From positions 11,131,344 to 11,195,343 of the forward strand of contig JASKMD010000008.1 in assembly GCA_030144725.1 (NCBI GenBank): a stretch of DNA of 64,000 bases. Direction: 5' to 3'. This DNA is from Haematococcus lacustris (taxonomy: Eukaryota; Chlorophyta; Chlorophyceae; Chlamydomonadales; Haematococcaceae). Below, piece after piece: positions 1-64,000 of the stretch; within the stretch, counting starts at the first letter, position 1; each line of letters opens with the position of its first letter. The notes under the pieces are model-generated. The model searched no databases, was not told the DNA's origin, and worked only from the letters and a program-made list of their open reading frames with translations. The position numbers and the translations under genes are program-made.

Positions 1-3000
1 CAAGAAGTCGGTGGCTTCTGTAAAGAGGGGTGACAGGTAGGCTGCCAGTCGTGCGTGCAGTTGTGGAGCGCCTGAGCTGGGTTGTTGCACGGCTAGGCGG
101 AAGGCTTCCCTGTCACTGTTGGTGATGGGTGTGGTGAGAACAGTGTGTTTGTGGCTTTGGGCCTGTTGTGTTTGTGCTAGGTGTATGCCCATCCTCGCTG
201 TGGTCAGTGTGGCGATGAGTGGTCTGTGGTCGCTGAGATACGCATGTGTGTCTACGATGGTGCGGTGCTCCGGGCCTGGTCGTGCGTCGCGCGTCAGGAT
301 GGCGTCGATGCGGCTGTTGCAGTGTGGTTGTTGGTAGGTCCAGGCCCGGTCGCCGGGGTCGGCTTCGGACAGGCGCATCTCTGAGGCAAACTCCCTCATC
401 ATGCGGTCCTGGATGTATTCAGTGTGTTCGGAGCGGTCTTCTGTTTTCATCGTGGCGTTCAAGTCACCGGCGAGAATGAGGGAGCCGGGCAGGTGTCCTG
501 TGGCTGTGCGTATGTGATGCTGCATGTTCTCCCGCAGTGGGAGCGCGTCTTCGTTGCAGCCCGATGGCCAGTACGTTGCAACGATGGTGAGGTTTTCGCT
601 GTGGTGCTGGCTAAGAGTCAGGATGACGCATCTGGAGTTTATTTCCGCCTCCGTGCTGGGTGGTACTAGGGTAGCTTGCATCTGAATGGCTAGGTCATGC
701 TTGATGCCAATGAGGACTTCACTGTGGCCACCGTGTCGGTGCAGTGTGTAGTCCTGTGTGGTTACTTTGAGCCATCCCGGTGTGTCTTTCTTGTGGTGTG
801 TCTTCGTCTCTGTTAGGATCAGGATATCAGGGTGGTGGTGGTGGATGAGGTGGGAGACGTCCCTTCTAGCACGGTAGAGGCCCCGGACATTGAGAGTGGT
901 GAGCGTCAGGTATTGTCTGCTGGGGGTCTGGTGTGGTTGTGTGGGGAGGATGGGGGGGGCCTTGGTTGTTGGGCATGGGACAGGCGGGCTGGGTATGGTG
1001 GCAGTGGGTGCGGCCTGGGTATTGGTTAGGTACCTTGACATAAGCGTTTGTGTGTGCCTGTCTTTGCTGTGGCTGGTGTTCTTGGCTCCTTTCTTCGATC
1101 GTGGTTTCTTAGGGCCTGTCTTGGTGCTTGGCTTCTCGTTTCGTGTTGGGGGGGGAGGTGTGGCTGCGTCCTCCTTCGCGTTGGCATCTTCGCGGTGTCG
1201 CGACCGGGCCGGCGGGTCCGCCTCTGCATAGGCATTCTTGCGCTTAGGAGCGTTATTGCTCGTGGTGAGGGGGTGTGGTGTTGCTGCTGGCGGTGGTATT
1301 GTTGGTGGTTGGTCGTCGTGGCCGCTCAGGTCAATGTGGTGCGGTCTCGCGTAATGGTGCTCTAGCTGTGTCGTGGTGGCTTGCTCCATTGGGTCCGCTA
1401 GCCAGAAGATGGGTTCGATGAGATTCTTATGTTGCATGCCTTGCTTAATTAGGATGAGCCTTCCTTGCAGCTCCTTCCAGTCTGCTGTGGTCAGCAGCCT
1501 TCTAGCTTGTGTAGCTTGTGGGTCCAGCCAGTACCAGGTGTTGTCTAGGTACCTAAGGGTAGTCGCATGGTTCCTGTTGATGAGAATGGCTGCGTTGCTG
1601 GTGTGATTGTCCTCCTTGCCCATGAGGGTACTAAGCGTTGCTCTAGTGATGTTGTCTTGGGGCAGCTCTTGCGTTGCCAGGTGGAAGGTCTTGTAGTTGT
1701 GATAAAGGTAGTGGTTCATGGAGTGGATGTTGAAGTTTCCATCCTCATCGTATATGTGTGGGGTACGGTCGGGCAGGGGTATGTGCCTGTTTTCCCCCCT
1801 GGCTCTGCTAGCTAGGTCTTGAAGGTGGGTGGCCAGGTGGCTGCAGTGTGTGAGGACATCATGTGGGTTGATCAGTGGTCTCCCCATGGCCATGTTGATG
1901 GCGTGTACCAAGCAGAAACATTTGTGTTGTGCTTCCATATAGATGGGTACGGGTGGGCTAGTGTTGTGGTTGGTATGGCTGATGATGTGGTTTATCTTCT
2001 TTGTATGGCAGAGTGCTATCTGTGCACTCGTACGGGTTGTGTGGGTGGGGGTGATGATGAAGAGCTGGTGGTGTGTTTGCTTTGTTGGCAATGCGATGCG
2101 TGCCAGCGGAGTGGGTGCTGGTTCTAGGGAGTCCTTGAGTGACCATTTCCCATTGAGGCTTGTCATGGCCATGCTGTGGCCTAGTCTTTTGCATAGGAAT
2201 GCAGTCGTTTCGTAGCGCTGTGCTAGGCTATCGAGGTTGTGTTTAGTCCAGTCTTGGGGGCGTCTTAGATCAGCGACGCTTGTCGAAATCAGGCCGTATT
2301 TAGATGTGAGGTACAGGTCTATTACTCCATCGTCGTAGCCTCCTGCGCCTCTTGCCATCTGCCAGGCTGCCAGTTCGTCCGGTGTGTTGAGTTGCGTGAG
2401 CCTTTGTGCGTAAAAGGTGTCGATAGCGTCAATGCTGACCCATTTCCGTCCCGCGAGGTTGTTAAGGGAGTCGGCTTGACAAGTGCTACTACCCTCTTGC
2501 TGGACGTAGTGTGTGTTGGGTCCCGGGTTGGCTTCAACGTCCCCGCATGCAAGTAGGAGCCATGCAATGTATGTGATCGCCATGGCGCAGTAGCTCGTGC
2601 TCAAAGTGCCCAGCCATTCGATGGCGGTCTTAAGGTGGTCCATGGTGATGGCGTTGGTAGGGCGTCGTTGTTTGTCTAAGATGGTGATTCTGTAGATAGT
2701 GTGGCGTTGAAGAGTGGTGTTGTAGTGATGAGCGATTACTGAGGATTTGCCTACCGTCACAGTGTAGTGGCCTTGTGTAGTCCAGGAGTGCATGCAGACT
2801 GTGAGGTTGAGTATGGCGGTGTGTCTATCGATGGTCCCGTCTATGTACAGGAAATTGACGAAGGCCGATGTAGTGGAGATGGCTCTCCATCTTTGCAGCC
2901 TTTTGCAATGCCTTCGCAAGCACTTTTGGGACTGAGAGATGGTCTGCGAGATGGACTGAGAGGTTGAAGTGAGGTGAAGTGTTGCATGGTGATGGATCCA

Positions 3001-4860
3001 CCACCATGCACAGGCTACTGCTATGAGAATACCATGCATGCCCTTCCATTGCAAGTAGGCTTGTTTCCTGTCGTGGAGGGCATCCTTATATAGGACCAGT
3101 GTATTGTAGGTCTTGTCAGCAATCGTGCCACCCTCTTTGCTGGTATCCATCAGCATGCACGGATAGGGCATCCCTGTCTGCTCCTTGGCTGGCTGTGCTT
3201 CACAGGGCTGCAGGGTGCCAGCGTGTATGGTTGGAGCGTGCTCTGTTGGTACATGGTGGGCTCCGCCTGCCTCACCGGCCTGCATGGTGGGGCACTGAAC
3301 ACGGGGCTGCGTCATGGCGGGCGTGTCGTGCGTGGCTGGGGCGTGCGCTGCTGGCATGCGATGGGCTGGCTGTGCTCTGCCAGCCTCACCAGCCTGCATG
3401 GTGGGGCAGAGGGCATGTGGTTGCGTCACTGCAGGCCAGTCATGAATGGCTGGGGCGTGCGCTTCTGGCATGCGATGGGCTGGCTGTGCTCTGCCAGCCT
3501 CACCAGCCTGCATGGTGGGGCAGAGGGCATGTGGTTGCGTCACTGCAGGCCAGTCATGAATGGCTGGGGCGTGCGCTTCTGGCATGCGATGGGCTGGCTG
3601 TGCTCTGCCAGCCTCACCAGCCTGCATGGTGGGGCAGAGGGCATGTGGTTGCGTCACTGCAGGCCAGTCATGAATGGCTGGAGCGTGCGCTGCTGGCATG
3701 GTGATAACTGGCCGCAGGGGGGCGTCCTTTGGCATGGTGGTAACTGGGCGTAGGGGGGCGCCCGTTGGCATGGTAAGTGCTGGCCGTAGGGGGGCGCCCG
3801 TTGGCATGGTAAGTGCTGGCCGTAGGGGGGCGCCCTTTGGCATGGTAAGTGCTGGCCGTAGGGGGGCGCCCGTTGGCATGGTAAGTGCTGGCCGTAGGGG
3901 GGCGCCCGTTGGCATGGGAAGTGCTGGCCCTAGGGGGGCGCCCTTTGGCATGGTAAGTGCTGGCCGTAGGGGGGCGCCCTTTGGCATGGTAAGTGCTGGC
4001 CGTAGGGGGGCGCCCTTTGGCATGGTAAGTGCTGGCCGTAGGGGGGCGCCCGTTGGCATGGTAAGTGCTGGCCGTAGGGGGGCGCCCGTTGGCATGGGAA
4101 GTGCTGGCCGTAGGGGGGCGCCCGTTGGCATGGTAAGTGCTGGCCGTAGGGGGGCGCCCGTTGGCATGGTAAGTGCTGGCCGTAGGGGGGCGCCCGTTGG
4201 CATGGTAAGTGCTGGCCGTAGGGGGGCGCCCGTTGGCATGGTAAGTGCTGGCCGTAGGGGGGCGCCCGTTGGCATGGGAAGTGCTGGCCGTAGGGGGGTG
4301 CCCTTTGGCATGGTAAGTGCTGGCCGTAGGGGGGCGCCCGTTGGCATGGTAAGTGCTGGCCGTAGGGGGGCGCCCGTTGGCATGGTAAGTGCTGGCCGTA
4401 GGGGGGCGCCCGTTGGCATGGTAAGTGCTGGCCGTAGGGGGGCGCCCGTTGGCATGGTAAGTGCTGGCCGTAGGGGGGCGCCCGTTGGCATGGTAAGTGC
4501 TGGCCGTAGGGGGGCGCCCGTTGGCATGGGAAGTGCTGGCCGTAGGGGGGCGCCCTTTGGCATGGTAAGTGCTGGCCGTAGGGGGGCGCCCGTTGGCATG
4601 GTAAGTGCTGGCCGTAGGGGGGCGCCCTTTGGCATGGTAAGTGCTGGCCGTGGGGGGGCGCCCGTTGGCATGGTAAGTGCTGGCCGTGGGGGGGCGCCCT
4701 TTGGCATGGTAAGTGCTGGCCGTAGGGGGGAACCCGTTGGCATGGTGAAAGCTGGTTGTTGCAACATCAAGACAGGCCGCAGGGGGGTTCCCTTTGGCTG
4801 TGTGTTGTGCATTGGGTTGGTATGCAGGCAGGTCAACGCAGGATTTGGCAGTGCAGTCAT
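1..4860 (-). CDS. Non-LTR retrotransposon ORF (partial): repeats, 2A motif, Josephin-like protease, APE endonuclease
   Basis: One frame is open on the minus strand from the left edge to about 5298; the first ATG in it is at 4858-4860, giving 1620 codons without a stop. Numbering from that ATG: residues about 29-389 are 12-residue repeats (consensus TMPTGAPLRPAL), followed by four longer repeats, then a hydrophobic stretch (GILIAVACAWW). A 2A motif LLLACGDVEANPGP lies at 768-781. A cysteine-protease domain follows with FCLVHAIN (Cys983, His986), His1098 in NHATTLRY and Asp1113 in WYWLDP. An APE endonuclease domain at about 1319-1560 shows TLNVRGL, ILTETK, AGDLNA, SRIDAI and SDHRPL. Reverse transcriptase is expected beyond the left edge. 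The start is uncertain: an ATG at 2641-2643 lies 41 codons before the 2A glycine, and the repeat region could be 5' UTR. The endonuclease call is firm; the protease call rests on motif spacing. Confidence 0.85.
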   Translation of the reverse strand, partial: MTALPNPALTCLHTNPMHNTQPKGTPLRPVLMLQQPAFTMPTGSPLRPALTMPKGAPPRPALTMPTGAPPRPALTMPKGAPLRPALTMPTGAPLRPALTMPKGAPLRPALPMPTGAPLRPALTMPTGAPLRPALTMPTGAPLRPALTMPTGAPLRPALTMPTGAPLRPALTMPTGAPLRPALTMPKGTPLRPALPMPTGAPLRPALTMPTGAPLRPALTMPTGAPLRPALTMPTGAPLRPALTMPTGAPLRPALPMPTGAPLRPALTMPTGAPLRPALTMPKGAPLRPALTMPKGAPLRPALTMPKGAPLGPALPMPTGAPLRPALTMPTGAPLRPALTMPKGAPLRPALTMPTGAPLRPALTMPTGAPLRPVTTMPKDAPLRPVITMPAAHAPAIHDWPAVTQPHALCPTMQAGEAGRAQPAHRMPEAHAPAIHDWPAVTQPHALCPTMQAGEAGRAQPAHRMPEAHAPAIHDWPAVTQPHALCPTMQAGEAGRAQPAHRMPAAHAPATHDTPAMTQPRVQCPTMQAGEAGGAHHVPTEHAPTIHAGTLQPCEAQPAKEQTGMPYPCMLMDTSKEGGTIADKTYNTLVLYKDALHDRKQAYLQWKGMHGILIAVACAWWWIHHHATLHLTSTSQSISQTISQSQKCLRRHCKRLQRWRAISTTSAFVNFLYIDGTIDRHTAILNLTVCMHSWTTQGHYTVTVGKSSVIAHHYNTTLQRHTIYRITILDKQRRPTNAITMDHLKTAIEWLGTLSTSYCAMAITYIAWLLLACGDVEANPGPNTHYVQQEGSSTCQADSLNNLAGRKWVSIDAIDTFYAQRLTQLNTPDELAAWQMARGAGGYDDGVIDLYLTSKYGLISTSVADLRRPQDWTKHNLDSLAQRYETTAFLCKRLGHSMAMTSLNGKWSLKDSLEPAPTPLARIALPTKQTHHQLFIITPTHTTRTSAQIALCHTKKINHIISHTNHNTSPPVPIYMEAQHKCFCLVHAINMAMGRPLINPHDVLTHCSHLATHLQDLASRARGENRHIPLPDRTPHIYDEDGNFNIHSMNHYLYHNYKTFHLATQELPQDNITRATLSTLMGKEDNHTSNAAILINRNHATTLRYLDNTWYWLDPQATQARRLLTTADWKELQGRLILIKQGMQHKNLIEPIFWLADPMEQATTTQLEHHYARPHHIDLSGHDDQPPTIPPPAATPHPLTTSNNAPKRKNAYAEADPPARSRHREDANAKEDAATPPPPTRNEKPSTKTGPKKPRSKKGAKNTSHSKDRHTQTLMSRYLTNTQAAPTATIPSPPVPCPTTKAPPILPTQPHQTPSRQYLTLTTLNVRGLYRARRDVSHLIHHHHPDILILTETKTHHKKDTPGWLKVTTQDYTLHRHGGHSEVLIGIKHDLAIQMQATLVPPSTEAEINSRCVILTLSQHHSENLTIVATYWPSGCNEDALPLRENMQHHIRTATGHLPGSLILAGDLNATMKTEDRSEHTEYIQDRMMREFASEMRLSEADPGDRAWTYQQPHCNSRIDAILTRDARPGPEHRTIVDTHAYLSDHRPLIATLTTARMGIHLAQTQQAQSHKHTVLTTPITNSDREAFRLAVQQPSSGAPQLHARLAAYLSPLFTEATDFL
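1500..1938 (-). other. Josephin-like papain-fold cysteine protease domain in the retrotransposon ORF
   Basis: The stretch starts near MEAQHKCFC and ends after WYWLDP. Cys (codon 1912-1914) is followed three residues later by His and then by IN, as in the C-x-x-H-x-x-N signature of ataxin-3-type Josephin domains. A middle segment DEDGNFNIHSMN resembles the Josephin helix preceding the catalytic His. That His (1567-1569) lies 115 residues after the Cys, and the acidic third residue (Asp, 1522-1524) lies 15 residues after the His. Ataxin-3 has the same 15-residue spacing with Asn in that place. OTU or another papain-fold clan is the main alternative. Confidence 0.6.
2518..2559 (-). other. 2A-type ribosome-skipping (StopGo) motif
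   Basis: The minus strand encodes LLLACGDVEANPGP, an exact match to the 2A consensus D(V/I)ExNPGP with the usual upstream hydrophobic run. Skipping would occur between the glycine codon (2521-2523) and the proline codon (2518-2520). It would release an upstream peptide ending in NPG and start the protease-endonuclease product with proline. From the ATG at 2643 the upstream product would be a 41-residue hydrophobic peptide. 2A-like motifs are known in some non-LTR retrotransposons (trypanosome L1Tc/ingi, some marine invertebrate elements). Confidence 0.88.
3244..3699. repeat. 114-bp tandem repeat, three near-identical copies plus one diverged
   Basis: Copies start at 3358, 3472 and 3586 and are nearly identical; a diverged copy occupies 3244-3357. 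The 114-bp unit is a multiple of three and stays open in the retrotransposon frame, encoding 38-residue repeats upstream of the 2A region. Confidence 0.9.
3696..4776. repeat. 36-bp tandem repeat, about 30 copies
   Basis: Head-to-tail 36-bp units with few variants (cgcccgtt versus cgcccttt, gtaagt versus gggaag). There are no spacers. Each unit encodes 12 residues, and several frames on both strands are open because the unit contains no stop in them. In the retrotransposon frame the peptide is TMPTGAPLRPAL with T/K alternation. It may be a coding repeat or a promoter-like 5' UTR array of the element. Confidence 0.93.
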
Positions 4861-5129
4861 GTGTGGGCATTGTTGCACAGGGTTGGGTAAGGCAGGGTAA
4901 GTCAGTGCAGTACACCTGATGTCTTGCTGCTTATCGCGGTGCTGCGTCTTTTCTTGACTGTTTTGGCATTTCCAGTAATCTTCACCCTGTGTAGGACTGC
5001 AGTGGGAGCGATCGGAGTCATGCAGGTGCGCTGTGCTCTTGTACCCAAAGGTTGTGTTGCAGCAATGGGTCAGCTGCAACAGGGTGAAAAAGGTCAAGAT
5101 TACAAGTGTCGCTGCTCGTGTTGTCTTAC

Positions 5130-5781
5130 CGGACAGCTTGCTGAGACCATGGTAGGCCACGTTCAGAGCTTCTTCCGACTTAACGTCGGCCGTTGACTTC
5201 TCGTCGTTCCACTTATCATTCGGGCTTAACTCTGATGCATTGTTCAGTCGTGTAGAGCGTTCGCGCAGCAGCTTCGTGTATCGTGCAGAGAAAACCTCTC
5301 AGTTGTTGCCAACCGAAAAGTGCATGTTGAGACATGAACTGACAGGATCCGGAGAGCTGCTTTGGCGAGGGCTGGGAAGTGGGGCTGGGCTAGCAGTTGC
5401 CACCAAGTCAGCCGTTGGGATGCAGGAGCAATGATAGTGACAGCTCGCCCATCTCGCTCATTTACATTTGTCTCATACATTTGTTGCACCTGTACTTTCA
5501 TGCACCATGCAACGCAGGAGCACACTTCACACCTGTTTCAGTACTTCGCCCACAAGCGTGTGCCTCTGAGATTGCTTGCTGGCATTGGCAAGATCTTTGC
5601 ACAGAAGGTTGAGGGCGTGCACACAGCACATCATGCAGATCCACGTCTGGTGCTCCGCCTCTAGAAGCTCAAGGGCTCGGCGATTAGTGGCGGGACTGTC
5701 CATGATCACTCCTAACAGCAAGTGAGGCCTGCCACCCGTGACCTGAGGATGCATAGGTCAGGGTCAGGGTCAGGGTCAGGG

Positions 5782-5813
<32 letters not shown>

Positions 5814-6583
5814 CAAGAAGCCAAACCTTGTTAGCCAGGTCATTGTGGAGATCAACGTAGAACTGCCCTTGGCAGCTCGCTTGTGACGCCACCCGTCCGT
5901 GCACATCATCAACCCCAAGCCCTTAAGAGCAAGCATGGCACATGCATGGCATAGATTGATGTGCATGGCATATAGTGATATGCACATTCATATGCACAAC
6001 CATATACATTGCGATCATACATGCCAATCATACATACCATTAAGAGGGTCTCCATCATGATGGCTACCCTCCTCTGTAGAGCTGTGTGGGTGTTGTTGAG
6101 GAACGTCGTACGCAGTTGCCTTGCACTTGGGCTGTTAACACCCAACAACTGGAGAGCTCTCTTCATGTGAGGATTGTCCGCACGCGCCAGGGCTGTACCG
6201 GACGTGTAGAAGAATAACGCCAGCTCCTGCTTGACATCATTGAGAACACTGGGGGGTACCGTGGGCTGGTATGAGTTGGGAGGTGGTGGCAGTGGGGCGC
6301 CGGCATGCAAGCCTCTCAGGCGCTGAGCCGCCAAGCAAGCGGCACAGCCGCTGTGGTCTTTTCGCTGCTGGGTAATGTTCGACACTGCAAGCTGTGCCAA
6401 GCACAGCAAGCACAGGAGCTTGACAAGCTTGTCGTCGGTATTGATGATGATGTTGTAGTGTTCCTTCCGTAGCGCCGTAGAGAGCTGCAGCTTGGCGTAC
6501 AAGTCTGCCACGAAGGGGTTTCCTTTGCGATATGGCTGCCTCTTCTTTTTGGCCCAATCAGGGGCTGCTTCGCCATTCATCAC
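5130..6583 (-). pseudogene. hAT-superfamily (DUF659-type) transposase remnant
   Basis: Several minus-strand pieces line up in hAT order. The N-terminal part (6583-5990) has a CxxC...H...C BED-like finger (CLLCLAQLAVSNITQQRKDH) and ends METLLM at a GTATGT donor. Next comes KGLGLMMCTDGW with the conserved DGW (about 5935-5905). Then after a CAG acceptor comes LLGVIMDSPATNRRALELL and CCVHALNLLCKDLA (5750-5590). The C-terminal dimerisation region follows with TWWQL, AALRILSV, a frame change near 5300, and LLRERSTRLNNA. The stretch between the DUF659 region and the dimerisation domain is far shorter than in intact hAT transposases, so the copy is internally deleted. Its tail frame happens to read into the neighbouring retrotransposon. 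Confidence 0.8.
5757..5815. repeat. GGGTCA/GGGTGA hexamer array
   Basis: Six-base units ggtcag then ggtgag repeated about nine times inside the hAT remnant, probably within a former intron. It resembles degenerate telomeric DNA but is not TTAGGG. Confidence 0.8.
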
Positions 6584-6599
6584 GGTGACAACGAGTGCA

Positions 6600-7245
6600 G
6601 AGCGCAGTCGGGCCGCGTGTGTTAAGGTTTTTGTTAAGGTTTTCTCTTGTTAAGAAAGTTATACTGATGGTTTGCGGCCGAGTGTGAGGGGAGTGAGGGA
6701 GTTTGCGCCTGACGCTGTGACGCCCGTTTATTGCAGTAACGGCATCAGCGCGCTGCGCTGAGCAGGATGGGCGTCACAGCTCGGATCGGGGCCGAGTTTG
6801 CGGCCTGGTCACTCGCAAATTGTGAGAGCAAACTCTGAAGCAAGGTTGTGACTGCGGCCATGATACAATGGCACTGCAAGCCTAATCACGCTGTAAGCCT
6901 CATCCCGGGCGCTCATCGTTTAGTCGCGATGTTCCCGATGGGATGCCCTGCCGATGGTGTGGATGGTATAAGCACATTGGCACACCGACATAGGCCGGCA
7001 TAGGCCACTGCACTCTACTCGGATTAGTACCTTCGGACACATGTTGACAAGTCGACAGGGGCTTGTAAGGAGCAGATATACATAGCTGTACGCAGCACAG
7101 TGCGCACCAAAACTCCGAAGTAAGACATTCAGTAAGACATGAAGTAAGTAAGACATTCAGACCGAAGTTAGACAACATGCTGCTCTTAATGTTGCAAGGA
7201 GGGGAAACTGCTTTGCTACTTGCAAGAGGGGTGATGGGTCTCATG
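6600..7245. other. Spacer without recognisable gene
   Basis: AT-richer than its surroundings. It holds a TTAAGG-like stretch (gttaaggtttttgttaaggttttctcttgttaag, read in pieces at 6619-6655) and short repeats of agtaagacattcag near 7120-7160. No coding exon or RNA gene was found. Confidence 0.6.
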
Positions 7246-8180
7246 GCTACAGTTGGTGGTGGGTGGTGGTAGGGCAGCTGCCACTGCTGGTGGTGGTAAT
7301 GATGGTGGTAGCCAGAGGGGTGAGGGGGTCATGGCTACAGCTGGTGGTGGGTGGTGGTAGGGCAGCTGCCCCTGCTAGTGGTGGTAATGATGGTGGTGGT
7401 AGCCAGAGGGGTGAGGGGGTCATGGCTACAGCTGGTGGTGGGTGGTGGTAGGGCAGCTGCCCCTGCTAGTGGTGGTGGTGGTAGCAAGAGGGGTGAGGGG
7501 GTCATGGCTACAACTGGTGGTGGGTGGTGGTAGGGCAGCTGCCCCTGCTAGTGGTGGTAATGATGGTGGTGGTAGCCAGAGGGGTGAGGGGGTCATGGCT
7601 ACAGCTGGTGGTGGGTGGTGGTAGGGCAGCTGCCCCTGCTAGTGGTGGTGGTGGTAGCAAGAGGGGTGAGGGGGTCATGGCTACAACTGGTGGTGGGTGG
7701 TGGTAGTGCAGCTGCCCCTGCTAGTGGTGGTAATGATGGTGGTGGTAGCCAGAGGGGTGAGGGGGTCATGGCTACAGCTGGTGGTGGGTGGTGGTAGGGC
7801 AGCTGCCCCTGCTAGTGGTGGTGGTGGTAGCAAGAGGGGTGAGGGGGTCATGGCTACAACTGGTGGTGGGTGGTGGTAGTGCAGCTGCCCCTGCTAGTGG
7901 TGGTAATGATGGTGGTGGTAGCCAGAGGGGTGAGGGGGTCATGGCTACAGCTGGTGGTGGGTGGTGGTAGGGCAGCTGCCCCTGCTAGTGGTGGTAATGA
8001 TGGTGGTGGTAGCCAGAGGGGTGAGGGGGTCATGGCTACAGCTGGTGGTGGGTGGTGGTAGGGCAGCTGCCCCTGCTAGTGGTGGTAATGATGGTGGTGG
8101 TAGCCAGAGGGGTGAGGGGGTCATGGCTACAACTGGTGGTGGGTGGTAGTGCAGCTGCCCCTGCTAGTGGTGGTGGTGGT
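7245..8180. repeat. 91/82-bp minisatellite with higher-order structure
   Basis: About eleven head-to-tail units rich in GGT and GGGG. Spacings between equivalent points are 88, 91, 82, 91, 82, 91, 82, 91 and 91 bp. The long unit contains taatgatggtgg, which the short unit lacks. In the centre the two alternate, giving a 173-bp dimer repeated three times. Peptides read from it are by-products of the repeat. Confidence 0.92.
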
Positions 8181-8338
8181 AGCCATCTCAGACTAGTCGC
8201 TTTACATAATATACATCTTTTACATGTCGCTTACAACGAAGGCAAGGAAGGTACCCAAACAAATGAACACCATGCATCACTTATTGCGTCAATACAACCA
8301 CCGTGTTCACAGTAGCCGGCCCTTCCCTAGCCTGCACG

Positions 8339-10345
8339 TTAATAGCATGCCCGTCCCTCCGGATTGTTCACAATTGCTGCATAAACAGCGTACACATCTT
8401 GCGCAGCGCCTTGCCATGCAGCTGCTATGGCAGCATTGCCAATCTCTGCCCGCTTCATGCCGCTGAACAATGCGTAGCCGCTCAACGGCTTCTTGCCAGC
8501 TGCATCAGCTTTCAACGGCAGCCGAAGAGCCTTTGCCACCTCTTTCTTCACATTGGTAGCTATCCTTGAGACCACGTTCTTGAGTACCTGTGGCTGCACG
8601 TCCGCCCCAGTCTGATCCCTCACCCCCTTCAATATTTCGAGCACTAGCACATCAGCTGCAGCTGCAATGTCGCTGTCTGCTGTCATCCCTGCTCCCCCTT
8701 GTAGTGGTGCAGACGCTAGCCCAGTTGAGGGGCCAACCCCTGCTTCATTTGGTGGTGATACTACTGCCAGCTCATTAGCTGCCGATCCAGCGGAGGGGGC
8801 AGCCCATGCTTCCTCTGGTGGTGCTGTAGCCAGCCTAGCAGCTGCCAGCCCAACAGAGGGGCCAGCCCCTGCTATCAGCTGTGAGTCCGGAGCTGTGGGA
8901 AAAGCCAGCTGCTTTCTGGCCCAACCGACAGCAGGGGGTGCATTGCCAGTGGCTGCTCGAGTCTGCTGCAATTATTTCATAGGTGTTGTAAGCACTGCTT
9001 TGGGCAATTGTGCCTCTGCAAGCATTGCAGTGACCTGGGCGTCACTTGCTGATGGGTCCTGCTTCCACCTCCTTGCCACGCTGACCTGCTGGGGATAGGC
9101 CTCCTCGAGCCATGCCAGGTACCCTGACCACGCTCGGCTGGTGCGCTTCTTATTGGGACCACCTGAGGCAGCTGCCAGTTGTTGGAAGTGTGCATCAGCC
9201 TCTGCTTGCACAACTACAGCTGTGTCCTTGAGGGTAGCAATACTGCGCTGACGCTGGATGACTTTTAAGGTGAACGGGATATCTTTACAGCGTCCAAGTT
9301 GCTGTGCATAGTAGCTGTTGCCCGCCGTGTGCGGCCTTCCCGGCTGACTTTCCAAAGCTTCCAACGGCTGCCTTAAGCCGCCACCCTCTTGCCATTCTCT
9401 AACAGCTGCAGGTATGCTGTTGACGTCGCTCATCCACGCCTCCTGCCCATGTCTATGGCTCTTCCTACCGCTGACCGTGGAGCTAGCCTGACTTGTGGTG
9501 CCTCCAAGGCTGGCCCCTAGGCTGGGCAGGTGCTGCATGGTAACCCTTGGCTGGGCACCTGCTGCAGGGCTGGCAGCTGGGCTGGGCTGGCGCCTGGCCA
9601 GGGCACCTGCTGCAGGGCTGGGCAGGAGCCTGGCCAGGGCACCTGCTGCAGGGATGGTACCTGCTGCAGGGCTGGCACCTGGGCTGGGCAGGAGCCTGGC
9701 CAGGGCACCTGCTGCAGGGCTGGCTCCTGCTGCAGGGCTGGCAGCTGGGCTGGGCAGATGGAGAGAGCTGTGGCTGGGCAGCTGGCTGGGTTGGCTGGGC
9801 TGGGCGGGGTGGCTGGGCAGCTGGCTGGTCTGTTGGCTGGGTTGTTGCCCCATCTGTATCATAGGAGCACATCGCACTGCCAAGGGTAGCAGGCAACTGC
9901 TTGACAGTTTGCTGCAGCGCTGCTAGGGTGTCTTGCATGTTTGCTGGCGCAAGCATGTCATACACCTGAGCAGCAACGATATAGCAAGCACAAGGAAGCA
10001 AGGTAAGTTGCAATTGTGCAACATGGACAAGGGCAAGGAGCTAGCATAGTTGAGCGGGAGGCAACAAGGGGCATAGAGATGGTGATAAGTGAATATGGAT
10101 ATTGCATGTACTTATCTGCAAGACGTGCTGCAGCTGCTCTGTTGTTAGCTGCTCTGGATCCCTGCACATGCACAACGCTGCACCGCACCGCATCCACACA
10201 CGCACATCCACTGCGCAACCCCACCTCGCATATCCACTGCGGAACCCCACCTTGCATCGCCATTGCTAGTATCCGCCTCGGCGTTGGCCTCGGCGTTGGC
10301 CTCAGCGTTGGCCTTGCGCTTGCGGCCGCTGCCTTGCCCGCCCAT
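8339..10345 (-). CDS. Unrecognised Pro/Ala/Gln-rich gene with in-frame stop, HMG/YABBY-like C-terminus
   Basis: A plausible first exon starts at 10345 (MGGQGSGRKRK followed by NAEA repeats) and ends at an AG|GTGGGG donor near 10253. A later exon after a CAG at about 9969 reads VYDMLAPANMQDTLAALQQ. A long reading frame (9883-8972) has PAA/GA-rich repeats, then WMSDVNSIPAAVREWQEG and a SRAWSGYLAWLEEAYPQQ segment, and ends at TAA 8972-8974. The same frame reopens at once and runs to 8339, ending with KKPLSGYALFSGMKRAEI. That last piece resembles the start of HMG-box or YABBY domains but is short and divergent. Exon joins are not fully resolved. The TAA may lie in an intron or mark a broken copy. 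I do not recognise the family. Confidence 0.4.
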
Positions 10346-10369
10346 CCACTGAGACTCTCTCAGTGAGAG

Positions 10370-11196
10370 CCCAAAATAACCGGCCCTTTTTTTAGGTTAT
10401 TCAATGTTTTGCACGCGGGCGTGCAAAGTGGCGTGCAAACTGTCTCTGTGACTTCTCACTCTCCGTGCAAACCATCGTGTTATTGCCCAGTTATGTTAAT
10501 ATTAACCGACCACGGTCGCGCCTTAATGGAGAGAAAGATATCTCTTTTCTCTTTTCTCCGTCCATTGGAAACGCGCTGTTACTTGACTGAAATGTTTCGC
10601 CGGCTTAAGAATGGCTACGGTCGGTTGAACGCGCTATATTAGACGGGCGGTCACCTACAATGCTTCGCTGTGCACAGCCTACTGGGGATATCTAAGAGAT
10701 ATCCTAAGATGGGGTGCCTCCGTTGTGGTTTTATCGGCACAATACTTGAAATTGAAACTGTGAGTGCAAAGCTACAGCCGTCCCACTACCAGGGGTCTGT
10801 TCCCTGTCGGTTGGGGGCGCCCGACTCAAACTCTTGCAGGTGGTCTCACAGCTGGTCACAAGATAACCCACCTCCCTACAATTAACCCAGCCGCTAAGCT
10901 TATTCGCCCTGCTCCACACCTCCAAAGCTTTTCAGGGCTGACTCGTCAGTCATGTGCCAAGCTCGATCATCACCATAGGCACCCACTGCGCTGGCTGGCT
11001 GTCACCGTGAGTGATGTGACTCATCCTCCTCAATTCCCTCTCCTCTTCCTCCATCCCCTCCTCCTCCTCCACCACTGGTCACTTTCAATGAGGGAGTCAC
11101 TAGCCATCAACCGGCTCCCAGGTCTAGGCAGGCCTACTCCAGGTTGTATGCACCATTTGCCAGTACTCTTGCCGCTGCTGGCTGCATGCCTTCGGG
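10370..11196. other. Spacer without supported gene
   Basis: Between the 8-10 kb gene and the retroposon. Several short frames are open but none has family resemblance or consistent splice signals. Repeated gcgtgcaaa motifs occur near 10412-10440. Part of it is presumably PAM16 3' flank displaced by the retroposon insertion. Confidence 0.5.
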
Positions 11197-11211
11197 CTGC
11201 TGCCTTGACCT

Positions 11212-11582
11212 CCGCATCCCCGAGCGTCTCCCATGCGTGGTTCACCCTCACAAACTGGGCCTGTGGGCGCGGCCAGGGAGTTGTGGCTGGGCCCAGGCTC
11301 AAGAACCTGGCTGCAAGTGACGGACTGTTGAGCTGTTGAGCTGCGAGCCTCTCGCTCATCTTCCACAGACCCATGACGCGAGGCTGAGCCATCCAGGCAT
11401 TGTGTGATTTCACATGAGCGTGTATTTTTCACGGGAAACCCAAGTTGCTCGAAGAGGCCACCGCCCGTCGCACTGCGCATCGCAACACAGCCCAATAACA
11501 CTATTTTTGCCGGAGCTAGTTAGTGGCTGCTAGTGGCTGCTAGTTCCGGCTAAAATGGAGGCCCTAGTGAGGGACAAGGGGG
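11212..11582 (+). mobile_element. Short copy of the hairpin-ended retroposon family
   Basis: A 371-bp insertion flanked by the 15-bp direct repeat ctgctgccttgacct (11197-11211 and 11583-11597). Its interior (11353-11480) matches 22044-22172 of the Fanzor-bearing copy. It is then joined directly to the shared 3' module (11488-11582) with the hairpin. The right flanking repeat overlaps the PAM16 stop codon, so insertion took place at the 3' end of that gene, in antisense orientation. Confidence 0.82.
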
Positions 11583-11595
11583 CTGCTGCCTTGAC

Positions 11596-12697
11596 CTAAT
11601 TGTCTTTGCCAGGCAAGCGTTGCTGCACGTTGCTGGGAGACTCCCCGTCACTTGTCTTCCTTCCCTCGGCTTCATACTCCTGCAAGCCAGGGTGGACAGC
11701 AGCATGTAAAAGCTGATGCAGTAAATGCAGGGGTATGCATGCATCACACAAATCGCCCTCCTGCCTTGGCCTCCCACCCAGCCATTGCCAAGTGGAACTG
11801 TACCATCCCAGGCGTCTCATGTGCCTACCAGACAGTGCATGTGAGCACCGTGCATGTGAGCACCGTGCATGTGAGCAAACCGTGGAAAGCATTAGTGTAC
11901 ACTGACCTTTTCTAGGCGCTCCCTTGCACGGTACACCTTTGACTGAAGATAGAAGGATCCATGCTTCTCATTCACCTCAAACAGATGCTTGTACCTCTGC
12001 AACAACAGCATCACAGCAAAATGCAAGGCAGTTCCCACACAGCAGGGGCCCCGCTGGCCTTTGCTGCACCCTGCCCCGCAGGCTGGCAGACGGGGCCACA
12101 CAGGCCAGTGAGGAGAGTGCGCTTGACCTGGAAACATGTCACTCAAGCAGCGGCGCATGCTGGGCGCTGCCAACAGAATGTGGGATAGGATGTGCCACCT
12201 TAGTGAGGAATGGTGTGACATCTTCGAACTTGCCTACATATTGCCTATTTCCCTCTGTTGAGTGATAGGTTGCAAGATGATGCATCTGGCAGCAAGGTGA
12301 TGCAGCTGACCTAACCAGGCTGAGTGGCAAAAGTGATGATGATGGTGATGTTGCTGATCCTGGGTGACTGTGCCTCATTCTGTGGATGGCAGACCACCAC
12401 CCAACCTTGACAACTTCTCCCCAGGGCATCTTTGGATCAACTCCAAGGATCAGCTGAGCTTCCGCTACTGCCATCTGGCCTCCAAGTTTGCTGCCCGCTT
12501 GCTTCACTGCCTCACTGGCGACTCCTGTTTTCTGTGCATCTGCAAGACTCGAGCGACCGCGTCTATGCTGCTGCTTTGCTAGAAGTGGCATTGTGTACCC
12601 CTCATTACTCACTGACTAGTGCCTGGGCCCAAGCTTGGGTGGCTGCCCTGAGCAGGACGGTGGCCCCTGCCACCAGAACTTGGGCTAATACGCGAGA
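11596..12697 (-). CDS. PAM16: PAM16/TIM16, presequence translocase motor subunit
   Basis: J-like regulatory subunit of the mitochondrial import motor, binding PAM18 at the TIM23 channel on the matrix side. Exons on the minus strand are 12697-12613, 12539-12406, 11996-11907 and 11679-11596, with phases agreeing. Exon one reads SRVLAQVLVAGATVLLRAAT and ends ALV, the usual N-terminal helix of the family. The next has MAVAEAQLILGV then PWGEVVK, and the third RYKHLFEVNEKHGSFYLQSK, the most conserved PAM16 stretch, which lacks the HPD of true J domains. The tail is EYEAEGRKTSDG to stop TAG 11596-11598. An upstream CAG at 12698-12700 suggests a tiny first coding exon with the ATG that I could not place. 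Confidence 0.88.
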
Positions 12698-12964
12698 CTG
12701 CGGCCAGGCGTGGTGGGACGTGTCAGCACCCCGACCTAGCACACAGCAGCGCAGGCAACAGCAGACTTGCCATCTACTTCACGACATAGCCGTCCGCCGC
12801 CTCATGCAGTTGTCGTGTGACGACAGCAAAGCCCAAGAGCGCGCGAGAGCTCACGCTAGAGTTGCCCGGCTTGGAAGATCGGGAAGGCAGTTAGTGCGGT
12901 TTGGAGTGGCCGCGTGTCACTGTTTTGCTTCCCCGGTACAGCTTCCTGGGGATAGCCAGCCAGC
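12698..12964. promoter_or_regulatory. Shared upstream region of PAM16 and CACTIN
   Basis: The two genes are divergently transcribed and their first recognised coding exons are only 267 bp apart, so a bidirectional promoter is likely. No TATA box is evident. The PAM16 start exon must also lie here. Confidence 0.5.
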
Positions 12965-15900
12965 ATGGGTTCTAAGAGAGAGAAGAAGAGAAAGAGCAAG
13001 AAATCCAAGCGGAAGAAGAGCAGTTCCAGCGAGTCCACATCACAGTCCTCTTCTAGCGACTCGGGAGATGACCGCAAGCGCCAGAAAAGCGAGAAGCTGG
13101 TTAGTACCGGGGTCCCCCAGCCTGACTCCTCCAGGCATCACCGACTGATCAGGTCCCTGGGTTGACCTGTGCTGCTGCAGGCACAAAAGGTGGTGGCACA
13201 TCTGCAAAAGAGCTCAGGGAAAGGGCCAGACCAGCCCTTTGTTTGGGGGAAGAAAGTCGAGAAGGAGCTGGCTGAAGGCAAGAAGCTGAAGGACATCTCT
13301 GTCTTTTCAGACAGAAACCGTCTGCAAGAACGACTGGTGGGTAAGAGCATGCATCCTTCCTATGTCATGCCCCGCTATCAGCTTCCCATGCACCAACAGA
13401 GCATGCTTTGCATGACTCACACATCTAATGGCATTGGCCTCACACAACCATGCATGCTGTAGCCTGTCTGGCTGTCTTGCATATTGCCCACTCCCAGGAA
13501 GAGCTGGAGAAAGTGCGAAAGCGTCAGGCAGATCGTGAGCTGGAGAAAGCTCGTCGAGAAGAGGAGCTGGTGCGTAGGCAGCACCCAAGCTGACACATGC
13601 AATGGCGGAGGCGGAGGCAACACAGCAGGGACTGGGATGGCTCTAGCATGAGACCAAGTACAGTGACGGCATCTGATCAGTGGTGATATAGCCAATGGTG
13701 GTGGTGGGTCAGAACCGTGCCTGCAAGTGCAGCTGGCCAGGGCCAGGGGCCAAGGGCCAGGGTCAGGGTCAGGGACCTTGAGACCATGGCTGTGTGTGCA
13801 CCCTGTGCTGCAGGGCATGGTGCAGCGCATGCGGGCTGCCCAGGAAGCCATGGACAGCGAGGCCAAGGAGGAGGAGTTCTACCTGCAGTCCCTGCTGGTC
13901 AGCGTCAGGGGTGGCAGCGTGGCAACAGGGTGGCAGCAGGAGCACGCCACACCGGGCTAGGCCTGGGGGATGGCTTGTGACAGGGACCTGGCTGGCTGGG
14001 CGTAGCAGAGCGAGGATCAGGGACAAGGACATGGCTGACTGCGCAAGGCAGGGACATGACAGGACTGGTAGGAAGGGCCAGGACAGGGAAGTATGTAAGG
14101 GTGCTTTGTAGACATGCCCACCTGCTTCCACCTGCCGTCTGACTCACGTCATGCAACCCACACTCATGCTGTGCCTGCTGCTCTGCCCACTACCCTGCCT
14201 CCCTGGTGTTGGGTGCTGCCAGCCTGCATCCACCCTGGCTGCCTGCAGTCCAAAGCTGAGCGGCGCCTGCGTGAGGGGCGGCCCGCACCCAGTGACCTCA
14301 TAGCCCGCAACCTGCATGCTGGACTGCGCCTAGGGGAGCCTGCTGACGTGGACATGAAGGCAGGTGCAGCCAGGCAGGGGTGGGCAAGCAGGAGTGGGCA
14401 GGCAGGGGCAGCAGGCCGTAGCAGCCAGGCAGTGGCAGCCAGAGCGGGCCACCCAGGCAGTTGCTGGCAGAGCGGGCCACACAGGCAGTTGCAGCCAGGC
14501 AATGGCAGCCAGGCAATGGCAGCCAGGCAGGGGCAGAGGCAGGGGCAGGGGCAGAGCAGGCCACCCAGGCAGGGTTGGTTGTGTAGGTGTAGACAGGGGT
14601 GTGTCAGCTGGCAGGGGCAGGTGCCTGGCCTGCCTGCCTGTTGCCAAGCTCATGGGTAAGAAAGGGGCCAGGGGGCTAGACTTGCCCTCCTGCTATTCCT
14701 TGTCCTTCAACTGCATCCACTTCAGTGGCATGCCCAGCAGTTCTGCCAGGCTGGTAGCTTGATATGGTTTCCGCAAAACAACCAACCTATTGTGGTCTCC
14801 ATTGCTAGCCACACTCATGTGCAGACTATAGTTGCATGCCCCTACACACACTGCTGCCTCCCTCCCTTGGCCCATACAAGCTGCTATCACTGCCGGGACC
14901 TGGTCATTGCAGGACTCACTCTTAGCTGCTGCTGCCTCGGTGCTGGCCCCTGCCGCTGCCCATGTTGCTACTGCTGCCCCAGGAGCCCTGGAGCCACTTC
15001 ACAGGGCTGCAGCTGGATGACGTGGAAACCCTACATGATGACATTCGGGAGTATGCGGTGCGGCTAAGGGAATGAACACATCTCGCCCCACCTTACACCT
15101 GCCCCACCCATCTCTTACCCACACCTGCCTAGCTTTGCCTTGCCTATGCTTATGTACACACGCATGGTGCCACTGCCAGCAAAACTGGCCAGGCCAGCAG
15201 CAAAACCATGCCTGGCTTGCCTGGCTTGCCTGCAGCACTGCATGCATTGATCGATCTGGCATGCTGTTTTCCAGGAATATGACAAGCATGAGCCCATGCA
15301 CATGGACTTCTGGAAGGCGCTGCTGGCTGTTGCTGACCATGAGCTGTTGGAGGCTCGCAAGAGGGATGCAGTGGACCGCGCTCATCTCGCCGGTAACTCC
15401 GCTGCCCTGGCCCTCCTGCCCCAGGCAAACAGAGTGCTGAACATCCCAGCCATTATACGCATTGTATGCTGTGACGTCATCATCATGATTAGGGTTGGCC
15501 AGAACCGTAGCGGCGTATATACGCAGGTACGTATATACAGTATATACGTAGCGTACCCCGACCACCGTGTATCCGTAGGCAGCCGTAGGTACGTCGGTTG
15601 ACCGTACAATACCGTAGGTTTGACCGTAGTTTTCACGCTTGAACCGTACACGCGACGGCAAAATCGCGAGATTGCTAAGGACGCAGGACGCACAAGTCAC
15701 CGTTACTGCCGGGGTGGCCGTAACCGCGGGTCATATATAAGTCGCTGCGATACCCGATGGCATTCATTGCGTTGGATGATGCATACGAGAGATGTGGCGA
15801 CCGTATAAGTGCTAGCCGAGCTCACAGCCATGAAGCGGAAGGGCAGCGCCAGCTTCTGGAATAAGCTTGAGCCTGTGCTGCACCAGTCGCATACGAGGGC

Positions 15901-18900
15901 CCAGCCAGCGCAGATGCATACGAGGGCCCAGCCCAGCCCAGCCCAGCCCAGCCCAGCCCAGCCCAGCCCAGCCCAGCCCAGCCCAGCCCAGCCCAGCCCA
16001 GCCCAGCCCAGCCCAGCCCAGCCCAGCCCAGCCCAGCCCAGCCCAGCCCAGCCCAGCCCAGCCCAGCCCAGCCCAGCCCAGCCCAGCCCAGCCCAGCCCA
16101 GCCCAGCCCAGCCCAGCCCAGCCCAGCCCAGCCCAGCCCAGCCCAGCCCAGTGCTGTCACAAGCATGCCTGGAGGTGGAGGAGGAGGAGGAGGTGGTGAT
16201 GTTGTAGAGAAGGCTAGCACGAGGGGATCAAACCATGCACACATGGTTTACAGAGTAGGAGCACATGGCCACACATGCGTGGCACACATGATTGGTCGAG
16301 TAGGAGCCCATGGCTGACTACACAAATGCACCCACGGCTGCCACACGAGGGGTTTGGACACATGCTTGGCGCACAGAGTAGTTCTAAGCACATTGCTAAC
16401 GGCATGCATGGCTGGCTGGCATATAGATGTGTCATGACACTGCTATTGGTTATGCTTACCCCTAGCGGGCGTTTCTGTAGTTGTTGTGCACCAAACTACA
16501 TACTCACTTTCGCAAAATGATGACCCTGCCCCTACGGAATACCCTACGGAACTACGAATACAGTAAATACGTATGTATATACCGTCTTTCTAGCCTTCTG
16601 TATACACCAATGTGAATGTCAGCTTTGCATGGATGCTTAGCCTTGTCCAGGGCACTCGCCAGGCTCACCGACTCAAGATTTGAAACAGGCTGTAGCTGCC
16701 TTTGCTAGGAGAGATGTGTTGTTTGCGCTGCATGCTGATGACACTGAGTCTGCATGGAGTTTGCATGGTGATGGTTGTAGTTGTGGTTAGAAACACATGG
16801 GACAGGTCATCAGGCCGTCCTAGCTGAACAGCTGCTCACCCCCCAGCTGCAGTCAATGCAGCCTCCTCACCCCATGATGACACATCCAGCCGGCCTGCCT
16901 GTTGTGAATTACTATATCTGACGATCATGATGAGCTGACAGAAATGATGTGATGATGCCCAGCGCCCTGCCTGTGATGTGATATGGGGCCAGGTGGGTGC
17001 AAGCTGTCTGTGTGCTACTGTTGCCCCATCCTCATCACCTCTCACACTGTCGCTGGCACTCGCTATGCCTGGCCTCTCCTCCTGCAGCCGTTGCTGCTGC
17101 TGCAACCGCTGCTGCTGCTGCTGCCGCTGCTGCCGCTGCTGCCGCTGCCGCTGCCGCTGCTGCTGCTGCTGCTGCGGCCGCTGCGGCCGCTGCTGCTGCC
17201 GCTGCTGCTGCTGCTGCTGCAATGATGCCCCTGTGATACTTCACACTGTCACTGTTGCCGCTGCTACTGCTGCCGCCCAGGTACTCCTACTGCTGCTGAC
17301 CTGCAGGGGGTGCTGATGCCGCGGCTCGCTTGGCAGCCGCCTCAGCAGATGGGGAGAAGGGGCTGCACCCTGACGTGGAGGCAGACATCCAAGTCATGCT
17401 ACAGGGTGGGCACTGATCAGCAGCAGCAGCTGGGTAGGGCACTACGACAGCCACCCTTGTGGCAATTAGGGTCCTCATCCTTGTCCTTTTGACCAGCACC
17501 AGCACCATCGCCGCTGCATGTCACTGCCTGCAACCTCCCATAAGCTGGGTAGCATGTCCCCCATCCCCAGGAATTGTGCAGCATGTGGGTTTGCACGTCT
17601 GCTGGTAGTGTGCTTGCATAGGCAGTTGTGTAGGCCCAGTCCAGCAAGGCAGCAGCAGCCGTAGCTCAAGCCCTCCGTGAGGCCGCAACCAGGAACAACC
17701 AACCAACCAACCAACCAACCAACCAACCAACTCTGGTGTAGGGCTATTTGCAAGCACAGTGGTGGGCAGTGCTGCCAACCGTGGTCCTGCCCATGCAGGC
17801 CAGACATACAACGAGCTGTGCAGCCTAGAGGCCAGCCTGCAGGCGTCTCTGGCCTCAGGGGAGGGCGACCCGGAGTACTGGCATGCTGTACTGCAGCGTC
17901 TGCAGCTGCACAAGGTAGGGCCCAGGCTGCCTACTGCCATCTGGGCATGCAAGGGGGATGGTGGGGTGCTTGTATGTGCAATGCTTGTGTAACAGCACAT
18001 GAAGGTTGGTGATGCACTTGATACGATGTCGAGATATATACATTGTTTGCTTATGCACTGTACTGACACTGTGTCTTGGTGACTTTACTGACTGCGGGTG
18101 AAGGTTAGGGTTAAGGTTAGGTTAGGGTTAGAGTTAGAGTTAGGGTGACTGCACCAGGTTTTCAGGCCACCAAGTTGTGTCATCAGGGTAGCCGGGGAAC
18201 AGGGCGGGGAAGTAGTCAATACCAAGTCAGTGAATTGCCAGCGCATTGTTTCAGTATGGGGTACATATGGGGCTGTAGACAGCTGCAGTGCTGGAGCACC
18301 TCACGGGCCTACTGAGGGTGGCCTACACTGTGTAGCTCCTGCTTACCTGTTTCTCACAACAAAAGTGTGTTTATAGGCAAAGATTGTTTAGAGAGCTGCA
18401 GCTGGGAGGGGGTGGCATGGTACTTCCTAGCAAACAAAAATGCAATTGAATTGCTCCTGGCATTGTGGCCATCAACAACCTTTGCCCACAGGCCTGCCCA
18501 TACCACCTCAGGCCCGACCACCTGTGCTACCAGACTGATGTGTGCGTGTGCCTACACTGCCGAGTCATGTTCAGGCCAAGGCTCATGTGCGTGACATTCA
18601 GTCCCGCATCGTATCCGCCACCCTCCAGCGCCTGGCTCAAGAAGCAGCTGAGGCGGCGGAGGAGTTGGGGCTCAGTGCGAGCCCGGACGACAGCCAGGGC
18701 AGTTACGATGGCAGCAGTGAAGACGACGACGACGATGACGACAACGATGACGACAAAGAGGAGGTGGAAGGCGGAGGCGCAGGGGGCAAACAGCAGCAAA
18801 GTTCAGGTGCTGCTAAAGTCCGGCCCGCGGGCATTCTGGGCACGGCGGTGGGTCGGGCAATGGGATGGGCGCGGGAAGACCGCCAGGTGGTGCGAGCTCC

Positions 18901-21545
18901 GGAGCTTGCGGACGCAGAGCCGGCGGGGGCTGCAGAGGAGGCTGCGGGGCTGGCGAACCCGGAAGAGATTGAGCTCGACTACGGAGAAGGCAGCGAGGAT
19001 GGAGATAAGGCGGGTGCAGGAGAGCAGGCCCAGGCGCAGGCAACCACTGGGGAAGCGGGATTGAGCGGAGATGCTGACGCTGGGCCGTCGGGGGTGGCTA
19101 CCGCAGACGAGAAAAAGAGCAAGAAGAAAAGCAAAAAGAGTCGGCGCCCACGCGATGCGGCACGAGACACGGCTGGGGCTGGGCAGGAAGGCGACGGCGA
19201 GGGCGACGACGCAGCAGGGGCGCTTGGGCCGTCGATGGTGGGCCCGCAGCCTGCAAATGTGGTGTTCCCGTCGGAAGTCCCCGGTTTTGGGCGGAGGAGG
19301 AGACGGCCAAGGAAGGGCGCAGACAATGAAGCCGAGGATCTCGCGCGCCGTGTGGGGGGCGAGGTACGTTGATACAGACGGGGTCCCAAATCTCATGCAT
19401 TGTGGCGATGCTTCAGTCGCACACCCTCAATGTTTGATGTGTGCCACTGATATCGAGGATTGCAGGCAGGCATGGCTTTCAGCAAAAGTGATAGCATGGT
19501 GCCCATGTGGTCATGCAGGTGGAGGAAGCTGAGGAGGCGGTGGCGGACGGAACTCGCTCTCCAGAGCCAGTGGACCCCCTGAGCATTGTGGGCCAGGAGG
19601 TGGTGCACGAGGAGGACGACTACAGGTGAGCCATTCAGGCATGACTGACTAGCATGAACCTAGACGGTGACAGCTGGAGACTGCCCATTGACAGGGCTAG
19701 GTGAGCCTGGCAGGGCAGTGAGGTTAGGCATGTATTGCACCTGGGGTATGGCCAACATGGCACTCGAACTCGGAAGGGCTATTATGTATGACCTCAGCAT
19801 TGTCACCATGTTTGTGTGTCATGCATGCTCCTGCTGTGTGTCCTGCCTGCGGCCAGGGAGCTCGAGCTGCTGCGTCAGAGCGTTAAGCTGCAGACCAGCG
19901 CGCGCTTCCGTGCAGCCCGTAGCCGCGGCGGCCATCACAGCTCGACTCAAGATCGCAACGTGCGGTCGCTGATGCGGGACAGTGGCCGGGTCGGCGTGCA
20001 CCCCATGATGCGAAACATCGCTGCCGTGGTGCGTTGCACGGCGCCACCAACGTTCGCGTTTCGTCTCTCGTGTCCTTTCCGTGACAATTTGGACGTTGCA
20101 TGCGGGTGCGGTGCAGGAGTCCGAGGGTGGCTTTCGCGCGGGCATCCCGGCCGGCAGCAGCGCGGAAGACGAGGCGCTGCTGGCGTCGTTCCGGCAGGCC
20201 AGCGTGAAGTTGATGGGCAACGATGGGGGCGACAGGGACTACGGAGGGGAGGTGCCTCTGGAGGCGCAGGTGAGTCGACTGCCCCAATCTCTGACAGGCA
20301 TACCAAGCCTGGCTTTGTGCCTGCTGCCCTGTGGCATCCAGTGATACATCTAGAGACTTGCGCTCTCGCCACATGATGTCGCAGTGTCCTGCTCACATGC
20401 CTCACTGTGTTTTGTAGGACCGCCTGGTCGCTCCAAGCGCTTCCAAAAGCTCCACCATGCCTGTGTTTTGCTTGCTCACCTGCCTACTGTGCCAGGTGTA
20501 CTGGTGGCATGACAAATACAAGCCTCGCCGCCCCAAGTACTTCAACCGTGTGCACACAGGTACGGCTGCCTGGCACTGAGGTCATCTTACAGTGACCGGG
20601 CTCCTTGTTGATGCTGCCTCTGCATGCTGCTGCCGCTGCCCCTGCTGCTCCTGCACCTGCTGCTCCTGCACACAAGTTGGGTGCATGTGGGTTGGCCCGG
20701 CTGGCACACTGCAGGCTATGAATGGAGCAAGTACAACCAGACTCACTATGACTATGACAACCCGCCACCCAAGGTGGTGCAAGGGTACAAGTTCAACATC
20801 CTGTACCACGACCTCATCGACAGATCACAGGTCAGCCTTCTGTCCCCCATTCAGTGGCGAGATTACAGAAGGGTCGAGGCAGGCTGGGTTGGGGCAATGA
20901 GGGGCCTGGGCGGGGCGGGGCGGGGCAGGGCGAGGAGGGGCCAGGTGGGGCCGAGGCAGGCTGGGTTGGGGCAGGCCATGGTAGGGCATGGCATGAGGGA
21001 GGTGTGGCAGCGGGTGACATCAAGTGGGGGCTGACCAGCAAGTGACAGACGACTGACCACCACTGATGCCCTACCCTGTCAACATGTGGCCATTGATTAC
21101 ACTATACCTGCCTGCTCCTCCATGCCATAGTGCACAAGCATGGGCTGCCCCTTGCTTGCAGACACCACAATATGTGTTGGAGCGAGATCCGCAAAGCACT
21201 GACAACTCCACTTGTATCATACGCTTTGTGGTGGGTGTTGAGCCGCTGAGCGGCATTCACAGCCCAAGGTTTACGTATGTAAGCGAGCTTTATCATTGTG
21301 CTTGCAGCCTACTGTAGCTTCAGAGTATGGCCTGAAAGCACAAGTGGCATGCGTGACCACATCACGGCTAGCCTATCATTGACACGAGTCGTTGTGTGCA
21401 GGCGGGACCACCGTACGAAGACATCGCGTTCAGGATCGTCAACAAGGAGTGGAACTACGCACGCAAACACGGTTTCCGCTGCTCCTTTGAGCGCGGCATC
21501 CTTCACGTCTTCTTCAATTTCAAGCGCGCCCGATACCGACGTTGA
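12965..21545 (+). CDS. CACTIN: Cactin, spliceosome-associated protein
   Basis: Conserved nuclear factor of the late spliceosome. Seventeen exons with consistent phases: 12965-13099, 13181-13336, 13498-13569, 13814-13897, 14249-14359, 14983-15057, 15275-15392, 17307-17405, 17799-17914, 18575-19363, 19519-19625, 19857-20028, 20117-20269, 20496-20559, 20715-20830, 21162-21230 and 21402-21545. They give about 859 residues. The N-terminus is Lys/Arg/Ser rich. The middle domain shows [38 protein letters not shown] and [14 protein letters not shown]. The C-terminal domain has [36 protein letters not shown] and ends [10 protein letters not shown], as in other cactins. Exon 10 adds a 263-residue acidic and basic insert that makes the protein longer than animal cactins (about 760). 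Intron 5 uses a GC donor (AAG|GCAGGT). Confidence 0.95.
15490..16560 (+). mobile_element. Probable non-autonomous hAT-like insertion in CACTIN intron 7
   Basis: Intron 7 (15393-17306) contains a block unlike its surroundings, beginning agggttggccagaaccgtag and rich in cgta/tatacg. It carries a start-like stretch [15 protein letters not shown] (from 15830) typical of hAT transposase N-termini, and ends near 16560 with ccctacggaa repeats. The reading frame is lost in the GCCCA array. Exact ends and a target duplication were not found. Confidence 0.4.
15921..16152. repeat. (GCCCA)n pentamer array, about 46 copies
   Basis: Almost perfect pentamer tract within CACTIN intron 7. Both strands are open over its length, yielding PSPAQ and WAGLG repeats that are not proteins. 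Confidence 0.97.
17086..17222. repeat. CTG/CCG trinucleotide tract
   Basis: Imperfect gctgctgccgctgcgg triplets upstream of CACTIN exon 8; poly-Ala, poly-Leu and poly-Gln frames here are by-products. Confidence 0.9.
18098..18150. repeat. Degenerate interstitial telomere-like tract
   Basis: gggttaaggttaggttagggttagagttagagttaggg-type units inside CACTIN intron 9, close to TTAGGG. Similar short tracts occur at 44531-44557 and 58497-58534. Confidence 0.7.
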
Positions 21546-22016
21546 GCGGGAATCCCTTGCTTCCAAGGCTTGGTGTCTAGCACGCTCCCAGCCGTGCGCC
21601 TTGTGCAGCGGCATGACTTGGAAGCCCGCTCACTCTGGCAGCGGTGGAAGGGAAGTGATAATTGGCTGGGATAAGTAGTCGAGACTACAGACCGGGGTAT
21701 AGATGGAGACGATTAGATGGAGAAGGAGCCAGTGGAGGCTCGCGGAGGGAGACGTTGAGGGGTTTCTGCAGTCTGCGGCCATCCGTCAAGCAGGCAAGAC
21801 GACTGAACGCCAAATATCTGGAGCTGGTTTGTTGCCTGGCTCTAGCTGGCTGCTCCTGGCATGTAGCAACACAACCCGCTGGCATTTGCAATGACATGAA
21901 GCTTGCCCGTATGCTAGTTACCTGGCAGGGGGCTAGCCACTCACGATGAGATGGAGGCCTGCTCACCGATAGCAGACAGAGGCCTTGACCAATGGATGAC
22001 CAGCCGTTGCAACAGA
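21546..22016. other. CACTIN 3' flank
   Basis: Holds the presumed 3' UTR of CACTIN and spacer up to the insertion site of the Fanzor-bearing element. No coding exon seen. Confidence 0.5.
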
Positions 22017-22179
22017 CTGCAGATAGTCCCCATTGCGTCATCACGCTCATCTTCCACAGACCCATGACGCGAGGCTGAGCCATCCAGGCATTGTGTGATT
22101 TCACATGAGCGTGTATTTTTCACGGGAAACCCAAGTTGCTCGAAGAGGCCACCGCCCGTCGCACTGCGCATCGCGTGAT

Positions 22180-24844
22180 GGCTAAGAAGAAGCGGAAGGG
22201 TAGCGACGAGAAACGTAGAGGTTCGTGTCCCCAGCCGTGACGTGAGCCCTAGACGTGAGTTACGCGCTGTGAGATAACCCGTCGCTCCTGTTGGTTCCAT
22301 CGCAGTTTCTCGTTCCGCCCAAGGCAAGCAACGGCAGGATCGCCGTGATGGCTGGGCCACGTGTCGACGTCAGGTGTGGGTCTGCTCCCGCCTTATGTGC
22401 CCCCGCACTGTTTGTGTTGACCCCGCCTTGTGTCTTGGCTTGTCAAAATGGCCTGTCAAAATGTCAATTGTGCTTGGCTGCAGGTGATTAAGGTCCCCGA
22501 GGGCGCAGTGCTGCGCGGCTGCAAGAAGACCAGGCGCAAGCTGAGGGAGCATCTCCGGCTGCGGGCTGAGATCCACTCTCAGCTCCGCTTCATCGCTTCG
22601 CTGTTTGTCCTGCGCATTTTTATCACCTGCCTGGTGGGATACCCTACCCCAGGCTCCCCCAGCGCCCCTCAGCCTCCAGCCGTGCAGCCTCCCCAACCCC
22701 CTGATGCTCCCCCCCTACCCCCACTCCCCCCACGGGCCCCTGCCCAGCCTGCCCAGCCTGCCCAGCCTGCCCAGCCTGCCAGCATGGAGTGTGACTCTGA
22801 CTCCGACTCCGAGTCAGACTGTGACTCTGATCCAGAGTCACAGTCTGACTCGGAGTCAGAGTCAGAGTCAGAACCTGAGCCAGTCGCGCAACCCCCCCAA
22901 AGGCGCTGCAGCGCCCGCCTGGCAGCCATGGCACCCGCAGCACCCACTGGCCCTCCCTTGCCCCTTGACTGCGAGGACCCACTGATGCTCAGGCAGCTCA
23001 AGGACTTCTGCAAGTTCTTTGCCAACCCAAACTTCCTCAGATGCTACAACCAGCTGCAGCGACGTCATGTTCAGCACCGCCACCCCATGCTCATGCCAGC
23101 CTTTGAGGACCCCAGCAACCAGGCGCTTGTGGCCAAGCTGCAGGAGCTGGGCAGCATCCACCTTGCGGGTGACGCCAACACCATTGGAGCGCACTCCATG
23201 CAGCTGGCAGTGGCCATGCAGCAGCACTACTCCAACCCAGGCAAGTAACCTTGACCTGACCTGACCTGACCTGACCTGACCTGACCTGACCTGACCTGAC
23301 CTGACCTGATACCTGACCTGACCTGACCTGACCTGACCTGACCTGATACCTGACCTAGACCTGACCTGACCTGACCTGACCTAGACCTGACCTGACCTGA
23401 TACCTGACCTGACACCTGACCTGACCTGACCTGACCTGACCTGACCTGACCTAATATTTGACCTGACCTGACCTGACCTGATACCTGACCTGACCTGACC
23501 TGACCTGCAGAGCGCATTGTCAAGCTGTACGCCAAGGCAGCCAGGGTCAAGCTAGGCTGGAGCAGGGAGGAGGCGCAGCTGTTCATCAGGATGGCGTGTG
23601 GGTATGGCATCAACGCCCACAGCTCAGAGCTGAAGGCCGCCACCCTGGACAAGGGCCATGTGGCGGACTTGATAGAGGAGGCCAACAAGCACCGTCGCCT
23701 ACTGGGCATGAAGAAGGAAGGCTCCCTGCAGGACACCCTGCCCCTGCCCTGCCGCATGCGCCATGCAGTGCATGTGTGCCGGTGGCTAGAGCGGTGGCAG
23801 CTGCCCCACACCCCACCCGCACCAGGGCAGCCAAAGCGCGGCAAGAGGCGTGGGGTTGGGCCCCGGACCCTGACCTGCCCACCCCCCTTCACCCTCACCC
23901 CCATGGCCAGGGTGGGGGTGCATTTCATCAAGGTGGACAGCAGGGTGCTGCATGGGGTGTGCAGGCAGCTGGGCCTGACCAAGGAAACCCGGGCAGCATT
24001 CACCTCAGAGCCAACACTGAGCCATCACTGGGCCAGGTGGTTCAACACCAACAAGCTCCGCAACAAGGAGTTTCATTTCGAGAGGTTGATGGACACCGAT
24101 GGTGTCAGCGTGTGCGTGCACTACACGCGCCCCCTTCCCCCTCCTCCAGCCCCACCACCTCCAGCTGCCAGCAGCAGCAGCACCAGCAGCCGCCCAAGGG
24201 TGTGCAGGCCCAGGGGCAAAGACCAGGATGGGGGCAGGGTGGTGCTTGTCGATGAGCACCGCACCAGCCGGGTCAGCTCAGCAGTGAATGGCAAGCAGCC
24301 CTGTGAGGTGGAGCTGAACACACTCAGTGCCACCAGGCCTGCAGGCTGGAGGCCCCCAGCGGGGCAGGTGGAAGAGCGCCTGGTGCGCCCAGCCTGGAGC
24401 CAGGAGCGTGGCCAGCCAGTGCGGGGCCTGGTGTGGTGCCCGGTAGTGGCCCCCCGCAGGCCCCCACAGGCCCCCCGCAGCAGCCAGGCAGCCACACAGG
24501 CAGCAGCCTCAGAGCCAGGGCCCAGCACACCCCAGCCAGCCAAGCGCAGCAAGCGCACCAAGGCTGAGCCAGGGGCAGCTGAGCCCACCAAGGGCAAGGG
24601 CAAGGCTGCCAAGGCCAAGCCAGCACCACAGCCAGGCAGGTGGCTGGACAGGGACTGCAATGCAGCGCTGAACATGCAGCGCATTGGGGAGAGCAGGTGG
24701 CGCCCACTGGAGCTGTGCTTCTGGCCAGACCAGGGAGCTCTGCCAGCCAAGGGCAAGGAGTACCCTGGCCTGGGCTACAAGCGGCTGCGAGACAAGCCCC
24801 CCAAGGCCCAGGAGCAGGAGCAGCAGCCTGCTGAGGCACAGTAA
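22180..24844 (+). pseudogene. TnpB/Fanzor-like RuvC nuclease gene lacking RuvC-I and -II
   Basis: Proposed exons: 22180 (MAKKKRKGSDEK, a nuclear-localisation-type start), about 22309-22374, about 22486-23240, then 23511-24844 after a GC-AG intron filled with CCTGA repeats. The protein has a Ser/Asp/Glu tract, then a conserved region (ERIVKLYAKAARVKLGWS, FHFERLMDTDGVSVCVHY). After a Pro/Ser linker it jumps to VDEHRTSRVSSAVNG and a C-terminal DRDCNAALNMQRIGE, the RuvC-III motif of IS605 OrfB/TnpB and Fanzor proteins. The DPG-type RuvC-I motif and the block around the RuvC-II glutamate, both visible in the relic at 31837-33030, are absent here. The CxxC zinc ribbon usual after the TS motif is also missing. 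The product would be catalytically dead although its frame is intact. Confidence 0.72.
23252..23506. repeat. (CCTGA)n pentamer array filling an intron
   Basis: About 50 imperfect CCTGA units with occasional tacctgaccta variants, lying between the GC donor (cccag|gcaagt, 23241) and the acceptor cctgcag (ends 23510) of the Fanzor-like gene. Confidence 0.95.
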
Positions 24845-24989
24845 TGTGTGCCCCCCCCCATTTGAGCTGTCATCAGCTTACACTTAGTGCATGTTTTGTC
24901 ATGCCAACTCTACTGCATAGCCCTCGGGTCAGGCAATCATGTAGGTGGTAGGCGGCTCATGTGCCATTAGTGCACTGGGTTTACTCCAC

Positions 24990-25085
24990 ACAGCCCAATA
25001 ACACTATTTTAGCCGGAGCTAGTTAGTGGCTGCTAGTGGCTGCTAGTTCCGGCTAAAATGGAGGCCCTAGTGAGGGACAAGGGGG
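24990..25085 (+). other. Conserved 3' hairpin module of the retroposon family
   Basis: ATTTTAGCCGGAGCTAG pairs with CTAGTTCCGGCTAAAAT across a 20-nt loop: 17 pairs with a single G-T wobble. It is followed by a fixed tail ending gggacaaggggg. Equivalent modules are at 11488-11582, 27970-28069, 39786-39886, 47828-47926 and 60833-60918. The structure could be the 3' end recognised during reverse transcription or, given the Fanzor-like gene, part of a guide-RNA scaffold. Confidence 0.8.
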
Positions 25086-25374
25086 CTGCAGATAGTCCCA
25101 GTGGATTACCTGTTGCACTTCAAGCCGATCTTACCAAAGAGAGGGTAGAACACATTGTCAAATGCAACAAAAACCACCATGCGCATCATACATGAGCCTG
25201 CCAAACCGTGCAGTCAGGCGTTCCCAACTACCTGAAAACCACCCCCCTGTGATACGAAGCCCGTATCTCCGCAGCCACTCAGTCAAAAACATATGTAAAC
25301 AGTGCTTCGAACAGAGGAGAGTCATATCTACGAAATGGCCGACGCAGCTAAAACTATCTCGCTCTAAGCGGTGC

Positions 25375-26683
25375 TCAGTGCCTGTCCAAAGATACACATT
25401 TGAATTCATGCGATTTCGCCACATGCGAGACGCGCCGCACTAGTACGCTTCGCCACGCTGTTGTGAGTGGCACCTGCAACACGCAGCAGCAGTCGGAACA
25501 TGTTTTGCTTTTGGCATGTGGACGCGACGACGGCAGTCGTGACGACTGGATACCACTATGAGCTTTTGGAGCTGCTGCTGGCGCTAGTGCATTACCGGCT
25601 GCTCTACTACGCTTAAACACGGTGCTAGGTGCAGTACGTGGTGTTGTCTCACCTTGCTTTGCTGCCCTCGACTTGTTAGCTGCAGGTGCCCCACGCTTAC
25701 GGGACGTGCTTGCCGCTGCCAGCTGTTGCTGCTGCTGAGGGGGTGCACCAGCAGGCTCAGCCAGCTCAGGGGTGGTGCCTGCAGGTGTCAGCTGCTGCTG
25801 AGGGGGCGCAGCTGCGGCAAGCTTCCCACGGATGTGGGTGCACATGTGGCTCAGTAGCTTGGGTACCCTCCAGCTCGTGTGTACCTCCTGCTTGTGAAAC
25901 TGGAGGTATGATTGAAGCTGCTTTCCTGTCATCTTCTTTGCCTCCTCAACAGTTGTGTGGCTAAAATCATGCCCCCCCAAGGCAAGGGCATGGGCCGCTG
26001 CAAGCCGCTGTTGGCACGCATGGTCACCCACATTAATCACAACCCTCCCGACCGACGTGGAGGAGCAGCTCCTGCATGATGACCTGGACATGAGCTTCTG
26101 CCGTGCCAATAGGCAAGGGGATGATAGCCAACACATCAGTGACTTGGGTGGTGAGTCGGCCTGCCCCAGCTGCAGCCTCAGCCCCAGCCCCAGCTGCTGC
26201 CCCAGCTGCTGCCCCAGCCCCAGCCCCAGCCCCAGCTGCAGCCCCAGCTGCTGCCCCAGCCCCAGCCCCAGCCCCAGCCCCAGCCCCAGCTCCAGCCCCA
26301 GCCCCAGCCCCAGCCCCAGCCCCAACCCCAGCCCCAGCCCCAGCCCCAGCCCCAGCCCCATCTGCTGCCCCAGCCCCAGCCCCAGCTGCTGCCCCAGCTG
26401 CTGCCCCAGCCCTAGCCCCAGCCCCAGCCCCACCACCGGGTCTCTGCTCCCAGACTTCTGACAGGTTGGGAGGTGGTGGGTTAGGATGTGTTGGTGGTGG
26501 CCACGTGGCGGAGTGGTAAGCCAAGCTCAGTCGGCTCCTCGTGCACCTGTAGCCATCAGCATGTGTACCTTGTAAGCGGTATAACTTGTCACATACAAAC
26601 CCAATGATTGAGTTGCATAGTGTCATGGACGCGTTAATGAGTATGCTACAAATGGTATGTGTGAGGTCAGGCTGTTTGTTCAA
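25375..26683 (-). CDS. Unrecognised gene with Ala/Gly hexanucleotide repeat, frame-shifted
   Basis: Two overlapping minus-strand frames carry protein-like sequence. The upstream one (26683-26033) has a Gly-Ala run encoded by the CCCCAG tract, then TTQVTDVLAIIPLPIGTAEA and ELLLHVGREG. The downstream one (about 26045-25375) continues VVINVGDHACQQRLAAAHAL, KKMTGKQLQSYLQFHKQE and HTSWRVPKLLSHMCTHIRGK, then a Lys/Arg-rich SRKRGAPAANKSRAAK region. The switch near 26040 suggests a frameshift or unrecognised intron. Low-complexity style resembles the gene at 8339-10345. No family recognised. Confidence 0.35.
26160..26440. repeat. (CCCCAG)n hexanucleotide tract
   Basis: About 45 imperfect cccagc units interspersed with ctgctg, within the gene at 25375-26683. 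Confidence 0.93.
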
Positions 26684-27154
26684 TGGTCCAAAACATAAAG
26701 CGGATCATAGCTGGAGGGGGTGACTAGTCCCTACTGTGCCGCCCACCATTACAGCGATACAGCGCTGCCACACACAAACCGGGGTTCCTTCACATCCTCG
26801 CCATGCGGCCTGCACCATCAAGAAGCTCGCGCAGCCATGTTTGCCGGACTTCAGTGGTGTGCGCCACCGACATGTCGTGCATCGCTAACGGATAGCCAAG
26901 GACGTAGCTTACCAGTGTAGCTAACCACGGTCTGCGATTGGGACACATCCGGGGTCACATGTGGCTGCCCGCATCGAAAGACTCCGATGGCAATTCCAGT
27001 CGAACATTAAACGCGCAATATCGCATTGCAGCAGACGCAGCAAACGTTACATCAAATGATGGAGTAGATGGGCCGCAGTTGCATGAAGATTACCAACCCC
27101 ATGTTGGGAACGCCTGACGTGCAGTCATGCCCACTCCCACCACTAGAGCGCGAC

Positions 27155-27580
27155 TGGTTAAACTAACTTCCTGATGTTTTGGGCCTTTAACGTGCTTTAA
27201 CAAATCTTTAACCATCTTTAACCAGTCCAGCCTAACACCCTGACGACCCGGAGTGCAATTGGGGTTTGGCGATAGTAAGCCGACCAGTTGGTCACCCCCG
27301 ATCTTACTGATCTTTAAGAGTTTTACAGCGACTCTTGCGCAGAGCGGTGCAGCTTACCAGCGCGAGGCTAGCGGGCTGCTCGGGCTGATGTGCCTTCCGA
27401 TGCACATGTTGAGACATGCACCGACAAGAGCCGCAGTAGGGGTCGGAGTGTAGCCAATAGCCATCGCGGTTGCTTCGCCTTCCATCACGGCTACGGAGTG
27501 CGACCTGGCGGTTGTGTTAAAGATTGGTTAAACTTTTTCCCTTGGTTAAAGATGGGTAAAGATGGTTTAACATTCCGGGT
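27155..27580. mobile_element. Possible MITE with subterminal TTTAACC inverted repeats
   Basis: The left side (27158-27235) has repeated tttaaccat/ctttaaccag units. The right side (27513-27575) has the inverse gttaaagat/ggttaaagatgg units. The interior has no coding signal. The pattern suits a miniature inverted-repeat element, but exact termini and target duplication are not defined. Confidence 0.4.
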
Positions 27581-27621
27581 CACGCTCTACCCACCACACG
27601 ACACATTTACTCACATCAGGA

Positions 27622-27879
27622 TTAAACTATGCCAGCCGTTGAACGAGTGTTCCAAGGAATACCCAGCACATCATCCAAGCGGTTGTCGTAAAGAGGGCAG
27701 AAGGGGCACTTGTCCCTGACTGTTGCGGCACATGGCCCGCACATGCACACATGATAGCATGGCAGGCTGATGGCCGAGCGCTCCCTCTCCAAGCAGATCA
27801 AGCACTCCCCCTCGGGCTGCCCGACCAGCAAGCCTGACAGGCGCGTTGCCAGGGAGCCTGGCCCATGCGCTGTTGCATT
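27622..27879 (-). CDS. RING-type zinc-finger exon (C3HC4), orphan
   Basis: The minus frame reads LSGLLVGQPEGECLICLERE, then LPCYHVCMCGPCAATV and CPFCPLYDN, ending at stop 27622. Spacing CxxC...CxHxCxxC...CxxC is that of a RING-HC finger such as in E3 ubiquitin ligases. A TAA lies just upstream, with a CAG acceptor at about 27880, so this looks like the last exon of a gene. Upstream exons were not recognised and the retroposon at 27957-28069 sits in the way. It may be a gene fragment. Confidence 0.6.
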   Translation of the reverse strand, partial: NATAHGPGSLATRLSGLLVGQPEGECLICLERERSAISLPCYHVCMCGPCAATVRDKCPFCPLYDNRLDDVLGIPWNTRSTAGIV

Positions 27880-27956
27880 GAAAGGCTTGCTGGCTGATTA
27901 ATGCATTGTCTCTTTGACTGACAATGGCTAAAACAGCGAGTGTTGGCTGTCATCCT

Positions 27957-28069
27957 CACTGGGTTTACTCCACACAGCCCAATAACACTATTTTAGCCGG
28001 AGCTAGTTAGTGGCTGCTAGTGGCTGCTAGTTCCGGCTAAAATGGAGGCCCTAGTGAGGGACAAGGGGG
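27957..28069 (+). mobile_element. 5'-truncated retroposon copy (3' module only)
   Basis: 113 bp flanked by ctgtcatcct (27947-27956 and 28070-28079; gg precedes both). It contains the complete 17-bp hairpin and begins at cactgggtttactcc, a point internal to longer copies. Confidence 0.82.
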
Positions 28070-28079
28070 CTGTCATCCT

Positions 28080-28870
28080 TGAAGCCTAGTTCGTTGTTAC
28101 ATGGGCTGCTGCTACTGCCCAGCTCTTGCACTTGCAAAGGCTGCTGCTGCTGATGATGTGGCTGTTGAAGTGTGTGGTGGAATTGAGGCTGTAGTAGTGT
28201 TGCCTGCACCTGCATGCATGCAAGGAACTGAGTTTGCAAGCAGCTATGTCTTGCAAGGACTTGGATGTGTGTCAGGTGTGAGCTACATGGTGTGCAAAAG
28301 CACATGGTGCACTCTAGTGGAGACACCACCACGTGACGCGCATGTGCTCATAGCTGAGATGCATGTGCCAACTGCATGAAGTCAGACATCACACTGCAGA
28401 GTGTAGCAATGTAGCAGCGCTACCACTACCAGCTTCAGCTGGCATCTGAGGTGCCAGTAGGCAGTGCAGTCACCTGGCAACATATCTGGGCGTGCTGTGG
28501 GCCTGGGGGTTGTGAGCTCCTGCAGGGTCTTGGACGTGTGATCTTCAGATGAGCTACTTGGTGTGTCTGTCTTGCCATATGCTGCCAAAGTCAACCTTGA
28601 CAGGAATGTCATTGGCTGGGCATCATGCTCAAATCCTGCAGGTGCAGACAGCACAGCAAGCAAGGCAAGCCATGGACGCTGGTCAGGATTCCAAGCTGGT
28701 AGGCTAGCATGACCAGGAGCACCCTGGGTAACTGCTCCTTCAAGGTGCTGCAGTTGGTGCTGCTGACGCCGCATTACCTGGCTTGGATGTTTTAGCGTCC
28801 TCTGCTGCCAGGAACCGGCTCCACGGGTAGTCCTCCGTCCGTTCTGCATCGCGGAGCCCACGGAATGTCA
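28080..28870. other. Region without secure gene
   Basis: A minus frame (28861-28382) starts MQNGRRTTRGAGSWQQR and could be a further exon of the gene beginning at 29220, but it has no family resemblance and no convincing splice link. Confidence 0.3.
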
Positions 28871-29220
28871 CAATCGCAAAACTTTTATCTTGTCCCACCG
28901 GTCGCTGACGTCCCAACCTGTGCTGGCGTATGCTGCAACCCCTGCGCCTGCTACTAGCACAGGGATCCTAATGATCCGGCCAAATGCGACCCGAGCTATG
29001 GTTCCCATGTCGTGGCGACGAGATCGAACGTGTATGTTGACCGCGTTAATCGACAAGCTGACGACAAGCATCGACATACACGCACAACACTACACGCACA
29101 ACACCTGCACCAGCAGCTGCGCAGCAGCTTCCCCGGCCCCCCTGCGGCAGGTTCCATCAGGGTTCCTTCTGGGAAGACTTTTCTTCCAAGGTTGATCGCG
29201 TCCATCTGCACAGACTTCGC
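28868..29220 (-). CDS. 5' exons of an unidentified membrane-anchored, possibly mitochondrial protein
   Basis: Exon 1 starts near 29220 (MAKSVQMDAINLGRKVFPEG) and reaches a TGCAG|GTGTTG donor. After a short intron ending cgtcag, exon 2 reads SINAVNIHVRSRRHDMG then IIRIPVLVAGAGVAAYAS, a membrane segment after a basic stretch, and DRWDKIK before a GTTTTG donor. The arrangement of basic leader plus membrane helix resembles N-termini of mitochondrial inner-membrane proteins such as OPA1/Mgm1, but that is a guess. Downstream exons were not found. Confidence 0.35.
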
Positions 29221-29223
29221 CAT

Positions 29224-29878
29224 GTGATTTTTACGCTGCTGTATGCACCATGCTACAGGCCTTGCACGCTGGCAGGCCTTCTCGCCACCCCCGGGTCGTC
29301 GCCGCCACTGCCCGGGTCATCGCCACCGCTTCCGCTGCCGGTTACATACACTTATTTCTGGCCGGCAACAACATGACAACGCAACATAGCTAACTCAACG
29401 TCAAACAAGAGGTTGCCTGTGGCCCACAGTGTGGGTAATCTCGCTCAGCTACAATACAACTGAAGCGTCCTCGGTCGCACCCTTGATGACCACAAACCCC
29501 ACACCGATAGCACGTTCCCCTCCAAATACCACTGACGACGATGAGCCGGACAATGATAGGTCTTACACCTCCAATGAGCTACATGAGCGTGGACATAAGC
29601 CAACAAAGCTGCATAACAGAGCATAACATGACAGTGACAGCTTGCTAGTGTCACCGCTGACATGTTCAGGCCTAGGTCAGCATCTCAACCCTCCCTAGAG
29701 CCTACATCGCAGTGGACCATTAGGGACTTAGGATTCCCACAGCGCACTCTTCTGGAGAGGTTTTCCACAGCTTGTTTTCACGGCTCCCGCACCATGCTCA
29801 CATATATGTCCCAATCCCCCAAGACCCCAGTTAACCCGCTGGGTGAAATGTCAACCTAACTGCCTAACTCATCACCAT
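29224..29878. other. Spacer without gene
   Basis: Contains a short segment (ctagagcctacatcgcagtgg, 29695-29715) that recurs nearly unchanged at 37878-37898. No coding exon supported. Confidence 0.5.
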
Positions 29879-31605
29879 CTACTTGTTTCCTTTTACAAGA
29901 TCTCGCTTGCCTGCCAGCTGTGGCCTGGATTTTGGCTGTGCTTTCATCTTTCTCGCCTGCGCCTTGGCCATGCCCGCCATGCGGCTGGCTCGTGCCACAC
30001 TCTCTGCTTCTGCACACGCACACATCCAGCAGGTGCTACTGGTAAGCACAGCTTGCACACAACACAACAGCTTGCTCTGCACAGCTGTGCCTTGGTGCCT
30101 TCATGCCAGCACCCAAGGAGCCATGACACCATGCCCAGCCCCAGTAACATGATGGCATGCATCGCAGCTGTCTGACCCAGTACAGTGGAACACCCTGCAC
30201 CACACATTGCGCTACAGCCATGCCACACACCGCACCCATCACCAGCACCGTGCATGCTTGCCTACGATCCAACAGGGACGAGGATATGGCTTGACTCACA
30301 CATCACCAGGCACCCAACTCCTGCCCTCCCTCCCTCCTCCACATGAGAAAAAGCCATACCTGCCAGCTCGACCTCGTACAGTGTCTTGTCCAAAGTGTCC
30401 CACTCTGTGGCCAGGGTCTTGCGGTTGAGGGGTGCCTTGCTGAGGCTGCGCTTGATCAGTGTGTCCAGGTCAGGCGCTGCTGTACCCATGCCTCCACGGC
30501 CTGCCTCCCTGCCAGCCCCAGCTGAGGCACCAGAATCCACCTGCCAGGGGCGCTGCACTTGTCGCCGTGGCCCTCCCTGTGACCCCCCCCTGCTGCCCAG
30601 GGGCACAGGGGTAGCTCGGGCAGGAGCCCATGCTGGCGCGGCTGCGGCAGGCAGGCTGCGCACTGGCTGGGAGAGGCTGGGGCGCGCGGCGCTGCCTGGC
30701 TTTGATGGGCTTGCCTGGCTCACTGTAAAGCGTGACTTGGCAGCGGAGCCTGTGGAGCCAGAGACTGCCTGCTCTGCTTTAGCATCTTGCACCGCCTCCC
30801 TGGCTGCAAGCTTCTTGGCATGGTAGCCCTGTGGCAGAGGAGGCCAAATTGTGTGAGTGCTGCACATGGGGTTTGACCATTACAGGGCCGTGTCCCTGTG
30901 CACCCCTTTGGTTGTGCGGTGCGGCGCGGTGCGATACAAGGGAGAGCACCACGTAGCAGAACACCCTTTGGGAAGTTTGTGTGCCTTGCACTGACTAGGC
31001 AGGCTAACCCCAGGGCTGAGGCAAAGAGGCTTGCGCACCTCAATCTTTGAAAGCTCCTTCTTAGCTTCCAGCAGGAGTTCCTCTGTTGTTTGGCCTACTT
31101 TGGTGAACAGGATATGCCGGCCATTGATGCCCACCAGCTGTGCATTGGCTTGCTCTGCCATCGTATGTGCCATGGCCTCCACTTCACTCCTAGGCCCATT
31201 CAATTGAACCTTAACAAGGTGGTGAGATGATAGCAAAGCAGCCAAGCTATTGCAGTGGCTGGGCCGGGCACCGCTCTTCCCCAGTTTGAGCAAAGCTCGG
31301 GGTGCACTGCTCCACACTGATGCCTCCTGTTGTGCATCAAGCCCTAAGCTCTGGACGGTGGTGGACAGGGCCTTGGCCTGCAGGTCAATACAAGCAAGCA
31401 TGTGAAGGGCCTGTGCCATGGGAGCAGGGCAGCCGCGCGTCCAGCACTCGGAGGTGCCGACCTGTGAAAAGGCGGTAGGTCCTACGTCCGTGGAGTGTTG
31501 CTGTTCAGGTAGGAGGCACCGGCATCGCGAGGCAAGCCGCAAGGAAGGAGCGGCGGGGGCTTTGATGCTTTGTACGCCTGCTGCGCTAGCTCTGTAGTTC
31601 AGCAT
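29879..31605 (-). CDS. CRM-domain (YhbY/CRS1-like) RNA-binding protein
   Basis: Three exons with agreeing phases: 31605-31039, 30828-30360 and 30009-29879, giving 388 residues. The CRM fold is visible at about residues 95-165: ALLKLGKSGARPSHCNSLAA, SSHHLVKVQLNGPRSEVEAM and QLVGINGRHILFTKVG. This corresponds to the KhbY-type GxxG loop region and the LVxxxGR...LF strand. The first 50 residues are Ser/Ala/Arg rich and acidic-poor, consistent with an organelle transit peptide. In plants CRM proteins assist splicing of organelle group II introns or ribosome assembly. The second half is low-complexity with a Lys/Ala-rich C-terminus (MAKAQARKMKAQPK). Function beyond RNA binding is inferred. Confidence 0.82.
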
Positions 31606-31836
31606 GACGATGCAGAGTCCATTGGCATATACTTGGGTCGAGGACAACTTTCACTTGAAAAAGTGGCATTTAACTCCTCCCACACACCTTCGTATCTAAG
31701 AGTGCAGTCACAACAAGCGAAGGCAATTCCCCAAAAGGCGCTATCTGCAATTTGAACTGTCGGTACCTATACCTACAACAGCCGGCACCTAATTCTGATG
31801 TTAGCAAGAGCTTAAGCACTGCCTAGGTCACACATA

Positions 31837-33030
31837 CTACTGTGCTACAGGCTGCTGGGCTTGGGCCTTGAGTGCTTGGTCACGCAGCTTCTTGAAGTCC
31901 AATGCTGGGTACACCTTGCCCTTGGCAGGAGCCGCCCCTCGGTGTGGCCACCTGCACAGCTCCAGTGGGCGCCATGGGGCCTCCCCAATGCGCTGGAGGT
32001 TGAGGGCTGCGTTGCAGTCCCTGTCCACCCATTTGCCAATGTCCCCAGGGGTGGCCTGGGCCAGCTTGAGGCACCACATGAGCCCCTGCACTGGCGCCTC
32101 AAACCGCTTGCTCCAGGCTGACCGCAACAAGCGGTGCTGCACCTGACCTTCAGGCCTAGTGGGCTTGCTGCGGTCCAGCCCCGCCTCACAGGGCTGGGGG
32201 CTGTTCATAGCTGAGCTGACCCTGCTGGTGCGGAACCCATCCACTGTTACCACTTTGCCAGGCAGCCTGTCTGTCGGCCTGCCCCTGTTGGGCCTCTCCA
32301 CCACCTTGCGGCAGGCCTGCAGCACGGCCTTGGCCCCCACCCACCCCGGGTGCCAATGCCTGCGTTGCCAAAGAACACCACCAGCTGCTTGCGTGTCTCT
32401 CACCACTGTAGGGACATTGAGGCCTGCCTCCTCCTCGAACTGCAGGGCACACAAGGCACACAATGTGCGTGACATACTTGAGAGGACAGGGGACATGGCA
32501 CCTAGCAGGTCACATGTGTGGGGGTCATCAACCCCTGGCCCTGCCCCTCCCCCCCTATCCTTGGCACTCTCACCTTTTTGACGTAGCGCTCCAGGACCTT
32601 CTCTTGCGCGCCGTACAGCCTCATCCTTTGCTCTGCCCACTTGGGATGCAGGTAATCCCCCCACACTGCATCCCAGGTGGCCAGGGTGACGGCCACATGC
32701 CGCTGGATGGCCACCTGGGAGGTGCTTGCTGGGGTGGCTGCTGCCAGGTGCTGCAACTCGAGCTTGATGTTGTCATTCCACCGCTGCAGCTCCTGAGTGT
32801 TGCGGCGAGCCTGGATCAGGCCGCTGTCATGCTGCACCTGGCTCCTGGTCAGCTTGCTGCTGTGGAAGCTTTCCAGGCAGCCATCCTCATCCCACACACC
32901 CAAGGCTGCGCTGACTGCTTGGATGGCGCCGGGGTCCAACCCCATGCCATCTGAGTGGCTGGGTCAAACTGGAACGCCCGCTTGTCAGCCAGGCCGCTGC
33001 CTATGTCAGCTGCTGCTGCTGTTAGAGGTG
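31837..33030 (-). pseudogene. TnpB/Fanzor-like nuclease relic with RuvC-I, -II and -III regions
   Basis: The upstream exon (to 32574) contains FQFDPATQ, then LDPGAIQAVSAALGVWDEDG, the DPG-type RuvC-I motif. It continues KLTRSQVQHDSG and KWAEQRMRLYGAQEKVLERY, and ends at AAG|GTGAGA. After acceptor 32440-32442 come FEEEAGLNVPT, KQLVVFFGNAGIGTRGG (in a shifted frame), VDGFRTSRVSSAMN, WVDRDCNAALNLQRIGE and the stop at 31837. At least three frame breaks occur: one before DPG and two compensating ones around 32345-32395. No N-terminal half was found. As in the 22-25 kb copy, the CxxC zinc ribbon is missing. It belongs to a related but distinct subfamily (tail QQPVAQ). Confidence 0.75.
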
Positions 33031-33119
33031 TCTGCTGCTGGGCTGCTGCCAGAAGGGCCTGCTACTGGGCCAGAGGCCAGGGAACTTGCCACCAGGGATG
33101 GGGGTTGCTCTCATCAAGG

Positions 33120-34298
33120 GTTCAGCGATGGAGCTATCATGACGGAGCTGTAGTCAAAGGAGATTACTCACTGGCAACACCCTGTTCAATATTGACTTGT
33201 GGAGTTTCTTCTGCACGTGAGCATTGCGGTGCTCTTGCTCCACTGTTGCTCAAGTACTTAGGCATACATTTTACTCCCAGCGCCACCCCTGCCTTTGCTG
33301 CCACTCATATGAGGGTTGGCATGTTCCTCGCCATGCGCCAGGCATGCAACCGTGCTAGGGAGTATGGGGTCCTCAGGATCCGTATGCCCTGTGTCACCTC
33401 ATCAGAGCGTCCGTGCTCCCCTTAGGGCTGTATGGCAGCCAGGTATGGGGCACTGCATTCCTTGGGCACGGTATGCAGCTCTACGACCCAGTGCAAACAC
33501 GCATGCTCAGCTTTCTCAGGTTTGCTGCCAGGGTACGCAGCTCAGTGTCAGGCCTAATGGTGCTGCATGAGTTGGGGCAGCTGCCCCTCCAGCTTTACTG
33601 GCTTAGGGCTGCGTGCAAGCTCTGGAACACTGCCAAACTATCCCACAGCGACCTGCTAATGAGGGTGATCAAGGCAGATGTGGAGTTAGGCAGGAGGTGC
33701 CAGGCCAGCTGGAGTGCTCAGTTCCAGCTTGCCGCCAGAGAGCTGATGGGGGGTGAGTTCACCTTGAGCCCGGACATGGTCCTAGGCACCAAGGCTATGG
33801 AAGTCAAGTGGCTCGAGAGGTGGGGGAGGCGTTGGAGTGGGTTTGAGGGAGACCCTAGACTGCCTGAGACGATACATCGGAAGAGATGCTCGTATGCTGC
33901 ATGGTTCAAGCATGGGGACGGCATTGGCATCAATCTCACACCTGCTAAACAGACAGCTCTCTACACGAGCTTGACGCACGAGCTTGACTAGGTTCAGGTT
34001 AGGCAACAGCAGTTTGGAGGTGGAGAAGGCTCGGTTTGGGGGGGTTACTTTCACTGATCGCACATGCACAAGATGCACAGAGGGGGTAGTGGATGACGCC
34101 ATGCATTTCATCTTTGAGTGCACTGCCACGAGTTCCATCAGGCAGCAGGCGGAGTTTGCCATGACTTTCCAGAACAATAATGAGAACTTGCATGACTTCA
34201 TGTTGAGCCCATGTGCACCTTTGTTTGTGCACCTTGCTTTGAAGTGCGTTACAGAAATTCCCGAACCCCTAGAGGTGGAGGGCGGCCAAGCAGCCTAA
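33120..34298 (+). pseudogene. 5'-truncated LINE: reverse transcriptase tail and CCHC zinc knuckle
   Basis: Starts within the RT-to-tail region (KYLGIHFTPSATPAFAATHM) and shifts frame near 33415. It continues LLPLGLYGSQVWGTAFLGH, typical of the post-RT region of L1/RTE-like elements. After another shift near 33985 comes FGGVTFTDRTCTRCTEG...DAMHFIFEC, a CxxC-x8-H-x4-C knuckle. It ends ALKCVTEIPEPLEVEGG followed by a gtgtaagcc tail. A second copy of that 3' end is at 46383-46475. Confidence 0.82.
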
Positions 34299-34299
34299 C

Positions 34300-35279
34300 G
34301 GCTGACGGCTTAAGCGGTGTAAGCCACATCATTCGAGCGAACACCTGCAGGGCAACCCACATTCCAGGCCAGCAACTGAGTCCTCAGCCAGCAGTCTTCT
34401 TCATAATCCCCCTTCCCTATCTTCCTATCCCCTGTCCGGGTGTGAGGTTTGTGGTCATCAAGGGTGCGTTGCGAAGCAGTTGCATACAGTTGCATTGTAG
34501 CTGAGTGAGATTACCCACGGTCAGACATGTTGTTCCATGTTGGATGATTTAAGTTTGTCTGCACATGAGCATCCTACGTAAGAGGCATCCGTGTAAGAGG
34601 CATGCTACGACTTCACCCGAGCATCCTATAACTCACATGTGTAGTATGAGCACAACACTAAATCCTACATGACTGGCACCTGACCTGATATTGTCACCCT
34701 CTCACAACCATGCAGCGAGGACGTGTTGGCTGCGCTGGAAGCCAGTTGTTTTGCCCGGTAAGTACCTGTTTCCCTGCTCCCACCCCTTCTTAATTGTGGA
34801 GCGTTAGACGTTGGAATGAAACACATGCCCTTATGTAAGCAACAGCTTGTTGAGTAGCTGGTGCACACATCACTGTGCTACAGGCTGCTGGACCTGGGCC
34901 TTTGGTGCTCGGTCAACCAGATCAGCCAATCTAGCAAAAAAAAAGTGATTCAGGTCCAGCGTCTTTAAACACCTTTACCACACACAATGTTGTCCAAGCA
35001 CATCTGGCCTAGACAGCTGTGCCAGGAGTGTACGTGATAGAGAACTGTCCGGTCTGCGTCACATCACGTCATCTGAAGCTGACATGGGTATCCATGTGCA
35101 GAACCATGGGAGCATATAATCTGCCTTGCCCTTGTCTCTTGCCTGTGCACTGTAAACACCAGTGGGGCCTGCTTCACCATGGCGATGTGCTGTCAGCAGG
35201 ATGGTGCTAGCTGCGTTGCCAGCTCTAAGCCGGACAGCTACACGCAGACAAGGTGTCACCTCTTGCCCAGTTGTCAGCG
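34300..35279. other. Spacer downstream of LINE tail and TIM17
   Basis: Apart from the Fanzor fragment at 34862-34918 and a run of nine A (about 34938) no gene or RNA is recognisable. Confidence 0.5.
34862..34918 (-). pseudogene. Extreme 3' end of a Fanzor-like gene (solo fragment)
   Basis: Minus strand reads DLVDRAPKAQVQQPVAQ to stop, matching the last codons of the relic at 31837-33030. Nothing upstream is preserved. Confidence 0.7.
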
Positions 35280-36131
35280 CTAGGAACGGAAACCTGGGTC
35301 TGTCTTGAACTCTGCTGAGAATTCCGGCGGGGGTGGGGGTGGGGCAAAGGGGTCCACCTTGCTGGCAGAGTCTGCAGGCTGTGCTGCCTGGTTGCCCCCA
35401 CCAAACATGGATGACCACCAGCTGCCACCTGAATTGCTGGCAGCAGAATCTGCTGGAGTTGGCGGCATGCTGCTGTTGCTACTGCTGCTAAAGTCTGGGA
35501 GGCTGGTGGGGGTGGAGAAGGCTGAGGCCGCATCAAGGCTGGTAGGGCCTGAAGATGGAGTAGGGGCAGCTGTAGGCGGGGGCTGAAAGGGCACACCCGG
35601 CGGCGCTGGTGATGACATCTTGTTGATGGCAATGCCCAACCCCTCAATGAGGGCTAGGAGCACCCCCCCGAATGCGGCACTCTTGGCAGCACTTTTGAGT
35701 CCAAAACGCAATTGTAGGAAGCCACCTGTCAAGGCCCCAGCTGCGATAGCATTCCAGGGGTCTTCCTGCGTTAGGAAATATAAGGCCAGGTGTATTCGCT
35801 GGATGATGCTATGAAAGGACTGCCCAAACCAAGCCTTACACACCTTTTTGCGGACGTATTGGAGAGAGCAGTCGAAACAGGAGAAGGCAAGGCCCCAGTT
35901 TGCAAAGCTACCTCCAAGCCTGGGCGACTCCTTCCGGAGGCTTTCTAATGCCCCTCGGACGCGGAAACCTGGCGGCGAGTTCCGCATGCCCCTGATGAAA
36001 TGCCAAGCACCCCCTCCCACAGCACCCATCGCGAAGGCCCCGCCAATATCATCGAGGATGCGGTCCGGGCAGGGCTCGCGTTGGTGCTCCATCATGGGTT
36101 GCTGTTGCTGAGGGGGAGGGGGCGCAGCCAT
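35280..36131 (-). CDS. TIM17: TIM17, TIM23-complex channel subunit
   Basis: Mitochondrial inner-membrane protein of the presequence translocase. Two exons, 36131-35844 and 35765-35280, give 257 residues; the intron has donor AAG|GTGTGT and acceptor GCAG. The core shows REPCPDRILDDIGGAFAMGA, GGGAWHFIRGMRNSP, FANWGLAFSCFDCSLQYVRK, EDPWNAIAAGALTGGFLQLR and FGGVLLALIEGLGIAINK. These are the four membrane segments and PRAT signature of the Tim17/22/23 family. The N-terminus has a Pro/Gln-rich leader before MEHQREPCPDRI, so a later ATG (36095 or 36092) is possible. A Pro/Ser-rich C-terminal extension of about 110 residues is longer than in yeast or animals. Confidence 0.95.
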   Translation of the reverse strand: MAAPPPPQQQQPMMEHQREPCPDRILDDIGGAFAMGAVGGGAWHFIRGMRNSPPGFRVRGALESLRKESPRLGGSFANWGLAFSCFDCSLQYVRKKVCKAWFGQSFHSIIQRIHLALYFLTQEDPWNAIAAGALTGGFLQLRFGLKSAAKSAAFGGVLLALIEGLGIAINKMSSPAPPGVPFQPPPTAAPTPSSGPTSLDAASAFSTPTSLPDFSSSSNSSMPPTPADSAASNSGGSWWSSMFGGGNQAAQPADSASKVDPFAPPPPPPEFSAEFKTDPGFRS

Positions 36132-36221
36132 GCTTGCTATTCCGTAGAGAGCGCGAGGGGCGGCAACGGTAGGTTGCTGTTCGATGATTGCAAACCAAGG
36201 ATCCCCATGTCTCCATGGCAC

Positions 36222-36938
36222 TCAACAAGTTTTCAACCCTACAGCCCTCATGCTACACCAAAACAAAGCATGAGATGCAATGAAACACAGCCTGTAAGCA
36301 TGGCACTTTGCAGTGCATAGCAGGCACAACAATGCACGCCCGTGCCTCAGTGCATCAGCCATAAAGCCCATCAGCTATCCAAGCTCCGCCCCCATCATTG
36401 TGATACAAATGTTTTAGGCACAAACGGCGATAGGAGCCTCATTAAGACCACCCACTGAACAACGGCGGATGTTGAGCGCGGCTGACACGTCTCGATCATA
36501 GAACCTGCAGGGGGGTAGTGGGGGAAGCGAAGTCAGGTCATGTGTCATGTCATGTAGGATATGTTCAGGTCGTGCTCATGTGCAGCGTCAGGGCAATGAT
36601 TACCTGATGTTGATGGTAGTTATTGATCATGACTTCTTCTGATGCGGAGTTACTGTGCCTTGCTGAACACTGACCGCGGCCACATGTCGATGCTCACATG
36701 TATAAAAAACAGTTTTGGAAACAACAGTTGACCGCCGCGCGAATAGTACAGCTACTGATTGTCGCCTACCTATAAGCTTCGACTCCTCCCGGCTCGCGGC
36801 CCTCTTGTTGGTGCCCTCACCCCTTCTGGGTTTTCTATGAGCATTCCCGCTTACCCACATTTGCCTATGGTATCCCAGATAGATGCCATAACTTGCCGGA
36901 CGCGTTGCGGTTAACGTTGGCGCGGCACCGGTGCAAGG
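36222..36938. other. Spacer between TIM17 and TKI1-like gene
   Basis: Presumed promoter region of both divergently transcribed genes (807 bp between start codons). No other feature recognised. Confidence 0.5.
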
Positions 36939-38658
36939 ATGCGGTCTTATTATCCCGTTATCTCCTCCAGCAAGTCCAAGAGGGGCAACGGCAAAGCTCT
37001 CGCAGAGGTGGGCCGGTGGGGCTCTTACCCTCGTTTGCCCAGCACTCAACGCCGCTGACTTACGCAGTACCTAGGCATCGAGAAAAGTAAACCCAGAAGC
37101 CTGTCGACACACGGGCTGGTGTTGGCTGGTGTTTGCAGGCTTCCACAGATGAACAGCAGGAGTTGACTGCGGGTGAAGTTACAGGTAGGTCAAGTGATGC
37201 CGCTAGGCGCGGTCTGTCGAGCTTCAACGAGTTGACCTTCAATACATCACTGCCGCGCAGCCCCTGGCATAGCTCAGCAAACGCTTTCAGCGAGCATAGC
37301 GAAGCGCCGGCTAACGAGCGAGTTGGGGACAGGTCTGGCCCTGGGGGCACCAATTCCTGGGAACCCCGAAGGGATGTCCCAGGAGCAGGGCCAGGCTTTT
37401 GTCCAGACCCCAGCTGGTGGTCAGACTGCGGAGCTGGCAGACAACAGAGTGGTGTTGTGGCTGGAGCCATACGACACGGTGTCACAGCAGGCTGTGGAAG
37501 GATCACACAACATGGCCATCACCAGGGTCGCCACAACGTAAGTGGTGATGTGCAGCATGCGGTGACATGCTGATCATTAAGTAACTATTCCAGCAAGCAA
37601 ACACATCGATTCACGCATGCGTGTGCAGGCAGCGGAAGGGTCTACGATCCATGGTTGAATACTACAGCGCGAGGTGGAGCAACAACAGCAACAGCCCCCA
37701 GCAGGTTGTCCTCCATGCCATTGCTGCGGATAAGCAAGCTGTCACGTATGGCCCTCTTATAAACAAGCGACTGAAGGTGGGCACTAGCCATGTGCAGGTT
37801 GCTGACAGGAAGTTTATGCAGCTTGTGGCCACCAGCCCTCGTGACAGAAGGCAAACAGGGCAGCACCTTACCCTCACTAGAGCCTACATCGGAGTGGACC
37901 ACTAGGGATCACTACGCTCAGTGTTTTGGCTATGTGGAGTTATGTTCCCAGGCACATATCCTTGTGTTTACGTTTCTATCATAGCTGAGGCAAACAGGGC
38001 AGCATGAACTCAGTGATGTGACTGTTGTCGTCAAGTTGAGGTCTAAGCTGTGCAGTAAGACGAGTTCATCAATGCAAATCAGGCGCATCAATGTTGCCTG
38101 ATGCTCACGATGTAATGTTGATGATGAAGACTGACCTGCATTCAAGTCACTGCCCCCCTGCCCCTGCTTCTGAATGTCTTTTAACAGGTTGCCGATGTTC
38201 TACTTGCTATGGGGCATCCTGCCAAGGTAGTGCTCCGCTACCAGCTGCTACCTCCAGCTGGCCAGGCTGAGGCGCAGTGTGCAGCACAGCCCCTAGCGGA
38301 GGTGGCTCCTCAGCAGCACAGCGCGCAATTGGTGGAAGACACAAGGCAGCAGCCACGGCCACAAGACGCAGCTAAGGCAAGTGTGTTCACAGGTTACGGC
38401 AGCTTGCAAGCCAGCCAATGCCTATGCTTGTCAGGCGCATAAATCACCTCTGGCTGCAATGCACAGCAGTGCATATGAGCTGATTGGCTTCTCAACCTGT
38501 TGGGTTAGGTCTCAGTAGACCTTCTGGCAGTGTATCTCACACAAGTCATGCTTTTGCACTGTTTATACGACACTGACATGGCCTCTGTCTACCAACAGCT
38601 GCTGATTGCCTCTTTGGGTGACCTTGCTGCTGTCAAATTGCCCTGTCAGCATGTGTGT
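36939..38658 (+). CDS. TSL-kinase-interacting protein 1 / Cramped-like protein (partial, runs into assembly gap)
   Basis: Proposed exons: 36939-37007, 37140-37185, 37291-37537, 37629-37776, 38188-38376, and one starting near 38600 and cut by the N run. All phases agree; the fourth intron ends ttttaacag and the fifth has a GC donor (AAG|GCAAGT). The protein reads VVLWLEPYDTVSQQAVEGS, TTQRKGLRSMVEYYSARW, ITYGPLI-like TYGPLINKRLK, VADVLLAMGHPAKVVLRYQL. The pattern (VxLxLxPxD, then K-x-x-S-x-V-x-H/Y-x-x-x-x-W, then DVxxxxGxPxxxxLRY) is that of plant TKI1 and the C-terminal part of animal Cramped proteins. No SANT domain is seen in the part present. Homology is recalled, not searched. Confidence 0.62.
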
Positions 38659-39158
38659 NNNNNNNNNNNNNNNNNNNNNNNNNNNNNNNNNNNNNNNNNN
38701 NNNNNNNNNNNNNNNNNNNNNNNNNNNNNNNNNNNNNNNNNNNNNNNNNNNNNNNNNNNNNNNNNNNNNNNNNNNNNNNNNNNNNNNNNNNNNNNNNNNN
38801 NNNNNNNNNNNNNNNNNNNNNNNNNNNNNNNNNNNNNNNNNNNNNNNNNNNNNNNNNNNNNNNNNNNNNNNNNNNNNNNNNNNNNNNNNNNNNNNNNNNN
38901 NNNNNNNNNNNNNNNNNNNNNNNNNNNNNNNNNNNNNNNNNNNNNNNNNNNNNNNNNNNNNNNNNNNNNNNNNNNNNNNNNNNNNNNNNNNNNNNNNNNN
39001 NNNNNNNNNNNNNNNNNNNNNNNNNNNNNNNNNNNNNNNNNNNNNNNNNNNNNNNNNNNNNNNNNNNNNNNNNNNNNNNNNNNNNNNNNNNNNNNNNNNN
39101 NNNNNNNNNNNNNNNNNNNNNNNNNNNNNNNNNNNNNNNNNNNNNNNNNNNNNNNNNN
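38659..39158. other. Assembly gap (500 N)
   Basis: Run of exactly 500 N, probably a scaffold join of arbitrary length. It interrupts the TKI1/Cramped-like gene. Confidence 0.99.
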
Positions 39159-39420
39159 GGGGGACAGGCAGGCTGAGGGCGGGAGGCAAGGGTGTACAGG
39201 CAGGCTGGGGTGCGATGCATGGGGTACAGGCAGGCTGGGGTGCGATGCGAGCAGATGTGACGCGAGTAGAGGCGGTTGCACATGCCATTGCAGGGTCAGA
39301 GGCAGGGGCCTTGCTGTACCCAGCGGTTTAAGGCCAACAACAGCACGACAAAACTGTGGGAAAAACAGTGTGACAGAGATGTGAGGGTCAGGGCGGTTGC
39401 ACCGGGACACGGGGACTCAC

Positions 39421-39975
39421 CGGGTCTATCACCACCACCTCCTCCGTCACCTCCTCCGTCACCAGCTCGGGCTCTACCAGGGTGGCTGCGGCTGATGCGG
39501 CCAGTTGTGACGCTTCCGACCCCTCCGCTGGCTGCTCAACTGCAAACAGGCGGGCAGACGGCAAACCTGGCTGAGGCCACGCGGCTGGGCTGGGCTGGGT
39601 AGGGCTGGGTGGGCTGGGTGGGCTGGGCAGGGCTGTGTGGGCTGGTATAGCACCCATGAGAGATGGGAGATCCCAACCCCCATGAGGCGTGGGAATCCAG
39701 GTTGCTTTACATTACATTCGGCATTCCACATCTTGTCGTCACCGTGGTTGCATAGGGCCACGGCTGGCTAGGCTGCAAGGATTACTCCACACAGCCCAAT
39801 AACACTATTTTAGCCGGATCTAGTTAGTGGCTGCTAGTGGCTGCTAGTGGCTGCTCAAATGGAGGCCCTAGTGAGGGACAAGGGGGCTGCAAGGCTGTGT
39901 GCGTCTTACCCGCTGGCACAGCCTGTTCCACCTCACTGCCAGTCTCGTCCTCCTCCTCCTCAGAAGTCACCACAA
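39421..39975 (-). CDS. Two exons of an unidentified acidic protein
   Basis: Minus-strand exon 39975-39910 (TSEEEEDETGSEVEQAV) has a CTGCAG acceptor and G|GTAAGA donor. Exon 39566-39421 (LPSARLFAVEQPAEGSEASQ, PELVTEEVTEEVVVIDP) has a CCAG acceptor and CCG|GTGAGT donor. The composition is coding-like and the splice sites are good, but the family is unknown. A retroposon copy (39781-39886) lies in the intron between them. Further exons may lie in the gap or at 40272-40508, where a minus frame reads KNTKATAWIQLFAGKPDGAL. Confidence 0.45.
39781..39886 (+). mobile_element. 5'-truncated retroposon copy with damaged hairpin
   Basis: 106 bp flanked by ctgcaagg (39773-39780 and 39887-39894; gg precedes both). 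The right hairpin arm is replaced by an extra tggctgct unit, so only the left arm remains. Confidence 0.78.
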
Positions 39976-40590
39976 CTGCAGGCAGGCAAACACCAACTGC
40001 CTTGGCTGCAAAGCTTATGGCTGCTGCACGGCGTCATAGCCTCCTCTTCTCTGCTCCGTTCTAGACGAACCACTTTAGCTGTGCCTTGGCTGTGGCATGG
40101 TGAGGTGCCACATGCACCTCATCAGCTTGAACACCCTGACGAGCCTGACATGCTAAAGGTGTAGTGTATGGTAGGGAGGGAAGGCGGCAGTGGTAATAGG
40201 AATGCCAGTACAATTGACCTACCGACCTGCAGCTTTCCGTGCTTGCACGCGTATGCGAGCGGCACGTTCCACTATCCTAACTGGTAAGCAGTGGCTTGGG
40301 TGGAGCTGAGGTCTGAGCGCGCCGCATCGGCTCGAGGTCCGATATCGGAGCAACATCGGCGGCTCGACGCTTGTATCCCGTCTACCAACTGACTAGTGGC
40401 TTTTGACCATCGCGGCTTCTTTAACGCTCCATCGGGCTTTCCCGCGAATAATTGAATCCATGCTGTTGCTTTTGTGTTTTTCACTCGCCCATCGCTCGTT
40501 GCCAACACCTGCCAGGGATGACATAGTGTCTCTGATTTAGGCCCCTATGGTCCTGCATCGCAATCTCCCACCCGGCGGCATCAAGGTACA

Positions 40591-43500
40591 ATGAAGCAGA
40601 TCAGCATGGGGGCGATCAAAGCGCATGCAAGCATCGACTTGCCACATATGTACTGCGTGCTCGCGCCTGCAATGCTGTCATTGCGCGCCCGAGTAGCAGC
40701 TGCGCCGCTCCGATTGAGCCGTACAGCATTGATGATCGTGGCCGCGGCCGCAGCGTCGACAAGCAACGCAGTGAGTCGACGTAGACAGTCTCTTCTGGCT
40801 TTATCGCCCAAGCTCATCAGGCCATCCACACACATCGGTCACTAGCTGGTTTCTAAGGCTCAGTTTCGACGTCAATGTATGTATTGTTGGAATCGATCCG
40901 TCCACACATCCCAGTGTCTCCACACCACACGAACCTCGCGCCAGGAGATCCATCACAAATGCCTTTGTTCTATCCTAGTGTGCCAAGACCCCTGCCTGGT
41001 TGCCCCCTGCAGCACGTCCCTCAGCAACCTGTTAAGGCAGGATCAGGTCCCCTTACTAGAGGTGGTGTTTTGTCTTGTTTTGTCCGCTGCAGCACGCCAG
41101 CATGCCTCTCTCCACCGCCGTACTCACCCGGGCCCAAGACTCCTTCCTGGCCAGCCTGTGCGGGGATGCCCTCAGCCTCGGTGGCCACTATGGTGGGCAG
41201 TCGCTGACCTTGCCACCAAATTTGCCTAATGCCCAGTAGGTCAGCTGCTCTGCTGCAAACAGCCTCACCCACTGCTGCCACCACACGTGTGGCCAGCTTC
41301 CCCTCAGCCTGCCTGTGGCTGACCCCGCGCCCACACCCCTGCCCTGACTCCAGAGTATGATGCCAAGAAGATCAAGGCCATGGTGGGGCGCTACACAGAC
41401 TACACTGCACCTGGCCAAGGCATGGGGGGAGCCACACACGGTGTTGGCTGGGGCTCCCACAAGTGAGGTCAGCCCCAGCACCATGTGGACCCAGCAACCC
41501 ACCCCACCCCACCCCACCCCACCCCACCCCACCCCACCCCGGTCTGTCCATCATAGTACTGCAAAGTGGTGTTGCTGCCTGCCTCCCTCCCGCAGCTACC
41601 ACCCAGGCAAGGTAGCGGGGGATGGGACTGATGCGGGGGAGGTGGCGGTGATGCTGCTGGAGTACCTGGTGCAGGCAGGCGGCGTCTACTCCTTTGAAGG
41701 GTGAGGCAGGAGGGTCTGGGTGCCTCAGGGGGCTGGTAGCAGCCACGGACATACCACAGCATTAGCACAAAGGCGGTCCCAGCAGCTGCTGCCTGGCCAG
41801 CTCCACCTTGAGATACTGGAACAACAGCATGAGCCTGGTTGGCTTTGCCTGCCCACAACAGGTCAGCTGCACCTGTTCATGACAGCTCAGGCCCACATGC
41901 TGGCAACAGGTCCACCCGGATCCACTTGTGCACATGCCAGTAGGCATGCAGCTTCAGTAGCATGGGTCTGTTCGCTGCCATGTTCCCAGCAGCTGCCTCA
42001 GCAACCCTACTTGTGGCTGCCAGACTGCCTCCCACCAGCCCGCTGCCCACCACCAGGCCAGCTGGCAGGCAGCCCAGCACCTGGCCACACACACCTTCCG
42101 CTGGAAGTCAGTCAACCCTCAGTCGGCTCAGCTCCGCCCTGTGGCTCTCAGGGCCACTGCAGAGCAGCAGGAGTTCAGTCACCAGGCAGCTACCAGGCAG
42201 CTTCCAGGCAGCTTCCAGGCAGCTACGGCCCGTGTGGTGTTGGCTTCCACTGTGTGATGGGGGTCCGCAGCTGGCCCTGCTGCTGTAACCTGCCACCTGG
42301 CCACCAGCCGGCCACCAGCCGGCCACCAGCCGGCGGTATCCAACTGGACTTGAACCCTCTACCACATGTGTGCTGCCTGCGCCTGAAGCTGAGCCAGGGG
42401 GGTGACCTGCAGGGGCCGGCAGCAGCACCCCTACACACACACTGGCCTGGGGGTGTTGGCCTGCTGTGCGTCAGGGGTGGCGTCAGGGTCCAGGCTGCAC
42501 CCTCCACTCCTAACCCTAACGCAGGGCTGTGGCAGCACACAGGGCTGTGGCACCAGCTCTCCTCACAGGAACACACAAGACACCAGCACGGCTCCTCACT
42601 GGATCACCTCCTCAAGACCACCCCTGCAGGCTGCTGGCCTGGCCGCGCTGGCCTGCTGTGCACGCCTCAGCAGCCTCCCACTCAAGTGTCCTGCATGCTT
42701 GCATGGCATGGCATGCTGTGTGGCGCATGCAAGCGCAGGTATGAGCGCTACTGGCGAGAGCAAATCCTGGAGCATGGCTACGGCTCATGCAACTTCCAAA
42801 CCGTGGGGCCGGATGGCCAATGCCCTCCGGGAACCCGCCCGGGCTACCTCAACGGTGAGTGCAGCCCGGGCTGCCACTGGCTGCCATGCACTGACCATGT
42901 GTGAGGGACCATGTGTGACCCACGCTGACCATGTGTGACCATGTGTGAGGAGGCGCATCGCGCGCTCTGCCCTGGATGATCATCACAGGCCTGTTGTGAG
43001 GCCTGAGCAGAATGCTCGGGAGAGGGCCTGTAGGCCTGGGCATGGCAAAACACGCATGTTCAATGCGCATGTCCTGGGTCCAGGGTGGTGCAGGGTTCAA
43101 ATCCCACTGATTGCGTCCCTCCCCCTCCCTGTGCGTCACAAACACTTGCTGTAAGGTCTGGGTCAGCATAGAGCCCACACTCCACCGCTCTTACATATGC
43201 CATTCTCAAACAACATTCAGAGTTTACATGCCTTTGTTTTCAGCCCATGCAGTGTACCCTCATAGCTCGCGGCTGACACCCCTGTCCTACAGCCCCCCCT
43301 GGCCCTGACCTTGCCCCTGCCTCCCTCCCTGCCCCCCAGGTGGCACCCGCCGCACCCTGGCCGCCCTGCAGCAGTACCCCCAGGCCACAGGCCAGCTGCG
43401 CCAGGTGCGCTCCAGGCTGCATGGGTACATGGGGTGCATGGGGCCAGGGTTTGGGGGCCTGGTGCAGTGAGGCATGGCCTGGCACGACCTTCCCTGGACT

Positions 43501-44941
43501 GGACTGAGTCAGACGAGGCATGGGACCGCTAGGACAGTCACCTCCTTCCAGGTTGCTGCGTGATGTCACTGGCTGGCTGATTGACCTGGCCTGACATGGC
43601 CTGGCTTACCTCCTTCCTGAAAAGCTGTTCAGAGGCAGGCTGTGAAGGCGAGAGGTCTAGGGATGGAGGTGGCTGGCCCCAACTAACAATAACAATAACC
43701 TACTAACACTACAAACATAGCCGGTGTCCAGCTCAGCTGACCCTGACGTGCCCTCGCCTGACCTCACCTGACCTGGTTGTGCTGCAGCGGCTGGCAGCCA
43801 ATGTGAACTGCCTGGTGGCAGCCACGCACTTTGGCCCCCTGCTCATGGTGGCACGCAGCGAGGAGGAGCTGGTCCAGGCAGCCGTCAGCACAGTGTAAGG
43901 CCAAGGAGCAGCATAGGCATACTGCTGCATCACACAGCCATGATGTGCTATGCTCCTCTCCAACACACCACACACCACACCACACACCACACCACACCAC
44001 ACCACACCACACCACACCACACCACACCACACCACACCACACCACACCACACCACACCACACCACACCACACCACACCACACCACACCACACCACACCAC
44101 ACCACACCACACCACACCACACCACACCACACCACACCACACCACACCACACCACACCACACCACACCACACCACACCACACCACACCACACCACACCAC
44201 ACCACACCACACCACACCACACCACACCACACCACACCACACCACACCACACCACACCACACCACATCTGACCTTGACTGACTTGGACTGACTCGCCACG
44301 GCTTGGCCTATGCTTGCCCAGGTACCTATCCCACTGCAACCCCGACCCTGTAGCCGCAGCTGAATTCCTCGCACGCGCCCTATGGCGTATTGTGCACCAG
44401 TCCATGGTGAGTGCTCCGACTGGGAGGTGGGGATGGAAGGGAGGGAGGGAGCAAGGAGGAGAAGCAACAGGCTGTAGCAGGAATGAGGGCAGGCAGTGAG
44501 CTAGAGAGTGGCAGTGGGCTGGGGTGAAGGTTAACCCCAACCCTTACCCTAACCCTGAAGATGGCAGTGGGAAGGGGTGACGGCCGTAGGCCAGTAGGTG
44601 CCTCCCATACTATTTAATGCAGGGGCAGTGAGGAGGGGTGAAGGTGGGAAGGGGTGACAGCTGCAGGCCAGCGGGTGCCTCCGTCACTGTTGATGCAGGG
44701 TTTGGAGGCTGCCCTGTTGGAGGCTGCCGGGGTCATGAACAACGCCTTCATTCACGAGCGCTTGCGACAAGCCAGGTGAGGAGCAGTGCAGGTGGCAGTA
44801 CTGAGCTGGCCGATCAGGAGGGCCACTGCTGCCAGGGGGGGGGAGGGGAAGGGTTGGTGAAGAGGGGGCATTGCGAGGGGGGATCAGGCAATGGGTGGGG
44901 TAGACCCCCTAGAATAAGAGGCTGGCACCAATCTTACCTTG

Positions 44942-44984
<43 letters not shown>

Positions 44985-46832
44985 CATGCCACGCCATGCC
45001 ATGCCAAAACGCTGCTGGGGCTGTTAGCAGCCTCAGTTGAACCAGGGTCAGGCCAGGCAGGCAAGCGGCATGCGGTGCATGCCATATCCAGGGCTGTCTC
45101 ACCAGGGCAGCCCTACATGCTTCACAGCCCAACAGCTGGACACCCCAACGGCCATGACCATTCTGTTCAAAGCAGCGCACTGGGAGGTTCACTCCCGCCA
45201 GGCCAGCGCCGGCTGCTCTGCCTCACAGCCATCGGCAAGTCAGGGGCAGGCTTCACTGGGGTCGTGCTTGCGTGGCTGTGCTTGCTTGAGCAGGGCCAAG
45301 GTGGCTGAGGCGCTGGACCCGGGCAGTGCCCTGAGCAAGGAGGAGATGTGTGACGACCTGGCGCTCACCAGCCTAGCGAGACTATGGGATGTGGGCAAGG
45401 TTAGGCGGGACCCAGCCTCAGCGCAGCAGGACACCTCCCCTTCACCGCCACCTGCTTTTCTAACTGACCCTGACCCTGACCCCGACCCTGACCCTGAACC
45501 CCATGCCACTGGCCCCCCACCCCTGCCACCTTGCATTCTAGCTCCTTACCACTCTCTGCCCCTGCCGCCCCCACCTCCCCTGCTGCCCCTTGGCCTGGAA
45601 TGCAGTCGGAGCCTATCAAAGTGGGCAAGGCCTCCCCCACTGAGGGTGCGCTGCCAGGTACGTCATCATTCTCATCGCCATCGTCATCATCATCACATGG
45701 CATCCACCCAAACTTGTTGTCGTTGCTGCAGAGTGCAGCACCATAACCATCAGGGCAAGCATCATGTTGCTCTTAGCATAGTCAGTTTCAACAGCCAGGC
45801 AGCAACGAGGTAGGGCCGGCTTGTCAGTTGCAACAGCCAGACACACCTGCTAGGACTATGGCCGGCCATAGCCTGAGGTCAGGCAGCCAGGTGTGGCAGA
45901 CCTCCTGGGCGCTGGCCAAGCTTATTACTTGCTAGTGTGTTTTCAACGAGGGAGGGTAGCAGGGGCACGCCCTGAGGCTACTCTCCTCCCTCCATGCATG
46001 CCCGACAGTGAGGGCGGAGTCTTTCCTTCTTTCTTGTGCTCCTGAAGGTGACCTCTTCTAATCCTTGTTAGGTGTGTGCTCCTACATGTACCGCTGAGCG
46101 CATCCTGCACACTCACGCTCTAGGCTGCACCCAAACCACAGCCTTGCGCACTGCTGCTGGGCTGCTGATGCCAGCGCTGGTGGGCAGCGTGGGAGGCCGC
46201 CAGCCACCAGGCTGTTGAGCAGCCACGCAGTGCACCCCCCACACCCATGGCCAGCCCCTTGGGCGCCTCGGCTGGTCCTCATGCACACCTAGTTTGGATG
46301 TAGGATGTCATTGGGAATGGCTGGCTGGCTGTCATCGGGGAGACTGGTTGGTATGCCTTGTTGGTGCAACTGGCCTCTCCAGTGTGTCACAGAAAACCCT
46401 GAACCCCTACAGGGGCAGGGCGGCCGAGCAGCTGCATGGCTGACCGGCGTAAGAGGTGTAAGCCATCACCATCTTGGACGCCTCTAGGCTACCATGCACG
46501 CTCCCTGCTGCCAGGCCTCACCGCACGCCAGGTCTTTCTCCGTCTGGCAGCGGCCGTACAAGACTGGCGGCCCTATGGATGTGATCGCAGGCGCGCTGTA
46601 CTTCGCGCTGAAGTACAAGGACAATCTTGAGGAGGCGCTGATCGCGAATGCGGGCTGTGGCGGCGACTCTGCTGTGCGGGGCATGGTCATTGGGATGTTG
46701 TTGGGTGCGGTGCACGGCCGCCAGGCGCTGCCGGTACGGTGGATGTCGGGGTTGAGGGCGGCGCCGCACGTCACGGAACTCATGGACCGGCTGGCCGGCG
46801 AGGTGACCGGCGCGACCAGAGAGGAGTTGTGA
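40591..46832 (+). CDS. ADP-ribosylglycohydrolase-family protein
   Basis: Exons with agreeing phases: 40591-40770, 41093-41192, 41354-41462, 41596-41700, 42739-42854, 43340-43404, 43788-43894, 44322-44406, 44699-44775, 45294-45399, 45606-45657, and a last one ending 46832 whose start (between 46500 and 46552) is unresolved. Segments include QDSFLASLCGDALSLGGHY, YHPGKVAGDGTDAGEVAVML, YGSCNFQTVGPDGQCPPGT, GGTRRTLAALQQYPQATG, ANVNCLVAATHFGPLL and VIAGALYFALKYKDNLEEAL. They are followed by ANAGCGGDSAVRGMVIGMLL, the equivalent of the family's terminal GGDTDT metal-binding loop. Here it reads GGDSAV, so the second aspartate is replaced and hydrolase activity is doubtful. The first exon encodes a hydrophobic leader (TALMIVAAAAAS). 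Confidence 0.8.
41499..41540. repeat. (CCCCA)n short array
   Basis: About eight accccaccc units in the third intron of the ADP-ribosylglycohydrolase-like gene. Confidence 0.9.
43970..44268. repeat. (CCACA)n pentamer array, about 58 copies
   Basis: Near-perfect pentamer tract filling most of the intron between exons 43788-43894 and 44322-44406. Open frames on both strands are by-products. Confidence 0.97.
44941..44982. repeat. (GGCT)n tetramer tract
   Basis: About ten ggct units in an intron of the same gene. Confidence 0.95.
46383..46475 (+). mobile_element. Solo LINE 3' end
   Basis: tgtcacagaaaaccctgaac onward through ggcgtaagaggtgtaagcca closely matches 34246-34330, the end of the LINE at 33120-34298. 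It lies in the last intron of the ADP-ribosylglycohydrolase-like gene. Confidence 0.75.
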
Positions 46833-47116
46833 AGTGTGCGGTGTATGCACGAGGCAGGACGATTTGTATGAAAACTGGTTGCAAAGTAAAACCAGGCGCC
46901 CCTAACCGTCAGGGAACCGACCCCTGGTAGTAGGACGGTTGCACCTCTGCACCTTCTGCGCCGAACACCGTGCTTTTTACACCACACTGCAGGCATCACA
47001 GTCGGCTACCTTCTTACCATGCCGCAATGGTATTCTAGGCACGCGCTTAAGCAGCAGCAGTTTAATCGGGAAACGGTTGCGGCAATGTGGCACGGAGGCA
47101 GCTGACAAGTGTTGGA
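46833..47116. other. 3' flank of ADP-ribosylglycohydrolase-like gene
   Basis: No gene recognised; presumably 3' UTR followed by spacer up to the retroposon target site. Confidence 0.5.
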
Positions 47117-47127
47117 CTGGACTAGAC

Positions 47128-47926
47128 CCGTCGCACTGCGCATCGCGTGATGGCTAAGAAGAAGCGGAAGGGTAGCGACAAGAAACATAAAGGTGCGTGT
47201 CCCCAGCCGTGACGTGAGCCCTAGACGTGAGTTACGCGCTGTGAGATTACCCGTCGCTCCTGTTGGTTCCATCGCAGCGTCTCGTTCCGCCCAAGGCAAG
47301 CAACGACAGGATCGTCGAGATGGCTGGGCCATGCGTCAACGTCAGGTGTGGGTCTGCTCCCGCCTTATGTGCCCCCGCACTGTTTGTGTTGACCCCGCCT
47401 TGTGTCTTGGCTTGTCAAAATGGCCTGTCAAAAGGGCAAGGGCAAGGCTGCCAAGGCCAAGCCAGCACCACAGCCAGGCAGGTGGCTGGACAGGGACTGC
47501 AATGCAGCTCTGAACATGCAGCGCATTGGGGAGAGCAGGTGGCGGCCGCTGGAGCTGTGCTTCTGGCCAGACCAGGGAGCTCTGCCAGCCAAGGGCAAGG
47601 AGTACCCTGGCCTGGGGTACAAGCGGCTGCGAGACAAGCCCCCCAAGGCCCAGGAGCAGGAGCAACAGCCTGCTGAGGCACAGTAATGTGTGCCCCCTCC
47701 TCTTGAGCTGTCATCAGCTTACAATTAGTGCATGTTTTGTCATGCCAACTCTACATTATAGCCCTCGGGTCAGGCAATATTGTAGGTGGTAGGCGGCTCA
47801 TGTGCCATTAGTGCACTGGGTTTACTCCACACAGCCCAATAACACTATTTTAGCCGGAGCTAGTTAGTGGCTGCTAGTGGCTGCTAGTTCCGGCTCAAAT
47901 GGAGGCCCTAGTGAGGGACAAGGGGG
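47128..47926 (+). mobile_element. Internally deleted, 5'-truncated copy of the Fanzor-bearing element
   Basis: 799 bp flanked by ctggactagac (47117-47127 and 47927-47937). The left part (47128-47431) matches 22155-22460 and the right part (47432-47926) matches 24592-25085. About 2.1 kb present in the long copy is missing at 47431/47432. It keeps MAKKKRKGSDKK (from 47150), the apparent introns, DRDCNAALNMQRIGE and the complete 3' module with hairpin (one arm mismatch). Confidence 0.88.
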
Positions 47927-47939
47927 CTGGACTAGACAC

Positions 47940-48030
47940 AATGATGTACCGCAGGCCCGCGTCTTGCTGAGGCGATCTTGCAGCCGCTTGTAGCCCATGC
48001 CAGGGAGCTCATTGCCCTTGATATGCCACA
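47940..48030 (-). pseudogene. Fanzor-like C-terminal scrap
   Basis: Minus frame reads DLWHIKGNELPGMGYKRLQD, resembling PAKGKEYPGLGYKRLRDK of the Fanzor-like proteins. It is on the strand opposite to the adjacent copy and therefore an independent relic. Confidence 0.6.
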
Positions 48031-48573
48031 AGTCTGGGCAGGAGGTCAGGGTTTCGACACCAGAGGTAGCCCAGACGCAAATGACATAGACCACCTTGCC
48101 ACTGCTTGACAGAGCTAAGGGTAGGGGACTGGCCGCTACAGTTGGTCATTAATCCAGTCGCTGGGTTGGTCATGTTTCTACTGCTAGGCCATGGTGGACA
48201 TGTCAGCGCATCTTAAAGACTTCGTCGAGTACCGGCAAATGCCGTTTACCACCCACCATGCACCACACTCAAATAAATCAGTTAGCTGGAGGAACCTGCT
48301 CGTGTCAAAGTTGTCAATGTCTTCCATGGTGACCCATTCATGGCAAACGCTATCATTTGAGGAGAACACATGACAAGCAGAGCTATGTCTTGCCTGCTTG
48401 TAGTGCTCGTTGGTTGGGCCGGGATCAGCTTCGCCATCCCATGCGGCCAGCAGGAGCCAGGCTACGTAGACAGCCAGGGCGGTACATGTGGGGGCAACGG
48501 TGCATGTGTCTATGTCTTTTCAAGTCTAGTGGCTGCTGTTTGGTAGGTATGATAGACTGAAGCAACATCAGGA
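48031..48573. other. Spacer without gene
   Basis: No exon, RNA or repeat recognised beyond the flanking fragments. Confidence 0.5.
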
Positions 48574-48790
48574 CTAGCAGGGCCTCAGAGGCAGGCGATG
48601 TGCTGCTGGTGGTGTTGCTGCTGAAGTCTGGTAGGGCCTGGAGATGAGTGGGGGCAGCTGTAGGCGGGGGCTGAAAGGGCACACCCGGCGGCGCTGGTGA
48701 TGACATCTTGTTGATGGCAATGCCCAACCCCTCAATGAGGGCCAGGAGCACCCCCCCGAATGCGGCACTCTTGGCAGCACTCTCAAGTCC
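48574..48790 (-). pseudogene. Duplicated fragment of TIM17 exon 2
   Basis: Minus strand reads ESAAKSAAFGGVLLALIEGL, GIAINKMSSPAPPGVPFQPP then diverges after TAAPT. It is nearly identical to TIM17 at 35560-35705. It begins within three bases of the CysQ/SAL stop codon and in the same direction, so it now lies in that gene's 3' UTR. Confidence 0.9.
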
Positions 48791-48792
48791 CC

Positions 48793-51700
48793 TTATATGC
48801 TGTCGCCAGCATGCAGCCGCTTGCGGCCAAACACTATGAAGAAGGGGTTCAACATATCCTCCTTGCCGTACACAACCTTCTCTTCCCTCATCAAGGCCTC
48901 CTGAACAACAATGGGCAAAGCGATCCACAGCTTAACGTATGAGCTAGGTCAAAGCGCACAAGGGCAAGCTTGCATGCTCGACTTCCCATGCTCGGTACTT
49001 CACCACCGCCCACACGCCTTTTGCATTGATTTGATCGAAGGCAATGTTGCATGGCTCCAAGGGTTAAAGCTGCAACATGGCTGTAACATGGCTGTTGGCG
49101 CGCCTGCACTGCCTTGACTGGCTCAGAGTGTGGTAGCCTAGGGCCAGACTAGCCCCTCGCTCAGCTTGCCACTGACCAGCCAGCGGAGGGTCATGGGTGC
49201 GTGTCCAGGGTATGCACAACAGGCTGGATAGAGGTAGGGTGGGCCGAGGGTAGGCGCAAGGGTGGGATGAGATGTGACGTGGTGCTGGGGGGACACAAGT
49301 AGGAAGGGGAGTAGAGAGGAGGGGTAGGGAAGAGAGGGGAGGGTTAGGGGGAATAAAGGAGCGGAGGGGAGGGGTAGGGAGGAGAGGGGAGGGTTAGGGA
49401 GAATAAAGGAGCGGAGGGGAGGGTTGGGTTGGGGATACACAGGTGAGGGTGAGGGAGACAGAGGTGTCAGAGAGAAGGTTGAGAGTGTTGGGCAGGGAAA
49501 GTGCAGGGCTGGGCAGGGCAGGGGGCAGGGGAGAGGGGGTGAGGGAGTGGGGCGGAGGTGGGCCAAGGCAGGGGTCAGGGCCACGCGGATGGCTCACCTT
49601 CCAGTCTTCCAGGCTCTTGCCCTTTGAGTCACAGCGCCCAGCTTGCAGCACAACGCCCCCGGCCTCCCGCACGATCACATCCGCAGCCGCCGTGTCCCAT
49701 TCACACGTGGGCGCCAGGCTGTCCCCCGTACCCACATCAGGCACCACAGCAGGCACCACAGCAGGGAGGGCGTGAAGGAGGCGTGAGGGGGGCAAGGGGG
49801 GCAAGGGGTGTGAGGGGGGCAAGCAGGGGGCGTGAAGGTGGAGTGCATGACAATGGGAACTGTGTGGAGCACACCTTAGTACAGGTTGTGGGCCTGGCTG
49901 GTCAGCACTGGACAGGCATGTACCACAGCTATCAGGCATGGCGTGCCAGCGTGAAGCAAGCCTCGAAATGACTGGCTGCATGATACCAGCGGGCCGGCAG
50001 GCCGGTAGTCAAGCAGTCAAGCAAATACGAAGTCAAGCAGTCAGTTAGTCAGGCAGGCAGGCAGGCAGTTAGGCAGGCCAGGAGTCAGGCAGCCAGGCAG
50101 TCAGCAGGTAGGTCTGGTGAGTGGGTCAGCAGTTCGGCCCCCTGGGCTCAGGCTAAGGCTTTCAGCGCAGCCCCTGCATGTTGCCTGCCCAGCTAGTGGC
50201 GAGCTTTCTTGCGAGGAGGGTGTCCATGCAGTTCTCTATTGAAGGCAAGTGGGGTGGTAGTCACACTTTCCATCAACGCACTGGGGCTGACCGAGCACCA
50301 CCGCATTGCCCAGCAGGAAGGCGAGGAATCGTGGTCGCGTCTAATGCATCAACCGCGCCAGGCATTGAACCCCTGACCTGATTGGTTTCCTGGTAGGCAC
50401 TCACCGAGGGTAGATGTGTGCCGCGCCCTCTGCCACCATCAGCAGCTTGAGGGAGGAGCCGACCTGCAAGCAGCACCACCCGACACCATCAGGGACAACC
50501 AGCCGCAGGGGGGAGCTGGTGCATAGCATGAAGAGGGGCAGTGGGCAGTGCGTGCCAGCCACAGCCGCCTGCAACCCACTGGGAGCCACCTGTTGGCAGT
50601 GAGTGACACTGCATTCTACCGGCTGGCAGTGCGGCTGAGGTCCACTCCAACCCCTTGGCAGGCTGCTCTGGTCTTTGCTCTTGTCTGGGCCCAGGGGCGG
50701 ACACACACCCCGATCCATGGCCTCGCTCCGGCGGATGCTAAGGTCGCAGGTTCAAACCTAGCCAAACGCAAAAATGTGCTCTGGGGTGAAGGCTGACTTC
50801 ATGGGGGCAGATGTGGCGCTGTCACGCAGGCGAATGCTTTGCGTAAACTGAAGGGTATTTTCCGTCTTGGGTCACAGCCCCTACACCTGACACCCGCATG
50901 CTGTCTGACCTGAGTACTCTCAGTCAGGCTAGGTGAGAGCAGGCAGGCAGGACATTGCGGCCTTACCCTGCCTGCTGCCACCCACCTGCAGGCACTCAGG
51001 CATGTGCCATAGTGCTTGCAGCCAGGCATGCAAAAAGTCGGAGCTGCAGAGTCTCTGAGCGCCGCCACCCACCTGCACCAGCACCACAGGCTGCTGCCCA
51101 TGCCTGCCCACCTGCCTGCCTGCCCGCCCGCCTGCCTGCCAGACCCCCTGCCAGCCTCCCTGGCAGCCGACCTCACTTGCCTACCCGCCAGGCTGCCTGC
51201 CAGTGCCACTCCCTGCCTGCATGTGTCCCTGCCTGCTTGCCTGCCTGCCATGGTCCTAGGCTGGGGTCAAAGGTCAAGTTCCCGTGTCCAGGGTTCAGAG
51301 TCAAAGTCTCAGGCGCCCTCCTTACCTGCACTAGGCTCGGCGACTGCAGCAGCTGCATGAACTCCTCCGTCTCCTTGGACATGTGACTGCTGCTGCCCAC
51401 CAGACGCAGCCCTGGGTCTTCTAGGCTGCATGGCCACATGGGGCATTCACATGGGCCACAACATGACTGCATGGATGCATGGGCATCACATGGTAAGGAT
51501 GGCAGGCAACGCAGCCAGCAAGGCAGGAGGGGTGGGGTGCAGGGGCGGCAAGCAGGAGCTGGAGGATAGGCAAGAGCCGGAGGAGCAACTTGCATCACCA
51601 CCCCAGGGGTCGCATGTCCGCCCCTAGGGGTCACCCTCACACTCTCCCTCACACTCTCCTTGATTCCATGGGCTTGAAACATGAGCTATAGCCACTGCCA

Positions 51701-52507
51701 CACATCCAGGCTACTCTGGCTTCACCAGCCTGAAACATAAGTGATGCCTTAGGAACAGTGCCTTCTAAGGCTATGTGATGGTGTGAGGGTGGCATCAGTA
51801 TGTGTGAGCATTGGCTCAGGGTCTGATGGGAGGTGTGACCTCTACATACACCGTATCAGCTCCTGACCCCGACCCTACCTGAAATCTGCAGCCATCAGTC
51901 TTGTCTGCTGCCCATCCGCCCGTAGCCATGCGCCTTTGCCTTGGAGCGCCCAGTATGTCTTGCCAGTGACAGGCACGTGCACCACGCCCAGCACCGGTTG
52001 CCCCTTGGACACTAGGGCGATGTTGACGGTGAACTCGCCATTGCGCTTGATGAACTCCTTGGTGCCATCGAGGGGGTCCACCAGCCAGAAGTATTGCAGA
52101 CGCTGCCCAGCAGGAGGCGAGGCATGCGCAGCCAATAGGTGTTGGTAGTGTTGCCAAGAGGGAACAAGAATCATGCAGCTTGGCATGAAACAGATAGGGT
52201 GGAATGGCATGTATCCATAGGCTGGTCACCAGCTGATGTTCTCCAGCGCTGCGTCTGCTGCCACACCTGATGCCAGTGACTATGAACAGAGTGCACCCAT
52301 CAGATTCCACATCACACATCTGTGAGGTGCTCACTAGGGCATCCAACACTGGTGGCCTGTCACGCCCCACTGGTCACGTCATGGCCGCTACTGCTGCACC
52401 CATGGACTGGGTGGCTGTCCACATCATCCTCAGTGCATTTAAAGCATATGGGACTGACAGTGTTGTGTAGGCAATGCCCACATCCACCTGCGGTGCTGCA
52501 TGTCCTG

Positions 52508-52594
<87 letters not shown>

Positions 52595-53133
52595 CTGCCC
52601 TGCCTACCTGCTGCCCTGCCTGCCTGCATGTGCTGCCCTGTCTTCTCACCTGGCGCACGTCATAGCTGAGCAGCGCAGTTTCCTCAGACACAATGGGAAT
52701 GTGTGGTGTGAGGCGCTGCACAAGGAGGGATGCACACGGGTCAGCTGAGGCATAGACGTAGTAACTGCTGAGACCCGCATTGATTGTCTCAGATTGACCC
52801 AACCTGGAGCTCGTTGCAAATGACAGTGTTGGCCTCTCTATCCGCCAAGGTGAGAGGCGAGTTGTCGGACTTGGCTTCAACCTCCCACTTCGCGGGATCG
52901 CTGTTGTAAATGCCCAAGATGGCTTTCCCAGCATCTTCCGCTGTCGCGATGATGTCGTCTGCACGGGACAATCCAGCAGGTGCATGTGAACGCCGCGATC
53001 TGTGCAAAGACAGCTGTGCAGTAGCGCTCTTTCGCAGGCCCTGTCTACCTATGGAAAAGGTAGACGACAACGCAATCTCCACGGAGTAGTCGGGCTTCTC
53101 GTTTTCCTGGGACGTGCTCAGCGCTTGGCCCAT
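48793..53133 (-). CDS. 3'(2'),5'-bisphosphate nucleotidase / inositol-monophosphatase-family phosphatase (CysQ/SAL type)
   Basis: Hydrolyses phosphoadenosine phosphate or related substrates, Mg-dependent and usually Li-sensitive. Seven exons with matching phases: 53133-52804, 52715-52650, 52102-51879, 51425-51326, 50463-50405, 49718-49598 and 48900-48793, giving 335 residues. Metal-binding motifs appear in order: DNSPLTLADREAN, PIVSEETALL, the DPLDGTKEFIKRNGEFT loop and CEWDTAAADVIVREAGG, i.e. the D-EE-DPxDGT-WDxxxA signature. The C-terminus YGKEDMLNPFFIVFG is as in CysQ. The first 70 residues are rich in Ser, Arg and Gln, suiting an organelle transit peptide; the ATG at 53133 (MGQALSTSQ) is the first in frame. 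Which substrate is used cannot be told from motifs alone. Confidence 0.9.
52508..52590. repeat. (CTGC)n tetramer tract, about 21 copies
   Basis: Perfect gcct/ctgc repeats in the intron after exon 52715-52650 of the CysQ/SAL gene. Confidence 0.97.
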
Positions 53134-53552
53134 TGTTGCCACCTCCACACACAGAGGCTGAACGCTGTTGCACGTGGTAGTGTGCAGGCTGCGGGAGAGG
53201 AACCCAACAGCCCGGTAGATTCGTTACAAGTAAACCTTGGACGAAACCTTGCCCCCACTTCCGTGTCAAGCATCCCGTGGCACAGCGGTAATGGCGGTGG
53301 GAAACGCCTGCGATGAGACACGGTGACGCTGGGGGTTTGGAACCTGGCGCGGCAGGCAGAGGCGGCGGGTATGAGAGCTACCACGATAGTGCCCTGCTAG
53401 GTCTCTATCATGAGCAGCACAGGATGTAGCACATGAAGCATGTAGCACGTAGTACGACACTATATCCACTCGTTATACACAGGCATTGTCTTGCCAGCCC
53501 AACGTTGTTCATTCAACATCTCCTTACTGCTGTTTTTACTGTCGACCATACG
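53134..53552. other. Spacer, probable promoter of the CysQ/SAL gene
   Basis: No coding exon recognised. The neurochondrin-like gene ends at 53553 in the same orientation. Confidence 0.5.
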
Positions 53553-56500
53553 TCAAGTGGTGGCCTGCAGCAGCAGACGCAGCCCCAGGCTCTGCCCCAC
53601 CACCTCGGCCAGTGCCTGCTGCACCAATGGCGCCCCAATAGGCAGCAGTGGTCCAGACCCATCCCAGCCGCCGGCCCCGCCTTCCACCTCCAGCACCACC
53701 TGATGCACCTGCCCCAGCCAGTGCTCGCCACGCTGACCCCCCCGGGACTGCTTGCTGCTGGCCTGGGCAATGCTGAGTGGCCTGCCCAGCAACATCTGTC
53801 GCAGCTGAGGCAGGGCGCTGACCAGTCCTGCTGCTGCCTGTAGCAGCCGCTCCCAGCACTCCTCCCCATCACCACCGAAGTCTTCCAACACATGTGTAGC
53901 TGACATCGCACCCGCTGGACCCACCATCACGCTTGTGGGAAGCTGGTCAGGTTGCTCAGGGTGATGAGCCGGATCAGTGCTGGCATGGCCTTGTGCACCC
54001 TGGAGCTCAGCGACATCAGAGCTGCCAGGCTGCATGGACTCCATGACAGCAGCCAGACTGAGCAGCAACCCCTGGGTGGCCCCCCAGGCCACAAGGTCAC
54101 ACACTTGTGTCACACCTCGTGGGGACAACACTTTTACAAGGGAGTCTAACTCTTGGCCAAGGCTGCTGGCAGGCCTTGCTGCTGCTGCTGCTGCTGCTGC
54201 TCCTACCATGCCTGCCTGCCGCTGTTGCTGCTGCTGCTGCTGTTGCCGCTGTTGCTGCTGCTGTTGCCGCTGTTGCTGCTGCTGTTGCTGTTGGCTGCTG
54301 GTTGAGGGGTGTGTTGGGGACTGGGTATGGTGCCAGGGCGACATCAGGCACAATTCAAGTGACACCGCAGCCAAGCAGGCGCCGCACAACAGGGTACGGG
54401 GCAGCAGGCGGGCAGCCGCCATCTGCTGCAACACGCAGCCCACGCTGACCACCCCTCCCGGGCCACAGCCAGCAGGCAGCCCAGCGACTCCCCCTTGCGC
54501 ACCACGTCCTGCCCCTGCTGCAGTAAGACTACCAGCGGCTGCACCAGCGGCTGTACCAGAGGCTGCACCAGGGGCTGCACCAGGGGCCAGGGGTGGCAGG
54601 CTCGCACTCCGTGCAGCTGCCCAGTGGCCCAGGGCAGCCAAGGCAGGGCCGAGTAGAGGGAGTGTGGACGCAGGCTCTGTGCCACTCCCTCCAAGAACCC
54701 CTAAGCCACCACCACCACCACCACCACCACCTCCAACCCCACCCCTGCTGCTGTTGTCCCCTGCCTTGCCAACAGCAGTAGCGGCGGCATGTGGGGGATG
54801 AGGGCCGGTGCCTGCCGCTTGCTGTGCTTGCTGGCGAGTGACTCCAGCCCCGGCAGCCACAGCTGCAGCCACCTGGGGCGCTGCCTGTTCAGGGTCAACC
54901 ACATGCACCAACAGCATGGCAACGTCCGCCAGCAGCTGCTCAGCAGCTTCCAACTCCTGCTGCATGACAGCCCTAGCTGATCCAGCAGCAGAGGGGTGTA
55001 AGCTGGGGCTGAGAGGGGCCAGGGACGGAGGGTGGGAGGACGGCTGGGTGGGGGTGGAGGTGGAGTGGGAGGAGTTGAGGGGGCGTAGAGCACGGTGAGC
55101 CAGGCTGCTGGCGGTGGCTGCTGCCCTGCACAGACAGCTGGTGAGGGCGCTGAGGGCAGGGCGGCTGGCGGCCAGGCGGCTGCGCAGCTCAAGACCGTCA
55201 GAGCTGGCAGTACGGCAGGCCTGTGACGCATGTGGGCACAGGGGACAACTACTGGTGCTGAGCCATGAGGAGGTTTGAGGAAAGTGTGACCAACTAACAC
55301 ACTGCGAGGGGGGAAGACGGTGCAGGCAGGCTGTGAACCCTTAAGATGGGGCAAGCTGATGGGTTAGAGGACATGACAAGTGGCAAGCACAACATTCTTG
55401 TACGCACAGTCACCTGCCTGGACCGTCACAGCCTTGCCCTGACCCACCCTGCCCCAAGGTCCTGGCCGGTAGCCCCTGCTAACCCACACCACACTGGCAC
55501 CCAACCTACCCACCCCTCCCAGGCGCCCCGTCCAGGACCCCTCAAGCGTTCTGCCTGCACTGTCCCTGTCCCACAACCCACTTGCAGCAGCCCGGGCAGC
55601 AGGAACCTCACTGCCGCCTCCTGCAACTCATGCTCCCCAGCCTCCTCCCCTTGCTGACCCGACCAGGCGCTGCTCGGCTTGCACCCTGGCATGTCTGTGG
55701 CGCCCACTGCCAGCATGAAGGGCAGCACCCGCCTCAGCCCCGCTGTGTGGCCCTCAGGGGCATCGGCCAGGTAGCGGCCCACCACCCGCACCACCCCTAG
55801 CAGCAGCTCTGCAGCAGGCAGGCGGGGAACCTGCTGCTGCTCAGCTTTGCTGGCAGCGGTGGTGGCGGCGTCAGGATGGGGACCCAGGCTGTCCCTGGAT
55901 CCAGGGACTGCATAGGTTGCCTGCAGCTGGTCTGGAAAGCCATCCTCCTCCATAGCCGCCCCGTGCTCTGCTGCTCCCTGCCTCCTTTGCTGCTGCTGCT
56001 GCTGCTGCTGGAGTCGCTGTGCCTGCAGCTGCTTCAGCAGCGCGGGCAGCGCCCCGGCGCCGTCCGTGTCGCTGCCGCGTCCCGACTCGTCGTCCGAGCC
56101 GGTGAAAAAGCCGGCGACCTCCGCGGCGACTTCGAAGAATGAGGTGCACTCAGTTACGATGCGAGAAAGGGCGTGCAGAAGCTGGTGTTGCTGCGAGGCA
56201 GTGAGGATGGGGCCCGACCGTCGCGGGTGTCGCTGCCCGCTACAACTGCCGCAACTGTCATCTTCGACATCGTCAAGATTGGTAGGTGGCGTATTCTCTT
56301 CGCTCTCCTCTTCGGCAGCATCTTGCGCCAGGGCCTCGATCAACGCCTCAATCAGTCGACACACGGCGGGTAGCCGGGCAGCTGCACGTGCACCAGCGGT
56401 GTTCGCGATGTTGCCGGCAGTAGATTTGCTGGCCCGCTGTGCAGCCGAGGGCGGCGCTGAACCCGTTCCAGCAGGCGTGGACGTCGTCCCAGCAGCTGTT

Positions 56501-59500
56501 GTGGAGCCAGCGTCTGCCAAGTCCATGGCCTCAGCCTTCTGCTGTAAGTCCTGTACAGCACCCAGCCAAATGCAGTGGCAGAGCTGACAGGGTTTACAAG
56601 TGCATCTAGCTTGGACCCCCCTGACGCCTTACAGCCCAAGCACATTGGTGGCCTCACACCACCCGGTACCTCCCCTTCCCTGCCTCTGCCCTTTGCCCCT
56701 CCCCGGCCGACCCTGCCCCTGCCCTTCTTCGCACCACCCCCTCCACCCCTCTCTACGTGTGCCTGCCCTGCTGCACTGCACTGCATCCTGCATTGCTCGC
56801 CTGCAGCAGCTGCTCATTCTCAGTGTCCGTGCGGCACGTCTGGATGTTGGCAGCGGCCAGGGGCACGTCTGGGTGCAGGGCGTCCAGCAGCAGCAGCCCC
56901 AGCTCCACCTGCGTCTCAGGCACAGAGGCGTGGCTTGCTCACAGGCTGGCCTGTGAACATGAGGTGTCAGGGAGTGGGCGACCTGGGCTGTCCTAAACAG
57001 GCATGGCCAGGCAGGGCTAGGTAAGGGAGGTTCAAGGGAGGGCAGCAGGCCAAGGCCAGGTAGGGCCAGGCAGTGGCAGGCTGTGTCTATCAAGGCCAAG
57101 CAGAGTGAGGCAGGGTGAGGTACAGAAAAGCAGGTGGGGCACAGCCCGTCCAATGTCCCATGTTCCAGCCACACACCGACTCACCTCCAACCACCCCAAC
57201 CACCCCAACCACCCCAACCACCCGACTCCCTCCTGCCTACTCCCTACCCTTAGCGTCTCAGCCAGCACCAGCATGAAGTGTGGCCCCTCCTCCTGCGCCT
57301 GCTGATTGGCCCCCTCTTGCTCTTCAGGGGCAGGGCCCAGCAGCCAGGTTGGACCCAGCCACTCAGTGACAGCAGCGGCCAGCTGCAGTGCGGCGTGCTT
57401 TTGGTCCGGGCCCAGCCGACTGCGCAGCACCCAGCCCAGACCGCGGCGGGCAGCGGTGGCCCAGCCTTGCTGCCAGGGCACAGGAGGCCGGGGGAGGGGT
57501 GCTGGGCCTGGGTCCGGGCGAAACCCCAGGGACAGGGCAGGCAACGGGGTAGTGACGCAGGCAGGCAGGCGGGCAGGCAGGCAGGGCAGGTGGGCAGGGC
57601 GGGCAGGGCAGGCAGGGCAGGTGGGCAGGGCGGGCAGGGCAGGCAGGGCAGGTGGGCAGGGCGGGCAGGGCAGGCAGGGCAGGTGGGCAGGGCGGGCAGG
57701 GCAGGCAGGGCAGGTGGGCAGGGCGGGCAGGGCGGGCAGTCAGGCAGGCAAGAAGGCAAGCACCAGGCACCAAGCATTTCTCCTTTGCAGTCAGGGTGCT
57801 CTTTGACCCAGCCAGCCCAGCTCTTTCTCAGCCCCTTCCCTGTGTGTGTCCTAGGCCATTTGTTGCGCCTGCCCTGCCCTGACCCCCCACAGGACCATGG
57901 GGCCCCTGGCCTGGCCACAGCCCTACCCACCTGTGACTGCCGAGCTGCCTGAAGGTCCCCTCCTCTTCTTGCCTCCCCCCAGGCTGCTCCCTGCGCCTCC
58001 TTGCCCTGCTGCCTGGTCCCCAGCAGGGTCAGTGGGCTGGGGGGGGTCAGCCGCAGTCACCCTCAGGGCAGCAGCCAGGCCAGGCGCTGCCCCGGGGAGA
58101 GGCAGCAGCAGGGGCAGCAGCGTGTGCAGACTCTGCAGCTGCAGCACTGCTGCAGGATCTTGGGGGCTGTGCCCCTGATGCCCCTGCTCCCCTTGCTGAC
58201 CCTGACCCTGACCCTGACCCTGACCCTGACCCTGGCTTTTGCCCTGGCTCTGTGGCGCTTGGTGCTGCTGGTGCTGCTGCCTCTCCTTCTGCAGCGCCTG
58301 CTGCGCCTGGTGCTGCAGCAGCAGCAGGTGGTGGGAGCCAAGAATGAGGGCCAGGGCGGGGACAGCCACCCTTAGCTCCGCCTCATGATCTGCAAGCCAC
58401 CACCCAGGCGGGCAAGCACCCCAGTCATCACCGTCAGCCACCCTAACCCCAAAGCCTCGCGTGCTTGCGTGCTTGCGTGCCACAGGCGTGAGGGTGACCC
58501 TAACCCTAACCCTACACCTGACCCTAACCCTAACCCATGCCACAGGCGTGAGGGGCAGGGGCAGCAGGAGGCCTGGCCCGCTGCAGCAGGGCCACCAGCA
58601 GTACTTGGGTTGCATGCAGCACCTTAGCCTCCCCCGCAGCCGCACCACAGCGAGGGACAGCCCAGGTCAAGCCCCACCACAACCCTGGCTCCCCATGGCC
58701 ATACCCCCCAGCCCTCCCATGGCCCCTCCCTGGCCCCCCCAGGCAGCCCCCTGCACCCCTCCCCATGTGGGACCATCTGAATGTAAGTATTGCATAACCC
58801 CCTCCCCTCCCCCACAGCCCCCCCTGTGGTGCCCCACATGTGGTGCCCTCTGGCCTGCCTGTGGTGCTCGCCCTCACCACAGAGGACCACCCTTTGCAGG
58901 CACAGCTGGCCACCACCCCAGCCTGCATACCTGACTCACCAGCCCTGCCCTGAGCAACACAACCTCCGGGCTGGCCCCTGCGCCTCCTTGCCCTGCTGCC
59001 TGGGCCAACACAGCTCAAGGGCCCTGGACCTGGACGCGGAGGCCCCCACGCACCTGGCAGTATGCCCGCATGCAGGGCCCCTCCATTGTCCACCAGCAGC
59101 AGCGCCAACAGCCGGGCCGCAAGCGCTGGCGCAGCCCCCACTGGCGCCATGGCCTGCTGCTGCTGCTGACCCTGCTGCTGACCCTGCTGCTGACCCTGCT
59201 GCTGCTGCTGCTGCTGTTGGCCTGTCTGCTTCACACACTGCAGGGCTAGCTGTATGGTGGAAGCAGAGGTGTCCAGGCTGGCTGCACAGCGGGCCAGGAC
59301 CGCGCAGCATGCCCTCACCGCCCCCGCTTGCCGCAAAGCCCGCCTGCCTCCCCTTCCGCCTGCCCCGGCCACAGCCAACAACACCTCCAGCGCATCGTCC
59401 ACAGCCGCAGCATCTTCAGGCCCTTGTCTGGCCTTGCTGCCTGGAGGATCTAGTGCCGGCTCTGCTGCTGCAGCTGCTGCTGCTCCTGGTGCTGCTGGAT

Positions 59501-60321
59501 GAGGGGTGGCTGTGGGGGCTGGGGTGCTGGCGGCAGTGGTCGCTGAGGGGATGAGGGGCGACAGGCCTCCTGCGGTAACCAGCTTCACTAGGGTCCCTGC
59601 CAGCTGCAGCACCTCCCGCCCTCCTGCCACTTCCAGCAGCCTGGGCAGAAGCAAGCACCATGCATGCATGCACGCATGGGTGCCATGAGTGACAGAGTGT
59701 AACACTGCCATGTGTGCATGTCCCGCAACACTGAAAGGGCGCGCCCTGGTCAGCACAGTGCTGCTGCATCGGCAGCTGATGCTACATGTGCACCCGCCCC
59801 TACCAGGCGCCTGCGGGGTCACCCAGAACTGCATGATGGCATATTGTCAGGGGCTGTAGCAGGCTGAGGCAGGCTGTGCGCTGCAGTGCCGCACCTGCAG
59901 CTGGAGTTCAGGATGGACAGGCCCAGGCCAGTGGACAGCAGCACTTGCTCCCGTGCCTCCAGGGAGGGCAGCACCAAAGGAGTGCGCAGGGGCAGCAGCA
60001 GGCGCAGGATGAACTGCCAGCCCAGGGCGTCCAAAACCTGCCGGATGGCTGCAGCTCCGCCCTGAGGCAAAAGCTTTGCAGCCAGCAGTAGCCCAACAAA
60101 CCTGCACTGGCAGCGTGCGCAAAGGCTGGCAGTAGGGCGCAGGTTTCCTCATGGCTTGCACTCGTTGTTCGTCACCTTTTCTCGTCCGAGTCGCCGCGTA
60201 AAAGAGCCAGGCATTGCGCAAAGGCAGCATCCCAATCGGACGTAGTGTTCGCCTGCTGACTTGACCCCGCGTCAGGAATGGCACCACCTCCTTGCTGGGC
60301 ACTTGTCGACTCTGCCGCCAT
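53553..60321 (-). CDS. Neurochondrin-family protein
   Basis: Exons 60321-60176, 60101-59895, 59640-59054, 58389-57931, 57507-57248, 56908-56801, 56550-55582 and 55220-53553 join in phase to 1467 residues. Family-like segments: DEKRFVGLLLAAKLLPQGG, IRQVLDALGWQFILRLLLP, LLEVAGGREVLQLAGTLV, ALQLAAAVTEWLGPTWLL, VELGLLLLDALHPDVPLA, LLGVVRVVGRYLADAPEGH and VRFLLPGLLQ, the helical repeats of neurochondrin (PF05536). Between them lie long Gln, Gly, Ala and Ser tracts, and the last exon is largely low complexity, so the protein is about twice the animal length. One intron would use a GC donor (CAG|GCGAGC at 56800). A segment VLHATQVLLVALLQRARP (58630-58560) is exon-like but could not be joined in phase and may be a missed exon. 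Confidence 0.75.
57560..57740. repeat. 31-bp minisatellite, about five copies
   Basis: Units of aggtgggcagggcgggcagg plus gcaggcagggc, in the intron upstream of exon 57507-57248. Confidence 0.9.
58197..58240. repeat. (CCCTGA)n hexamer inside a neurochondrin exon
   Basis: About seven ccctga units encode a Gly-Gln repeat on the minus strand. Confidence 0.9.
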
Positions 60322-60767
60322 CACAACACGCGGCCCTCGAGGCTCGAGGCGAAGCCAGAGTTGGTGCTAACTTGCTCTGACCTGCAATCACCGCCACAAG
60401 GGATATGCCAACACTAGGGCATAGGGGCTTTGGGCTAGTGCATGCTACATGGTAGGGCTCTGTCCTGCAACCTCAACATGTTTTAGAACTGCGCTACAAA
60501 CCGTCTTAAGGAGGGGGAAGAGGTTCTTGATAACCACCTTGACAACACCCACGAAAAGCACTGCATATTTATGTGGCTTCAGCATCCGATCTTGCAGCCA
60601 TACTAGAGCTGGTTTTGATTACCAATCAGCCCACTGCCTTTGACATGTCGCACTGGTATAAAATTAGCAACAGGTGCCCCACCGAGGAGGCAGGCCACTG
60701 AGGGTGTGATCTGTTATGATTGACCAGGATACATGTCTAAATCCAGGATACATGTCTCAATATACAC
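60322..60767. other. Upstream region of neurochondrin-like gene
   Basis: Contains a direct repeat of aggatacatgtct (60726-60738 and 60744-60756). No exon recognised. Confidence 0.5.
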
Positions 60768-60918
60768 TCAGGCAATATTGTAGGTGGTAGGCGGCTCATG
60801 TGCCATTAGTGCACTGGGTTTACTCCACACAGCCCAATAACACTATTTTAGCCGGAGCTAGTTAGTGGCTGCTAGTGGCTGCTAGTTCCGGCTAAAATGG
60901 AGGCCCTAGTGAGGGACT
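60768..60918 (+). mobile_element. Retroposon 3'-module copy, 3' end lost
   Basis: Begins tcaggcaatattgtagg, matching 47769 onward, includes the intact 17-bp hairpin and stops after gagggac. The normal gacaaggggg tail is replaced and no flanking duplication is visible. Confidence 0.78.
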
Positions 60919-60989
60919 GGAGGGCTGGCTGGGGTGCTTCATAATAATGCAAACAAACAAAACTAACAATTCCTAGTATTTGTGATGGC

Positions 60990-61466
60990 TTGACGATGTT
61001 GTTTTCTATGGCTAAGAAGAAAAGACGAACCGTGCCTAGGCCAGTGCCGGAGGACCCGGACAGTGACATTGAGGACCGCGACGAGGCACTACAGCCGGAC
61101 CTCACCGAGGCACAGCGAAACAGAAAGGTTTCCGGAGAGGCCCGCGCTGCCCGCGATAGGGATAACACATACCACGCAAGAAAGGCCAAGTTAGCCCACC
61201 TCATCGACCACCTCCCGCAAGAGCTTTGGGATGCCTTCCTGGCCGACGCTGTGCAGCCACGAGTGGAGGCCATCAGCGAGCGTGGGGTGCTCGCCAGCCT
61301 GCTGTTTGGCTTACTCGTGCGCGGCTTGTTTACCATTCGCGTAGCCGACCCACTGGGCCTGCACGACCAGCCCGTGTACACAGACATCCCAGTCTCCCAG
61401 GCAGCCACAGGCATTAGGCACACTGTCAGTAGCCTTTACAACAGCGATCTCGCAGCCTGTGTTTGA
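60990..61466 (+). CDS. Small unrecognised ORF with NLS-like start
   Basis: Intronless frame; an internal ATG at 61008 gives MAKKKRRTVPRPVPEDPDSD, a basic nuclear-localisation-type start followed by an acidic stretch. Then come EAQRNRKVSGEARAARDRDN, HLIDHLPQELWDAFLADAVQ and ERGVLASLLFGLLVRGLF, ending LYNSDLAACV. The start recalls MAKKKRKG of the Fanzor-bearing elements, and a retroposon 3' module lies just upstream, but the rest shows no similarity I can see. It is probably the 5' part of another transposon gene. Confidence 0.45.
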   Translation: MTMLFSMAKKKRRTVPRPVPEDPDSDIEDRDEALQPDLTEAQRNRKVSGEARAARDRDNTYHARKAKLAHLIDHLPQELWDAFLADAVQPRVEAISERGVLASLLFGLLVRGLFTIRVADPLGLHDQPVYTDIPVSQAATGIRHTVSSLYNSDLAACV

Positions 61467-61698
61467 TTACAACTCATGCTTTATTTTGGTCTTGCATGAG
61501 GGCTGTAGGGATCAAAACTTGCCTTTGACATGTGCCGTAAGAAACGCACTTTTCTCAGCAAAGGTTTTCTCGTGCTCTTCACGGTTGTTCTGTTCAAGAC
61601 TCGGCACCTGTCGTGCCTTAGCCTACATTACCCGTAGTCTTCGTAGCTCCAACAAGGTGTTCGAGTGTGCGCGTGTCCGGCGCTAAACCCACTAGAGT
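61467..61698. other. Spacer upstream of poly(A) polymerase gene
   Basis: No feature recognised; probable promoter region. Confidence 0.4.
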
Positions 61699-63481
61699 AT
61701 GGACGAGTACCGCCGGGACGGCCGCTGGCAAGTACTGCGTGAGCGCGGCCCAAGCGTTCCCATGTTGTCCTCATGTTCGTGGGTATGGTGCTCGCAGGAA
61801 CGGGCGCTCTACACACACAGCAGTGCCTCCGCCATCATATCACTACGACTCAATATATGGTCCAAGCCGAGAGGCAGCCAGACACCAAAATCACAGCAGA
61901 CAGGACAACTCTCCAAGCCACACTGCACCTCCACACTCTAGGACACAACCACCCCAGCAACAGTACCAGAACCAGCGACCCTGGCCAGGCACAGGCTCAG
62001 GCCTGCGCCAGTACCCTGGCTCGCCAGCGGACCGGTTGCCCCTACGCAGCCATCAGCAAGAGGAGTCTGAGCACAATTTTGAGACAGAGCGGGGCAGCTT
62101 GGCAGGGCGCAAGCGCCGCTTCCAGGAGGTGCAGGAGCCAGCTCAGGGGGGGGGCGCCCGCAACTATGTGCAGCGCTATGCCCAGCAGTACCCTCGGAAG
62201 GGCCAGCCCTTGCAGGAGGAGGGTGGCGGCCCACAGTCGCTGCCACAGCAGGAGCAGCAATGGCAGCAGCCGCTGGGTGGGCGCCAGGGGCAGCGTCAGC
62301 CGGCAGGCATGCCCTCCCAGGCTGTGCTGTACGCCCCGCTGAGTTGGGCGCGACAGCACTCCTCGTCCAGGGGCCATCTCATCACCCGGCTCAGTCACAA
62401 CATAGTGGTGGGTGGCGGTAGCTGCTGCACCTGCTTCTTCTGCTACTGCTCCTGCTGCTGTACCTGCTGCAGAGGCTTCTCCTGATGCTTCTCTGCCCTT
62501 GCCTTCCTGCTGCTGTCTGTACGGCTGCTCCCGCCACTGCTGTTGTAGTCCCCTCACCCCACCTCCCCCTGGAGCCATGTTTCTGCCCCATCGTCGTTCA
62601 TCACAGCATCTTCACCACCAATACTCTTGTAACCAACACCATGATCAACAGCCATCGCCAGCAGTAGCAGCAGCAGGAGGAGCAGCAGCAAGGACATGAG
62701 CAGCAGCAGCGCATCACAGGCCCCCAGCGCTTGCGAGTTCCCGCCCGCCTGCCTGCCTGCAGGACACGGTGGAGGCCCTGACCCCATCAGCAGCGGACCT
62801 GGCGGAGCGGCAGGCCATGCTAGGTCTGGTGGACCGCGTGTGCCGGGCAGCACTCAGGGACTACCCCGGCCTGCAGGTCAGACCCACCCGGGCCTCACAT
62901 GGCCTGCTGTGCAATGCTGAGGCACCACCTAGCCGGCAAGATCAGCGGTGTGACCTCACCGAGCTTCACTACCTCTCACTGCGCTATGAAAACTGCGGTT
63001 TACCATGAAATTATGCGTATTTTAGCGTAGTTTTCGTTGAATTTTCTACCTGAGCGATGTTTTCAAGTAAGATCGAGCTATAAAACCAGGGGTATTAACC
63101 TATGCCATGTCAATTTGAGATGACATGCATCCGGGCGAAACGAAAAAAAAACCTGCCGCACACCTGCTGAGCAGGATGTGATCTGCTGGGTAGCACGCAA
63201 GAATTTACCCTGGCTTGCATGGCCAAACTGCCTTGCCTGGCCTGGCCTAAGCTTGTTGGGTCTGAACCAAGCAGACATGGCCTAAGGGGACAGAGCAGGA
63301 CCATGGATGCCTTGGCTGCTGCTAGTGCTGCCGCTACTGCTGTGTGCACCAGCTGGCAGCACTGGCTGCTTCCTGATGCACTTGCCTTCATCCATGCTGC
63401 CACCATGCTCCCCTGCCTGCCATGCAGGCTCACGCTGCCCTGCTACTTCCTCCTACCAACTACTGCTGCTGGACCCACCTG

Positions 63482-63579
<98 letters not shown>

Positions 63580-64000
63580 CAGGTGCTGCCCTTTGGCAGC
63601 TATGTCAGTGGGCTGGGCACCTGCGTGTCGGACCTAGACGTGGTGCTGGTCAATGTGAAGCACCCACGCAATGCCAGCCAGGGGTTCTATGAAAAGGGCG
63701 AACGCCACGCAGTGGCTGCCTTGCTGGACAGGTGACCCACTACTCACCCAAACGCCTTGACCCTGGCTTTGCTTTATTCCAGGCCCAGGCCGCTGCTGCT
63801 GCTGCTGCTGCTGCTCATCTTGAAAGTTGAATCACTACATCACAATCCAGCGCGTCCCACCCACCCTGCCCCAGACCACCCCACATTTCCTTGCCCCACC
63901 TAATCCAACCCCTCCCCACCCACCCCATCACACCTCACGCTGCGCCCGCCCTCCCCTCCCCCTGGCCCTGGCCCTGGCCTTGGCTTCAGGGTGTGCCGGG
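61699..64000 (+). CDS. TRF4/PAPD5-type non-canonical poly(A) polymerase (5' part)
   Basis: Nuclear nucleotidyltransferase of the TRAMP type, adding short tails to RNAs for decay. A Gln/Pro/Ser-rich N-terminal exon ends near 62322 (SYHYDSIYGPSREAARH, RYAQQYPRKGQPLQEE); its ATG (61699, MDEYRRDGRW, or further upstream) is unsettled. Two secure exons follow: 62763-62876 (DTVEALTPSAADLAERQAML, VDRVCRAALRDYPGLQ) and 63583-63731 (VLPFGSYVSGLGTCVSDLDV, VLVNVKHPRNAS). The latter carries the GS...SDLD core of the Pol-beta nucleotidyltransferase fold with two catalytic Asp. The gene leaves the window on the right; the third catalytic Asp and PAP-associated domain should follow. Confidence 0.82.
63484..63573. 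repeat. (CTG)n tract, about 30 units
   Basis: Uninterrupted CTG repeat ending nine bases before the acceptor ctttgtgcag of the GSYVSGLG exon. It may serve as the polypyrimidine tract. Confidence 0.98.

Follow-up and report, generated by a model that had tools for sequence, protein, structure and literature searches.

In the present work, we describe a 2A (StopGo) motif that is carried in frame by a multi-copy, Dualen-like family of non-LTR retrotransposons in the green alga Haematococcus lacustris. We have established its sequence, its reading frame, its copy number and its pattern of conservation, and on this basis it is very probably a working recoding site. The copy at the centre of the analysis lies at one end of the window, i.e. 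the whole analysed stretch of 64,000 nucleotides, to which the coordinates below refer.

The mechanism that we propose starts from a single mRNA with one very long frame. During its translation, the nascent WLLLA-x-G-D(V/I)ExNPG would block formation of the Gly-Pro bond, the upstream protein would be released, and translation would resume with Pro (predicted N-terminus PNTHYVQQ...). The upstream product would contain repeats and would probably be membrane-associated, as it is predicted to have a hydrophobic segment, a conserved block of ~100 residues and a hydrophobic C-terminus ending in the 2A. We infer that it may be the element's substitute for a separate ORF1. The downstream product would be a polyprotein of 2880 residues (Josephin-Josephin-APE-RT-PHD-RNase H-RLE-like), no longer attached to the membrane-associated part, with the first protease cysteine at residue 14 in the window copy. 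According to passages of PMC6952782, the FMDV 2A works in the green alga Chlamydomonas with some uncleaved fusion, and the host machinery should thus allow skipping.

The motif, its frame and the downstream polyprotein

The motif LLLACGDVEANPGP is found on the minus strand at 2559-2518, inside a single open frame of 3806 codons. The minus-strand translation around it is TSYCAMAITYIAWLLLACGDVEANPGPNTHYVQQEGSSTCQ, the frame contains ITYIAWLLLACGDVEANPGPNTHYVQQ, and the 2A segment ends in WLLLACGDVEANPGP. This translation bears out the earlier note, which had placed GDVEANPGP after a hydrophobic run at these same codons (N at 2529-2527, G at 2523-2521 and the final P at 2520-2518). The same is true of its claim that the frame is fully open and shared with the APE endonuclease: the frame is stop-free from 5298 to position 1, and PF03372 is found in it. 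Beyond the window edge the frame continues into the neighbouring contig stretch, which is included in the 3806 codons, and it ends with TAG; 2880 of the codons follow the skip site. The 2A is hence in frame between two coding parts. The positions of the features are collected in Table 1.

Table 1. Features of the retrotransposon copy, in window coordinates unless stated otherwise
Feature	Position	Strand	Details
5' part of Dualen-like non-LTR retrotransposon copy	1..5321	-	3' part outside the window, at lower coordinates
Open reading frame	1..5298	-	1766 of 3806 codons within the window; first in-frame ATG at 4860
Frame terminator TAG	contig C476, position ~11125223		frame followed past the window edge
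Tandem array, 36-bp (12-residue) unit TMPTGAPLRPAL	3694..4746	-	~29 copies, in frame
Tandem array, 114-bp (38-residue) unit	3260..3700	-	~4 copies, in frame
Conserved upstream block	2685..3039	-	hydrophobic HGILIAVACAWWW, then S.KCL+RH...IDGT...YNTTLQ; coordinates from translation
Alternative start ATG	2641..2643	-	context ATCACCATGG in the window copy
2A/StopGo peptide WLLLACG-DVEANPG^P	2518..2562	-	skipping predicted to fall between G (2523-2521) and P (2520-2518)
J1, first Josephin-like domain	2071..2520	-	immediately follows the 2A; C14, H115, D130, with the new N-terminal Pro as residue 1
J2, second Josephin domain	1438..1956	-	C203, H318, D333
APE endonuclease (Exo_endo_phos)	226..897	-	Pfam PF03372, E 1.6e-12

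The 5' end of the element is near 5321, where the homology to one other copy (L064, on C420) stops; the copy on C1 starts only at ~5089 in window coordinates. Two repeats were observed in this neighbourhood, a short GGTCAG/GGTGAG array at 5756-5815, upstream of the 5' end, and a minisatellite at 7222-8185 that adjoins the element and has ~11 copies of a unit of about 91 bp.

Downstream of the 2A, Pfam identifies a Josephin domain (PF02099, E 1.4e-12) in the same frame. In Josephin peptidases the third residue of the catalytic triad is Asn. In the structural model, J2 has the Josephin protease fold, which it shares with the ataxin-3/Josephin deubiquitinases (3o65, 1yzb, 6pgv) together with the Cys-His-(Asn/Asp) spacing; it differs from them in that Asp replaces the triad Asn and in that the domain is fused to a retrotransposon polyprotein. 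J1 is assigned by triad spacing and by comparing its profile with that of J2 (probability 96.6, E 6.8e-10), with the triad columns invariant in 10 of 10 sequences. A sequence search of the PDB with J1 gave no Josephin match; the VIA list was taken up by J2, and J1 was hardly probed by it. The data support the view that this green algal non-LTR retrotransposon carries a 2A/StopGo motif, which shares its frame with a protease domain and an APE.

The tandem Josephin-like domains are followed, in order, by APE, RT, PHD, RNase H and an RLE-like region. That the APE precedes the RT is seen by Pfam in P0001, P0061 and P0060, and the RNase H is recognized in P0061 (PF00075, E 2.5e-18). The RLE-like region, which comes after the RNase H and outside the window, has C-x2-C-x7-H-x4-C, RH, PD and E invariant in six aligned sequences, four of which also have E-x-K. 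Its profile matches only 8gh6 and 8ibw in the PDB ('reverse transcriptase-like protein'), weakly (E 0.3); these we take to be R2. The element had been described as APE-type only, and the assignment as an APE-only LINE was replaced once the C-terminus had been read: by its domain content the element is Dualen-like. The RT tree covers only H. lacustris sequences and relatives.

It is unlikely, in our judgement, that the Josephin-like domains carry out the main separation step and that the role of the 2A is limited to adjusting dose, with RT output lowered by drop-off at NPG. To our knowledge, the known Josephins are deubiquitinases and not polyprotein processing proteases, and all four subfamilies that were observed retain the 2A. 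In favor of such a role are the two complete-looking C-H-D triads, the existence of Josephin relatives that have no 2A (P0081, P0112) and the statement, in passages of PMC11512398, that some 2A sequences end translation without resumption. Release of the upstream protein by the 2A itself remains the preferred reading.

Copies of the motif and the constraint on it

The coding pattern D[V/I/M]ExNPGP has 590 matches (268 + 322) in the 308-Mb assembly and only 3 in the reversed control. The motif is therefore more than chance, an origin that these counts rule out, and hundreds of copies of it are present in one genome. Thirty places were cut out, the first 30 among 100 listed of the 590 matches, and all 30 belong to the same retrotransposon family, with the motif in frame. 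They have the LLLA-x-G run before the motif and the Josephin-like start after it, one of them (L030) being badly broken downstream. In three copies (L016, L018, L020), a stop follows just after the motif.

To avoid a choice by the motif itself, loci were also taken by similarity downstream of it. Queries without the 2A recovered it in all 10 best loci of subfamily D, and in all 23 loci on five contigs in two similarity searches; the latter count covers the five contigs that have both a complete pattern list and matches in these searches, 7 matches that stop short of the J1 N-terminus being left out. The motif is likewise present at all 10 J1 N-termini of proteins first found by an RT-only query. 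It is also found in 20 of 20 subfamily A loci, for which the query contained the 2A as 14 of its 881 residues, and at 35 of 36 J1 N-termini in the database. The sole miss is P0013, in which the repeats are joined straight to J1, and which is probably a gene model matter. Apart from this model, related copies lacking the NPGP core, which the earlier note had named as evidence that would speak against the motif, were not encountered in these sets. For subfamily C, the evidence for the 2A comes from database proteins and from the motif-picked pattern loci.

Two protein searches were made with queries that contain the 2A. The first matched 49 proteins, 47 of them recorded as Haematococcus lacustris, and NPGP occurs in 22 of the 49. 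These are exactly the proteins whose match extends to query residue 34 or further towards the query N-terminus, whereas the match of the other 27 begins later. The second search added six proteins. Two of these are partial 'Bosea sp.' records related to the algal element (P0051, which begins MAWLLLAAGDVEANPGP, and P0052), and they are likely algal DNA binned as a bacterium.

The motif shows a distinctive pattern of variation. Among 19 distinct 30-mers, the G, D, E, N, P, G and P are fixed in all 19, V and I alternate (10 and 9), and the free position x is A in 12, P in 4, E in 2 and V in 1. Invariant fixed positions combined with a variable x correspond to the known 2A constraint. Before the GD, W, L, L and A are each conserved in 18 of 19 and the third L in 17.

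The comparison of subfamilies A and D gives a pN/pS of 0.13 for the eight core codons, a value that rests on few synonymous sites (5.8 per pair). The corresponding values are 0.42 for the eight codons before the core, 0.52 after the 2A, 0.78 for the leader and 0.72 for the upstream block, with heavy synonymous change. The upstream block is by this measure constrained only weakly, which counts against the proposed mechanism. Of 30 loci selected on protein similarity, 3 were dropped and 27 entered this comparison, namely 17 from subfamily A, whose 881-residue query included the 14 residues of the 2A, and 10 from subfamily D, whose query did not contain it. An earlier dN/dS analysis yielded 0.063 for the 2A, 0.72 for the leader, 0.40 upstream and about 0.26 for J1, and it is biased at the 2A core because 27 of its 29 loci were chosen by the 2A pattern (3 pattern loci with a stop or too short were dropped).

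These numbers bear on the possibility that the motif is a relic, conserved through the youth of the family or through the protein fold, and causes no skipping. The 20 best copies are indeed 98-100% identical to the window protein, and passages of PMC11512398 state that the activity of a 2A is context-dependent and has to be established by assay. The subfamilies, on the other hand, are only 54-56% identical over the 2A-to-APE part, and yet the fixed 2A positions are invariant between them while x is free and synonymous change is present. A silent relic is for these reasons very improbable, and we continue with the reading of an active site.

The residues preceding the core can be compared with those of known sequences. 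The hexamer is LLLA[ACG]G in 17 of the 19 distinct copies; the other two have LLMAAG and VVRIAG, the latter in P0033 and probably a gene-model oddity. In passages of PMC12846837, a survey of viral StopGo sequences, an LLLLSG-like group is among the 20 most frequent hexapeptides, the L-rich hexamers (motifs 2/6) end in (A/S/C)G before D12, and an example of motif 6 is active in vitro. The algal L-rich hexamer resembles this class at the sequence level: LLLACG and LLLAAG fit the (A/S/C)G ending, whereas LLLAGG (P0009 type, subfamily B), which is one of the 17, and LLLAVG (L047) strictly do not.

The upstream frame and the start of translation

The frame before the 2A contains two tandem arrays, both with a period divisible by three and 0% indels in the window copy, and the conserved block. 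In the gene models that keep it, this block is common to the subfamilies and consists of a hydrophobic segment, S.+CL++H, IDGT and YN[ST]TL. In 32 of 33 loci, a loosely matched N-[ST]-T-L-like motif lies in frame at a distance of 44-61 residues ahead of the 2A. Of the 30 pattern loci, 24 have an upstream frame that stays open as far as the locus edge (500 codons), and in the other 6 it is open for less than 500 codons. In the copy on C182, 213 codons are open before the 2A; the stop is upstream of the block, which is kept in frame. Stops of this kind within the upstream frame of some copies indicate that the element may not need its far N-terminal part.

The window frame contains no ATG over its first 146 codons (5298-4860). 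The start of this ATG-less open stretch, which includes the hydrophobic LVILTFFTLLQLTHCC, is similar in two other copies (L064, L065), and by eye a GGTAAG is found there at the point where the P0002 gene model appears to leave the frame.

The earlier note had suggested another arrangement, a dual-targeting layout in which the ATG at 2643 would be the start codon and the 2A would end a hydrophobic leader of 41 residues. In such a layout the skipped product would be cytosolic and the unskipped one would enter the secretory pathway, as with the sea urchin NLR 2A signals. Translation from this ATG does give a 41-residue piece ending in G. The ATG is kept in 17 of 20 subfamily A loci, with the context ATCACCATGG in the window copy, and leaky or internal initiation may therefore occur there. 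Furthermore, the 17 residues before the GD form a hydrophobic stretch in the window copy, with a mean hydropathy of 1.74, and passages of PMC4981915 describe such a dual role for SpNLR2A6, with ~80% recoding.

Several observations argue against this layout. First, the frame upstream is open and contains the block common to the subfamilies. Second, an in-frame ATG at a distance of 10-60 residues ahead of the 2A is missing from 11 of 33 loci; the 33 loci are 30 picked by the 2A pattern plus the window copy and two D loci, and one of the 11 is the badly broken L030. Third, the leader is the least constrained stretch in both comparisons (dN/dS 0.72; pN/pS 0.78). Finally, the other subfamilies have Arg, His or Asp within the leader, and the mean hydropathy of the 17 residues falls to 0.81-1.46 in the B11, C and D examples, although it is 1.63 in B9.

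Consequently, the open upstream frame, the conserved block and the 11 of 33 loci without a nearby ATG favor a released upstream protein over a short leader, which we regard as improbable. A 2A at the protein N-terminus, as in dual-targeting signals, is not the layout of the family as a whole, though it may apply to subfamily A alone. What precedes the hydrophobic run is an open frame with the conserved block rather than an established start. Of the proposed split into an N-terminal repeat or signal-like peptide and a polyprotein, the repeat-containing product stands as a reading, whereas the signal-like leader is not general. The sea urchin NLR 2A-like signals also have a hydrophobic stretch directly before the D(V/I)ExNPGP core but are N-terminal (passages of PMC4981915), while the algal 2A lies inside an open frame in most loci that were read.

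Relatives, known systems and implications

The RT-only query matched 141 proteins, and the 120 of these that are listed include 53 further relatives at 31-54% identity. A 2A-like motif occurs in 2 of these 53, P0132 and P0102, and, again among the matches listed, in 2 of the 18 relatives that have at least 1150 residues before the RT. Its absence from most further relatives is weak evidence. None of three Josephin-bearing environmental relatives has the 2A (P0081, P0112 and P0085, the last of which begins only with J1 and may be truncated). As P0081 and P0112 indicate, the 2A is not a prerequisite for this domain order. An RT tree that combines the further relatives with ten algal sequences does not group the three lineages with a 2A, support near P0132 and P0102 being low. 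This scatter, together with the Josephin relatives without it, means that the 2A is an ancient feature with frequent losses, that it was acquired repeatedly, or that many of the proteins are incomplete.

The proteases that are paired with the 2A differ between the lineages. The tandem Josephin-like domains of Haematococcus have their counterpart in P0102 in two stretches of Ulp1 (Pfam 1.3e-22), which follow GDIETNPGP and GDVHPNPGP. In P0132, MLLMQAGDVEPNPGP is followed by a stretch that is presumably OTU-like, judging by the motif GDGNCLF; a PDB sequence search gave nothing and Pfam gave no name, and an OTU identity beyond this motif reading was dropped. It is possible, and we put it forward only tentatively, that Dualen-like elements have repeatedly combined a hydrophobic stretch and a 2A with cysteine proteases of different ubiquitin/SUMO types. 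Skipping would then release a membrane-associated first product and generate the N-terminus of an RT polyprotein headed by a protease, and the '2A-protease' module would be one that recurs outside viruses.

Two further observations concern these relatives. The two Ulp1-type stretches and two 2A-like motifs of P0102 parallel the tandem Josephin-like pair. Many Dualen-like relatives contain PF12237 (PCIF1_WW), presumably a domain of an mRNA cap methyltransferase; in P0102 and P0081 it is between the PHD and the RNase H, where the H. lacustris elements have a stretch without a domain name.

2A sequences are most familiar from RNA viruses, and they are already known in non-LTR retrotransposons, reportedly from the work of Odon et al. 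in 2013 and Heras et al. in 2006. The APE-type elements concerned, L1Tc/Ingi in trypanosomes and Rex1, Crack, L2 and CR1 in animals, have one long ORF instead of two. The algal element shares with them a DxExNPGP with an L-rich run, in frame before the APE-RT polyprotein. It differs in its green algal host, in its RLE-like, RNase H and PHD parts, in the two Josephin-like domains between the 2A and the APE, and in the in-frame minisatellites of its upstream protein.

The Dualen/RandI group, which is said to have been described by Kojima and Fujiwara in 2005, encodes a cysteine protease. In passages of PMC4640811 and PMC3636483 the group has both an APE and an RLE-type endonuclease as well as an RNase H, and passages of PMC8226300 place it in green algae. 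The Haematococcus element shares the APE, the RNase H and the green algal host and has a candidate RLE-like region, and its protease is a tandem Josephin-like pair; the descriptions in the passages of these three papers contain no 2A. Our literature search gave no report of a 2A for a green algal retrotransposon or for Dualen, nor of a Josephin domain for any retrotransposon, and an earlier report of either in Odon 2013, Rao 2025 or Kojima 2005 is possible. PMC2861651, which came up as a Josephin paper, was discarded, as the text match was to the Josephine Bay Paul Center.

If the site works as proposed, green algae, and with them the non-LTR retrotransposon branch that has two endonucleases, would join the range of natural 2A recoding. 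Within a single host, the family would offer natural variants of one 2A class in unusually large number, equivalent to a mutational series. Its native algal 2A sequences could also be used to express several genes together in microalgae, in which the FMDV 2A leaves uncleaved fusion (passages of PMC6952782). Finally, it raises the question of why a retrotransposon would separate a membrane-associated protein from deubiquitinase-type domains and an RT.
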